DNA of 37,860 bases from the NCBI GenBank assembly GCA_947074115.1, contig CAMTOK010000009.1, positions 1-37,860 on the forward strand, in the 5' to 3' direction. Origin of the DNA: an uncultured Erysipelotrichaceae bacterium. Its GTDB lineage: Bacteria; Bacillota_I; Bacilli_A; Erysipelotrichales; Coprobacillaceae. Under the pieces are notes generated by a model. The model saw nothing but the letters and a program-made list of their open reading frames with translations. It did not search any database and had not been told where the DNA came from. The stretch's first letter is position 1; each line of letters opens with the position of its first letter. Positions 1 through 37,860 of this stretch are shown here, piece after piece. The translations under genes were made by a program, and so were the position numbers.

Positions 1-20
1 TATAAGAAAGGACAAAACAT

Positions 21-974
21 ATGCAAGGAACAAAAATAGTAATCGTTGGTGTTGGAAGTGTTGGATCAACACTGAGTTATACATTAATAAATCAAGATTT
101 ATGTGATGAACTTGTCTTGATTGATAGAAATACAGATAAAGTGAAAGGTGAAGTATTAGATATGAGAGACTCTGTCTATTATCTTAACCGTAATATTGAA
201 ATCAATTGTGGAACATATCAAGATTGTAAAGATGCAAATATTGTTGTGATTACAGCTTCTGCTCCAATGCGACCAGGATTAGAAGATCGAAATGAAATGT
301 TAAAGTCATCTAAAATTTTAATGGAAGATATTATTAATAATATCATGGCAAGTGGATTTAATGGAATTTTACTCATTGTTTCAAATCCAGTAGATTTAAT
401 GACATATCATGCTTGGCGTTTGTCTGGGTTACCCGCTAGACGTGTATTAGGAACTGGGACGACAGTTGATACTGCACGTTTATGTTCTAAAGTTGCTTCT
501 GTTTTCTCTATCGATTCAAGAGATATAAGTGCCCTTGTTTTAGGTGAGCATGGTGACAGTGAGTTTATTCCATGGAGCACTGCTACAATTGGTGGGAAGA
601 CTATTGAAGATGTCTTCATAGATAATAAAGATAGAGTTCCATATGAATCATTTGATGAATTAAGAAATGAAGTCAAAAAAGCAGGATGGGAAATCTTTAA
701 AAGAAAAGGGAATACATCTTATGGAATAGCCTCTTCTACTGCAGCTATAATTAAATCTATTTTATTTAATGAAAATAGAATTTATCCTGTATCTACATAT
801 TTAACAGGACAATACGGTGTAGAAGATGTTTATATAAGTGTCCCTACAGTTATTGATCGAAATGGTGCACGTGAAATTGTAGAAATAAAATTAAAACCTG
901 AAGAAGAAAAACAAATGCATGCTTCAGCTGAATTGATTAAATCGTTACATCATTACTTAAGACATGGTGAGTAG
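21..974 (+). CDS. L-2-hydroxyacid dehydrogenase of the lactate dehydrogenase family
   Basis: This 317-residue cytoplasmic protein is an NAD-dependent LDH/MDH-family enzyme that interconverts a 2-oxoacid and an L-2-hydroxyacid. The Rossmann loop GVGSVG lies at residues 10-15 with the NAD-ribose Asp35. NPVD is at 122-125, Asp150 and Arg153 follow, and GEHGD carries catalytic His177. An AAGG ribosome site sits about 9 bases before the ATG. The mobile substrate loop reads APMRPGLEDR at 81-90, whereas L-lactate dehydrogenases have a Gln-containing NQKPGETR loop. The Gln102-equivalent appears to be Met83, and one residue looks inserted before Arg90. The sequence SGFNGILLIVSNPVD and the loop change resemble L-2-hydroxyisocaproate dehydrogenase as much as classical Ldh, so the family is firm but the substrate is open. 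A terminator follows directly. The promoter lies outside the window. Confidence 0.9.
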   Translation: MQGTKIVIVGVGSVGSTLSYTLINQDLCDELVLIDRNTDKVKGEVLDMRDSVYYLNRNIEINCGTYQDCKDANIVVITASAPMRPGLEDRNEMLKSSKILMEDIINNIMASGFNGILLIVSNPVDLMTYHAWRLSGLPARRVLGTGTTVDTARLCSKVASVFSIDSRDISALVLGEHGDSEFIPWSTATIGGKTIEDVFIDNKDRVPYESFDELRNEVKKAGWEIFKRKGNTSYGIASSTAAIIKSILFNENRIYPVSTYLTGQYGVEDVYISVPTVIDRNGAREIVEIKLKPEEEKQMHASAELIKSLHHYLRHGE

Positions 975-978
975 TATA

Positions 979-1007
979 GGGAATTGTGAAAACAATTTCC
1001 TTTTTTT
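979..1007 (+). terminator. Rho-independent terminator after the dehydrogenase gene
   Basis: A nine-pair stem, GGGAATTGT against ACAATTTCC with one G-U pair, closes a GAAA tetraloop and is followed by seven T. It lies a few bases past the TAG stop. Confidence 0.85.
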
Positions 1008-1027
1008 ATTTATCTAGCAGTTGAGTA

Positions 1028-1056
1028 TTGACAGTGCTAAAAAAGAGGTGTAATAT
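1028..1056 (+). promoter_or_regulatory. SigA-type promoter of htpG
   Basis: TTGACA at 1028-1033 and TAATAT at 1051-1056 are separated by 17 bases, a near-consensus housekeeping promoter. The transcript would start at about 1063, inside the CIRCE-like element. Confidence 0.85.
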
Positions 1057-1060
1057 AGTC

Positions 1061-1087
1061 TTAGCACATTAATATATTGAGTGCTAA
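1061..1087 (+). promoter_or_regulatory. CIRCE-like HrcA operator of htpG
   Basis: The left arm is TTAGCACAT (1061-1069), the spacer is nine bases, and the right arm is GAGTGCTAA (1079-1087). The known CIRCE consensus is TTAGCACTC-N9-GAGTGCTAA, so the right arm is perfect and the left arm matches 7 of 9. It covers the predicted transcription start and ends just before the RBS, the usual place for HrcA repression. A further half-site, AGTGCTAA, lies at 1033-1040 between the -35 and -10 boxes. Confidence 0.85.
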
Positions 1088-1101
1088 TATAGGAGGTAAT
1101 T

Positions 1102-2994
1102 ATGGAAAAGAAACAATTTCAAGCAGAGTCTCAAAGATTATTAGACTTAATGATTAATTCTATTTATACTCATAAAGAAATCTTTTTAAGAGAATTAATA
1201 TCAAATGCAAGTGATGCAAGTGACAAATATTATTATCAAGCATTAACTGATAATTTAGGAGCAGTAACAAGAGAAGATCTTGCTATTCAAATTATTATTA
1301 ATAAAGATCAAAGAATGATTTCAATTATTGATAAAGGAATTGGGATGAATGAAGAGGAATTAGAAAAATTATTAGGAACAATTGCTCATTCAGGTTCATT
1401 AGAATTCAAAAAGAAATTAGATGACAAACAAGATGATGTTGATATTATTGGACAATTTGGTGTAGGATTCTATTCTGCATTCATGGTCGCAAATAAAGTT
1501 GAAGTTATCTCTAAAAAATATAATGATGATCAAGCGTATATGTGGGAATCTGATACAACTGATGGATATACTATTCGTCCAGTCGATTACAATCAAAGAG
1601 GAACATGTATCAATTTATTCTTAAAAGAAAACACAGAAGATGAAAACTATGATCAATATCTTGATCAATATGAAATTGAAAGATTAATTAAAAAGTATTC
1701 TGATTATGTTCATTATCCAATTCAAATGAATATGACAATTTCTAAACAAAAAGAAGACAGTGAAGACTATGAAGATGTTATTGAATTAAAAACATTAAAT
1801 TCAATGATTCCATTATGGAAACGTCCAAAGAAAGATATTACTGAAGAAGATTACAATGAATTCTATAAAGATAAATTCAATGAATATAACAATCCATTAA
1901 CAGTTATGCATAATTCAGTAGAAGGTAATGTTTCATATGATTCATTATTATTTATACCTTCACAAGCACCAATGAATTACTATTCAAATGATTACGAAAA
2001 AGGACTTCAATTATATTGCCGTGGTGTCTTTATTATGGATAAAGCAAGTGAACTTGTACCTGAACATTTTAGATTTGTTAAAGGTTTAGTTGACTCTCAA
2101 GATTTATCATTAAACATTTCTAGAGAAATGTTACAACACGATCGTCAATTAAAAATTATTGGTGATAAAATTGAAAAGAGAATTCAAACTGAATTATCAA
2201 AAATGTTAAAAAATGATAGAGAAAAATATGAAGACTTCTTTAAACAATTTGGATTACAATTAAAATTCGGTATTTATAACAGTTTTGGAATGTTAAAAGA
2301 TAAATTACAAGATTTATTACTTTTCTATAGTGCATCACAACAAAAAATGATTACTTTAGAAGAATATGTTGAGTCAATGAAAGAAGATCAAAAAGATATC
2401 TTCTTTGTTAGTGGTGAAAGTATTGAAAAAATTGATTTCATGCCAACTGTTGAAAGATTAAAAGACAAAGGATTTGATATTCTTTATTTAACTGATAATG
2501 TAGATGAATTCACTATTCAAATGTTAAGAGAATATAAAGAGAAAGCATTTAAAAATATCACTCAAGGTGATTTAGATATCGATACAGAAGAAGAAAAAGA
2601 AGAATTAAAGAAAAAAGAAGAAGACAATAAAGATCTTTTAACAGCGTTAAAAGAAGAATTAAAAGAAGATGTACAAGATGTTGTTATTTCTTCAAGATTG
2701 AAATCACATCCAGTATGTTTATCAAGTGGTGAAGGTTTATCATTAGAAATGGAAAAAGTTTTAAACCAAATGCCAGATGCTCAAGGTATGAAAGCTGGAC
2801 GAATTTTAGAAATAAATCCAAATCATGAAATCTTTAATGCATTACAAACATTATATGAAAAAGATTCATCTCAATTAAAAGACTATGCATCTATTCTTTA
2901 TGATCAAGCTTTATTAATTGAAGGATTAAGTATTAAAGACCCAGTTGGTTTTTCAAATAAGATTTGTAACCTAATGGTGAATATTAATAAATAG
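1102..2994 (+). CDS. htpG: Molecular chaperone HtpG (Hsp90 family)
   Basis: This 630-residue cytoplasmic ATP-dependent chaperone has the usual bacterial HtpG length. The N-terminal GHKL ATPase shows FLRELISNASDASDK (28-42) with Glu31 and Asn35, DKGIGM at 77-82, and GQFGVGFYSAF near 117-127. The middle domain carries LNISREMLQHD, which includes the conserved catalytic Arg loop. An acidic and lysine-rich charged stretch near residues 490-520 precedes the C-terminal dimerisation domain. AGGAGG lies five bases before the ATG. The gene is monocistronic or nearly so, with its own strong promoter and a CIRCE-like operator, so HrcA control is predicted. The identification is secure. Confidence 0.98.
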   Translation: MEKKQFQAESQRLLDLMINSIYTHKEIFLRELISNASDASDKYYYQALTDNLGAVTREDLAIQIIINKDQRMISIIDKGIGMNEEELEKLLGTIAHSGSLEFKKKLDDKQDDVDIIGQFGVGFYSAFMVANKVEVISKKYNDDQAYMWESDTTDGYTIRPVDYNQRGTCINLFLKENTEDENYDQYLDQYEIERLIKKYSDYVHYPIQMNMTISKQKEDSEDYEDVIELKTLNSMIPLWKRPKKDITEEDYNEFYKDKFNEYNNPLTVMHNSVEGNVSYDSLLFIPSQAPMNYYSNDYEKGLQLYCRGVFIMDKASELVPEHFRFVKGLVDSQDLSLNISREMLQHDRQLKIIGDKIEKRIQTELSKMLKNDREKYEDFFKQFGLQLKFGIYNSFGMLKDKLQDLLLFYSASQQKMITLEEYVESMKEDQKDIFFVSGESIEKIDFMPTVERLKDKGFDILYLTDNVDEFTIQMLREYKEKAFKNITQGDLDIDTEEEKEELKKKEEDNKDLLTALKEELKEDVQDVVISSRLKSHPVCLSSGEGLSLEMEKVLNQMPDAQGMKAGRILEINPNHEIFNALQTLYEKDSSQLKDYASILYDQALLIEGLSIKDPVGFSNKICNLMVNINK

Positions 2995-3014
2995 TGTACG
3001 AAAGTACACTTTTT
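2993..3014 (+). terminator. Short hairpin terminator at the htpG stop codon
   Basis: AGTGTAC pairs with GTACACT across a GAAA loop, followed by TTTT. The stem overlaps the htpG stop. The T-tract is short, so readthrough into the next gene is likely. Confidence 0.6.
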
Positions 3015-3032
3015 GTCTATGAGGAGAAAAAT

Positions 3033-3566
3033 ATGGAACTTAAAAATGCTATGACAGAAAGAAGAAGTATTAGAAAATTTAAAGAAGAAAAGGTGAAAAG
3101 AGAAGATATTGAGGCTATGATTGATGCTGCGATACTCGCACCATCATGGAAAAATTCACAAGTCAGTCGTTATCATGTCGTTATGAGTGATGAAGCTTTG
3201 TTAAAAGTAAAATCATTTTTACCTGAATTTAATGCAAATAACGTTGCTGATGCTCCGGTATTACTTGTATGCACTATTATTAAAGATCGTTCTGGTTTTA
3301 ATCGTGATGCATCACCAGCAAATGAACTTGGAAATGGTTGGGGAATGTATGACAACGGGTTACAACATATGAACTTAACATTAAAAGCAACTGAATTAGG
3401 TTTATCAACCCTTATTTTAGGTTTACGTGATCATATTCAAATAGCGGATTATTTAAAACTAGGTGATGAAGAAATGATAACAAGTATTATCGCTGTTGGA
3501 TATGCTGATATTCATCCAGATATGCCAAAGAGAAAAGCAGTAGAAGATATTACTAAATTTTATTAA
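3033..3566 (+). CDS. Nitroreductase family FMN-dependent oxidoreductase
   Basis: This 177-residue protein belongs to the FMN-binding nitroreductase family, which moves electrons from NAD(P)H to nitro compounds, quinones or flavins. The family start is clear: ERRSIRKFKEEKV near residue 9 carries the FMN-contacting Arg-Arg-Ser, and ILAPSWKNSQVSRY follows. The C-terminal part has LGLSTLILGLRD and the terminal GY-P-KRK region. The reading frame is open from 2994, but GAGGAG (3021-3026) sits just before the ATG at 3033, which gives the normal N-terminus. It lies 38 bases after htpG behind a weak hairpin, so some cotranscription is possible. The physiological substrate cannot be told from sequence. 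Confidence 0.88.
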   Translation: MELKNAMTERRSIRKFKEEKVKREDIEAMIDAAILAPSWKNSQVSRYHVVMSDEALLKVKSFLPEFNANNVADAPVLLVCTIIKDRSGFNRDASPANELGNGWGMYDNGLQHMNLTLKATELGLSTLILGLRDHIQIADYLKLGDEEMITSIIAVGYADIHPDMPKRKAVEDITKFY

Positions 3567-3591
3567 TTCATAAATGTATGCCTGTGATTTA

Positions 3592-3620
3592 TTGACCTTT
3601 TTCATAACTAGGTATACAAT
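3592..3620 (+). promoter_or_regulatory. Promoter of the PfkB-family kinase gene
   Basis: TTGACC (3592-3597), 17 bases, then TACAAT (3615-3620), with an ATG 30 bases on. Confidence 0.65.
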
Positions 3621-3650
3621 TGAACTATCATAAAGACATGGGGGAAATAT

Positions 3651-4556
3651 ATGATTTATACATTAACATTAAATCCAGCATTAGATTATGTCATTCAGGT
3701 TCCTGAATTTGTTGAAGGAAAAGTAAACAGAATGACTCAAGAAGCAATATGTATAGGTGGTAAAGGAATAAATGTCTCTTTATTATTAGATTCATTAAGT
3801 ATGAAATCAACATGCTTAGGGTTTATTGGGGGATTTACAGGTCAAGAAATCAAGAGACAATTAGAAGTAAAAGAACATGTGAAAACAAAATTTATTGAAG
3901 TCAAAGATGGTTTAACAAGAATCAATGTTAAAATGACAAGTCATTTAGAAAGTGAAATGAATGGTATTGGACCACATATTCTTAGTAGTGATGTTGATGC
4001 ATTACTCAACCAATTGTCAAAAGTAAAAAAAGGAGACGTTCTTATACTTTCAGGAAGTGTTCCTTCAATGTTGCCACAGTCAATATATAAAGATATTATG
4101 GCAACACTTGATGGTGTTGATGTCGTTGTTGATACAACAGGTGACGCATTAAAAGAAGTATTAGAATTCCATCCGTTTTTAATTAAACCAAATCATCATG
4201 AACTTGCAGAGTTTTTTGATGTTAATTTATCTACAACAGATGATATTGTCTTTTATGCTCAAGAATTACAAAAACTAGGTGCAAGAAATGTATTGATTTC
4301 TATGGCAAAGGAAGGTTCAATTTTAGTGAGTGAAGAGGGTCAAGTCTACTTTCAATCCGTTTGCCAAGGAACGGTTGTTAATTCAGTAGGTGCTGGAGAC
4401 AGTATGGTTGCTGGATTTGTTGCTGGGTATTTAAAGGGATATGATTACGAACAAACACTCAAACTTGCGACTGCGACAGGTGGTGCAACAGCATTTAGCG
4501 AAGGAATAGCAGATTACAATACAATCATGTCATGCCTTAAAAACATCACAAAATAA
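3651..4556 (+). CDS. 1-phosphofructokinase family hexose-phosphate kinase (PfkB/ribokinase fold)
   Basis: This 301-residue cytoplasmic sugar-phosphate kinase is similar in length to FruK and LacC. It starts with MIYTLTLNPALDY, the hallmark of the FruK/LacC/PfkB branch. GGKGIN is at 36-41, and the anion-hole motif GAGDS at 247-251 supplies the catalytic base Asp250. The likely reaction is ATP-dependent phosphorylation of fructose 1-phosphate, but tagatose 6-phosphate kinase has the same signatures. It stands alone, with no fruR regulator or fructose PTS gene beside it, so the neighbours do not settle the substrate. It has its own promoter, a GGGGGAA ribosome site and a terminator. Confidence 0.9.
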   Translation: MIYTLTLNPALDYVIQVPEFVEGKVNRMTQEAICIGGKGINVSLLLDSLSMKSTCLGFIGGFTGQEIKRQLEVKEHVKTKFIEVKDGLTRINVKMTSHLESEMNGIGPHILSSDVDALLNQLSKVKKGDVLILSGSVPSMLPQSIYKDIMATLDGVDVVVDTTGDALKEVLEFHPFLIKPNHHELAEFFDVNLSTTDDIVFYAQELQKLGARNVLISMAKEGSILVSEEGQVYFQSVCQGTVVNSVGAGDSMVAGFVAGYLKGYDYEQTLKLATATGGATAFSEGIADYNTIMSCLKNITK

Positions 4557-4569
4557 TCATAATATAAAG

Positions 4570-4597
4570 AAAATGCCTTTAAATAGGGCATTTTTTT
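4570..4597 (+). terminator. Rho-independent terminator after the kinase gene
   Basis: AAAATGCC (4570-4577) pairs with GGCATTTT (4587-4594) and runs into a T-tract to 4597. Confidence 0.85.
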
Positions 4598-4649
4598 CAT
4601 ATATTATTAAATAATAGTATCATTTTTATATATGAAATCCCATTAATTG

Positions 4650-4658
4650 TGATATAAT
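4650..4658 (+). promoter_or_regulatory. Extended -10 promoter of the alpha-CTD/sigma4 gene
   Basis: TGATATAAT is a TGn extended -10 with a perfect TATAAT at 4653-4658. No good -35 lies at the right distance. The GGGG RBS and ATG at 4679 follow within about 20 bases, so the 5' leader is very short. Confidence 0.6.
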
Positions 4659-4678
4659 ATAAAAAAAGGGGTGAGTCT

Positions 4679-7405
4679 ATGTCTTCGTTTTATTATTCTG
4701 ATTCAATAAAGACACTCAACTTATCAAGGCGTTCACTAAACGCTCTTGAACGGACAGGAGTCAATACGATTCAAGATCTGTTATCATTATCTATGAGGGA
4801 CTTGTTAAAGATAAGAAATGTTGGGGAAAAAAGTCGTAACGAGATTATTAATACTATTGAATCATTTCAACAAGAGAATAATTTATTTAAGAAAGATACT
4901 GAAGTGGTTGTACCTTCAGTTAAAACATTTATAGGGGAAGATGGAAAAAAATATTACGATATTTCTATAGATGAAATGGCATTAAATATGAGAACATACA
5001 ATTGTTTAAAGAATGCTCAATTATGTTATTATTCAGAACTAAAAGAAAAAACTGCAGAAGAACTATCACAAATCAGAAGTATGGGGAAAAAGTGTTTAGA
5101 TGAAATAGATCATATCTTAACACATATTGAACTTCGTCAAGTGATGCACGGAGATAATGTGGAACTTGATCATGCTGAAGCTATCTGTTCATTATTATTT
5201 AGTGTTCTTAACGATATTTTAAATTTAGATCCAAATCAATTCTTTGAGAAAGTTTTACCTTTGTGCTTAGAAGTTTCATCTGATTTATCAGAAGAAGAAA
5301 CAATACTCAGCCAAGACCTTCTTAACTGCTGCTATCAAAACGAATATATACAAGAATTGTTTGGGAGTTATGTTTTAAAGATGATTCAAGAACATATTTA
5401 TGGTTTGTCATTAGAAAATATTTTTGAATATGTTCCATTAGAATTTAGAAACCAAAATTTCATTAAAATTGTTGTTAATCGTTTATTGCATAAAAAGTTA
5501 ATTCATAAAGATGAGCTTAGGTATTATGCTCTTTTCCCATCTTATAAAGATGAATTACAAAATTACTTAACACCTAGGGAGTATCTTATTCTCAATCGTA
5601 GAATTCATGGTGAAACGCTGGAAGGTGTTGGCCAACGCTATGAACTGACTCGTGAAAGAATACGTCAAATTGAACAGAGAGCGATTAAACGCTTAAATGA
5701 TACTAAGGTATGTTATAAAGAAGATATTTATCGAGATATTTATTTACGTTATCACATTACTTATACAGACTTTATGATTGCGATGAGCGATTCAAATGTA
5801 TATAATTACTTATCACTTCGTTACAGTCAAATACGTTCAAAATTAGCCGATTTAAAGCCAATAGGAGATATTGTTGAGGATGATGACATCCCGATGTCTA
5901 TTCGTAAGAAATTTGAAAGAGCTATTTATAAAGATTATGTCTTGTTAGATAAGGAGTACATTCCTTGTACGAGAAATGATTTAACTGAATACGTATTAAA
6001 ACATTACTCATTTGATGGCGTCACATTTGATGAATTTAAAAATCTCTACGCACAAGTTTTATCGTTTATTCATAGAGAAAATGATCCTTCATTAAATGTT
6101 ATAGATCGAGGCTATTTAAATAAATTGGCACTAAGTCATCATACACTGTGGAGATATGGTAAGAAATTTAGATATTATAATATTGCTTCATATGATTATA
6201 CAGAACTCTTAACGACTTTAAACCTTCATCAATATGATTGTGTTGAATACTCAACTTTGAAGTTCTTTAGACTCTATCCTGAATTGATGTTGTTCTATGA
6301 CATTAGGGATGAATACGAATTGCATAATCTATTAAAGAAAGTGTGCCTTGAAGAAGATTATCCTCATGTCACATTTAGAAGGATGCCTAATATTGAGTTT
6401 GGTCAGGCCAATCGTCATGAGCAAGTCTTTCATCTTTTAAAGATTCTAGCACCAATAACAAAGAATGATTTTTCATGTGAATATGAAAATGAATATGGTG
6501 TGAGTTCATGTACAGTCTTATCAAATTATATGGGAGACTTTAATCACTACTTAAATAATGGTTATTATGAAATTGATTCTCAACCAATTTCAGTAGATAT
6601 TAAAGAACAATTACGTATGAGATTAACAGGAGATTTTTATCTGCTTTCATCTATACAAGAAATATATAATGATTTAGATTCTGCGCCTCATCAAGATTTA
6701 AATTCAATAGTCTTAAGAGAATTAGGATATAAAGTTTATTCTAAATATATTATTAAGGATAACTATTCAACAGCGAGTGAATATTTTAATGCTGTATTAA
6801 TACAAGGAGATCACTTTGATTTAAAAGACTTTCCAACAGGAATGAAAGAAGTGGTTGCATTTATTAATCAATTGTATTATTTAAAATCACAATACCAAAT
6901 TGTTGAATATCTTCCAGAGAAATATATAAATATGAGGACGTTAGAACGTTATGGAATTACCATGGAAAGTATTAAAGACTTTCACTATGATGTTTACAAC
7001 ATGATTAAAGATGGTGAATATTTCACTTATCATTCGTTAAAAAAACAAGGGTATCACTCACCTTTAGAACATGAACAATTTGAAGATTGGTTCTATACAT
7101 CGCTCCTTATAGAACGTCGAGATTATTTCTCTCACCTAAAGATAGGTAAAAATAAGATTATCTATCATGGAAAGAAGAAGTTTTCCTTAGCAGATTTTGT
7201 TCACTATATTGTACAATCTCATCAAGATCAGGCGATTGCTTTAGATGATTTAATTTTAGTATTAAGAAATGATTATGGTTTACACATTAATATGTGGAAA
7301 CTAAAAGAATCACTAAAAAACAGTTCTATGTTTATTGACGCTGTTCATCAATATGTTTATGACAGCTATGATTCATATGCAAAACAAAAATCAAAAAGTT
7401 TATAA
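4679..7405 (+). CDS. Large protein with two RNAP alpha-CTD-like domains and a sigma region 4-like HTH
   Basis: This 908-residue soluble protein has no signal peptide or membrane segment. Residues 9-63 resemble the RNA polymerase alpha C-terminal domain, with RSLNAL at 18-23 and NVGEKS at 47-52 matching the DNA-binding RSxNCL and NLGKKS segments. Residues 95-152 repeat it, with RTYNCLK at 105-111 and SMGKK at 134-138. Residues 297-345 match sigma-70 region 4, with LTPREYLILNRR and then TRERIRQIEQ (324-333), whose Arg325, Glu326, Arg329 and Gln330 align with the -35-reading residues of sigma-70. I see no sigma region 2, so it cannot be a complete sigma factor. About 560 further residues are rich in Tyr, Asp and Leu, seem mainly helical, and match nothing I recognise. 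It is monocistronic, with its own promoter and terminator. A DNA-binding transcription regulator is inferred; the function is unknown. Confidence 0.85.
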   Translation: MSSFYYSDSIKTLNLSRRSLNALERTGVNTIQDLLSLSMRDLLKIRNVGEKSRNEIINTIESFQQENNLFKKDTEVVVPSVKTFIGEDGKKYYDISIDEMALNMRTYNCLKNAQLCYYSELKEKTAEELSQIRSMGKKCLDEIDHILTHIELRQVMHGDNVELDHAEAICSLLFSVLNDILNLDPNQFFEKVLPLCLEVSSDLSEEETILSQDLLNCCYQNEYIQELFGSYVLKMIQEHIYGLSLENIFEYVPLEFRNQNFIKIVVNRLLHKKLIHKDELRYYALFPSYKDELQNYLTPREYLILNRRIHGETLEGVGQRYELTRERIRQIEQRAIKRLNDTKVCYKEDIYRDIYLRYHITYTDFMIAMSDSNVYNYLSLRYSQIRSKLADLKPIGDIVEDDDIPMSIRKKFERAIYKDYVLLDKEYIPCTRNDLTEYVLKHYSFDGVTFDEFKNLYAQVLSFIHRENDPSLNVIDRGYLNKLALSHHTLWRYGKKFRYYNIASYDYTELLTTLNLHQYDCVEYSTLKFFRLYPELMLFYDIRDEYELHNLLKKVCLEEDYPHVTFRRMPNIEFGQANRHEQVFHLLKILAPITKNDFSCEYENEYGVSSCTVLSNYMGDFNHYLNNGYYEIDSQPISVDIKEQLRMRLTGDFYLLSSIQEIYNDLDSAPHQDLNSIVLRELGYKVYSKYIIKDNYSTASEYFNAVLIQGDHFDLKDFPTGMKEVVAFINQLYYLKSQYQIVEYLPEKYINMRTLERYGITMESIKDFHYDVYNMIKDGEYFTYHSLKKQGYHSPLEHEQFEDWFYTSLLIERRDYFSHLKIGKNKIIYHGKKKFSLADFVHYIVQSHQDQAIALDDLILVLRNDYGLHINMWKLKESLKNSSMFIDAVHQYVYDSYDSYAKQKSKSL

Positions 7406-7413
7406 AGCAGTTC

Positions 7414-7457
7414 AGTGGGATAGAGTCGATGTCTTGATGATTCAATCCTACTTTTTT
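7414..7457 (+). terminator. Rho-independent terminator after the alpha-CTD/sigma4 gene
   Basis: An imperfect 14-pair stem (7414-7427 with 7439-7452, two G-U pairs, one mismatch) is followed by six T. Confidence 0.7.
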
Positions 7458-7501
7458 ATTTGTCTAAATAGACGATTCTTATAGAATTGATTTAGAATAA
7501 T

Positions 7502-7535
7502 AAAAACAAGCACTGCTTAAAGTGCTTGTTTGTTT
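7502..7535. terminator. Bidirectional terminator between convergent genes
   Basis: AACAAGCACT (7505-7514) pairs perfectly with AGTGCTTGTT (7521-7530). Read on the minus strand it ends in a five-T tract. On the plus strand the tail TTTGTTTA is weaker. It lies directly past the stop of the minus-strand membrane protein gene. Confidence 0.85.
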
Positions 7536-8559
7536 ACTTAAATTCTTGAATTAATAATTCTTGAGTATTTTGTGTGATTTCATTACCAAAGGATACTAAA
7601 GTCAATTGATCATTATTTGTGAAAATCATTAAAGTGAGCTGATCATTTAAAAAACCATATGTGACAAAATCTTGAGTGTACAAACTATCACAACTAATTT
7701 CACTAGGATTCTCTAAATAGAAGTTTAAAGCGTCTTGCACATCAGTATTGTTTTTTAGGTTGTATTGACGTAAATACATAACATCTTCATCACTGACTTC
7801 TAAATAAGTATAAGTTGTTTTAGAAAAGAATCCTTTTTGAATCTTTGCTTGTTTCGTTGATGAAACATTTTCATATATTTTAGATAATGACATATATGGG
7901 TATTGTGTTGTTAAAGTTGCATTAAGTGAATCTTCTGCAATTCCACCAACAAAGATAATTGTAAAGACTAACAATAAGGTTATAAAGAGTGAACGAATAT
8001 GCTTTAATAGAGGTTTTTTTGATTTGAAACGTAATAAAGAAATAAAATGACATAAGTAACGTAGTCCAAGTGTCATTAATATCGCAACGAATGCGATTTG
8101 AAATAAGAATGAACCATATGTAAGAAAATCATTTAAAGGATTGCGATCAATTATAAATAATGTGTATGCAAAACTTAGTGTTAAGTACATAAGAGCAAAC
8201 ATAGCATACTTAATTGTATCAAAATGATCGAATTGATACGTATAGTTTAAGTCATTTCTATGATTTGTTTTGCCTTCTTTGTAAAAAACGAATTTTCCTT
8301 TTTGATCTTTAAAGAGTGTGTATCCTGCGTCCTGATAACGCGATGCAAGCTCAAATCTCGCATCAGTCTTCTTAATACGTGATTTTCCAGATAAGTCGAT
8401 ACAAGCAACTTTAAATGAATATTTTTTGTCTGTTTTTTTAAAGAAAGTCAATCCAAGAAACTTTTTTGGTAGGTATCCTTCTTCTCCATAGTGATTATAA
8501 ATAGCCTCAATTTCTTGAGATTCATAAGGTTGAAAATTTAAATAACGAATAGGTAACAT
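7534..8559 (-). CDS. DUF2812-like membrane protein
   Basis: This 341-residue protein has a soluble N-terminal region of about 105 residues with tandem aromatic stretches (EEGYLPKKFLGLTFFKK, and then DAGYTLFKDQKGKFVFYK). That pattern resembles DUF2812 proteins. Three hydrophobic segments follow at about 113-135, 143-173 and 186-208. A C-terminal region of about 130 residues, probably extracytoplasmic, ends the protein. DUF2812 proteins often sit beside PadR-type regulators, but none is present here. The start is supported by an AAAGGCAGG ribosome site and by a consensus promoter upstream. The function is unknown, and the DUF2812 assignment is by pattern only. Confidence 0.7.
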   Translation of the reverse strand: MLPIRYLNFQPYESQEIEAIYNHYGEEGYLPKKFLGLTFFKKTDKKYSFKVACIDLSGKSRIKKTDARFELASRYQDAGYTLFKDQKGKFVFYKEGKTNHRNDLNYTYQFDHFDTIKYAMFALMYLTLSFAYTLFIIDRNPLNDFLTYGSFLFQIAFVAILMTLGLRYLCHFISLLRFKSKKPLLKHIRSLFITLLLVFTIIFVGGIAEDSLNATLTTQYPYMSLSKIYENVSSTKQAKIQKGFFSKTTYTYLEVSDEDVMYLRQYNLKNNTDVQDALNFYLENPSEISCDSLYTQDFVTYGFLNDQLTLMIFTNNDQLTLVSFGNEITQNTQELLIQEFK

Positions 8560-8583
8560 AATTGACCTGCCTTTCTTTAATGC

Positions 8584-8612
8584 ATTATATCAAAGGTCCA
8601 AGAAAATGTCTA
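8584..8612 (-). promoter_or_regulatory. Promoter of the DUF2812-like gene
   Basis: Read on the minus strand, TAGACA (8612-8607), 17 bases, then TATAAT (8589-8584), lying 25 bases before the ATG. Confidence 0.75.
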
Positions 8613-8679
8613 TTTTCTTATTATGAACAAATGTGTAAAGAATATGTAAATTAAGTATTAAGAAAGTGTAAATATTTAT

Positions 8680-8707
8680 TTGCTTTGTGTAGTGATTATA
8701 GTATAAT
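8680..8707 (+). promoter_or_regulatory. Promoter of the Na/Pi cotransporter gene
   Basis: TTGCTT at 8680-8685, 16 bases, then a perfect TATAAT at 8702-8707. It stands back to back with the minus-strand promoter at 8584-8612. Confidence 0.65.
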
Positions 8708-8752
8708 AACGTTGTATTTTACTAAAAAGTGAAGAGCAAAAGGAGGGCATTT

Positions 8753-10459
8753 ATGAATTTTGCTATAGTGTTTTCGCTGGCTGGGGGTCTAGGTTTATTC
8801 CTTTATGGAATGAAGATGATGAGTGACTCTTTAGAAAATGTAGCGGGAGCGAAACTCAGAACAATTTTAGAAAAGGCGACAAGCCATCCTTTATTAGGTA
8901 CGGCTATAGGAGCAGCGTTTACAGCTGTTATACAATCTTCTTCAGCAACAACAGTACTCGTTGTAAGTTTTGTTAATGCTGGATTGATGAATTTATATCA
9001 AGCAACTGGAATCATTATGGGTGCCAATATTGGGACGACAATTACAGGACAGTTAATTTCTCTTAAATTATCTGACATTGCACCAATCTTTGTATTCGTT
9101 GGTGTTGTTATGATTATGTTCATGAAGAAAACAAATGTACAAAAGATCGGTGAAGTTATTTTAGGTTTTGGGATTTTATTCGTTGGATTAGGAACGATGT
9201 CATCTGCGATGTCATCATTAAAAGATTCACCAATGATTATCAATTCATTATCTACATTAACAAATCCATTAATTGCTATATTTATAGGGTTTATTGTTAC
9301 GGCAGTTCTGCAGTCATCATCTGCAACAGTCGGAATTATTATCTTACTTGCAACTCAAGGATTAGTAGAGTTACAAATTTGTTTCTATATTATCTTAGGA
9401 TGTAATATAGGATCATGTGTTTCTGCCTTATTAGCGAGTATTGGTGGTAAGAAGAATGCAAAACGAGCAGCATACATACATTTCTTATTCAATGTTATTG
9501 GTTCATTAGCTTTAGTGGTTCTGTTCCAATTGTTTATGCCTCAAATCGAACAATTTGTATTGTCATTAACAAATTCTCAGGGATTAACTGGAGAAGCGCT
9601 CCATCAAGCAATGGGACGTAATGTTGCGAATGCACATACATTAATTAAAATCTTCGAAGTTGTCTTACTCTTCCCATTTGCGAAAAAGTTAGCGGATTTA
9701 ACTTATTTAATTATTCCTGGTGAAGATAGCCACAAAGGATTTGAATTACAATATATTAATGCAAATGCAGCTTTCTCTGCGACAACAGCAATTCCTCAAG
9801 CAATTCATGAAGTTGTGAGAATGGCAGTTTTAGCGAAAAAGAACTTAGAGATGGCAGTGAAATCATTAATGAAGCAAGATGATGATGTCTATGAGACGAT
9901 TTGTGAAAACGAAGAAAATATAGATTATCTCAATCATGCATTAAATGAATATCTAAATAAAATTAATCAAGTTCCTCTTCCAGAAGAAGATGCAAAAATG
10001 ATTGGTCCACTCTATCATGTTGTCGCTGACGTTGAACGAATTGGAGATCATGCAGCAACAATTGCTAAGTTTGCTTTAACATTTAAAGAGAAAAACTATA
10101 AGTTTACTGATACTCATGAACAAGATATTCAAGAATTATTAAATCTGGTTTTACACGAAATTGATTTAAGTGTTGATATGTTTACACACAAATCTCTAGA
10201 ACATTTAAATGAGATTCTTCGTATCGAAGGCGAAATTGACGCTAAAGAATCAAAACTTCAAAAAGATTATCTCAAAAATATGAAAAGACAAGATACTGCA
10301 CCAAGAGAAGGGATGTTGTATTCTGACTTAGCTGCTTCTCTAGAAAGAATTGGAGATCACGCAACAAACATTGCTTTCTCAATTTTAAATGATGATAGTG
10401 AAGAAATATCGAGATTATTAGAAGATGAACATGTTAATCCTGCGGATTACATCTTATAA
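8753..10459 (+). CDS. Na+/phosphate cotransporter family protein with C-terminal PhoU domain
   Basis: This 568-residue integral membrane protein belongs to the Na/Pi-cotransporter II (NptA/YjbB) family. Two inverted-repeat halves each carry the family signature: QSSSATTVLVVSFVNAG from residue 61 with GANIGTT near 90, and QSSSATVGIIILLATQG from 187 with GCNIGSC. About eight hydrophobic segments occupy residues 1-320. The rest is a cytoplasmic PhoU-like helical domain with two copies of the E-RIGDHA motif, near 428 and 530. Sodium-driven phosphate movement, possibly export, is expected from the family, with PhoU probably gating it. AGGAGGG places the start at 8753, although the frame stays open 24 bases further upstream. 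It is monocistronic. Confidence 0.93.
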   Translation: MNFAIVFSLAGGLGLFLYGMKMMSDSLENVAGAKLRTILEKATSHPLLGTAIGAAFTAVIQSSSATTVLVVSFVNAGLMNLYQATGIIMGANIGTTITGQLISLKLSDIAPIFVFVGVVMIMFMKKTNVQKIGEVILGFGILFVGLGTMSSAMSSLKDSPMIINSLSTLTNPLIAIFIGFIVTAVLQSSSATVGIIILLATQGLVELQICFYIILGCNIGSCVSALLASIGGKKNAKRAAYIHFLFNVIGSLALVVLFQLFMPQIEQFVLSLTNSQGLTGEALHQAMGRNVANAHTLIKIFEVVLLFPFAKKLADLTYLIIPGEDSHKGFELQYINANAAFSATTAIPQAIHEVVRMAVLAKKNLEMAVKSLMKQDDDVYETICENEENIDYLNHALNEYLNKINQVPLPEEDAKMIGPLYHVVADVERIGDHAATIAKFALTFKEKNYKFTDTHEQDIQELLNLVLHEIDLSVDMFTHKSLEHLNEILRIEGEIDAKESKLQKDYLKNMKRQDTAPREGMLYSDLAASLERIGDHATNIAFSILNDDSEEISRLLEDEHVNPADYIL

Positions 10460-10461
10460 AC

Positions 10462-10487
10462 AAAAAAAGCTCATACGAGCTTTTTTT
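10462..10487. terminator. Bidirectional terminator between convergent genes
   Basis: AAAAAAAGCTC, loop ATAC, then GAGCTTTTTTT: a perfect hairpin with A- and T-tracts on both sides. It overlaps the stop of the minus-strand gene. Confidence 0.92.
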
Positions 10488-11484
10488 ATTTTAATTGTTC
10501 AATGGCTTTATTAATAAATTCAAGTTCATCCGATGAGAAATCAGGGCTATGAATAACATTAACATTTTCAATTAATTGGTCAATACGACTGGCACCAATC
10601 AAAACGCTTGTTACAGCTTCATTTCTTAATAACCATTTTAATGACATTTGGGCTAATGTCTCATTTCGAGAGAGAGCGAGTTGATTTAATGCATTTAAAC
10701 ATTCAACTTTTGTTTGAGTTAATACTTCAGGTTTTAAAAATCGGGGATCTTGAGACATACGACTATCAAGAGGAATCCCGTTTAAATAGCGATTTGTTAA
10801 TTGACCTTGTGCGAGTGGGCTAAAGACAATTAATCCCTTTTTATAGTTTTGTGTAGCTAAGTACAAGCCATTGGTTTCAATAGTTCTATCAAGTATGTTG
10901 TATCGATTTTGATTAATAATGTAAGGAACGTGTCTAGCCTCTAATATTTTAATTGCCTTATCTAATGTTTCACCATCGTAATTAGAAAGACCAACATAAA
11001 GTGCTTTTCCACTTTCAACAGCAGTAGCGAGAGCACCCATAGTTTCTTCTAATGGTGTATTTGGATCCATTCTATGATGATAGAAAATATCAACATAATC
11101 TAATCCCATACGTTTTAAGCTTTGATCAAGGCTCGCTAATAAATACTTTCGGCTTCCCCAATTTCCATAAGGGCCATCCCACATATCATATCCAGCTTTC
11201 GTAGAAATGATCAATTCATCTCGATAACCATCAAAACAATCTTTTAAAATCTTTCCAAAATTCTCTTCAGCAGCTCCAGGTTTTGGCCCATAATTATTAG
11301 CCAAATCAAAATGTGTAATTCCTAAATTAAAAGCAGTGATACATAGATCTTTCATTGTTTCATAATCATTGTTCTCACCAAAATTGTGCCAGAGACCATA
11401 AGAAATGATAGGTAACATTAAACCACTGTGGCCACAGCGTCTATATTCCATATGATCGTATCTTTTATCAGATATTGTTAACAT
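10486..11484 (-). CDS. Aldo/keto reductase (YghZ/GPR-like)
   Basis: This 332-residue cytoplasmic NADPH-dependent oxidoreductase has the AKR TIM-barrel. The tetrad is visible as Asp60 and Tyr65 (FDLANNYGP), Lys96 (ISTKAGY) and His136 or His137 (IFYHHRMDP). The C-terminal nucleotide-binding segment SVLIGASRIDQLIEN is intact. The insert GYDMWDGPYGNWGSRKYLLASLDQ is characteristic of the YghZ branch, whose E. coli member reduces L-glyceraldehyde 3-phosphate and methylglyoxal. Detoxification of reactive aldehydes is a reasonable guess. AAGGAGGAAG lies at the right distance before the ATG. A TTGACT box upstream may be part of a promoter with a long spacer. Confidence 0.92.
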   Translation of the reverse strand: MLTISDKRYDHMEYRRCGHSGLMLPIISYGLWHNFGENNDYETMKDLCITAFNLGITHFDLANNYGPKPGAAEENFGKILKDCFDGYRDELIISTKAGYDMWDGPYGNWGSRKYLLASLDQSLKRMGLDYVDIFYHHRMDPNTPLEETMGALATAVESGKALYVGLSNYDGETLDKAIKILEARHVPYIINQNRYNILDRTIETNGLYLATQNYKKGLIVFSPLAQGQLTNRYLNGIPLDSRMSQDPRFLKPEVLTQTKVECLNALNQLALSRNETLAQMSLKWLLRNEAVTSVLIGASRIDQLIENVNVIHSPDFSSDELEFINKAIEQLK

Positions 11485-11504
11485 ATTGCTTCCTCCTTAT
11501 TATT

Positions 11505-11535
11505 ATTTTACAACGATTGGTAAGGGTAAAGTCAA
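11505..11535 (-). promoter_or_regulatory. Candidate promoter of the aldo/keto reductase gene with a 19-base spacer
   Basis: Read on the minus strand, TTGACT (11535-11530), 19 bases, then TAAAAT (11510-11505). An alternative -10 at 17 bases is TGTAAA. TTTAC and GTAAA arms lie symmetrically between the boxes. Confidence 0.4.
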
Positions 11536-11627
11536 TAAAAACATGCATTTCATATCATTTTCATTTCTTGTCATATTCATAGACTTGACATGAAAAATAA
11601 TGTAAAATTGTGCAACGGAGGTATTTT

Positions 11628-13361
11628 ATGAGTTATAAAACAAAAAAATTTCTATCTTATTATAAACCCTATAAAGGAATGTTGTTTACTGATTTGTTCT
11701 GTGCAATGATAGCAGCGTCAATCACTTTACTCTTTCCTTTAATTACAAGATATATTACTGGAGAAATATTACTACAAGAAACAATCAATATTCCTCTTAT
11801 TTATCAATTAGGGATCTTTATGGTCGCGCTTGTTATCGTAGAGTTCTTTTGTAATTATTATGTGACATATCAAGGGCATGTTATGGGAACATATATGGAA
11901 AGAGATATACGTAATGAGTTATTTGAACATTATCAAAAATTATCTTTTAGTTTCTATGATGAACAAAAAACAGGTCAATTGATGACAAGGTTAACAAGTG
12001 ATATTTTCTCACTTACAGAACTTTACCATCATGGTCCTGAAGACATTGTTATTTCACTTATTAAATTTGTTGGTGCTTTTGTCATATTATCTTCAATCAA
12101 TTTAAAATTAACATTGATTGTCTTTGCGTTTATACCAGTTATGGCTGGGTTTGCATTATATTACAATCGTAAAATGAAAACAGCATTTAAGAGAAACAAA
12201 CAACGTATTGGTGATATTAATGCAAGAATTGAAGACAATTTATCTGGTATTCGTGTTGTAAAAAGCTTTGCGAATGAAGAACACGAGATGGATAAATTTA
12301 TGAATGAAAATTCTAATTTTGTTAGCAGTAAAAGAAACAGTTATCAATGTATGGCAAGATATCATTCAGGTTTAGGAATCTTTACGAGTTTAATTACTGT
12401 CGCTGTTATTTTCTTTGGGGCATTATTTATATCAAAAGACGCTATTACAACACCGGATTTAATTGCTTTTGTTTTATATATAACAAATCTTATTGATCCA
12501 GTTAAGAAATTGATCAATTTTACTGAACAATTTCAGGAAGGTGCAACTGGTTTTGAGCGTTTCTTAGAAATATTAAATATTGAACCAGACATCAAAGATA
12601 AAGACAATGCAATAGAATTAAAAGATGTGAAAGGGCATATACAATTTCATGATGTATCATTTAGATACAATGAAAATACTGATTATATCTTAAAAGATAT
12701 TAATTTAGATGTATTACCGTCTCAATATATTGCATTAGTAGGTTCATCAGGTGTCGGAAAAACAACGATATGTTCTTTATTACCACGCTTTTACGAAGTA
12801 ACGAAAGGTGATATTACAATTGATGGTACATCTATTGCAGATATTAAACAAAAATCTTTACGTGATCATATAGGGATAGTCCAACAAGATGTTTATCTAT
12901 TTGCAGGAACGATTATGGATAATATTAGATATGGTTCATATGATGCAAGTGATGAAGATGTTATTGAGGCTGCAAAAAAAGCGAATGCACATGAATTTAT
13001 AATGAATTTACCTGAGGGTTATGACACTGATTGTGGTCAACGAGGTGTTAAGTTATCAGGGGGGCAAAAACAAAGGTTATCGATTGCACGTGTTTTCTTA
13101 AAGAATCCACCAATTTTGATATTTGATGAAGCAACAAGTGCATTAGATAATGAAAGTGAATTTGTTGTTCAACAATCATTAGAAAGTCTAGCAAAGAACA
13201 GAACGACATTCGTCATTGCTCATCGTTTGTCTACAATAAAAAATGCTGAACGTATTTGTGTTCTAGGTGAAAATGGGATTGAGGAGGAAGGAACTCATGA
13301 CGATTTACTTGCATATAATGGACAGTATGCACATCTATACCAAATGCAGTTTAAACAATAA
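11628..13361 (+). CDS. ABC exporter, fused transmembrane and ATPase domains
   Basis: This 577-residue half-transporter works as a dimer in the membrane. Residues 1-310 form a six-helix type I exporter domain. The ATPase follows, with Walker A GSSGVGKTT at 372-380, signature LSGGQ at 476-480, Walker B ILIFDEATSALD, and H-loop IAHRLSTIKNA. It belongs to the MdlB/MsbA/BmrA-like group of lipid and multidrug exporters; the substrate cannot be read from sequence. The frame is open from 11610, but CGGAGG at 11616-11621 fixes the ATG at 11628. Only one such gene is present, so it probably forms a homodimer. It shares a terminator with the convergent LtaS-type gene. Confidence 0.93.
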   Translation: MSYKTKKFLSYYKPYKGMLFTDLFCAMIAASITLLFPLITRYITGEILLQETINIPLIYQLGIFMVALVIVEFFCNYYVTYQGHVMGTYMERDIRNELFEHYQKLSFSFYDEQKTGQLMTRLTSDIFSLTELYHHGPEDIVISLIKFVGAFVILSSINLKLTLIVFAFIPVMAGFALYYNRKMKTAFKRNKQRIGDINARIEDNLSGIRVVKSFANEEHEMDKFMNENSNFVSSKRNSYQCMARYHSGLGIFTSLITVAVIFFGALFISKDAITTPDLIAFVLYITNLIDPVKKLINFTEQFQEGATGFERFLEILNIEPDIKDKDNAIELKDVKGHIQFHDVSFRYNENTDYILKDINLDVLPSQYIALVGSSGVGKTTICSLLPRFYEVTKGDITIDGTSIADIKQKSLRDHIGIVQQDVYLFAGTIMDNIRYGSYDASDEDVIEAAKKANAHEFIMNLPEGYDTDCGQRGVKLSGGQKQRLSIARVFLKNPPILIFDEATSALDNESEFVVQQSLESLAKNRTTFVIAHRLSTIKNAERICVLGENGIEEEGTHDDLLAYNGQYAHLYQMQFKQ

Positions 13362-13390
13362 AACACGTCGCACATAGTGCGGCGTGTTTT
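13360..13390. terminator. Bidirectional terminator between convergent genes
   Basis: A 14-pair stem with one G-U pair, AAAACACGTCGCAC against GTGCGGCGTGTTTT, closes a three-base loop. T-rich tails leave it on both strands. It overlaps or touches both stop codons. Confidence 0.9.
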
Positions 13391-15320
13391 ATTCATTATG
13401 AAGATTAAGTGTCCTATAATAGTCTTTTTCTAAGATGAGCTTAGACATATTTAATCGTTGTTTTACGATATGAGATAGTCGATTGAGTTCTGATTCATTT
13501 TCACCTTTTTTATAAGTTACACTTGATGTTGGAGCATAATAAGTGATGTTATCTGAAAGGAAACTTTTTGATTCAAAGATGACGAGTGATTCGGCATCAG
13601 AAAACAAATCGATTCCCATCAACAATCTTGAATCATAATCTAATCCAAGAAGGTTAGATAGCGTTGGTAAAATATCTGCACTACATCCGAGTTTGTTATT
13701 AACGATAGCCTCTTTCATAGAACCACTCCAAATTAAGAAACTGTTTTTATAAAGTTCAAACTTATCATCTATTGATTTACCAGCAAGTTCACTATAGGCA
13801 TCGAGTGTTAATCCGTATGGATAATGGTCAGCACTAAGAGCGATCAAAGTATTGTTGAGTTTACCAGCATCTTCTAAACGCTGAATTAAATATTCTAAAG
13901 CCTTATCTAATTCTATGTGACATGCCATATAGGCTTTCACTGGTTCTGAAGCATCAAGATGAGAAACCAAATCTTGATTGTTATTTGCGATTGTATTGCC
14001 TAAGAAGTTATATTCAAGATGTCCACTCACTGTCATATAATAGGCATGAAATTTGTCTTCATAAATATAATCATCTACAGTTTTTTGCATCATTTCTAAA
14101 TCACTTCTTGGCCATTGTTTTGTCATCGTTAAACCTCTACCGATTGCTTTATAAACATAACCCAAGTTTGGATGAGATTGATCGCGGTTGTAGTAAGTCG
14201 CAGAATGATTGTGATAAGCATAAGTAGCGTATCCTAATGAACTAAATTGTTTACCTAATGTCAAAGGTAAGTCGTTGCTTGAGGAGTCTCTAAAACTCCA
14301 TGTTCCTGCTTTGGGTAATAATCCTTGCATAGCAACATATTCACCATCAGAAGTACTGACGTTCCAAAGAGGTGTATAAAAATTAGTGAACTGAAATCCA
14401 GTATTGTATAATTTATATAAAGTTGGTGTTAACTCCTCATCAATAGCGTAAGGTGAGAAACCCTCAGCTGTTAATAAGATGACATTATAACCTTCAAACA
14501 TCCCAGTATATTCATTTTGATAAGTTGGTGTCACATTTTTGAAGTATTGATGCATTTGTTTTATTGTTTCATCAGTTTCCTTTTCAATTAATGAATCAAA
14601 ATCAATTTTCATTGTATTTGCGACTTTTTCTAATGTTTGAGGAGTAGTCGTTGGTGTAATAACAGAAACAGCAGAGTCTTTACCGAGTACCAAACCTTGA
14701 AAATCTATTTGAAATGTGGTTGATAACCCTAATTTTGAAACTGCGAGATTTTGCATTGTTTTTTCATTATAGAGTTCTAATGGTGATTCTCTTGTTGTTT
14801 GAGTGAAATAATAAATATAACTTGATCCTATGCAAAGTAATGTATAAATCATAACAATATAACAAATCATATTATGAGACATATAAATATAATTCATTTT
14901 ATTTTTTACAAAAATAAAATGAAAAACAATAGGTAATAAGTAAATAACAATGATCACTATGTTTTGTAAGAGGAGATTCATTAATTGTTTTAAAAAACCA
15001 AATAAAACACCACCATTTAACATAGAAGAAAAAGAATAGAATGTAGTAAAGAACTGATAGTATAAACATTGAGATAAGTAGAAAAGACAAACACAGACAA
15101 TTGATAAAGATAAGTATATCTTTTGATACTTTTCATTTAAGAAAAAATAAGGGATTGAAAAGACAAAAGATAAACAGAAAGTATTACACATAATTAAAAA
15201 CCAATATGATCCAAGTTGATTAACTGTTAGAAACTGTGTTATGGCTTCAAGGAGTAAACATAAGGTCATAAAGTATGGAAATGGTGAATATAGAAATTCA
15301 ATAAAACGTTTTTTTGTCAT
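13389..15320 (-). CDS. LtaS-type phosphoglycerol transferase/sulfatase-fold membrane enzyme
   Basis: This 643-residue protein has the size and layout of lipoteichoic acid synthase. Five hydrophobic segments fall near residues 7-32, 40-62, 66-92, 113-138 and 149-172, and an extracellular alkaline-phosphatase/sulfatase-fold domain follows from about 275. Metal and catalytic residues are recognisable: Glu286 in TAEGFS, nucleophile Thr323 in STSDGEY, His434 in SGHLEYN, and Asp498-His499 in ADHYPYG. The known reaction of the family is transfer of glycerol phosphate from phosphatidylglycerol to a glycolipid or chain. The segment before the nucleophile differs from LtaS proper, so a related phosphoglycerol or phosphoethanolamine transferase is possible. 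AAGGAGG precedes the ATG. It is a single gene. Confidence 0.87.
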   Translation of the reverse strand: MTKKRFIEFLYSPFPYFMTLCLLLEAITQFLTVNQLGSYWFLIMCNTFCLSFVFSIPYFFLNEKYQKIYLSLSIVCVCLFYLSQCLYYQFFTTFYSFSSMLNGGVLFGFLKQLMNLLLQNIVIIVIYLLPIVFHFIFVKNKMNYIYMSHNMICYIVMIYTLLCIGSSYIYYFTQTTRESPLELYNEKTMQNLAVSKLGLSTTFQIDFQGLVLGKDSAVSVITPTTTPQTLEKVANTMKIDFDSLIEKETDETIKQMHQYFKNVTPTYQNEYTGMFEGYNVILLTAEGFSPYAIDEELTPTLYKLYNTGFQFTNFYTPLWNVSTSDGEYVAMQGLLPKAGTWSFRDSSSNDLPLTLGKQFSSLGYATYAYHNHSATYYNRDQSHPNLGYVYKAIGRGLTMTKQWPRSDLEMMQKTVDDYIYEDKFHAYYMTVSGHLEYNFLGNTIANNNQDLVSHLDASEPVKAYMACHIELDKALEYLIQRLEDAGKLNNTLIALSADHYPYGLTLDAYSELAGKSIDDKFELYKNSFLIWSGSMKEAIVNNKLGCSADILPTLSNLLGLDYDSRLLMGIDLFSDAESLVIFESKSFLSDNITYYAPTSSVTYKKGENESELNRLSHIVKQRLNMSKLILEKDYYRTLNLHNE

Positions 15321-15337
15321 AATGACCTCCTTGAAAG

Positions 15338-15367
15338 TTGATTAAAAAATATGTCCTATGCTATAAT
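15338..15367 (+). promoter_or_regulatory. Promoter of the 76-residue membrane protein gene
   Basis: TTGATT (15338-15343), 18 bases, then a perfect TATAAT (15362-15367), lying 21 bases before the ATG. Confidence 0.65.
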
Positions 15368-15388
15368 ATAGAAAAGTGAGGGATAAAT

Positions 15389-15619
15389 ATGATTGTTGTC
15401 TACATAATTGGCGCTATTTTCTTTATTGCTTTAGCCGTATGGTTTATTGATAAAAGAGAAAGACTATCTGTACATAGTATAGCATCCAAAGATAGTAAAG
15501 AGAATATGAAAGAGTTAAATCAATCATTAGATGAAGTGATTGAAATACTTGATGAAGTTGAACCAGCGCTTCAATTGGTGAATCAATATTCATTAAAGTT
15601 ATTAAAATTCTTTAAATAA
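15389..15619 (+). CDS. Small single-pass membrane protein with a helical tail
   Basis: The protein has 76 residues. Residues 2-20 are strongly hydrophobic (IVVYIIGAIFFIALAVWFI). The rest is charged and has heptad-like spacing of Leu, Ile and Val (LNQSLDEVIEILDEVEPALQLV), suggesting an amphipathic helix or coiled coil. GTGAGGGA gives a fair ribosome site. The gene has its own promoter and a strong terminator, which argues that it is real. The layout recalls the YtxG/DUF948-like protein at 31417-31710, but I see no clear sequence match. Function unknown. Confidence 0.75.
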   Translation: MIVVYIIGAIFFIALAVWFIDKRERLSVHSIASKDSKENMKELNQSLDEVIEILDEVEPALQLVNQYSLKLLKFFK

Positions 15620-15620
15620 C

Positions 15621-15650
15621 AAGGAAAGTATTGACAAACTTTCCTTTTTT
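15621..15650 (+). terminator. Terminator of the small membrane protein gene, with a promoter inside it
   Basis: AAGGAAAGT (15621-15629) pairs with ACTTTCCTT (15638-15646) across an eight-base loop and is followed by T to 15650. The loop contains the TTGACA box of the next operon. Confidence 0.85.
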
Positions 15651-15658
15651 CATATAAT
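15631..15658 (+). promoter_or_regulatory. Consensus promoter of the T-box-controlled ABC importer operon
   Basis: A perfect TTGACA (15631-15636), 16 bases, and a perfect TATAAT (15653-15658). The -35 box is the terminator loop of the preceding gene. The transcript would start near 15665 and run straight into the T-box leader. Confidence 0.85.
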
Positions 15659-15699
15659 TGTGTATAAATAATCAAACTCAAAGAAAAAGAGAGTATTTT

Positions 15700-15902
15700 A
15701 AGTTTATTTATAGAGAGTGGGGAATGGTGGAAGCCTCATATGCAGCTTAGAAGAAACGCACTTTGGAGAGGGATTCTTGAAAGTAGTAGGGAATCAAGTC
15801 TATCCGCTTTAAGGATTAAAGAGAGTCTATTTTTGATAGACTAATAAGAGTGGTACCGCGGAATCTTTCGTCTCTTAGTCATTAGACTAAGAGGCGTTTT
15901 TT
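15700..15902 (+). promoter_or_regulatory. T-box riboswitch leader, predicted specifier CGC (Arg)
   Basis: T-box leaders bind uncharged tRNA and let transcription continue only when the matching amino acid is short. The stem I base pairs AGAG (15714-15717) with CTTT (15761-15764). The codon just inside it, followed by A, is CGC at 15757-15759. The T-box sequence AAGAGTGGTACCGCGG ends at 15861 and contains TGGT (15851-15854), which pairs with the tRNA acceptor end. The terminator is a 12-pair stem (15869-15880 with 15885-15896) and six T. Applying the same rule to the tyrS leader gives TAC, which supports reading CGC here. The structure was folded by eye. Confidence 0.92.
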
Positions 15903-15932
15903 GTTTGATTTGGAGAAGAGAGGGAAAAAACT

Positions 15933-16697
15933 ATGAAAAAATTATTAAAAGTATTTTTAGTATTAACTATGGCTTTTGTTGTTGTTGCTTGTGGTGGTAA
16001 CAATGATACAACTGGAGATAAAACAGTAATTACTGTTGGTATTTCACCTGACTATCCACCATATGAATCATTAACAACATCAAATGAAGTTGTTGGGTTT
16101 GACGTAGATATGATGAAATTATTTGAAGGATATTTAACTGAATTCTTTGATGGAGAATTTACATTTGATTTAAGAATTATGGACTTTGATAACATTGTTA
16201 CATCAATTCAAGGGGATCAAGTTGATTTAGGAATTTCTGGATTTACTTATGCTGAAGATAGAGATGTTGAATGGTCAAAACCATATACATCAACAAATCA
16301 AGTTGCTGTTATGCCTGTAGGAACAACTGTTAAAACTGTTGCTGATTTAGAAGGAAAAGCAATTGCTGCTCAAGCTGGTTCAACTGGTGAATATGCTGCT
16401 GAAGATATTGAAGGTGCAACTGTTTCAACATTAAAAGATGTTCAAAACATGTTTGCTGGATTAGCAGCTAATCAATATGATGCTGTTATCGTTGATATTG
16501 CTGTTGCTAAAAACTATGTAAATAGTGGTAACTTCATTATGTTAGAAGAACCTTTATTAGATGAAGAAAATTATATCATCGCTAAAAAAGGGAACACTGA
16601 AATTATTGAAAAAATTAATAAATGTATTGATACATTCTTAGCATCTGATGATTACAATGCTTTATGTGAACAATACGGATTAACAAAATTAGATTAA
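15933..16697 (+). CDS. Amino-acid ABC transporter, substrate-binding lipoprotein
   Basis: This 254-residue protein belongs to the family 3 solute-binding proteins that feed polar amino-acid importers. A lipoprotein signal ends at the lipobox VVAC with Cys20, so the mature protein is anchored outside the membrane. Family features include VGISPDYPPYESL, EVVGFDVDMMKLF, the DQVDLGISGFTYAEDRD segment, and AAQAGSTGEYAAED, where backbone and side chains normally hold the ligand. It is the first gene after an Arg-type T-box, so arginine (or a related basic amino acid) is the predicted ligand. That rests on the specifier, not on the pocket, which I cannot model here. Confidence 0.93.
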   Translation: MKKLLKVFLVLTMAFVVVACGGNNDTTGDKTVITVGISPDYPPYESLTTSNEVVGFDVDMMKLFEGYLTEFFDGEFTFDLRIMDFDNIVTSIQGDQVDLGISGFTYAEDRDVEWSKPYTSTNQVAVMPVGTTVKTVADLEGKAIAAQAGSTGEYAAEDIEGATVSTLKDVQNMFAGLAANQYDAVIVDIAVAKNYVNSGNFIMLEEPLLDEENYIIAKKGNTEIIEKINKCIDTFLASDDYNALCEQYGLTKLD

Positions 16698-16720
16698 AAT
16701 AAAAAAAGGTAGGGTATAGC

Positions 16721-17404
16721 ATGTTTGTAGCATTTGAAAAGGTGTTCACGTTAGCCAATATGATCTATTTGTTTAAAGGGGCACTGATTTCACTTATGAT
16801 TGCAGCGCTAGCCCTTTTCTTTGGATTAATATTAGGAATTATAGGAGCATCAGCGAAACGTTCTAAGTTTTTCTTATTTCGTTGGTTAGGAAATATTTAT
16901 GTAGAAGTTATTAGGGGAACACCAATGCTTCTTCAAATCTTATTATTGTTTGCAGTTATGCCAGCAATGTACACAGCAATTACAGGTTCAGTCATAAGAC
17001 CTAATGTTTATGTGATTGGGGTTATTGCTTTAAGTATAAATAGTGGTGCATACACAACAGAATTAATAAGAAGTGGTATAAATGGGATTGATAAAGGGCA
17101 ATGGGAAGCTGCAGAAACATTAGGGTTATCTAACTTCCAAACAATGAAACTCGTTATATTACCACAAGCATTTAAAAGAATTGTACCACCACTTGTAAGT
17201 GAGTTTATTACTTTAATTAAAGATTCATCTTTAATTAGTACAATTGGTGCAGTTGAATTATTAAAATCAGCACAGGTTATTGGGAACACATATTTTGATG
17301 TTATGTCTCCATATACCTTAGCGATGGTTTTCTATCTTGCAATGACATTAAGTATTTCATTTGTTGCAAGAAAGCTTGAAGGGAGGTTAGCTCAAAGTGA
17401 TTAA
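16721..17404 (+). CDS. Amino-acid ABC transporter, permease subunit
   Basis: This 227-residue membrane subunit of the His/Glu/Gln/Arg/opine importer family has about five hydrophobic helices. The ATPase-docking EAA loop is clear at 129-150 ([20 protein letters not shown]). [17 protein letters not shown] at 61-77 is the usual start of the HisMQ-type core. There is a single permease gene, so the importer probably uses a homodimer. It lies 23 bases after the binding-protein gene and overlaps the ATPase gene by eight bases. Confidence 0.95.
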
Positions 17405-18122
17405 ATTAAAGTCAATAACAAAGAGATTTAATCAATTTGTTGCAGTTGATAACGTCTCATTAGAAATAAAAAAAGGTGAAATTGTTTGTCTTATTGGACC
17501 ATCAGGTTCTGGTAAGAGTACAGTTTTAAGATGTATTAATGGATTAGAAGTACCTGAAGAAGGACAAGTTTTAATCAATGATACACCACTTATTAAAGAT
17601 GATGAAAAATATACAGATTTAAAATTAAAAATGGGCTTTGTTTTTCAACACTTTCATTTATTCCCACACATGAATGTGTTAGATAATCTAACACTTGCGC
17701 AAATTCATGTTAAAGATAGAAATGAAACAGAAGCAAAAGACATTGCTATGAAGTATTTAAAACGCGTTGGATTAGAAGAAAAAGCGTTAGAATATCCAAG
17801 TAAATTATCAGGGGGACAAAAACAACGTGTTGCGATAGCACGTAGTTTATGTATGAATCCAGAAGTGATGTTGTTTGATGAACCAACGAGTGCTTTGGAT
17901 CCTGAAATGGTTATTGAAGTTTTATCAGTTATGCAAGAACTTGCTCAAGAAGGGATGACGATGGTTGTTGTGACTCATGAAATGGGGTTCGCAAGAACTG
18001 TAGCTGATCGTGTGATCTTTTTGGAGGATGGACAAATTGTTGAGGAAAATCATGCTGAAGAATTCTTTGCGAATCCAAAGAGTGAAAGAGCAAGATCTTT
18101 CTTAAATAAGGTTATGCATTAA
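17397..18122 (+). CDS. Amino-acid ABC transporter, ATPase subunit
   Basis: This 241-residue GlnQ/ArtP-type ATPase powers the importer from the cytoplasmic face. Walker A is GPSGSGKST (34-42), the Q-loop lies in [18 protein letters not shown], the signature is LSGGQKQRV (137-145), Walker B is [12 protein letters not shown], and the switch His is in VVVTHEMGF. It starts with GTG inside the end of the permease gene (GTGATTAA), with GGGAGG ten bases upstream, so translation is probably coupled. The next gene starts on its last base. Confidence 0.96.
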
Positions 18123-19237
18123 TGAAGATCAAAGAATTTGAAGTTGAAACATGGATGACGATCTATGAAAACGACTGTGAAATCAATTTGACTGAAACAA
18201 GTATGAAATCTTTATCGCTTAAAGATTTACAAAAACTCGTTGATGAAGACATAATGGATCATGTTATGGAATTAAAACAAGACTATGGTCATATTGTTGG
18301 ATCTCCAAGATTAAAACAAGCAATATTATCATTATATAAAACCGGTGATGATTCAAATATTGCTATTACACATGGAGCAATCAATGCGAATGAACTTGTT
18401 ATGATGACTTTATTAGAACCGGGTGATCATATCGTGAGTTTATTTCCGTCATATCAACAAATGTATGACTTCCCACATTCACTGGGATGTGATGTAAGTT
18501 TAATTGAATTAGACGAAGGTAAGGGCTGGTTACCATCGATTGATGATTTTAAACGTGTTGTGAATGAAAAAACAAAAATGATTTGCTTAAATTCTCCTAA
18601 TAATCCTACAGGAACGACGATAAAAGGACAATTGATGAATGATATAATTGACCTTGCAAAGCAATACAATTGTTATATCCTGTGTGATGAAATTTATCGA
18701 GGTTTAGGTACAAATACAAAAGACATTCTACCATCTTTTTCAGATCAATATGAAAAAGCAATAGTAACACAAAGTTTATCCAAAGTCTTTTCTTTTGCTG
18801 GGTTAAGATTAGGGTGGATTAAGGCTGAACAATCCGTTATAGACTTAGTGAATTTACGTAGAGATTATCATATCATAAGTAGTGGTCCGATGAATGATTA
18901 TCTTGGTGCTTTGGTATTAGAAAATAAAGATGTTATATTAGATAGAAATAGGAAAATATGTGCTAAAAACAAAGAACTGCTGAAACAGTGGCTAAAGAAG
19001 AATCCACTCTTCTCATGTGTCATACCGGATGAAGGAACTGTTTGTTTTTTACACTATGATCTTCCTTTGAAATCACAAGAATTCTGTGAAAGATTACAAA
19101 AAGAAACGGGTGTGTTTTTCGTTCCAGGAAAGACATTTGGTAAAGAATATTACTTACGTTTTGGTCTAACACATGAAGCTCGTGAAGTTGAAGAAGGATT
19201 GAGAAGGCTTGAAAATTGGTATAAGAGGATACGATAA
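18122..19237 (+). CDS. Class I/II PLP-dependent aminotransferase
   Basis: This 371-residue cytoplasmic fold-type I PLP enzyme carries NSPNNPTGT, the cofactor Asp in ILCDEIYRGL, and the Schiff-base Lys221 in SLSKVFSFAGLRLGW. The C-terminal Arg that binds the substrate carboxylate is probably in YYLRFGL. It begins on the last base of the ATPase stop codon (TAATG), so it is the fourth gene of the operon behind the Arg-type T-box. The general shape recalls aminotransferase-like enzymes such as capreomycidine synthase as well as ordinary aspartate-family aminotransferases. A role in using the imported amino acid is inferred from the operon only. Confidence 0.9.
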   Translation: MKIKEFEVETWMTIYENDCEINLTETSMKSLSLKDLQKLVDEDIMDHVMELKQDYGHIVGSPRLKQAILSLYKTGDDSNIAITHGAINANELVMMTLLEPGDHIVSLFPSYQQMYDFPHSLGCDVSLIELDEGKGWLPSIDDFKRVVNEKTKMICLNSPNNPTGTTIKGQLMNDIIDLAKQYNCYILCDEIYRGLGTNTKDILPSFSDQYEKAIVTQSLSKVFSFAGLRLGWIKAEQSVIDLVNLRRDYHIISSGPMNDYLGALVLENKDVILDRNRKICAKNKELLKQWLKKNPLFSCVIPDEGTVCFLHYDLPLKSQEFCERLQKETGVFFVPGKTFGKEYYLRFGLTHEAREVEEGLRRLENWYKRIR

Positions 19238-19260
19238 AAAAACTCCGTGAGGAGTTTTTT
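19236..19260. terminator. Bidirectional terminator between convergent genes
   Basis: AAAAAAACTCC, loop GTGA, then GGAGTTTTTT. It ends the importer operon and, on the other strand, the SpoVB-like gene. Confidence 0.9.
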
Positions 19261-19265
19261 CTTTG

Positions 19266-20576
19266 TCATAAACGCGCGGATTCTTTGTATGCATATTGAT
19301 AAACGTGATATACAGATAGGAGTAATGTTATAAAGAGTCCGACGAGTAAGACAATAGCAACGCTGAGTACACCATAATATGGTGTTAACACAATTAATAG
19401 AATAAATTCAATAAGACATTCTAAAATACTCATAAAGAACATTTCTTTGTTCTTATTTAACGCTTGAAGCGTTGCTGATAATGGAGTTTGAAGATAGAAA
19501 AGTGTAAATGGGATACTCATATATTTTAGATAATCATAACCATTTGTTGTGTTATACATAATTAAAAGACACTTATCTCCCCAGAAATAGAATAGACAAG
19601 TAAAAGGTATACTGATAAATAAACAAACAATAACCGCAACCAAAACATGCTTTCTTAAATCATACATTTTATTAGCGGCGATATCTCTATTTAATATAGG
19701 GATCAAAAGCCGTAGAACAACATTGTTAAAGAAGGTAGGGGTTAGGAGTATGGATATAACATACCCACTGATGACGGCGTATTGTAAGTGAATTTCACCT
19801 TCATTAACTCCGATACCGGTAAGAATTAAGACTAAGATAATAGGCTCTAAAAAGTTATAACAAGTATGAATCATTCTTGAACCGGTTAAAGGTAAGGCGA
19901 TATTCATTAAATCTTTAAATAAGAAATGTTCTTCAAATTCAACTTTTGTTGGTTTTCTAAGTGTTGTCTTACGTTTCAACCTCAACATCAAATAACCAAT
20001 GGAACAGAGTTCGCCAATACTCATTGCAAGTATTGCAACTGTGACAAGATATTGAATATCCATTGGAGGTAAAGCTTTAATAATGAAGTAAGTGAAGATA
20101 ATTCTTGCGACTTCTTCTAATAATTGTGCGATAGAAAGATTCCAAACATCTTCTCTACCTAAAAAGTAATTCTTAACGATCCCACTTATTGCCACCAAAG
20201 GAATAAAAGGTAACATTGCTAAGATTGGATAAAATGCTTTCTCCTGTTTAAGGAAATCTATTGCAATCATTCTTGAAAAGACAGTTAAACCACACATAAT
20301 ACATAGACAGGACACAATACATATTAACGTTGCAGAAAAAATGACCTTTTTATTGTTGTATTTAGGATTCGATACGAGCCTGAACACTGCTGATGGAATA
20401 GAGAATTGTGCCAATGTAATGCAAAGTGATAACGTTGGTATAACAAGAATATAGAGAGCCATTCCTTGCTCATCTAATAATCTTGATAACATCATTCTAT
20501 TCAGTATTGAAAATACTTTAGTAATCATTGTACTTGCACTGAGTACAAGAAAGGAATTAATCAATTTTCTTTTCAT
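19266..20576 (-). CDS. SpoVB/MurJ-like polysaccharide flippase family membrane protein
   Basis: This 436-residue protein has about 12-14 hydrophobic segments and the N-terminal pattern of the MVF/SpoVB group (NSFLVLSASTMITKVFSILNRMMLSRLL). The family moves lipid-linked sugars or wall precursors across the membrane. It is shorter than Bacillus SpoVB (about 518). In Bacillus spoVB lies beside comN/yrzD and near recJ-apt-relA, as here, which supports the branch. Whether this organism forms spores is not shown by the window, so a vegetative wall-precursor role is equally possible. AAAGGAAG precedes the ATG. This is the only gene called here that stops with TGA. Confidence 0.82.
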   Translation of the reverse strand: MKRKLINSFLVLSASTMITKVFSILNRMMLSRLLDEQGMALYILVIPTLSLCITLAQFSIPSAVFRLVSNPKYNNKKVIFSATLICIVSCLCIMCGLTVFSRMIAIDFLKQEKAFYPILAMLPFIPLVAISGIVKNYFLGREDVWNLSIAQLLEEVARIIFTYFIIKALPPMDIQYLVTVAILAMSIGELCSIGYLMLRLKRKTTLRKPTKVEFEEHFLFKDLMNIALPLTGSRMIHTCYNFLEPIILVLILTGIGVNEGEIHLQYAVISGYVISILLTPTFFNNVVLRLLIPILNRDIAANKMYDLRKHVLVAVIVCLFISIPFTCLFYFWGDKCLLIMYNTTNGYDYLKYMSIPFTLFYLQTPLSATLQALNKNKEMFFMSILECLIEFILLIVLTPYYGVLSVAIVLLVGLFITLLLSVYHVYQYAYKESARL

Positions 20577-20606
20577 AAAACACTTCCTTTATTTTAGATT
20601 TTCCTT

Positions 20607-20612
20607 TATAAT
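20607..20612 (+). promoter_or_regulatory. Possible -10 box of the comN-like/recJ unit
   Basis: A TATAAT with no convincing -35 upstream. The divergent intergenic region here is only about 80 bases and must serve both directions. On the opposite strand the same bases give TATTAT for the SpoVB-like gene. Confidence 0.35.
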
Positions 20613-20654
20613 AAATATGTTGAATATAAAAGAAATATGTTAGGAAGTGTGAGT

Positions 20655-20942
20655 GTGAAAGTTGATCTAAAGCAAAAATTACCTTTAGATATTCTTTTTT
20701 TAATGAGAATAAAAGCGAATGAATTTAAAAGTGAAGGTGTTTTAAAGATTCATTCTGAAGATATTAAAGAATACCTGTACAGTACAAAATGGAAGAATGA
20801 AGAGAATGTTGTTCTGTGCGAAGCAATCGATGATATAATGTCATTGCGTTTTTCTGACGTATTTGAATATTTAAAAGTCAAAGTGATCAAAGAAGCATCA
20901 CATATGAAAATTGAAGATTTTCAAGACTTTATCATTAAGTAA
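20655..20942 (+). CDS. ComN/YrzD-like post-transcriptional regulator family protein
   Basis: This 95-residue soluble protein has the core KWKNEENVVLCEAIDDIMSLRFSDVFEYLKV, which resembles the KKW-E-x-LYEIVxDIMSLK-x-x-x-Y-x-YL pattern of Bacillus ComN (YrzD). ComN acts on comER-comEA mRNA at division sites. The gene is placed as in Bacillus, next to spoVB and upstream of recJ. The frame is open from an ATG at 20637, but AGGAAG at 20642-20647 favours the GTG at 20655. The identification rests on pattern and synteny and has not been searched. Confidence 0.72.
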   Translation: MKVDLKQKLPLDILFLMRIKANEFKSEGVLKIHSEDIKEYLYSTKWKNEENVVLCEAIDDIMSLRFSDVFEYLKVKVIKEASHMKIEDFQDFIIK

Positions 20943-20967
20943 CTGTTCAACAGTTACTTTTCTTTTG
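20937..20967 (+). terminator. Hairpin between the comN-like gene and recJ
   Basis: AAGTAACTG, loop TTCAA, CAGTTACTT, then TTCTTTT. The tail is interrupted by a C and recJ begins 11 bases on, so this may attenuate or process the transcript rather than end it. Confidence 0.55.
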
Positions 20968-20977
20968 AGGAGAATAT

Positions 20978-22612
20978 ATGAAGTACATAATTAAAAATGA
21001 ACAACAAGGAATAGATTTAAGTGGTTATACACATCTATCACCTTTATTAAAAAAGATAATCAGTTGTCAAAATTATAATGAACAAGAAATTCAACAAGTT
21101 TTAACACCAAAACTTATTTATCATGATTTTTCATTGTTTGAAGATGCATATATCGTTTTAGATAGAATTCAAGAAGCAATAGAAAACGAAGAGAAAATAT
21201 GTATTTATGGAGATTACGACTGTGATGGGATCTTAGCGACAACAATTCTTGTCCAAGCTTTTAAAGAGTTGGGTGTTGATGTTGGTTATCATATACCTAA
21301 CCGTTTTAGCGATGGTTATGGTCTTAATAGTAGTCGTGTTGAACAAATTGCCGAAAAAGGATATTCATTAATTATTACAGTTGATAATGGTATTGGTGCC
21401 TTTGAAGCAGTTGATCATGCCAATGACCTTGGTGTTGACGTTATTATTACAGATCATCATCAATTTGGAGATGATGTTCCCGATGCACTTGGAATCATTC
21501 ATACAAAATTATCTGATGCTTACCCTTTTAAAGAAATCTCAGGTGGTTTTGTAGCTTATAAACTGGCAAGTGCATTATTAAAGAGACAAGATAAATATTT
21601 ATTTACTTTAGCTGCGATAACGACAATATCGGATATGATGCCATTATTAAATGAAAATCATTGTTTAGTAAAACGTGGTCTTGAATTTATGAATCAAGAA
21701 AAATACCCAGCGTTAGAAATGTTATTACCAAAACCACAACCATATACATCACGTGTTATTGGCTTTACAATAGCACCTAAAATCAATTCATTTGGAAGAT
21801 TACCTGAATTGACTCATCCAAACGTTTTGGTGAAATATTTTATGAAGGATTGCGACCCTGCTTTTAGAAGGGAAGTGGCATCTAAAGCTGATGAAATTAA
21901 TTCAAAAAGACAATCAATGACAACAGAACAAAGCCGCTTTGTTGATTATGATTCAAATGATCGCTGTGTGTGTTTTGCGAGTGCAGATTACCATGAAGGA
22001 TTAATTGGTCTCATTGCGAGTCGTTTAACTCGAGAACACAGTTGTCCAAGTTTTATTATGAGTTTAGATGAAGATACACAAATCTTAAAAGGAAGTGCAA
22101 GAAGTTTAGTAGGATTTTCTTTATATGATTTTTTTGAAAGACATCCTGACTTGTTTTTAACATGTGGCGGTCACGCTATGGCAGGTGGTTTTTCTCTCCA
22201 TAATAGCCGATTAAATGAGTTTAAAGAGTTATTGAATGAAGAATTAGAGAACGTTGTATTTGAAGATGAAGAAGATGTTATTGACGTTCCATTAGATATG
22301 ATTGATCTTGCATCGGTAGAGTCATTGAGTTTGCTTGAACCTTATGGAATGTGCCATGAAGAACCATTATTTTATTTACATAATGTTCAAATCAAGAGTA
22401 TACAATTACTAAGTGAAGGGAAACATTTAAAAATGATATTGTCTTTACCTCATGGTGATATAGATGCATTATTTTTCTCTCATGGACATCTATATGAAAC
22501 TCTTAAAAATGAATCATTTGGACACTTTATTGGTCAATTGTCAGTGAATACATTTAGAAACCAAAAAACAATTAATTTTATGATAAAAGAAATAACGACT
22601 CCTCTTTATTAA
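20978..22612 (+). CDS. recJ: Single-strand-specific exonuclease RecJ
   Basis: This 544-residue cytoplasmic 5'-3' single-strand DNA exonuclease works in recombination and repair. DHH-domain motifs are intact: YGDYDCDGI (78-85), TVDNGIG (134-140) and ITDHHQF (157-163). The DHHA1 part shows SADYHEGLIGLIASRL and GGHAMAGGFS near 396. An OB-type domain ends the protein. The length is near that of E. coli RecJ (577), well short of Bacillus RecJ (786), so the extra C-terminal domain of Bacillus is missing. GAGGAG precedes the ATG. Its place before apt and relA matches Bacillus, but secDF is absent. Confidence 0.95.
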   Translation: MKYIIKNEQQGIDLSGYTHLSPLLKKIISCQNYNEQEIQQVLTPKLIYHDFSLFEDAYIVLDRIQEAIENEEKICIYGDYDCDGILATTILVQAFKELGVDVGYHIPNRFSDGYGLNSSRVEQIAEKGYSLIITVDNGIGAFEAVDHANDLGVDVIITDHHQFGDDVPDALGIIHTKLSDAYPFKEISGGFVAYKLASALLKRQDKYLFTLAAITTISDMMPLLNENHCLVKRGLEFMNQEKYPALEMLLPKPQPYTSRVIGFTIAPKINSFGRLPELTHPNVLVKYFMKDCDPAFRREVASKADEINSKRQSMTTEQSRFVDYDSNDRCVCFASADYHEGLIGLIASRLTREHSCPSFIMSLDEDTQILKGSARSLVGFSLYDFFERHPDLFLTCGGHAMAGGFSLHNSRLNEFKELLNEELENVVFEDEEDVIDVPLDMIDLASVESLSLLEPYGMCHEEPLFYLHNVQIKSIQLLSEGKHLKMILSLPHGDIDALFFSHGHLYETLKNESFGHFIGQLSVNTFRNQKTINFMIKEITTPLY

Positions 22613-22624
22613 GTGAGAGGAATT

Positions 22625-22633
22625 TGTTATAAT
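22625..22633 (+). promoter_or_regulatory. Extended -10 promoter before apt
   Basis: TGTTATAAT, a TGn extended -10 with perfect TATAAT, lying 29 bases before the apt ATG. There is no good -35. Confidence 0.6.
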
Positions 22634-22662
22634 ATGAAAGTATATATAGGAGGACTTATTAA

Positions 22663-23175
22663 ATGGATTTAAATCAATATGTTGCGGAGATACAAGACTT
22701 TCCTACAGAAGGAATTTTATTTCGTGATATTACGCCGTTAATGGCAGATAAAGATGCTTATAAAGAGGCGATTAGATTACTAACAGATTATGCGAAAGAA
22801 AAAAACGCTGATATCGTTGTTGGTCCTGAAGCAAGAGGGTTCTTATTTGGATGCCCAGTTGCGATTGAATTAGGTGCAGGATTCGTTCCAGTAAGAAAAC
22901 CTGGAAAATTACCAAGAGAAACTGTATCAAGAACTTATGAATTAGAATATGGTCATAATGAAATCCATATGCATAAAGATAGTATTAAAAAAGGTCAAAA
23001 AGTTGTTATTGTAGACGATTTATTAGCAACTGGAGGGACTGTTGAAGCAGCTGTTGCACTTATTGAAGAAATGGGTGGAGAAGTTGTTGGGATTGCATTC
23101 CTTGTTGAATTATTAGGTTTAAATGGTAGAGACTGTTTAAAAGGATATGATATTTTTTCAGTATTAAAATATTAA
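22663..23175 (+). CDS. apt: Adenine phosphoribosyltransferase
   Basis: This 170-residue cytoplasmic purine-salvage enzyme makes AMP from adenine and PRPP. The PRPP-binding motif [13 protein letters not shown] lies at 114-126. [14 protein letters not shown] (54-67) and [13 protein letters not shown] are typical of Apt. The length matches the family (about 170). AGGAGG precedes the ATG. It sits between recJ and relA as in Bacillus, where purine salvage and (p)ppGpp metabolism are neighbours. Confidence 0.97.
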
Positions 23176-23196
23176 AAGAGACATGGTCTCTTTTTT
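23174..23196 (+). terminator. Hairpin terminator between apt and relA
   Basis: AAAAGAGAC, loop ATG, GTCTCTTTT, then T to 23196. It overlaps the apt stop. relA starts 25 bases on with no obvious promoter, so partial readthrough is expected. Confidence 0.65.
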
Positions 23197-23220
23197 AATA
23201 ATAAGATTGGAGGGGAAGTT

Positions 23221-25434
23221 ATGGAAGAAGTGAATATAAACAGAGCTGTTGATATTAATGATGTCATTTTAGAGTGTCGTAAATATATAACAAGACAAGA
23301 AAGTTTTGATTTAATACAAAAAGCTCATGATTATATCATGGTGAAACACGAGGGACAAAAAAGGAAAAGTGGGGAACCTTATACTGTTCACTTGTTATGG
23401 GTAGCTTACATCTTAGCACAATTAGAAACTGGACCAATTACTATTGCGGCTGGTTTACTTCACGATGTTATGGAAGACTGCGATGTCAGCCATGCTGAAA
23501 TGGTCAGTGAATTTGGTGAAGAAATTACGACACTTGTTGAAGGTGTTACAAAAATCAATAAGATGCCGTTTAAAGATGAAGCAGAAGTTTATGCTGAAAA
23601 TCACCGAAAAATTTATATTGCGATGGCTAAAGATATTCGTGTTATTTTAATTAAATTAGCTGATCGTCTTCATAACATGCGTACTCTTCAATATATGAGA
23701 CCAGACAAACAACAAAGAATATCAAGAGAAACGTTAGAAGTTTATGCGCCAATAGCTCATAGATTAGGGATCAATGATATTCGTATTGAGTTAGAGGATT
23801 TAAGTTTATGTTATTTAGATCCAAAAGCATACAAAGAAATCTCTGAATTGTTAGAACAAAAACGTAGTGAGAGAAAAGAGTCAGTTGATAAAATGATGGA
23901 CTCAGTTAAAAAACTCTTAGATGAACATCATATAGATTATCGTATTAAAGGTCGTGCAAAACATATTTATAGTATTTATAAAAAAATGGTTATCAAACAT
24001 AAACGATTTGATGAACTTTATGATTTAAATGCTTTAAGAATTATATTGAATGACAAAATGAAATGTTATGAAGTTCTAGGTATTGTTCATGATCATTATC
24101 GACCACTACCAGGGCGTTTTAAGGATTATATTGCAATGCCTAAACCAAATATGTATCAATCCCTTCATACAGCAATTATAGGGGAAAATGGTCATATCTT
24201 TGAAATCCAAATTCGTACAGAAGAAATGGATGCACTTGCAGAACGTGGAGTTGCATCACATTGGCGATACAAAGAAAATAAAGCGTATTCTTCTTCTCAA
24301 GAACAAAAAGAGATTGGAGAAAAACTACAATGGCTTGGAGACTTTATTACATTAAGTGATGAAATAAAAGATAACGATGCAAAAGAATTCTATGATACAT
24401 TACGACGTGATATATTTGAAGCTAATGTCTATGTTATGACACCGCAAGGCAAAATTGTGGAATTACCAAATGGTGCAACACCAATAGATTTTGCCTATAG
24501 AATTCATACAGAAGTTGGTCATAAAGCAGTCGGTGCATTGGTCAATAATGTTATGGTTCCAATCAATACAAAACTTGTTACAGGTGATATTGTAGAAATT
24601 AAAACCAATAAAAACTCAGGTCCAAGTGAAGATTGGTTGAAATTTGTACAAACGGCAGGAGCCCGTAATAAAATCAGACAGTTTATTTCTAAACGTGATA
24701 TTGAAACTCAAAAAGAAACCCTTGAAGAAGGAAAGAAACTTCTACGTGATGAAATAAAACGACGTGAATTAGATGAAAAGAAATATATGGATTCAGACAC
24801 ATATAAATCATATTTTGGTTCATTCGGTGTTTCTCAATTTGATGATTTGTTAATATTACTTGGTAAAAAACAAGCAAACCCTGCGACATTACTAGATAAA
24901 GTTGTTGTTAATCATGCAGGATTCTTTGATAATTTATCTAAGATTTTAAAGAAAAATAACAACGCAATGAAAAAACAAGCAACAGGAAAAAGTCTTGGCA
25001 TTAGCGTTAATGGTGTTGATGGTTTAAAAGTACAACTTTCAAAATGTTGTAATCCAATACCTGGTGATAAAATCATCGGTTATGTTTCTAAAGGACAAGG
25101 AATCAAAGTTCATAGAGCTGATTGTCCAAATGTTAAAGGTGTTGAACAGGGACGTCTTATCGATGTTTACTGGGATTACACAACGATTACTGAAAAAAGA
25201 TTTGAAGTCGATATAGATATCATCGGTTTAGATCGACCAAATTTATTGAATGATATTATTACTGTATTAGGTCAAATGAAAGTTAATATTTTAAATATTA
25301 ACGCTAATGTACAAAATATAGATGCAAATATACATTTGAAGTTATCAGTAGAAAATGCTGAATTGTTACAAACAACAATTGATAATTTAAATAAAATACA
25401 AGGTATTTATGAAATAAAACGTGTTATTCATTAA
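23221..25434 (+). CDS. relA: Bifunctional (p)ppGpp synthetase/hydrolase (Rel/SpoT family)
   Basis: This 737-residue stringent-response enzyme makes and degrades (p)ppGpp in response to amino-acid starvation on ribosomes. The hydrolase domain keeps His57, His81-Asp82 in LLHDVMEDCDV, and DRLHNMRTL, so hydrolysis should be active. The synthetase domain has RAKHIYSIYKK, GRFKDYIAMPKPNMYQSLHT and EIQIRTEEMDALAERGVASHW. TGS lies at about 402-463, a Cys-containing zinc-finger-like segment (KCCNPIPGD to HRADCPN) near 608-642, and ACT from about 660. It is the long ribosome-linked form. The neighbours apt, hisS and aspS match Bacillus, but dtd is absent. Confidence 0.97.
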   Translation: MEEVNINRAVDINDVILECRKYITRQESFDLIQKAHDYIMVKHEGQKRKSGEPYTVHLLWVAYILAQLETGPITIAAGLLHDVMEDCDVSHAEMVSEFGEEITTLVEGVTKINKMPFKDEAEVYAENHRKIYIAMAKDIRVILIKLADRLHNMRTLQYMRPDKQQRISRETLEVYAPIAHRLGINDIRIELEDLSLCYLDPKAYKEISELLEQKRSERKESVDKMMDSVKKLLDEHHIDYRIKGRAKHIYSIYKKMVIKHKRFDELYDLNALRIILNDKMKCYEVLGIVHDHYRPLPGRFKDYIAMPKPNMYQSLHTAIIGENGHIFEIQIRTEEMDALAERGVASHWRYKENKAYSSSQEQKEIGEKLQWLGDFITLSDEIKDNDAKEFYDTLRRDIFEANVYVMTPQGKIVELPNGATPIDFAYRIHTEVGHKAVGALVNNVMVPINTKLVTGDIVEIKTNKNSGPSEDWLKFVQTAGARNKIRQFISKRDIETQKETLEEGKKLLRDEIKRRELDEKKYMDSDTYKSYFGSFGVSQFDDLLILLGKKQANPATLLDKVVVNHAGFFDNLSKILKKNNNAMKKQATGKSLGISVNGVDGLKVQLSKCCNPIPGDKIIGYVSKGQGIKVHRADCPNVKGVEQGRLIDVYWDYTTITEKRFEVDIDIIGLDRPNLLNDIITVLGQMKVNILNINANVQNIDANIHLKLSVENAELLQTTIDNLNKIQGIYEIKRVIH

Positions 25435-25443
25435 GGAATGACC

Positions 25444-25475
25444 TTGATTTTTGATATCAATTGATTTATAATCAA
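25444..25475 (+). promoter_or_regulatory. hisS-aspS promoter embedded in TTGAT/ATCAA palindromes
   Basis: TTGATT (25444-25449), 17 bases, TATAAT (25467-25472). The spacer holds the perfect palindrome TTGATATCAA (25451-25460). The -10 lies in the perfect inverted repeat TTGATTTATAATCAA (25461-25475). Confidence 0.75.
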
Positions 25476-25489
25476 CGTAATTCAATGAA

Positions 25490-25674
25490 AAAGATTAAAT
25501 GATGAAGTCTTCTAGAGACGTTGTGGTTGGTGAAAACAACGAGACATAATCATGGGACACTTTGGAGAATGTTATGAAAATAACCGTATGTCGCGTTAAG
25601 ACAATGAGAGTGCATGTTTACATGAACTAAGGTGGTACCGCGTTTATAACGTCCTTAGATATAAGGGCGTTTTT
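25490..25674 (+). promoter_or_regulatory. T-box riboswitch leader of hisS-aspS, predicted specifier GAC (Asp), overlapping CAC (His)
   Basis: The stem I base pairs AGAG near 25514 with CTTT (25560-25563). The codon inside it, followed by A, is GAC at 25556-25558, and CAC overlaps at 25558-25560. GGTTGGTGAAAACAAC is typical stem I sequence. The T-box AACTAAGGTGGTACCGCG ends at 25642. The terminator is AACGTCCTTA (25648-25657) with TAAGGGCGTT (25662-25671) and a T-tract. Asp sensing fits aspS, and the two-base-shifted CAC fits hisS. Confidence 0.93.
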
Positions 25675-25696
25675 ATATTATTAAGGAGGAGAATTT

Positions 25697-26974
25697 ATGG
25701 CTTATAGTGCACCAAGAGGAACAGTTGATATTATCAATCAAGCTCCTAAATGGCAACAATTAGAACAGTTATTAAGAACAGTTTGTGCGTATTACAATGT
25801 ATCAGAAATGAGAACACCAATTTTTGAACATACGGAATTGTTCAATCGCGCAGTTGGTGATACAACTGATGTTGTATCAAAAGAAATGTATACGTTCCAA
25901 GACAAAAAAGGAAGAAGTATAACATTAAGACCAGAAGGAACAGCTGGTGTCGCAAGATCATTTGTTGAAAATAAATTGTTTGCAAATCCAGAAAAACTAC
26001 AGAAGTATTATTATATGGGTCCTATGTTTAGATACGAACGACCACAAAATGGTAGACAAAGACAATTCCACCAATTTGGTGTAGAAATGTTAGGTGTAGA
26101 ATCACCATATATTGATGTTGAATGCATGGTGATGGCAGTGAGTATTGTAGAATCTTTAGGATTAAAAGATGTCAAATTACATATTAATTCATTAGGTGAT
26201 GAAGAATCTAGAGAAGCATATAGAGAAGCATTAAAAGAACACTTTAAACCTGCATTGAAAGATTTATGTTATGACTGTAATCAACGTTTTGAAAAAAACC
26301 CACTTAGAATTTTAGATTGTAAAGTTGATAGAGCACATGAAAGTATGAAAGATGCTCCAAAAACAATTGATTATCTAAGCGAAAGTGCAAAAGCACACTT
26401 TGATAAAGTTTGTTCTTTATTAGATGATTTAGAAATAGAATATGTTCTCGATGTTAATTTAGTTAGAGGATTAGATTACTATTCTCACACTGTATTTGAA
26501 GTCATCTCTGATGATAAAAAATTAGGAACAGGCTCTACAGTTGGTGGTGGAGGTCGATACAGTTCATTGATCAGTGAATTAGGAGGACCAGAAGTGACTG
26601 GTGTAGGATTTGCGTTTGGTATGGAAAGATTACTCATCGCAGCTGGAGACGGTTTAAATGAAGAAGAAGGATTAGATGTCTACGTCATGCCTTTAGGTGA
26701 TGAAGCGAGAGATTTAAGCGTTCAAATTGTCACTATGCTTCGTGCTAATGGATTCTCTTGTGATATGGATTATTGTGAAAGAGGACTAAAAGGGCAATTT
26801 AAATCAGCGGATCGCTTTGATGCGCACTTCTCTATGATTATTGGAGAAGAAGAAGTGAAAAATGAAGTGGTGAATATGAAATGTAATCACTCAAAAGAAC
26901 AGACAGTCGTTAAATTAGAAAATATTGTTTCATTTATTGATGAGCATTATGGAGAAGGAGACCATCATGAATAG
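25697..26974 (+). CDS. hisS: Histidine-tRNA ligase
   Basis: This 425-residue class II aminoacyl-tRNA synthetase charges tRNA-His. Motif 2 is near 110-127 (FRYERPQNGRQRQFHQFG). The histidine-binding signatures are LVRGLDYYSHTVFEV near 255-269 and VGGGGRYSSL. Motif 3 is GVGFAFGMERLL. The C-terminal anticodon-binding domain follows. The length is usual for bacterial HisRS. AAGGAGGAG precedes the ATG. The last eight bases overlap aspS. Confidence 0.98.
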   Translation: MAYSAPRGTVDIINQAPKWQQLEQLLRTVCAYYNVSEMRTPIFEHTELFNRAVGDTTDVVSKEMYTFQDKKGRSITLRPEGTAGVARSFVENKLFANPEKLQKYYYMGPMFRYERPQNGRQRQFHQFGVEMLGVESPYIDVECMVMAVSIVESLGLKDVKLHINSLGDEESREAYREALKEHFKPALKDLCYDCNQRFEKNPLRILDCKVDRAHESMKDAPKTIDYLSESAKAHFDKVCSLLDDLEIEYVLDVNLVRGLDYYSHTVFEVISDDKKLGTGSTVGGGGRYSSLISELGGPEVTGVGFAFGMERLLIAAGDGLNEEEGLDVYVMPLGDEARDLSVQIVTMLRANGFSCDMDYCERGLKGQFKSADRFDAHFSMIIGEEEVKNEVVNMKCNHSKEQTVVKLENIVSFIDEHYGEGDHHE

Positions 26975-28724
26975 AACACATAATAATTGTGAATTAAGAA
27001 TTGAAAATATCGGACAAACGGTTGAATTAATCGGTTGGGTCGCAAAAAAGAGAAACTTAGGATCATTAGTCTTTATTGACTTAAGAGATCGTTATGGAAT
27101 AACTCAAATTATCTTTAATGAATCTTTTGAAGATGCATTAAGAGAAGTAAAAAGTGAATTTATCTTACAAGTTAAAGGGAAAGTTATTGAACGTTCTTCT
27201 AAGAATCCGAATATGCCTACAGGGGATATTGAAATTGAAGCTGAATCATTTGTTGTTGTTAACTCTGCAAAATTAACACCAATGATCGTTGCTGATGAAA
27301 CAGATGCATTAGAAGAAACACGTATGCAATACCGTTACTTAGATTTAAGACGTCCTATCATGCAACAAAATATGATGATGAGACATAAAATTGTAAGAAG
27401 TATTAGAGAATACTTAGACAATTTAGATTTTATTGATGTTGAAACACCTTATTTAAATCTATCAACACCAGAAGGTGCAAGAGATTTCTTAGTGCCTTCA
27501 CGTGTTCATAATGGATCATGTTATGCACTACCTCAATCACCACAATTGTTTAAACAGTTGTTAATGGTATCTGGATTTGAAAAATATTATCAAATAGCGA
27601 GATGTTTTAGAGATGAAGACTTACGTGCAGACCGTCAAATTGAATTTACTCAAGTAGACGTTGAAACAAGTTTCTTGTCAACTGATCAAATCTTAGAAAT
27701 TGGAGAAGGTTTAATTGTAAAAATGATGAAGGATGTCAAAGGTCTTGATATTCAAGCACCTTTCCCAAGATTAACATGGCATGAAGCTATGGAGAAATAT
27801 GGTATTGATAAACCAGATACTCGTTTTGGATTAGAACTTGTTAACTTAAATGAAGTTGTTTCGGATGTTGATTTTGTTGTCTTTAAAAGTGCATTAGAAG
27901 CAGGTGGACATGTTAAAGGATTAAATGTAACAGGTCAAGCTGATGCATTTTCAAGAAAGAAAATCGATCAATTAACAGAAATCGCAAAAACATACAAGGC
28001 AAAAGGGTTAGCTTGGTTAAAAGTTGGAGCAGAAGGTGTACAAGGACCAATTGCGAAATTCTTTAATGAAGCACAACTTGCATCATTATTAGGAGCTATG
28101 AACGCTAAAGATGGTGACTTATTACTCTTTGTAGGAGATGCTAAGTATGATATTGTTTGTGATTCATTAGCTCAAATTAGAAATCATTTAGGAAAAGAAT
28201 TAGGATTATATGATAAGAACCAATTCAATTTCTTATGGGTAACTGATTTCCCAATGTTTGAATACGATGATGAAACAGAAAGATATTACGCAAAACATCA
28301 TCCATTTACAAGACCATTAGAATCAGATTTAGATAAACTACTAACTGATAGAGATAACTGTTTAGCAGATGCTTATGACATCGTTCTAAACGGATTTGAA
28401 TTAGGTGGAGGATCTCAAAGAATTTATGAACAAGACCTTCAAGAAAAAGCATTTGCTGCATTAGGATTTAATGAAGAACAAATTCAAACACAGTTTGGTT
28501 GGTTCGTTAATGCCTTACAATATGGAACACCACCACACGGTGGATTTGCATTAGGTTTAGATCGTATTGCAATGTTACTTGCTGGATGTGATTCATTAAG
28601 AGATGTTATTGCATTCCCTAAAAATACAAGTGCAACTTGTCCAATGTCAAAAGCCCCAAATCCAGTTTCACAAGCACAATTTGATGAATTAGGGATTATG
28701 GTTAAACCAAGTGAAGACAAATAG
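26967..28724 (+). CDS. aspS: Aspartate-tRNA ligase
   Basis: This 585-residue bacterial-type class IIb synthetase has an N-terminal OB anticodon domain (about 1-105) and motif 2 FRDEDLRADRQIEFTQVD near 215-232. The bacterial GAD insertion lies around 310-420, and motif 3 includes GFALGLDRIAMLL near 526-538. The frame is open from 26925, but GGAGAAGGAG at 26951-26960 and the normal N-terminus select the ATG at 26967, which overlaps hisS by eight bases (ATGAATAG). Discriminating from non-discriminating (Asp/Asn) activity cannot be decided here. Confidence 0.97.
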   Translation: MNRTHNNCELRIENIGQTVELIGWVAKKRNLGSLVFIDLRDRYGITQIIFNESFEDALREVKSEFILQVKGKVIERSSKNPNMPTGDIEIEAESFVVVNSAKLTPMIVADETDALEETRMQYRYLDLRRPIMQQNMMMRHKIVRSIREYLDNLDFIDVETPYLNLSTPEGARDFLVPSRVHNGSCYALPQSPQLFKQLLMVSGFEKYYQIARCFRDEDLRADRQIEFTQVDVETSFLSTDQILEIGEGLIVKMMKDVKGLDIQAPFPRLTWHEAMEKYGIDKPDTRFGLELVNLNEVVSDVDFVVFKSALEAGGHVKGLNVTGQADAFSRKKIDQLTEIAKTYKAKGLAWLKVGAEGVQGPIAKFFNEAQLASLLGAMNAKDGDLLLFVGDAKYDIVCDSLAQIRNHLGKELGLYDKNQFNFLWVTDFPMFEYDDETERYYAKHHPFTRPLESDLDKLLTDRDNCLADAYDIVLNGFELGGGSQRIYEQDLQEKAFAALGFNEEQIQTQFGWFVNALQYGTPPHGGFALGLDRIAMLLAGCDSLRDVIAFPKNTSATCPMSKAPNPVSQAQFDELGIMVKPSEDK

Positions 28725-29787
28725 AATTGAAAATGTTTTAAACTATATGAAAAAGGATTGCATTGACACTCTTGTTATTAGTGATCCTTCTTCAATAGAT
28801 TATTTAATTCAATACAAAAACAATCCTGGGGAAAGATTGTATGCACTGATTTTAAATCAAAATGGACAACATGTTTTATTATTAAATCATTTATTTTATT
28901 TAGATCAAAAGTTAGATATTAAAGTGGAATGGTATAATGATGTTGATAATCCTTATCATATCCTTAGACCATATATGGAACAATCACAAGTTATCGGTGT
29001 CGATAAGTTTTTAGTTGCTCAGTTCTTAATTCCATTAATGACTGAATTTAAACAAGCACAATTTGTTGTTGGTTCTAAATGTGTTGATTATGTACGTATG
29101 ATCAAAGATGAAGAAGAACAAAATGCTATGATACAAGCATCTTTGTATAATGATGAAGTTATAGCGGAAGTCATGAATCTTTGCGCTGAAGGTATGATGA
29201 GCGAGAAAGACATCTCGAGTCAATTATCACAAATGTATATTGATCGTGGTGGTGAAGGAATATCATTTACACCAATCGTTGCTTTTGGGAAAAATGGTGC
29301 TGATACGCATCATGAAGGTGATGATTCATTACTGAATGAAGGTGATAGCATTATAATTGATATTGGTGGAAAATATAAAGGGTATTGTTCTGATATGACA
29401 AGAACAGTCTTTTATAAAAGTGCGAGTCACAAACAAATTGAAGTCTATAATCTTGTTTTAAAGGCAAATGAAGCCGCAATACAAATGATTAAACCAGGCG
29501 TTAAACTTTGTGATATAGATGCAGCAGCAAGAACAATTATATCTGATGCTGGTTATGGTAAAGAATTTAATCATCGATTAGGACATTTTATTGGTAGAGA
29601 TGTCCATGAGTATGGTGATGTCTCATCAAAATTTGACATGGAGGTTCAAGAAGGAATGGTGTTCTCTATTGAACCAGGTATTTATCTCCAAGGGGAATTT
29701 GGAGTGAGAATTGAAGATTTAGTCCTTGTCACAAAAGATGGATGTCATGTTTTAAATCATATGAGTAAAGAATTAAAAATTATATAA
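28711..29787 (+). CDS. M24-family Xaa-Pro aminopeptidase/dipeptidase
   Basis: This 358-residue cytoplasmic metallopeptidase of the creatinase/pita-bread fold cleaves Xaa-Pro bonds in peptides. All five metal ligands are visible: Asp217 (IIIDIGG), Asp228 (CSDMTRTVF), His292 (HRLGHFIG), Glu321 (FSIEPGIY) and Glu335 (GVRIEDLVLV). The N-terminal creatinase domain covers about 1-125. The start is uncertain: the GTG at 28711 lies inside aspS with no clear ribosome site, and the next in-frame ATG at 28747 would cut into the domain's first helix. It is probably translated by coupling to aspS and ended by a good terminator. Confidence 0.9.
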   Translation: MKTNRIENVLNYMKKDCIDTLVISDPSSIDYLIQYKNNPGERLYALILNQNGQHVLLLNHLFYLDQKLDIKVEWYNDVDNPYHILRPYMEQSQVIGVDKFLVAQFLIPLMTEFKQAQFVVGSKCVDYVRMIKDEEEQNAMIQASLYNDEVIAEVMNLCAEGMMSEKDISSQLSQMYIDRGGEGISFTPIVAFGKNGADTHHEGDDSLLNEGDSIIIDIGGKYKGYCSDMTRTVFYKSASHKQIEVYNLVLKANEAAIQMIKPGVKLCDIDAAARTIISDAGYGKEFNHRLGHFIGRDVHEYGDVSSKFDMEVQEGMVFSIEPGIYLQGEFGVRIEDLVLVTKDGCHVLNHMSKELKII

Positions 29788-29789
29788 AT

Positions 29790-29818
29790 AAAAAAAGCGG
29801 GGATTAACCTCGCTTTTT
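29790..29818 (+). terminator. Rho-independent terminator after the M24 peptidase gene
   Basis: AAAAAGCGGGG, loop ATTAA, CCTCGCTTTTT, with one G-U pair. The A-rich 5' flank also lets it act for the minus-strand gene that ends at 29826. Confidence 0.88.
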
Positions 29819-29825
29819 CCGTGTA

Positions 29826-29927
29826 CTATTCTTCAATAACATCACAATCTTCGCATTCAATATCTAATTCTTCTGCGATTGCATTTTTCTTTTTATTTTG
29901 TTTTGCTTTTTGTTTCTTAGTACTCAT
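29826..29927 (-). CDS. 33-residue microprotein with Lys-rich head and acidic CxxC tail
   Basis: The open frame is longer, but AAAGGAGAA lies at normal spacing before the ATG at 29927, giving a 33-residue product. Residues 1-15 are strongly basic (STKKQKAKQNKKKNA). Residues 19-33 are acidic and hold a CxxC pair (DIECEDCD). There is no membrane segment. It reads towards the shared hairpin at 29790-29818 and stops with TAG. The good ribosome site, the convergent terminator and the biased composition argue for a real gene. The family is not recognised; metal or nucleic-acid binding would be a guess. Confidence 0.6.
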   Translation of the reverse strand: MSTKKQKAKQNKKKNAIAEELDIECEDCDVIEE

Positions 29928-30023
29928 GTGTTCTCCTTTGTTTCTATTGACACTATTATTATGTTTCGAATCTAAAAAAATATGTAAAATGATTGAGATA
30001 TATGACACAATTTTCTTAAATTG

Positions 30024-30032
30024 TGATAAAAT
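30024..30032 (+). promoter_or_regulatory. Extended -10 promoter of murC
   Basis: TGATAAAAT, with the perfect inverted repeat CACAATTT-TCTT-AAATTGTG (30006-30025) directly upstream. A weak -35, ATGACA, lies 19 bases before the -10. Confidence 0.5.
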
Positions 30033-30050
30033 AATTTAGAGGTGATATTT

Positions 30051-31355
30051 ATGTATTATTTTATTGGAATTAAAGGTTCAGGTATGGCTTCATTAGCAAC
30101 AATTTTATTTGATTTAGGACATAGCGTTGCTGGAAGTGATATTGATAAATACATTTTTATTGAAGAAGAATTAAGACGAAGAGGTATTCCGATTTATTCA
30201 TTTGATAAAAATAATATTAAAGATGGCTATCATGTCATTATTGGAAATGCATTTGATGAATCTAATGAAGAAGTAAAAGCTGCATTAGATAACGATCAAG
30301 TGATCACACATACTTATTATGATTTTTTAGGTCATTTAATGGAACAATATGTTTCAGTTGCGATTGCGGGAACACATGGCAAAACGACAACAACAGGTAT
30401 GGCTTATCATGTATTTAAAGATTTTAAAAAGACATCAGTTTTAATTGGGGATGGGACAGGACATGCGGTAGAAGACAGTTATTACTTTATCAGTGAAACT
30501 TGTGAATACCAAGATCACTTCCTTCATTATTATCCTCAATATGCAATAATCAATAATATTGAATTAGATCATGTTGATTATTTTAAATCAATGGATCAAT
30601 ATATTGAATCATTTGAAAAGTTTGCTAATCAAGTTAAAGACACTGTTATTGTATGGGGAGATGATCCATATTTACCAAAAATAAAATACAAAACAAAATG
30701 TTTGAAATTTGGTATCAATGCAAATAATGATGTTTTAGCAAAAAATATAATTGAATCATCACAAGGTATTTCATTTGATGTATTTATCCATGGTGATTTA
30801 TTTGGACACTTCTCATTGCCTTTCTTTGGGTATCACATGTTATATAATAGTTTGGCTATTATTGCATTAGGATATTTAGAAGGAATGGAAGCATCTTTCT
30901 TACAAAACAAGTTGTCTACATTTGAAGGTGTAAAAAGACGTTATACAGTTAAAGAAGTCGGGCATAATATCTATGTTGATGACTATGCTCATCATCCAAC
31001 AGCAATCAATTACGTGATTAAAGCAACACGAGCAAGATATCCTCATAAAGAAATCGTTGCTGTTTTCCAACCGGACCGTTTTTCAAGAGGGTTACGTTTC
31101 GGAAAAGAATTTGCTGAAGCAATTGATTTAGCTGACCATCCTTATTTCTTGCCATTCCCAGCGAATGCAAAAAAGGAAGAAGGAATAGATATTGATATCT
31201 ATGATATTGCTAAATATAACCCACGTGCTAAAGTGTTAGAACATGATGATGTTGAAGAACTCGCACAGTACGATAATGTTGTTTTCTTATTTATGAGTAG
31301 TAAAGATATTTATAAATTAGAAGATAAATTAATAGAGTTTAAGAATAAGAAGTAA
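30051..31355 (+). CDS. murC: UDP-N-acetylmuramate-L-alanine ligase
   Basis: This 434-residue cytoplasmic ATP-dependent Mur ligase adds the first L-alanine of the peptidoglycan stem peptide. The N-terminal Rossmann part is MYYFIGIKGSGMASLA. The P-loop is AGTHGKTTTTG (106-116), ETCEYQDHFL is the MurC form of the metal-binding segment, and NIELDHVDYF and DDYAHHPTAI follow. The length is normal for Firmicutes. The frame is open from a GTG at 30042, but AGAGGTGAT and the family N-terminus select the ATG at 30051. It heads the murC-ytxG-ytxH-ccpA order found in Bacillus. Confidence 0.97.
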   Translation: MYYFIGIKGSGMASLATILFDLGHSVAGSDIDKYIFIEEELRRRGIPIYSFDKNNIKDGYHVIIGNAFDESNEEVKAALDNDQVITHTYYDFLGHLMEQYVSVAIAGTHGKTTTTGMAYHVFKDFKKTSVLIGDGTGHAVEDSYYFISETCEYQDHFLHYYPQYAIINNIELDHVDYFKSMDQYIESFEKFANQVKDTVIVWGDDPYLPKIKYKTKCLKFGINANNDVLAKNIIESSQGISFDVFIHGDLFGHFSLPFFGYHMLYNSLAIIALGYLEGMEASFLQNKLSTFEGVKRRYTVKEVGHNIYVDDYAHHPTAINYVIKATRARYPHKEIVAVFQPDRFSRGLRFGKEFAEAIDLADHPYFLPFPANAKKEEGIDIDIYDIAKYNPRAKVLEHDDVEELAQYDNVVFLFMSSKDIYKLEDKLIEFKNKK

Positions 31356-31416
31356 GACTTTCTTACAACCCTATTCTATGGTATAATTAGTAAAAATAGA
31401 AAGGAATGGAGCCATC

Positions 31417-31710
31417 ATGAGTGCAATAGATGTATGTTATTGTATTTTGATTTTATCTGGAGCCTTCGCATTAATTGCTTTAGGATTATTATTAATCCGA
31501 TCTTCTGGAGCTGTTAAAGAAGCTACGGTTTTAATGCAAATGAGTGAAGAAACAATCAAAAAAGTGAATTTAATATTAGATGATATTAATCACAAATTAG
31601 AATTACTTGATACACCGGTTCAATTTGTGGATCGTATATTTACCAAAGGAGCAATGAAGTCAGGGGTATTCTCTGCAGTTGGTTTATTGACTTCATTCTT
31701 TAAAAAATAA
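31417..31710 (+). CDS. YtxG-like (DUF948) small membrane protein
   Basis: This 97-residue protein has one membrane helix near residues 7-28 (CYCILILSGAFALIALGLLL) and an amphipathic helical tail (EETIKKVNLILDDINHKLELL). This is the DUF948 layout. In Bacillus, ytxG lies between murC and ytxH, as here. The role is not established; a cell-envelope stress link has been suggested for the pair. GGAATGGAG precedes the ATG. The gap from murC (61 bases) holds a possible TATAAT-like box at about 31381-31387. Confidence 0.8.
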   Translation: MSAIDVCYCILILSGAFALIALGLLLIRSSGAVKEATVLMQMSEETIKKVNLILDDINHKLELLDTPVQFVDRIFTKGAMKSGVFSAVGLLTSFFKK

Positions 31711-31731
31711 AATAAAGGAAAGGTGAACATT

Positions 31732-32217
31732 ATGAAATTAGGAAAATTCTTATTAGGTTTAGGTGTCGGAGCAGCAGCAGGACTATTATTAGCTCCTAAA
31801 AAAGGTAGTGAATTAAGAGAAGATTTAAAAAACGAATCTGTTAAAGCGTATGATAATTTAAAGAACTTAACAAAAGAAGATGTTGAAGCAATGTTAGGTC
31901 AAACAATTGAAACAGTAAAAAAATCAATTGATGAATTTGATGTTGAAGATTTTAAAGCATCTACAAAAGAAAAATTAGCAGATTTACAAACAACATTAGA
32001 AGAATACGCAAGCAAAGTGAAAGATACTGAAGAGTATTTAATTGTCAAAGAAAACATTATTGAAATTACTGAAAAGTTAAATAAAAAATTAGACGAAGTT
32101 AAGACAAAGATTCAAGATTCTGAAATGAAATCAATTATTGATTTCGATGCATTTGAAGATGAAATCGAAGATGTAGAAGAAAAACTTGAAGAAATGATCT
32201 CAGAGATTAAAGATTAA
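31732..32217 (+). CDS. YtxH domain protein
   Basis: This 161-residue protein begins with the YtxH signature, a glycine-rich membrane-inserting segment followed by LLLAPKKGSELREDL (LGKFLLGLGVGAAAG at 2-17). The rest is a long, highly charged helical region (Glu and Lys rich) that probably forms a coiled coil. Family members are small general-stress-type membrane-associated proteins of unknown mechanism. A GTG at 31723 is also in frame, but the ATG at 31732 gives the usual N-terminus. The stop overlaps the ccpA start (TAATG). Confidence 0.88.
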   Translation: MKLGKFLLGLGVGAAAGLLLAPKKGSELREDLKNESVKAYDNLKNLTKEDVEAMLGQTIETVKKSIDEFDVEDFKASTKEKLADLQTTLEEYASKVKDTEEYLIVKENIIEITEKLNKKLDEVKTKIQDSEMKSIIDFDAFEDEIEDVEEKLEEMISEIKD

Positions 32218-33224
32218 TGTTAAAAAAAGTTACAATTTATGATGTAGCAAGAGAAGCGGATGTTTCCCTTGCTACAGTTTCACGTGTCATTAATGGCTCT
32301 TCAGTAGTTAAGGCGAACACACGCGATAAAGTTTTAGCAGCAATTCAACGTTTGGATTTCAAACCTAATGAAATTGCAAGAGGACTTGCAACAAGTAAAA
32401 CGACGACAATTGCAATTATATTCCCACAAATGCTTTTTGCACATGTTAAGGATATGATTGGTGGTATTGGAGATGTCGGAAGACATCTTGATTATAATGT
32501 TTGTATATATACAACGGATGAAATTGGGGATGCAGATCCAATTGACTCTGTTATTGAAAAAGTAGTCAAATCAAGAGCGGATGGAGTTATCTTGTTTAAT
32601 AATGAACATATTCAACATCAAATTGAATTGGTTCAAAAATATAAAATCCCAACAGTTGTTATTGGTAAGAGATTTTCTGATGAAAGAATTGGTTCAATTT
32701 TTGTTGATGCAAAAGCAATTGCTTATAACATAGTTGATCAATATCTCGCAAAAGGGAAAAAAGATATTGTTTTTATTGATACGAAACAAAATCTTATCAA
32801 CACTCAAGATATGATACAAGGGATGAAAGAAGCGTTTATAAAACATCAAATTCATTTTGATGAAAATAAACAAGTTTTACCAACATCACCACAATACGAA
32901 GACAGTTATGTACAATTAATGGGATATTTCAAATCTCATAAACATGATTTGGTTTTTGCTGGTTATGATAAAGAAGCAGTTGCTGTTGTGAATGCAGCAA
33001 GTGATAACAATATTAAAATCCCTCATGATATGGAAGTCATTGGAATGATGAATTCAACATATGCCTCAATTTGTAGGCCTACACTCACTTCAGTACATAT
33101 GCCTATATATGATATGGGTGCTTTAGCAGTAAGATTATTAACTAAAATTCTTCACCAAGAAGAAATTGATACTAAAGAAGTGACTGTTCAGCATTTATTA
33201 ATGCCAAGAGATACAACAATGTAA
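32217..33224 (+). CDS. ccpA: LacI-family regulator, probable catabolite control protein CcpA
   Basis: This 335-residue DNA-binding protein has the HTH VTIYDVAREADVSLATVSRVIN at 5-26, the hinge helix FKPNEIARGLATSKT, and a periplasmic-binding-like effector domain. The HTH and hinge resemble CcpA of Bacillus (about 334 residues). The neighbours match as well: in Bacillus, ccpA lies downstream of murC-ytxG-ytxH and upstream of tyrS. CcpA with HPr-Ser-P represses or activates carbon genes at cre sites. The start shares one base with the ytxH stop and has no strong ribosome site, so coupled translation is likely. No clear cre site was seen in the window. Confidence 0.85.
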   Translation: MLKKVTIYDVAREADVSLATVSRVINGSSVVKANTRDKVLAAIQRLDFKPNEIARGLATSKTTTIAIIFPQMLFAHVKDMIGGIGDVGRHLDYNVCIYTTDEIGDADPIDSVIEKVVKSRADGVILFNNEHIQHQIELVQKYKIPTVVIGKRFSDERIGSIFVDAKAIAYNIVDQYLAKGKKDIVFIDTKQNLINTQDMIQGMKEAFIKHQIHFDENKQVLPTSPQYEDSYVQLMGYFKSHKHDLVFAGYDKEAVAVVNAASDNNIKIPHDMEVIGMMNSTYASICRPTLTSVHMPIYDMGALAVRLLTKILHQEEIDTKEVTVQHLLMPRDTTM

Positions 33225-33245
33225 GCAGGTGATCCTGCTTTTTTT
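33223..33245 (+). terminator. Rho-independent terminator after ccpA
   Basis: AAGCAGG, loop TGAT, CCTGCTT, then a T-tract to 33245. The stem overlaps the ccpA stop codon. Confidence 0.9.
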
Positions 33246-33341
33246 GTACACCAATTTTAATATATGTAAAATGAATCTTCATATGACATATTGGACTATT
33301 TTATTTTTTTAATCATATAGATAAAATAGAGGGGTGATATA

Positions 33342-33866
33342 ATGAAGAAATTCCTTTTGGTGATCCTCGTAACTTTAATGAGCTTTGTTCTTATTGGGTG
33401 TCATAAAGAAGAACCCAAACTATCATATCAGTCTTTAAAAGAACTAGAAGCAGAAACGAATATTGCAATTGATCTCTCTTATAATCCACTATCATATTTA
33501 AAAAGAGGGGACCTTATTCCTATAACTTATGATGAAGAATTACAAATTGAATATGATGAAAAGACACGACTTACCACTATTTATTTTAAAGATAGTGATA
33601 GTGAAATAGGGGTTATATTATCGGTTTCTAAAAATGATGAGTTGATTATTTCGAAACAGGACATGGCGTATTCAACGGAAATTATTGAGGACAAAACAAT
33701 GGAATATTTTATGATACAAGATGATGATAAAATTTTGTATTGTGGTTTACAAATTGATGATTCTTATTATTTATTTTCTATATATTCATATGTGCAATAT
33801 ATTGAATTAAATGATTTATATAGTCAATTTGTAGAATTTGTGAGATTAAATTATTCAACGAAGTAA
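33342..33866 (+). CDS. Lipoprotein of unknown function
   Basis: This 174-residue protein has a lipoprotein signal peptide with lipobox LIGC and Cys20 (MKKFLLVILVTLMSFVLIGC). The mature part is acidic, beta-strand-like and Tyr rich (YSYVQYIELNDLYSQF) and resembles no family I know. AGGGGTGAT precedes the ATG. A possible -10, GATAAAAT, lies at about 33320, but the -35 is poor. It occupies the place between ccpA and tyrS where Bacillus has motility and acetoin genes. Function unknown. Confidence 0.8.
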   Translation: MKKFLLVILVTLMSFVLIGCHKEEPKLSYQSLKELEAETNIAIDLSYNPLSYLKRGDLIPITYDEELQIEYDEKTRLTTIYFKDSDSEIGVILSVSKNDELIISKQDMAYSTEIIEDKTMEYFMIQDDDKILYCGLQIDDSYYLFSIYSYVQYIELNDLYSQFVEFVRLNYSTK

Positions 33867-33880
33867 GTGTGAGAAAAATG

Positions 33881-33909
33881 TTGACATATTGTCATATATT
33901 GCATATGAT
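33881..33909 (+). promoter_or_regulatory. tyrS promoter
   Basis: TTGACA (33881-33886), 17 bases, TATGAT (33904-33909). The -35 lies in the palindrome TGACA-TAT-TGTCA (33882-33894). Confidence 0.8.
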
Positions 33910-33929
33910 AATAGTACGGCATTGAAAGA

Positions 33930-34122
33930 AAATAGTAGTTATATAGCGTTGTTTAGAGAGTCTGTGGTTGGTGAAAACAGATCATCACTTATAATGAATA
34001 CACTCTGGAGCTTCTAAGTGCAAAGCTTAGACGGTGAAACCCGTTATCTATTTGAGAGTATGTTAATAAACATAAATAAAGGTGGTACCGCGAGAATTCG
34101 TCCTTTTGATGAATTCTTTTTT
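33930..34122 (+). promoter_or_regulatory. T-box riboswitch leader of tyrS, specifier TAC (Tyr)
   Basis: The stem I base pairs AGAGT (33957-33961) with ACTCT (34002-34006). TAC at 33999-34001 lies just inside it and matches the downstream tyrosyl-tRNA synthetase. The T-box AAATAAAGGTGGTACCGCG ends at 34092. The terminator is AGAATTCGTC (34093-34102) with GATGAATTCT (34108-34117) and a T-tract to 34122. This leader calibrates the specifier rule used for the other two. Confidence 0.95.
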
Positions 34123-34144
34123 ATATTATAAAGGAGGAAAATAC

Positions 34145-35371
34145 ATGAATATTTATGAAGAGTTAGAATGGCGTGGACTTATTAAAGATGTCAGTTCAGA
34201 AGAATTAAAAGACAAGTTAAATAAAGGTGGAATGACTTTTTATATTGGAACTGATCCAACTGGAGACAGTTTGCACATAGGGCATTTCTCGTCTTTCTTA
34301 ATCAGTAAAAGATTAAAGGATGCTGGACATAACCCAATTTTATTAGTTGGTGGAGCGACAGGATTAATAGGTGATCCTAAACCTGATACTGAAAGACCAA
34401 TGATCACAAAAGAACAAGTTGATCATAACTTTCAATGTTTAAAGAAACAAGCACAAGATTTATTTGGATTTGAAGTCGTTAATAACTATGACTGGTCTAA
34501 AGATATTAACTTTATTGATTTCTTAAGAGATTTTGGTAAGTATTTCAATATCAACTATATGTTAAGCAAAGATGTCGTTAAAAGACGTTTAGATTTAGGG
34601 ATTACTTATACAGAGTTTTCTTATATGATCATGCAAGCGTTGGATTTCGAATGGCTATTTAGAAATAAAGATTGTACATTACAAGTCGCAGGACAAGATC
34701 AATGGGGTAACATTACAGCTGGTATCGAATTGATCCGTAAAAAGAATGCGAAGGAAGCATATGGTTTTACTATGCCATTATTGACGAAATCAGATGGGAC
34801 GAAATTTGGTAAAACGAATGGTCAAGCAATTTGGTTAGATCGTAGTAAAACATCACCTTACGAAATGTATCAATTCTTTATTAATTCAGAAGATGAAAAA
34901 GTAATTGATTACTTAAAATTCTTAACTTTCTTATCAAAAGAAGAAATCGAAGAATTAGAAGAGAAAAATAAAACTCAACCGCATTTAAGAGAAGCGCATA
35001 AAGCATTAGCGAAAGAAGTGATTACATTTATTCATGGAGCTGATGCATATCAAGAAGCTTTAGATATGAGTCAAATGTTGTTCTCTGGACAAATTCAAGA
35101 GTTAACATATGAACAAGTTCAATCATGCTTTAATGGTGTACCAACAACTGATGTTGATGAAGATTTACAAATCTTAAATGCACTCGTTATGGTAGGGGCA
35201 GCATCTTCAAACCGTGAAGCAAGACAATTTGTTACTGGTGGATCAGTATTAATTAATGGTGAAAAGGTAACTGATGTTGAATTCACAATTAAAAAAGAGA
35301 ATGCTTTTGGAGAAAAAGCAACTGTTATAAGACGTGGTAAAAAGAATTACTATGTTATTAATCACAAATAG
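34145..35371 (+). CDS. tyrS: Tyrosine-tRNA ligase
   Basis: This 408-residue class I synthetase has the HIGH motif at 44-47 (SLHIGHFS) and the KMSKS-equivalent KFGKT at 220-224. Tyrosine-pocket segments include YIGTDPTGDSLH and QVAGQDQWGN. A C-terminal S4 RNA-binding domain (REARQFVTGGSVLINGEKV) binds tRNA. AAGGAGG at 34131-34137 selects this ATG; the frame itself is open through the T-box. It is controlled by the tyrosine T-box. The FKBP-like lipoprotein gene follows after eight bases. Confidence 0.97.
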   Translation: MNIYEELEWRGLIKDVSSEELKDKLNKGGMTFYIGTDPTGDSLHIGHFSSFLISKRLKDAGHNPILLVGGATGLIGDPKPDTERPMITKEQVDHNFQCLKKQAQDLFGFEVVNNYDWSKDINFIDFLRDFGKYFNINYMLSKDVVKRRLDLGITYTEFSYMIMQALDFEWLFRNKDCTLQVAGQDQWGNITAGIELIRKKNAKEAYGFTMPLLTKSDGTKFGKTNGQAIWLDRSKTSPYEMYQFFINSEDEKVIDYLKFLTFLSKEEIEELEEKNKTQPHLREAHKALAKEVITFIHGADAYQEALDMSQMLFSGQIQELTYEQVQSCFNGVPTTDVDEDLQILNALVMVGAASSNREARQFVTGGSVLINGEKVTDVEFTIKKENAFGEKATVIRRGKKNYYVINHK

Positions 35372-35379
35372 GAGAATAT

Positions 35380-35733
35380 ATGAAAAAATTATTAGGTCTA
35401 GTTTTAGTTTTAATGATCCTTGTTGGATGTCAAGGTAACAATACATCAAGCGGAACAAGTGGTAATTTAGTGAGTGAAGGCGATGTCGTAAAAGCAAGTT
35501 TTGTAGGAAAAATGGATGGAGAAGTTTTCTCTGGTGGTTCAGCGACAGACCAAATTATTGAAATTGGATCTGGATTGTATATTGATGGATTTGAAGATGG
35601 ATTCATTGGTATGAAAATCGGTGAAACAAAAGCTGTTAATTTAACATTCCCAAGTAATTATTATGAAGAACTTGCTGATAAAGAAGTCGTTTTTGAATTA
35701 ACAGTAAGTAATATATATAAATCAGTTAAATAA
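35380..35733 (+). CDS. Lipoprotein with a trigger-factor-like FKBP peptidyl-prolyl isomerase domain
   Basis: This 117-residue protein has the lipobox LVGC with Cys17 and a Gly/Ser/Asn linker. Residues about 36-113 match the FKBP-type PPIase domain, especially that of trigger factor: GKMDGEVFSGGSATDQIIEI, then IGSGLYIDGFEDGFIGMKIG and TFPSNYYEELADKEVVFEL. A membrane-anchored extracytoplasmic prolyl isomerase/foldase is expected, similar in role to PrsA but of another fold. There is no ribosome-binding or C-terminal chaperone part. It starts eight bases after tyrS with AGGAG overlapping the stop, so it is probably cotranscribed and shares the tyrosine T-box. Confidence 0.88.
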   Translation: MKKLLGLVLVLMILVGCQGNNTSSGTSGNLVSEGDVVKASFVGKMDGEVFSGGSATDQIIEIGSGLYIDGFEDGFIGMKIGETKAVNLTFPSNYYEELADKEVVFELTVSNIYKSVK

Positions 35734-35738
35734 ATTAT

Positions 35739-35765
35739 AAACCTCGTAAATATGAGGTTTTTTTT
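35739..35765 (+). terminator. Rho-independent terminator of the tyrS operon
   Basis: AAACCTC pairs with GAGGTTT, extended by a G-U and A-T pairs, and is followed by a T-tract. Confidence 0.85.
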
Positions 35766-35808
35766 ATTTGAAAATATTAAAATTAGATATTTAAATAATG
35801 TGCAACTA

Positions 35809-35817
35809 TGTTATAAT
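35809..35817 (+). promoter_or_regulatory. Extended -10 promoter of the two-component operon
   Basis: TGTTATAAT, a TGn extended -10 with perfect TATAAT. No convincing -35 and no clear LytTR direct repeat were seen nearby. Confidence 0.6.
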
Positions 35818-35850
35818 CAAAGTAATTGAATAGAATTGGAGGGAGAGCTT

Positions 35851-36573
35851 ATGCTACGAGTCGTCATTTGTGATGATGATTATGTTGTGTGTGAGGAGTT
35901 AGAAAGTCGACTATGTTCAATTTTAAGTGTTGGAAAGGTTGCATTTAAAATTGACATTTACTACTCAGGCGAGTCTTTTTTAAGACATTATAAAGCAAAC
36001 CCTAACGTTGATTTATTATTTTTAGATATCGAATTAGGGGATACAATCGGTGTCTCTATTGGTGAAGTGATAAGGGATGAGTATCGTGATGAAAAAACAC
36101 AAATTGTGTATATATCATCTCAACCATCGTATGCCTTGTCTTTGTTTAAGACAAGACCTTTAGATTTCTTAATTAAACCTGTCACCACTCAGCAATTGAC
36201 TGATATTATTAATGTTTTCTTTAAATTAAGAATTCATGATAACAAAATGTTTGAATATAGCGTTAAGAAAAGATTGTACTGTATTGCTTATGAAAATATT
36301 ATGTATTTTGAAAGTTGTGAGAAAAAAGTATTTATACATAGAGTTAAGGGGGAAGATATTCATTTCTATGGTCGACTAGATCAGGTTAATGAAGAAACGG
36401 ACGAAAGATTTATGTTTATTCATAAATCATACATAGTGAATTATACAAAAATAAAAACACTTGCATATGATCACGTTGTTTTAATTGATGGGACAAGACT
36501 TCCTATTAGTCAAAGTCGTAGACAACAAATGAGACAACTGCAAATGTTATTAAGGAAACAACATAATGGATAA
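35851..36573 (+). CDS. LytTR-family response regulator (AgrA/ComE type)
   Basis: This 240-residue cytoplasmic regulator has a CheY-like receiver with acidic Asp8 and Asp9, phosphoacceptor Asp59 (LLFLDIELG), a Ser in YISSQPSY, and Lys109 (FLIKPV). It is followed by a LytTR DNA-binding domain from about 135 to 235 (FESCEKKVFIHRVKG, RFMFIHKSYIVNY, LPISQSRRQ). The frame is open from a TTG at 35836, but TGGAGGGAG fixes the ATG at 35851. It overlaps the kinase gene by eight bases. Peptide quorum sensing or bacteriocin control is typical of the family, but the target genes are not in the window. Confidence 0.93.
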   Translation: MLRVVICDDDYVVCEELESRLCSILSVGKVAFKIDIYYSGESFLRHYKANPNVDLLFLDIELGDTIGVSIGEVIRDEYRDEKTQIVYISSQPSYALSLFKTRPLDFLIKPVTTQQLTDIINVFFKLRIHDNKMFEYSVKKRLYCIAYENIMYFESCEKKVFIHRVKGEDIHFYGRLDQVNEETDERFMFIHKSYIVNYTKIKTLAYDHVVLIDGTRLPISQSRRQQMRQLQMLLRKQHNG

Positions 36574-37858
36574 TCCTTTTTACGTTGTTTCCTATGTCTT
36601 ATTAAACTTTATAGTGATTTATATCGCTCACAAATATTTTGAATTTGCATTTGAAAAACGCTTTAAACAAGAACCTTTTATAAAAACATATATTAGAGAT
36701 ACTTTTGTTTATTTATATTTAACAATTGTTCATTTGTTTTTGCCCCAAGTTTATATAACACAAGCTTTTAATATTTTTGTGTTTATTTTACTTTCACAAA
36801 AGTATGATGTTAAATTAAAGAAACGAATGATGGCAATATTTTTATTGTGTTTTATACTTTTACTCTCTGAAATTGCAGGAATCTTATTTTCAACATTATT
36901 CTTTACAAATAATGTTTATACAATCGGGTTGTTTATAGCACGTTTTGTTGCCTTAGGTATAGTTGCCTTTATATATAATTGGCGAGGGAAGGTATTCACT
37001 CAGGCTCTGACAAAAGAACAGTGGACTGCACTCGTTATTTATCCGGTAGAAATGGTTGTTATCATTGGTATTTTATTTAAATATATGCAACCAGATGCTT
37101 TGTTCTTTTCACTTGTTATTGTATTGGTAATTAATTGTCTATTGATCTATATTTTCTTCAGTGTGAGACAAAATCTTGTTCAGTCCCTAGAAAACAAGAT
37201 TGAAACAATCAAAAAAACAAATGAAGTTCATTTAGCCGCAAAAGAAAAGAAGTACTATTTAAAACAATTAGAGATTATGATGAAGTCAAACGATGATATT
37301 CGAAAAATGAGGCATGATTATAAAAATCATTTTTTAACATTAGAATCCTTAGTGAAAAAAGGTAATGAAGAAGAAATTTTATCGTTTATTCATCGATTAT
37401 ATCCTCGTGATGTCATTGATTTTCAGTTTGTGAATACGAATCATGTTGTCGTCGACAGTGTTATAAATTACTATCTTTCAAAAGCAGAAAAAAACAATGT
37501 TAAAATGACATATGATATACGTATCCCACAAAACTTAAATGTTGACGCTTTTGATCTTAATGTTATTTTAACGAATTTATTAGACAATGCCTTTGAAGCA
37601 AAGCAGCTCGATGAAGATCACTATGTCTCTATAAAAATGATCTATGATTGTTCAACGCTCTTTATTGATGTGAGTAATTCTTTTGATGGTCACGTGTTAT
37701 ACAATGGTGATGAAATCAAAACCTCTAAATTGGGAGATAACCATGGATTTGGTATGAGAAATATTATGTCTTGCGTTGAAAAATATAATGGAATTTTAGA
37801 ATGTGATCCTGGTGACCTTGAATTTAATTCGACAGTATTTTTATATGTAAATGAATAA
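36566..37858 (+). CDS. Sensor histidine kinase, GHKL/AgrC-like
   Basis: This 430-residue protein has about six hydrophobic segments in residues 1-205 and a coiled linker (NKIETIKKTNEVHLAAKEKK). The dimerisation helix carries phosphoacceptor His250 in RKMRHDYKNHFLTL. The GHKL ATPase has N-box TNLLDNAFEA (Asn337, Asn341) and G-box GDNHGFGMRNI. This is the HPK10 (AgrC/ComD) layout. It starts inside the regulator gene (ATGGATAA), so the two are translated together. The stop codon ends two bases before the window edge, so a partner peptide or AgrB gene, if any, would lie further downstream. Confidence 0.93.
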   Translation: MDNPFYVVSYVLLNFIVIYIAHKYFEFAFEKRFKQEPFIKTYIRDTFVYLYLTIVHLFLPQVYITQAFNIFVFILLSQKYDVKLKKRMMAIFLLCFILLLSEIAGILFSTLFFTNNVYTIGLFIARFVALGIVAFIYNWRGKVFTQALTKEQWTALVIYPVEMVVIIGILFKYMQPDALFFSLVIVLVINCLLIYIFFSVRQNLVQSLENKIETIKKTNEVHLAAKEKKYYLKQLEIMMKSNDDIRKMRHDYKNHFLTLESLVKKGNEEEILSFIHRLYPRDVIDFQFVNTNHVVVDSVINYYLSKAEKNNVKMTYDIRIPQNLNVDAFDLNVILTNLLDNAFEAKQLDEDHYVSIKMIYDCSTLFIDVSNSFDGHVLYNGDEIKTSKLGDNHGFGMRNIMSCVEKYNGILECDPGDLEFNSTVFLYVNE

Positions 37859-37860
37859 AC

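Follow-up and report, generated by a model that had tools for sequence, protein, structure and literature searches.

The open reading frame at positions 4679-7405 on the forward strand of the window, by which the whole analysed stretch of 37,860 nucleotides is meant, raises the question of what a bacterium may do with a protein that carries the promoter-reading parts of RNA polymerase on one chain and has no sigma core. The frame begins with ATG, is intact and encodes 908 amino acids.

Domains and predicted structure

To begin with, two stretches of the protein matched RNA_pol_A_CTD (PF03118, E=2.2e-35, 120.6 bits, cut-off 23.8), and residues 297-339 matched Sigma70_r4 (PF04545, E=6e-9, 35.7 bits against a cut-off of 24.1). 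No Pfam match to sigma region 2 or 3 was found anywhere in the 908 residues, and residues 345-908 matched no curated Pfam family. A phmmer search against the PDB returned alpha-CTD matches for both copies, plus sigma region 4. In the first alpha-CTD, residues R18, N21, G49, K51, S52 and E55 correspond to R265, N268, G296, K298, S299 and E302 of the alpha subunit, and the second has R105, N108, C109, G136, K138 and E142. A true sigma factor was rejected, as region 4 is the only sigma region detected by Pfam, and so was an RNA polymerase alpha subunit, for which the rpoA equivalogs gave 97 of the 227.8 bits, in the CTD part only and with no alpha NTD. The features of the gene were as follows:

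4679-7405, + strand: coding sequence for two alpha-CTDs, sigma region 4 and a predicted tandem winged-helix array (908 aa; Pfam, AlphaFold2)
4697-4861, + strand: first alpha-CTD, residues 7-61 (Pfam PF03118, structure model, column counts)
4961-5131, + strand: second alpha-CTD, residues 95-151 (Pfam, PDB sequence match, column counts)
5411-5530, + strand: predicted winged helix just N-terminal of sigma region 4, residues 245-284 (from the secondary structure of the model)
5567-5695, + strand: sigma region 4, residues 297-339 (Pfam PF04545, E=6e-9)
5648-5671, + strand: -35 recognition helix TRERIRQI, residues 324-331 (column counts of 41 sequences)
5714-7402, + strand: family-specific tail, residues 346-908, about eight predicted tandem winged helices (served as the family profile)
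6299-6340, + strand: best-conserved stretch of the tail, DIRDEYELHNLLKK, residues 541-554 (alignment of 41 sequences)

An AlphaFold2 model of the 908-residue protein was built on a 41-row family alignment, with a mean pLDDT of 87.5 and a pTM of 0.59. The modelled alpha-CTDs superposed on 1z3e_B with an rmsd of 0.8 Å over 58 residues, a helix-turn-helix was modelled at residues 299-342, and the Foldseek matches of the model included 3n97, an alpha-CTD with sigma region 4 on UP/-35 DNA. Thus, the profile searches and the structure prediction, both of which the original prediction had named as its checks, bore out its two alpha-CTDs with Arg18/Asn21 and Arg105/Asn108 and its sigma region 4 with Arg325, Glu326, Arg329 and Gln330, in a protein devoid of region 2.

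The last 560 residues, to which no known fold had been assigned, are instead predicted to form winged helices. From residue 245 on, a helix-helix-helix-wing pattern is repeated about nine times in the secondary structure of the model, with sigma region 4 placed between the first winged-helix repeat and the remaining ones. The best Foldseek matches outside RNA polymerase include the multi-winged-helix proteins UFL1/DDRGK1, the SelB C-terminus, ESCRT-II and TFIIIC, none of which reaches E=0.001. Because of this repeating secondary structure and these matches, residues 346-908 are read as a predicted tandem array of about eight winged helices, with approximate repeat borders and uncertain placement of the domains relative to one another.

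Distribution of the family

The homologous tail of about 560 residues was used to define the family and, as a profile, to search for its members. The window protein has this tail, a sigma region 4 with the -35 residues and an alpha-CTD number within the 0-3 of the family; its tail is up to 43% identical to those of relatives in Clostridia (E to 6e-149) and aligns with the family over its full length. A scan of the genome-contig collection with the window protein alone found no relatives, and the tail alignment then gave 57 loci, mostly in Clostridia, with some in Bacilli, Mycoplasmatota, Spirochaetota, Melainabacteria and others. Furthermore, the tail profile found relatives in 17 of 395 Bacilli genomes and on one viral contig, other members lie on Enterococcus and Exiguobacterium plasmids, and Treponema is among the hosts of the 77 family loci. 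Sigma region 4 is present in 63 of 64 full-length members, and the alpha-CTD copies vary from none to three, usually two. The RefSeq label for relatives is "sigma factor-like helix-turn-helix DNA-binding protein". A phage origin of the window gene was considered and rejected; the phage collection gave alpha-CTD matches only, and BFVD held no viral protein with the complete architecture.

Some members differ in their setting. Five relatives (G426, G441, G460, G485 and G520) lie in genomes of 0.7-0.9 Mb in frames holding TGA codons, which fit the reading of TGA as tryptophan in mycoplasmas. In Exiguobacterium sp. s193 (L143:435-11257), three tandem paralogs of 837, 831 and 1224 aa come straight after dcm and vsr. 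Alpha-CTDs also occur in other proteins: the 489-aa product of L033:9805-11274 (G009), distinct from the family protein, has a single alpha-CTD at its centre and adjoins a 557-aa protein with apparently SWIM-zinc-finger-like sequence, and G016 and G025 hold similar alpha-CTD reading frames of about 495 aa.

Genes adjoining the family members

Neighbours were counted over 77 loci, using six-frame HMM searches for the partner genes. DNA-modification or defence genes adjoined the family gene at 51 of them: a ParB-like gene together with an SNF2 helicase at 28 loci and one of these two at 7, Ssp/type-4-BREX clusters at 7, AAA-RloB at 5 and Dcm/MutH at 4. The remaining loci had none of these partners (22, stand-alone) or too little flank (4). 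The commonest arrangement is therefore a three-gene operon encoding the family protein, a ParB/sulfiredoxin-fold protein and an SNF2 helicase. Foldseek matches for the model of the ParB-like partner (pLDDT 90) included ParB-N, Noc and sulfiredoxin (E 5e-3 to 0.3, probability 0.84-1.00), and the protein has the conserved motif DGRIIDGNRR. The helicase has a PbeA-like N-terminal nuclease domain in some loci (E=8e-71 in L090), and the helicase of the Ssp-type loci scores as PbeA itself (7e-247), accompanied by BrxP, SspB, SspC and SspA. Moreover, AAA_21 and RloB precede the family gene in L073-L077, and genes for MutH-family nucleases (PF02976) adjoin it in L070 and L122.

In four clusters with BrxP, SspB, SspC, SspA and PbeA (L134, L137, L139 and L141), the family gene lies directly upstream of PAPS reductase; in the Ssp/type-4-BREX-like cluster L135 it is frame-broken, and an extra reading frame lies between it and PAPS reductase. 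BspA-type leucine-rich-repeat, MoxR-like AAA and VWA-like genes adjoin family members in gut and rumen Clostridia (L113, L118, L124 and others).

The ParB-like gene was found in 8 of the 395 Bacilli genomes and adjoins a family gene in five of these eight (diverged in L079). Five genomes with the ParB-like gene gave no detected family protein; two of them have a diverged copy adjoining it, two appear from their sequences to hold Dcm- and nuclease-like reading frames in the place of the family protein, and the fifth is broken. At L162 and L163 (G186 and G240), the ParB/Srx-fold gene and an HKD-SNF2 helicase stand with a cytosine methyltransferase and an apparently Sau3AI/MutH-like reading frame, without the family protein, an arrangement whose gene content suggests that recognition or nuclease parts are interchangeable.

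These neighbours are what the original prediction had overlooked: its domain reading stood, while its list of roles (roadblock, decoy, mimic, nucleoid-type regulator) took no account of the company of DNA modification and restriction-type defence, and the nucleoid-type regulator on that list found no support. The association observed is with defence genes, from which we infer the defence function itself; a defence origin of the family is well supported. The family may also have a role outside defence, given the 22 of 77 loci without a defence partner; the stand-alone copies elsewhere have ordinary, unrelated housekeeping neighbours.

A different reading of these operons is that the family protein regulates the transcription of its own operon or of its neighbours, with sigma region 4 and the alpha-CTDs repressing the operon promoter in the manner of the small wHTH regulators of defence loci. 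Every domain of the protein is DNA-binding, the family gene is usually the first of the operon and stand-alone copies exist, all of which would suit a regulator. However, some 900 residues with a conserved winged-helix array far exceed what a local regulator needs, the protein is fused at its N-terminus to a MutH nuclease domain in L068, and the family gene follows the ParB-like gene in L117, L124 and L130, so that we regard this explanation as unlikely.

Comparison with known systems

With sigma-70 factors the window protein shares the region 4.2 helix-turn-helix and all the -35-contacting residues, whereas it has neither regions 1-3 nor -10 recognition and melting, and its region 4 is embedded in a winged-helix protein. 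With the CTD of the alpha subunit it shares the UP-element contact residues, in two copies, but it lacks the NTD of alpha and has lost Glu261, the position that contacts sigma; in the family the copy number is 0-3.

Among defence proteins, MzaA resembles the family in its large size, its association with defence and a sigma region 4 inside the chain; the family differs from it, with no GHKL/Z1 neighbours seen. Membership of MZA was rejected, as NCBIfam MzaA gave 33.9 bits against a cut-off of 800, a profile comparison with an MzaA-like protein aligned region 4 only, and the window neighbours do not match an MZA operon (MutL-like, Z1 and AIPR genes). A separate MZA-like locus with the same gene order was seen beside a type III R-M system at L037:3910-9534 (G039), where a GHKL ATPase comes after a 936-aa protein that has sigma region 4 at its centre and is predicted to contain many winged helices. 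PglW of type-2 BREX was also rejected (29.9 bits against a cut-off of 990, with only the alpha-CTD part matching). Its published description has several winged helices after an alpha-CTD-like domain (PMC12839542); it differs in having a NERD nuclease, kinases and iSTAND, and sigma region 4 is undescribed for it.

Several relatives lie inside PbeABCD or Ssp/type-4 BREX clusters, and the helicase partner has a PbeA-like N-terminus; no such genes occur near the window copy, and the published components of these systems do not include the family protein (PMC6459918, PMC10853773, PMC12839542). Similarly, some relatives adjoin or are fused to a MutH domain, as in Sau3AI/MutH-type modules with Dcm and Vsr, whereas the window protein lacks a nuclease domain and its gene adjoins no methyltransferase. 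Beyond shared domains, neither the family protein nor its ParB-like partner had a match at E<=1e-5 in PADLOC-DB 2.0.0 (2023), and literature searches for the alpha-CTD/sigma region 4/winged-helix architecture in defence found no description. Hence the modules are known and the system, as far as tested, is not among the known ones. The family operons are rated as multi-component, restriction-like defence, with a recognition protein that would be built from the promoter-reading parts of RNA polymerase.

The window copy and its missing partners

The window gene lies among genes for HtpG, a nitroreductase, PfkB, a hypothetical protein and a Na/Pi cotransporter. The hypothetical protein (7534-8559, 341 aa) has apparent hydrophobic stretches and no Pfam match, and its gene is conserved in relatives beside htpG, the nitroreductase and the Na/Pi cotransporter. 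In six relatives (G007, G022, G012, G021, G018 and G005), the nitroreductase gene is immediately followed by the counterpart of 7534-8559, at a site that holds neither pfkB nor the family gene, both of which lie between the two in the window. Direct repeats looked for within each insertion edge were not found. A scan for promoters over the 4679-7405 gene remained near background (35 sites vs. 27.5 expected). The surrounding features were as follows:

3651-4556, + strand: pfkB-type sugar kinase, accompanying the family gene at the site empty in six relatives
4567-4597, + strand: terminator-like hairpin closing pfkB (predicted from sequence)
4650-4658, + strand: extended -10 promoter-like TGATATAAT, some 20 bp upstream of the ATG and lacking a -35 match (read by eye; putative)
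4668-4675, + strand: good ribosome-binding site GGGGTGAG (read from sequence)
7504-7531, both strands: two-way terminator-like hairpin past the family gene (predicted from sequence)

Since a terminator-like hairpin ends pfkB, the family gene would form its own transcription unit. It does not belong to a three-gene operon, as the ParB/Srx-fold gene and the helicase are absent from both the window and the genome. No ParB-like gene was found in the window's genome (control genomes gave 6e-61 to 4e-117) and no close SNF2 helicase (best 1e-12 vs. 4e-126 to 5e-179 in the controls), and the window holds no remnants of partner genes. This genome is an assembly of 177 contigs, 95% complete, from which a partner could be missing. 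The family tree places the window copy in a clade supported by SH-aLRT values of 97-98. The clade is otherwise made up of three-gene operons, apart from L093, which stands alone, and L092, at a contig end with a transposase-like reading frame after the gene.

Another possibility is that the window protein has partners after all, which would be encoded in the 5% of the genome missing from the assembly or would be host nucleases or helicases that it recruits. Stand-alone copies are frequent and the tree has at least 15 changes between the partnered and stand-alone states, which would fit such an arrangement; against it, the SNF2 helicases of the genome are generic, a ParB-like partner is missing, and the other stand-alone copies keep unrelated housekeeping company. 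We therefore hold this to be improbable.

Residues under selection

Among the 41 aligned family members, the equivalents of alpha Arg265 and Asn268 are kept by 34 (R18) and 26 (N21) in the first alpha-CTD and by 29 (R105) and 24 (N108) in the second, and the first copy also keeps the G296 (38/41) and E302 (34/41) equivalents. The -35 contacts of region 4.2 are kept more widely: R325 and Q330 by 40 members each, E326 by 38 and R329 by 37. Judged from the alignment, the retention of these eight DNA-contact residues is far beyond chance. Alpha Glu261 is the residue that contacts sigma, and its equivalent is not conserved in the same 41 members. The mean entropy was lowest in region 4.2 of all the segments compared (1.38) and reached 2.36 in region 4.1. 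As the DNA contacts are conserved, the Glu261 position is not and region 4.2 is the least variable, selection holds the DNA-facing surfaces. In the tail, D541, Y546 and E547 of the DIRDEYELHNLLKK stretch are invariant and most of its other positions are at least 90% conserved. The suggestion that the protein could bind an UP element and a -35-like hexamer without a melting core is thus strengthened by this family-wide conservation of putative contacts, though the conserved residues of region 4.2 could instead serve a non-promoter sequence.

This pattern bears on the possibility of an RNA polymerase mimic or decoy, in which region 4 would dock on the beta flap and the alpha-CTDs would capture activators, so that transcription is shut down or redirected by an abortive effector. 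Both modules are genuine RNA polymerase parts, but variation is greater in region 4.1 than in region 4.2, the sigma-contacting Glu261 is lost and the conserved part is the DNA-facing side. Docking on the polymerase, which the original prediction had entertained for an alpha-CTD or sigma mimic, is weakened in consequence, and we consider a decoy quite unlikely.

Of the 58 positions that 85% or more of the other members share, the window protein retains all 58, its end branch on the tree is 0.85 and the codon usage of its gene is host-like (ameliorated). Because of the conserved positions and the host-like codon usage, the copy is probably functional rather than a remnant. That it survives as a functionless relic of a three-gene operon, as the absence of partners from the genome, the mostly operonic clade and the frame-broken copy of the relative G009 might indicate, appears very unlikely in view of an intact frame of 908 aa, no change at the 58 conserved columns over that branch, ameliorated codons, and a promoter-like site and terminators of its own. 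The copy has apparently lost, or never brought, its partners, and not recently, and it seems to be still under selection.

Proposed role

Taken together, family membership, the domains, the operon partners of the relatives, the absence of those partners here and the conserved residues incline us, by a little, to see in the window gene a solitary member of a family of DNA-recognition proteins that normally serve restriction-like operons against invaders. The two alpha-CTDs would grip an AT-rich minor groove and sigma region 4 would read a -35-like hexamer, so that promoter-like DNA could be bound without RNA polymerase. The winged-helix array may extend the DNA contact or sense the state of the DNA; in the operons, it would keep the other components in place on the target, these being the ParB/Srx-fold protein together with the (HKD-)SNF2 helicase, or else a nuclease of the MutH type. 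Self DNA would be marked by methylation or phosphorothioation, a link between modified self and the Dcm and phosphorothioation genes that is drawn from published systems (PMC6459918, PMC10853773, PMC12839542). Without partners, the window protein would act through occupancy: it would sit on UP/-35 elements and so keep RNA polymerase off them, with the promoters of incoming AT-rich DNA as plausible sites. Such a roadblock to transcription is probably the mechanism of the stand-alone copy, whose target and action we infer from the conserved domains.

More broadly, it is a tentative and rather doubtful proposal that a promoter-mimicking family serves immunity, directing a helicase or nuclease, together with a ParB/Srx-fold protein, to the promoter-like DNA of invaders when in operons and silencing such DNA when alone. 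The three-gene operon, including the copies on Enterococcus plasmids, is small enough for cloning and testing, and stand-alone copies like that of the window permit the recognition part to be studied without nucleases. If the proposal is true, bacteria would have split the promoter-reading parts (UP and -35) from the polymerase and built them into restriction-like defence complexes. Immunity would then be aimed at promoter sequence and not at a restriction site, and phage promoters would become the target, a feature that no phage easily loses.
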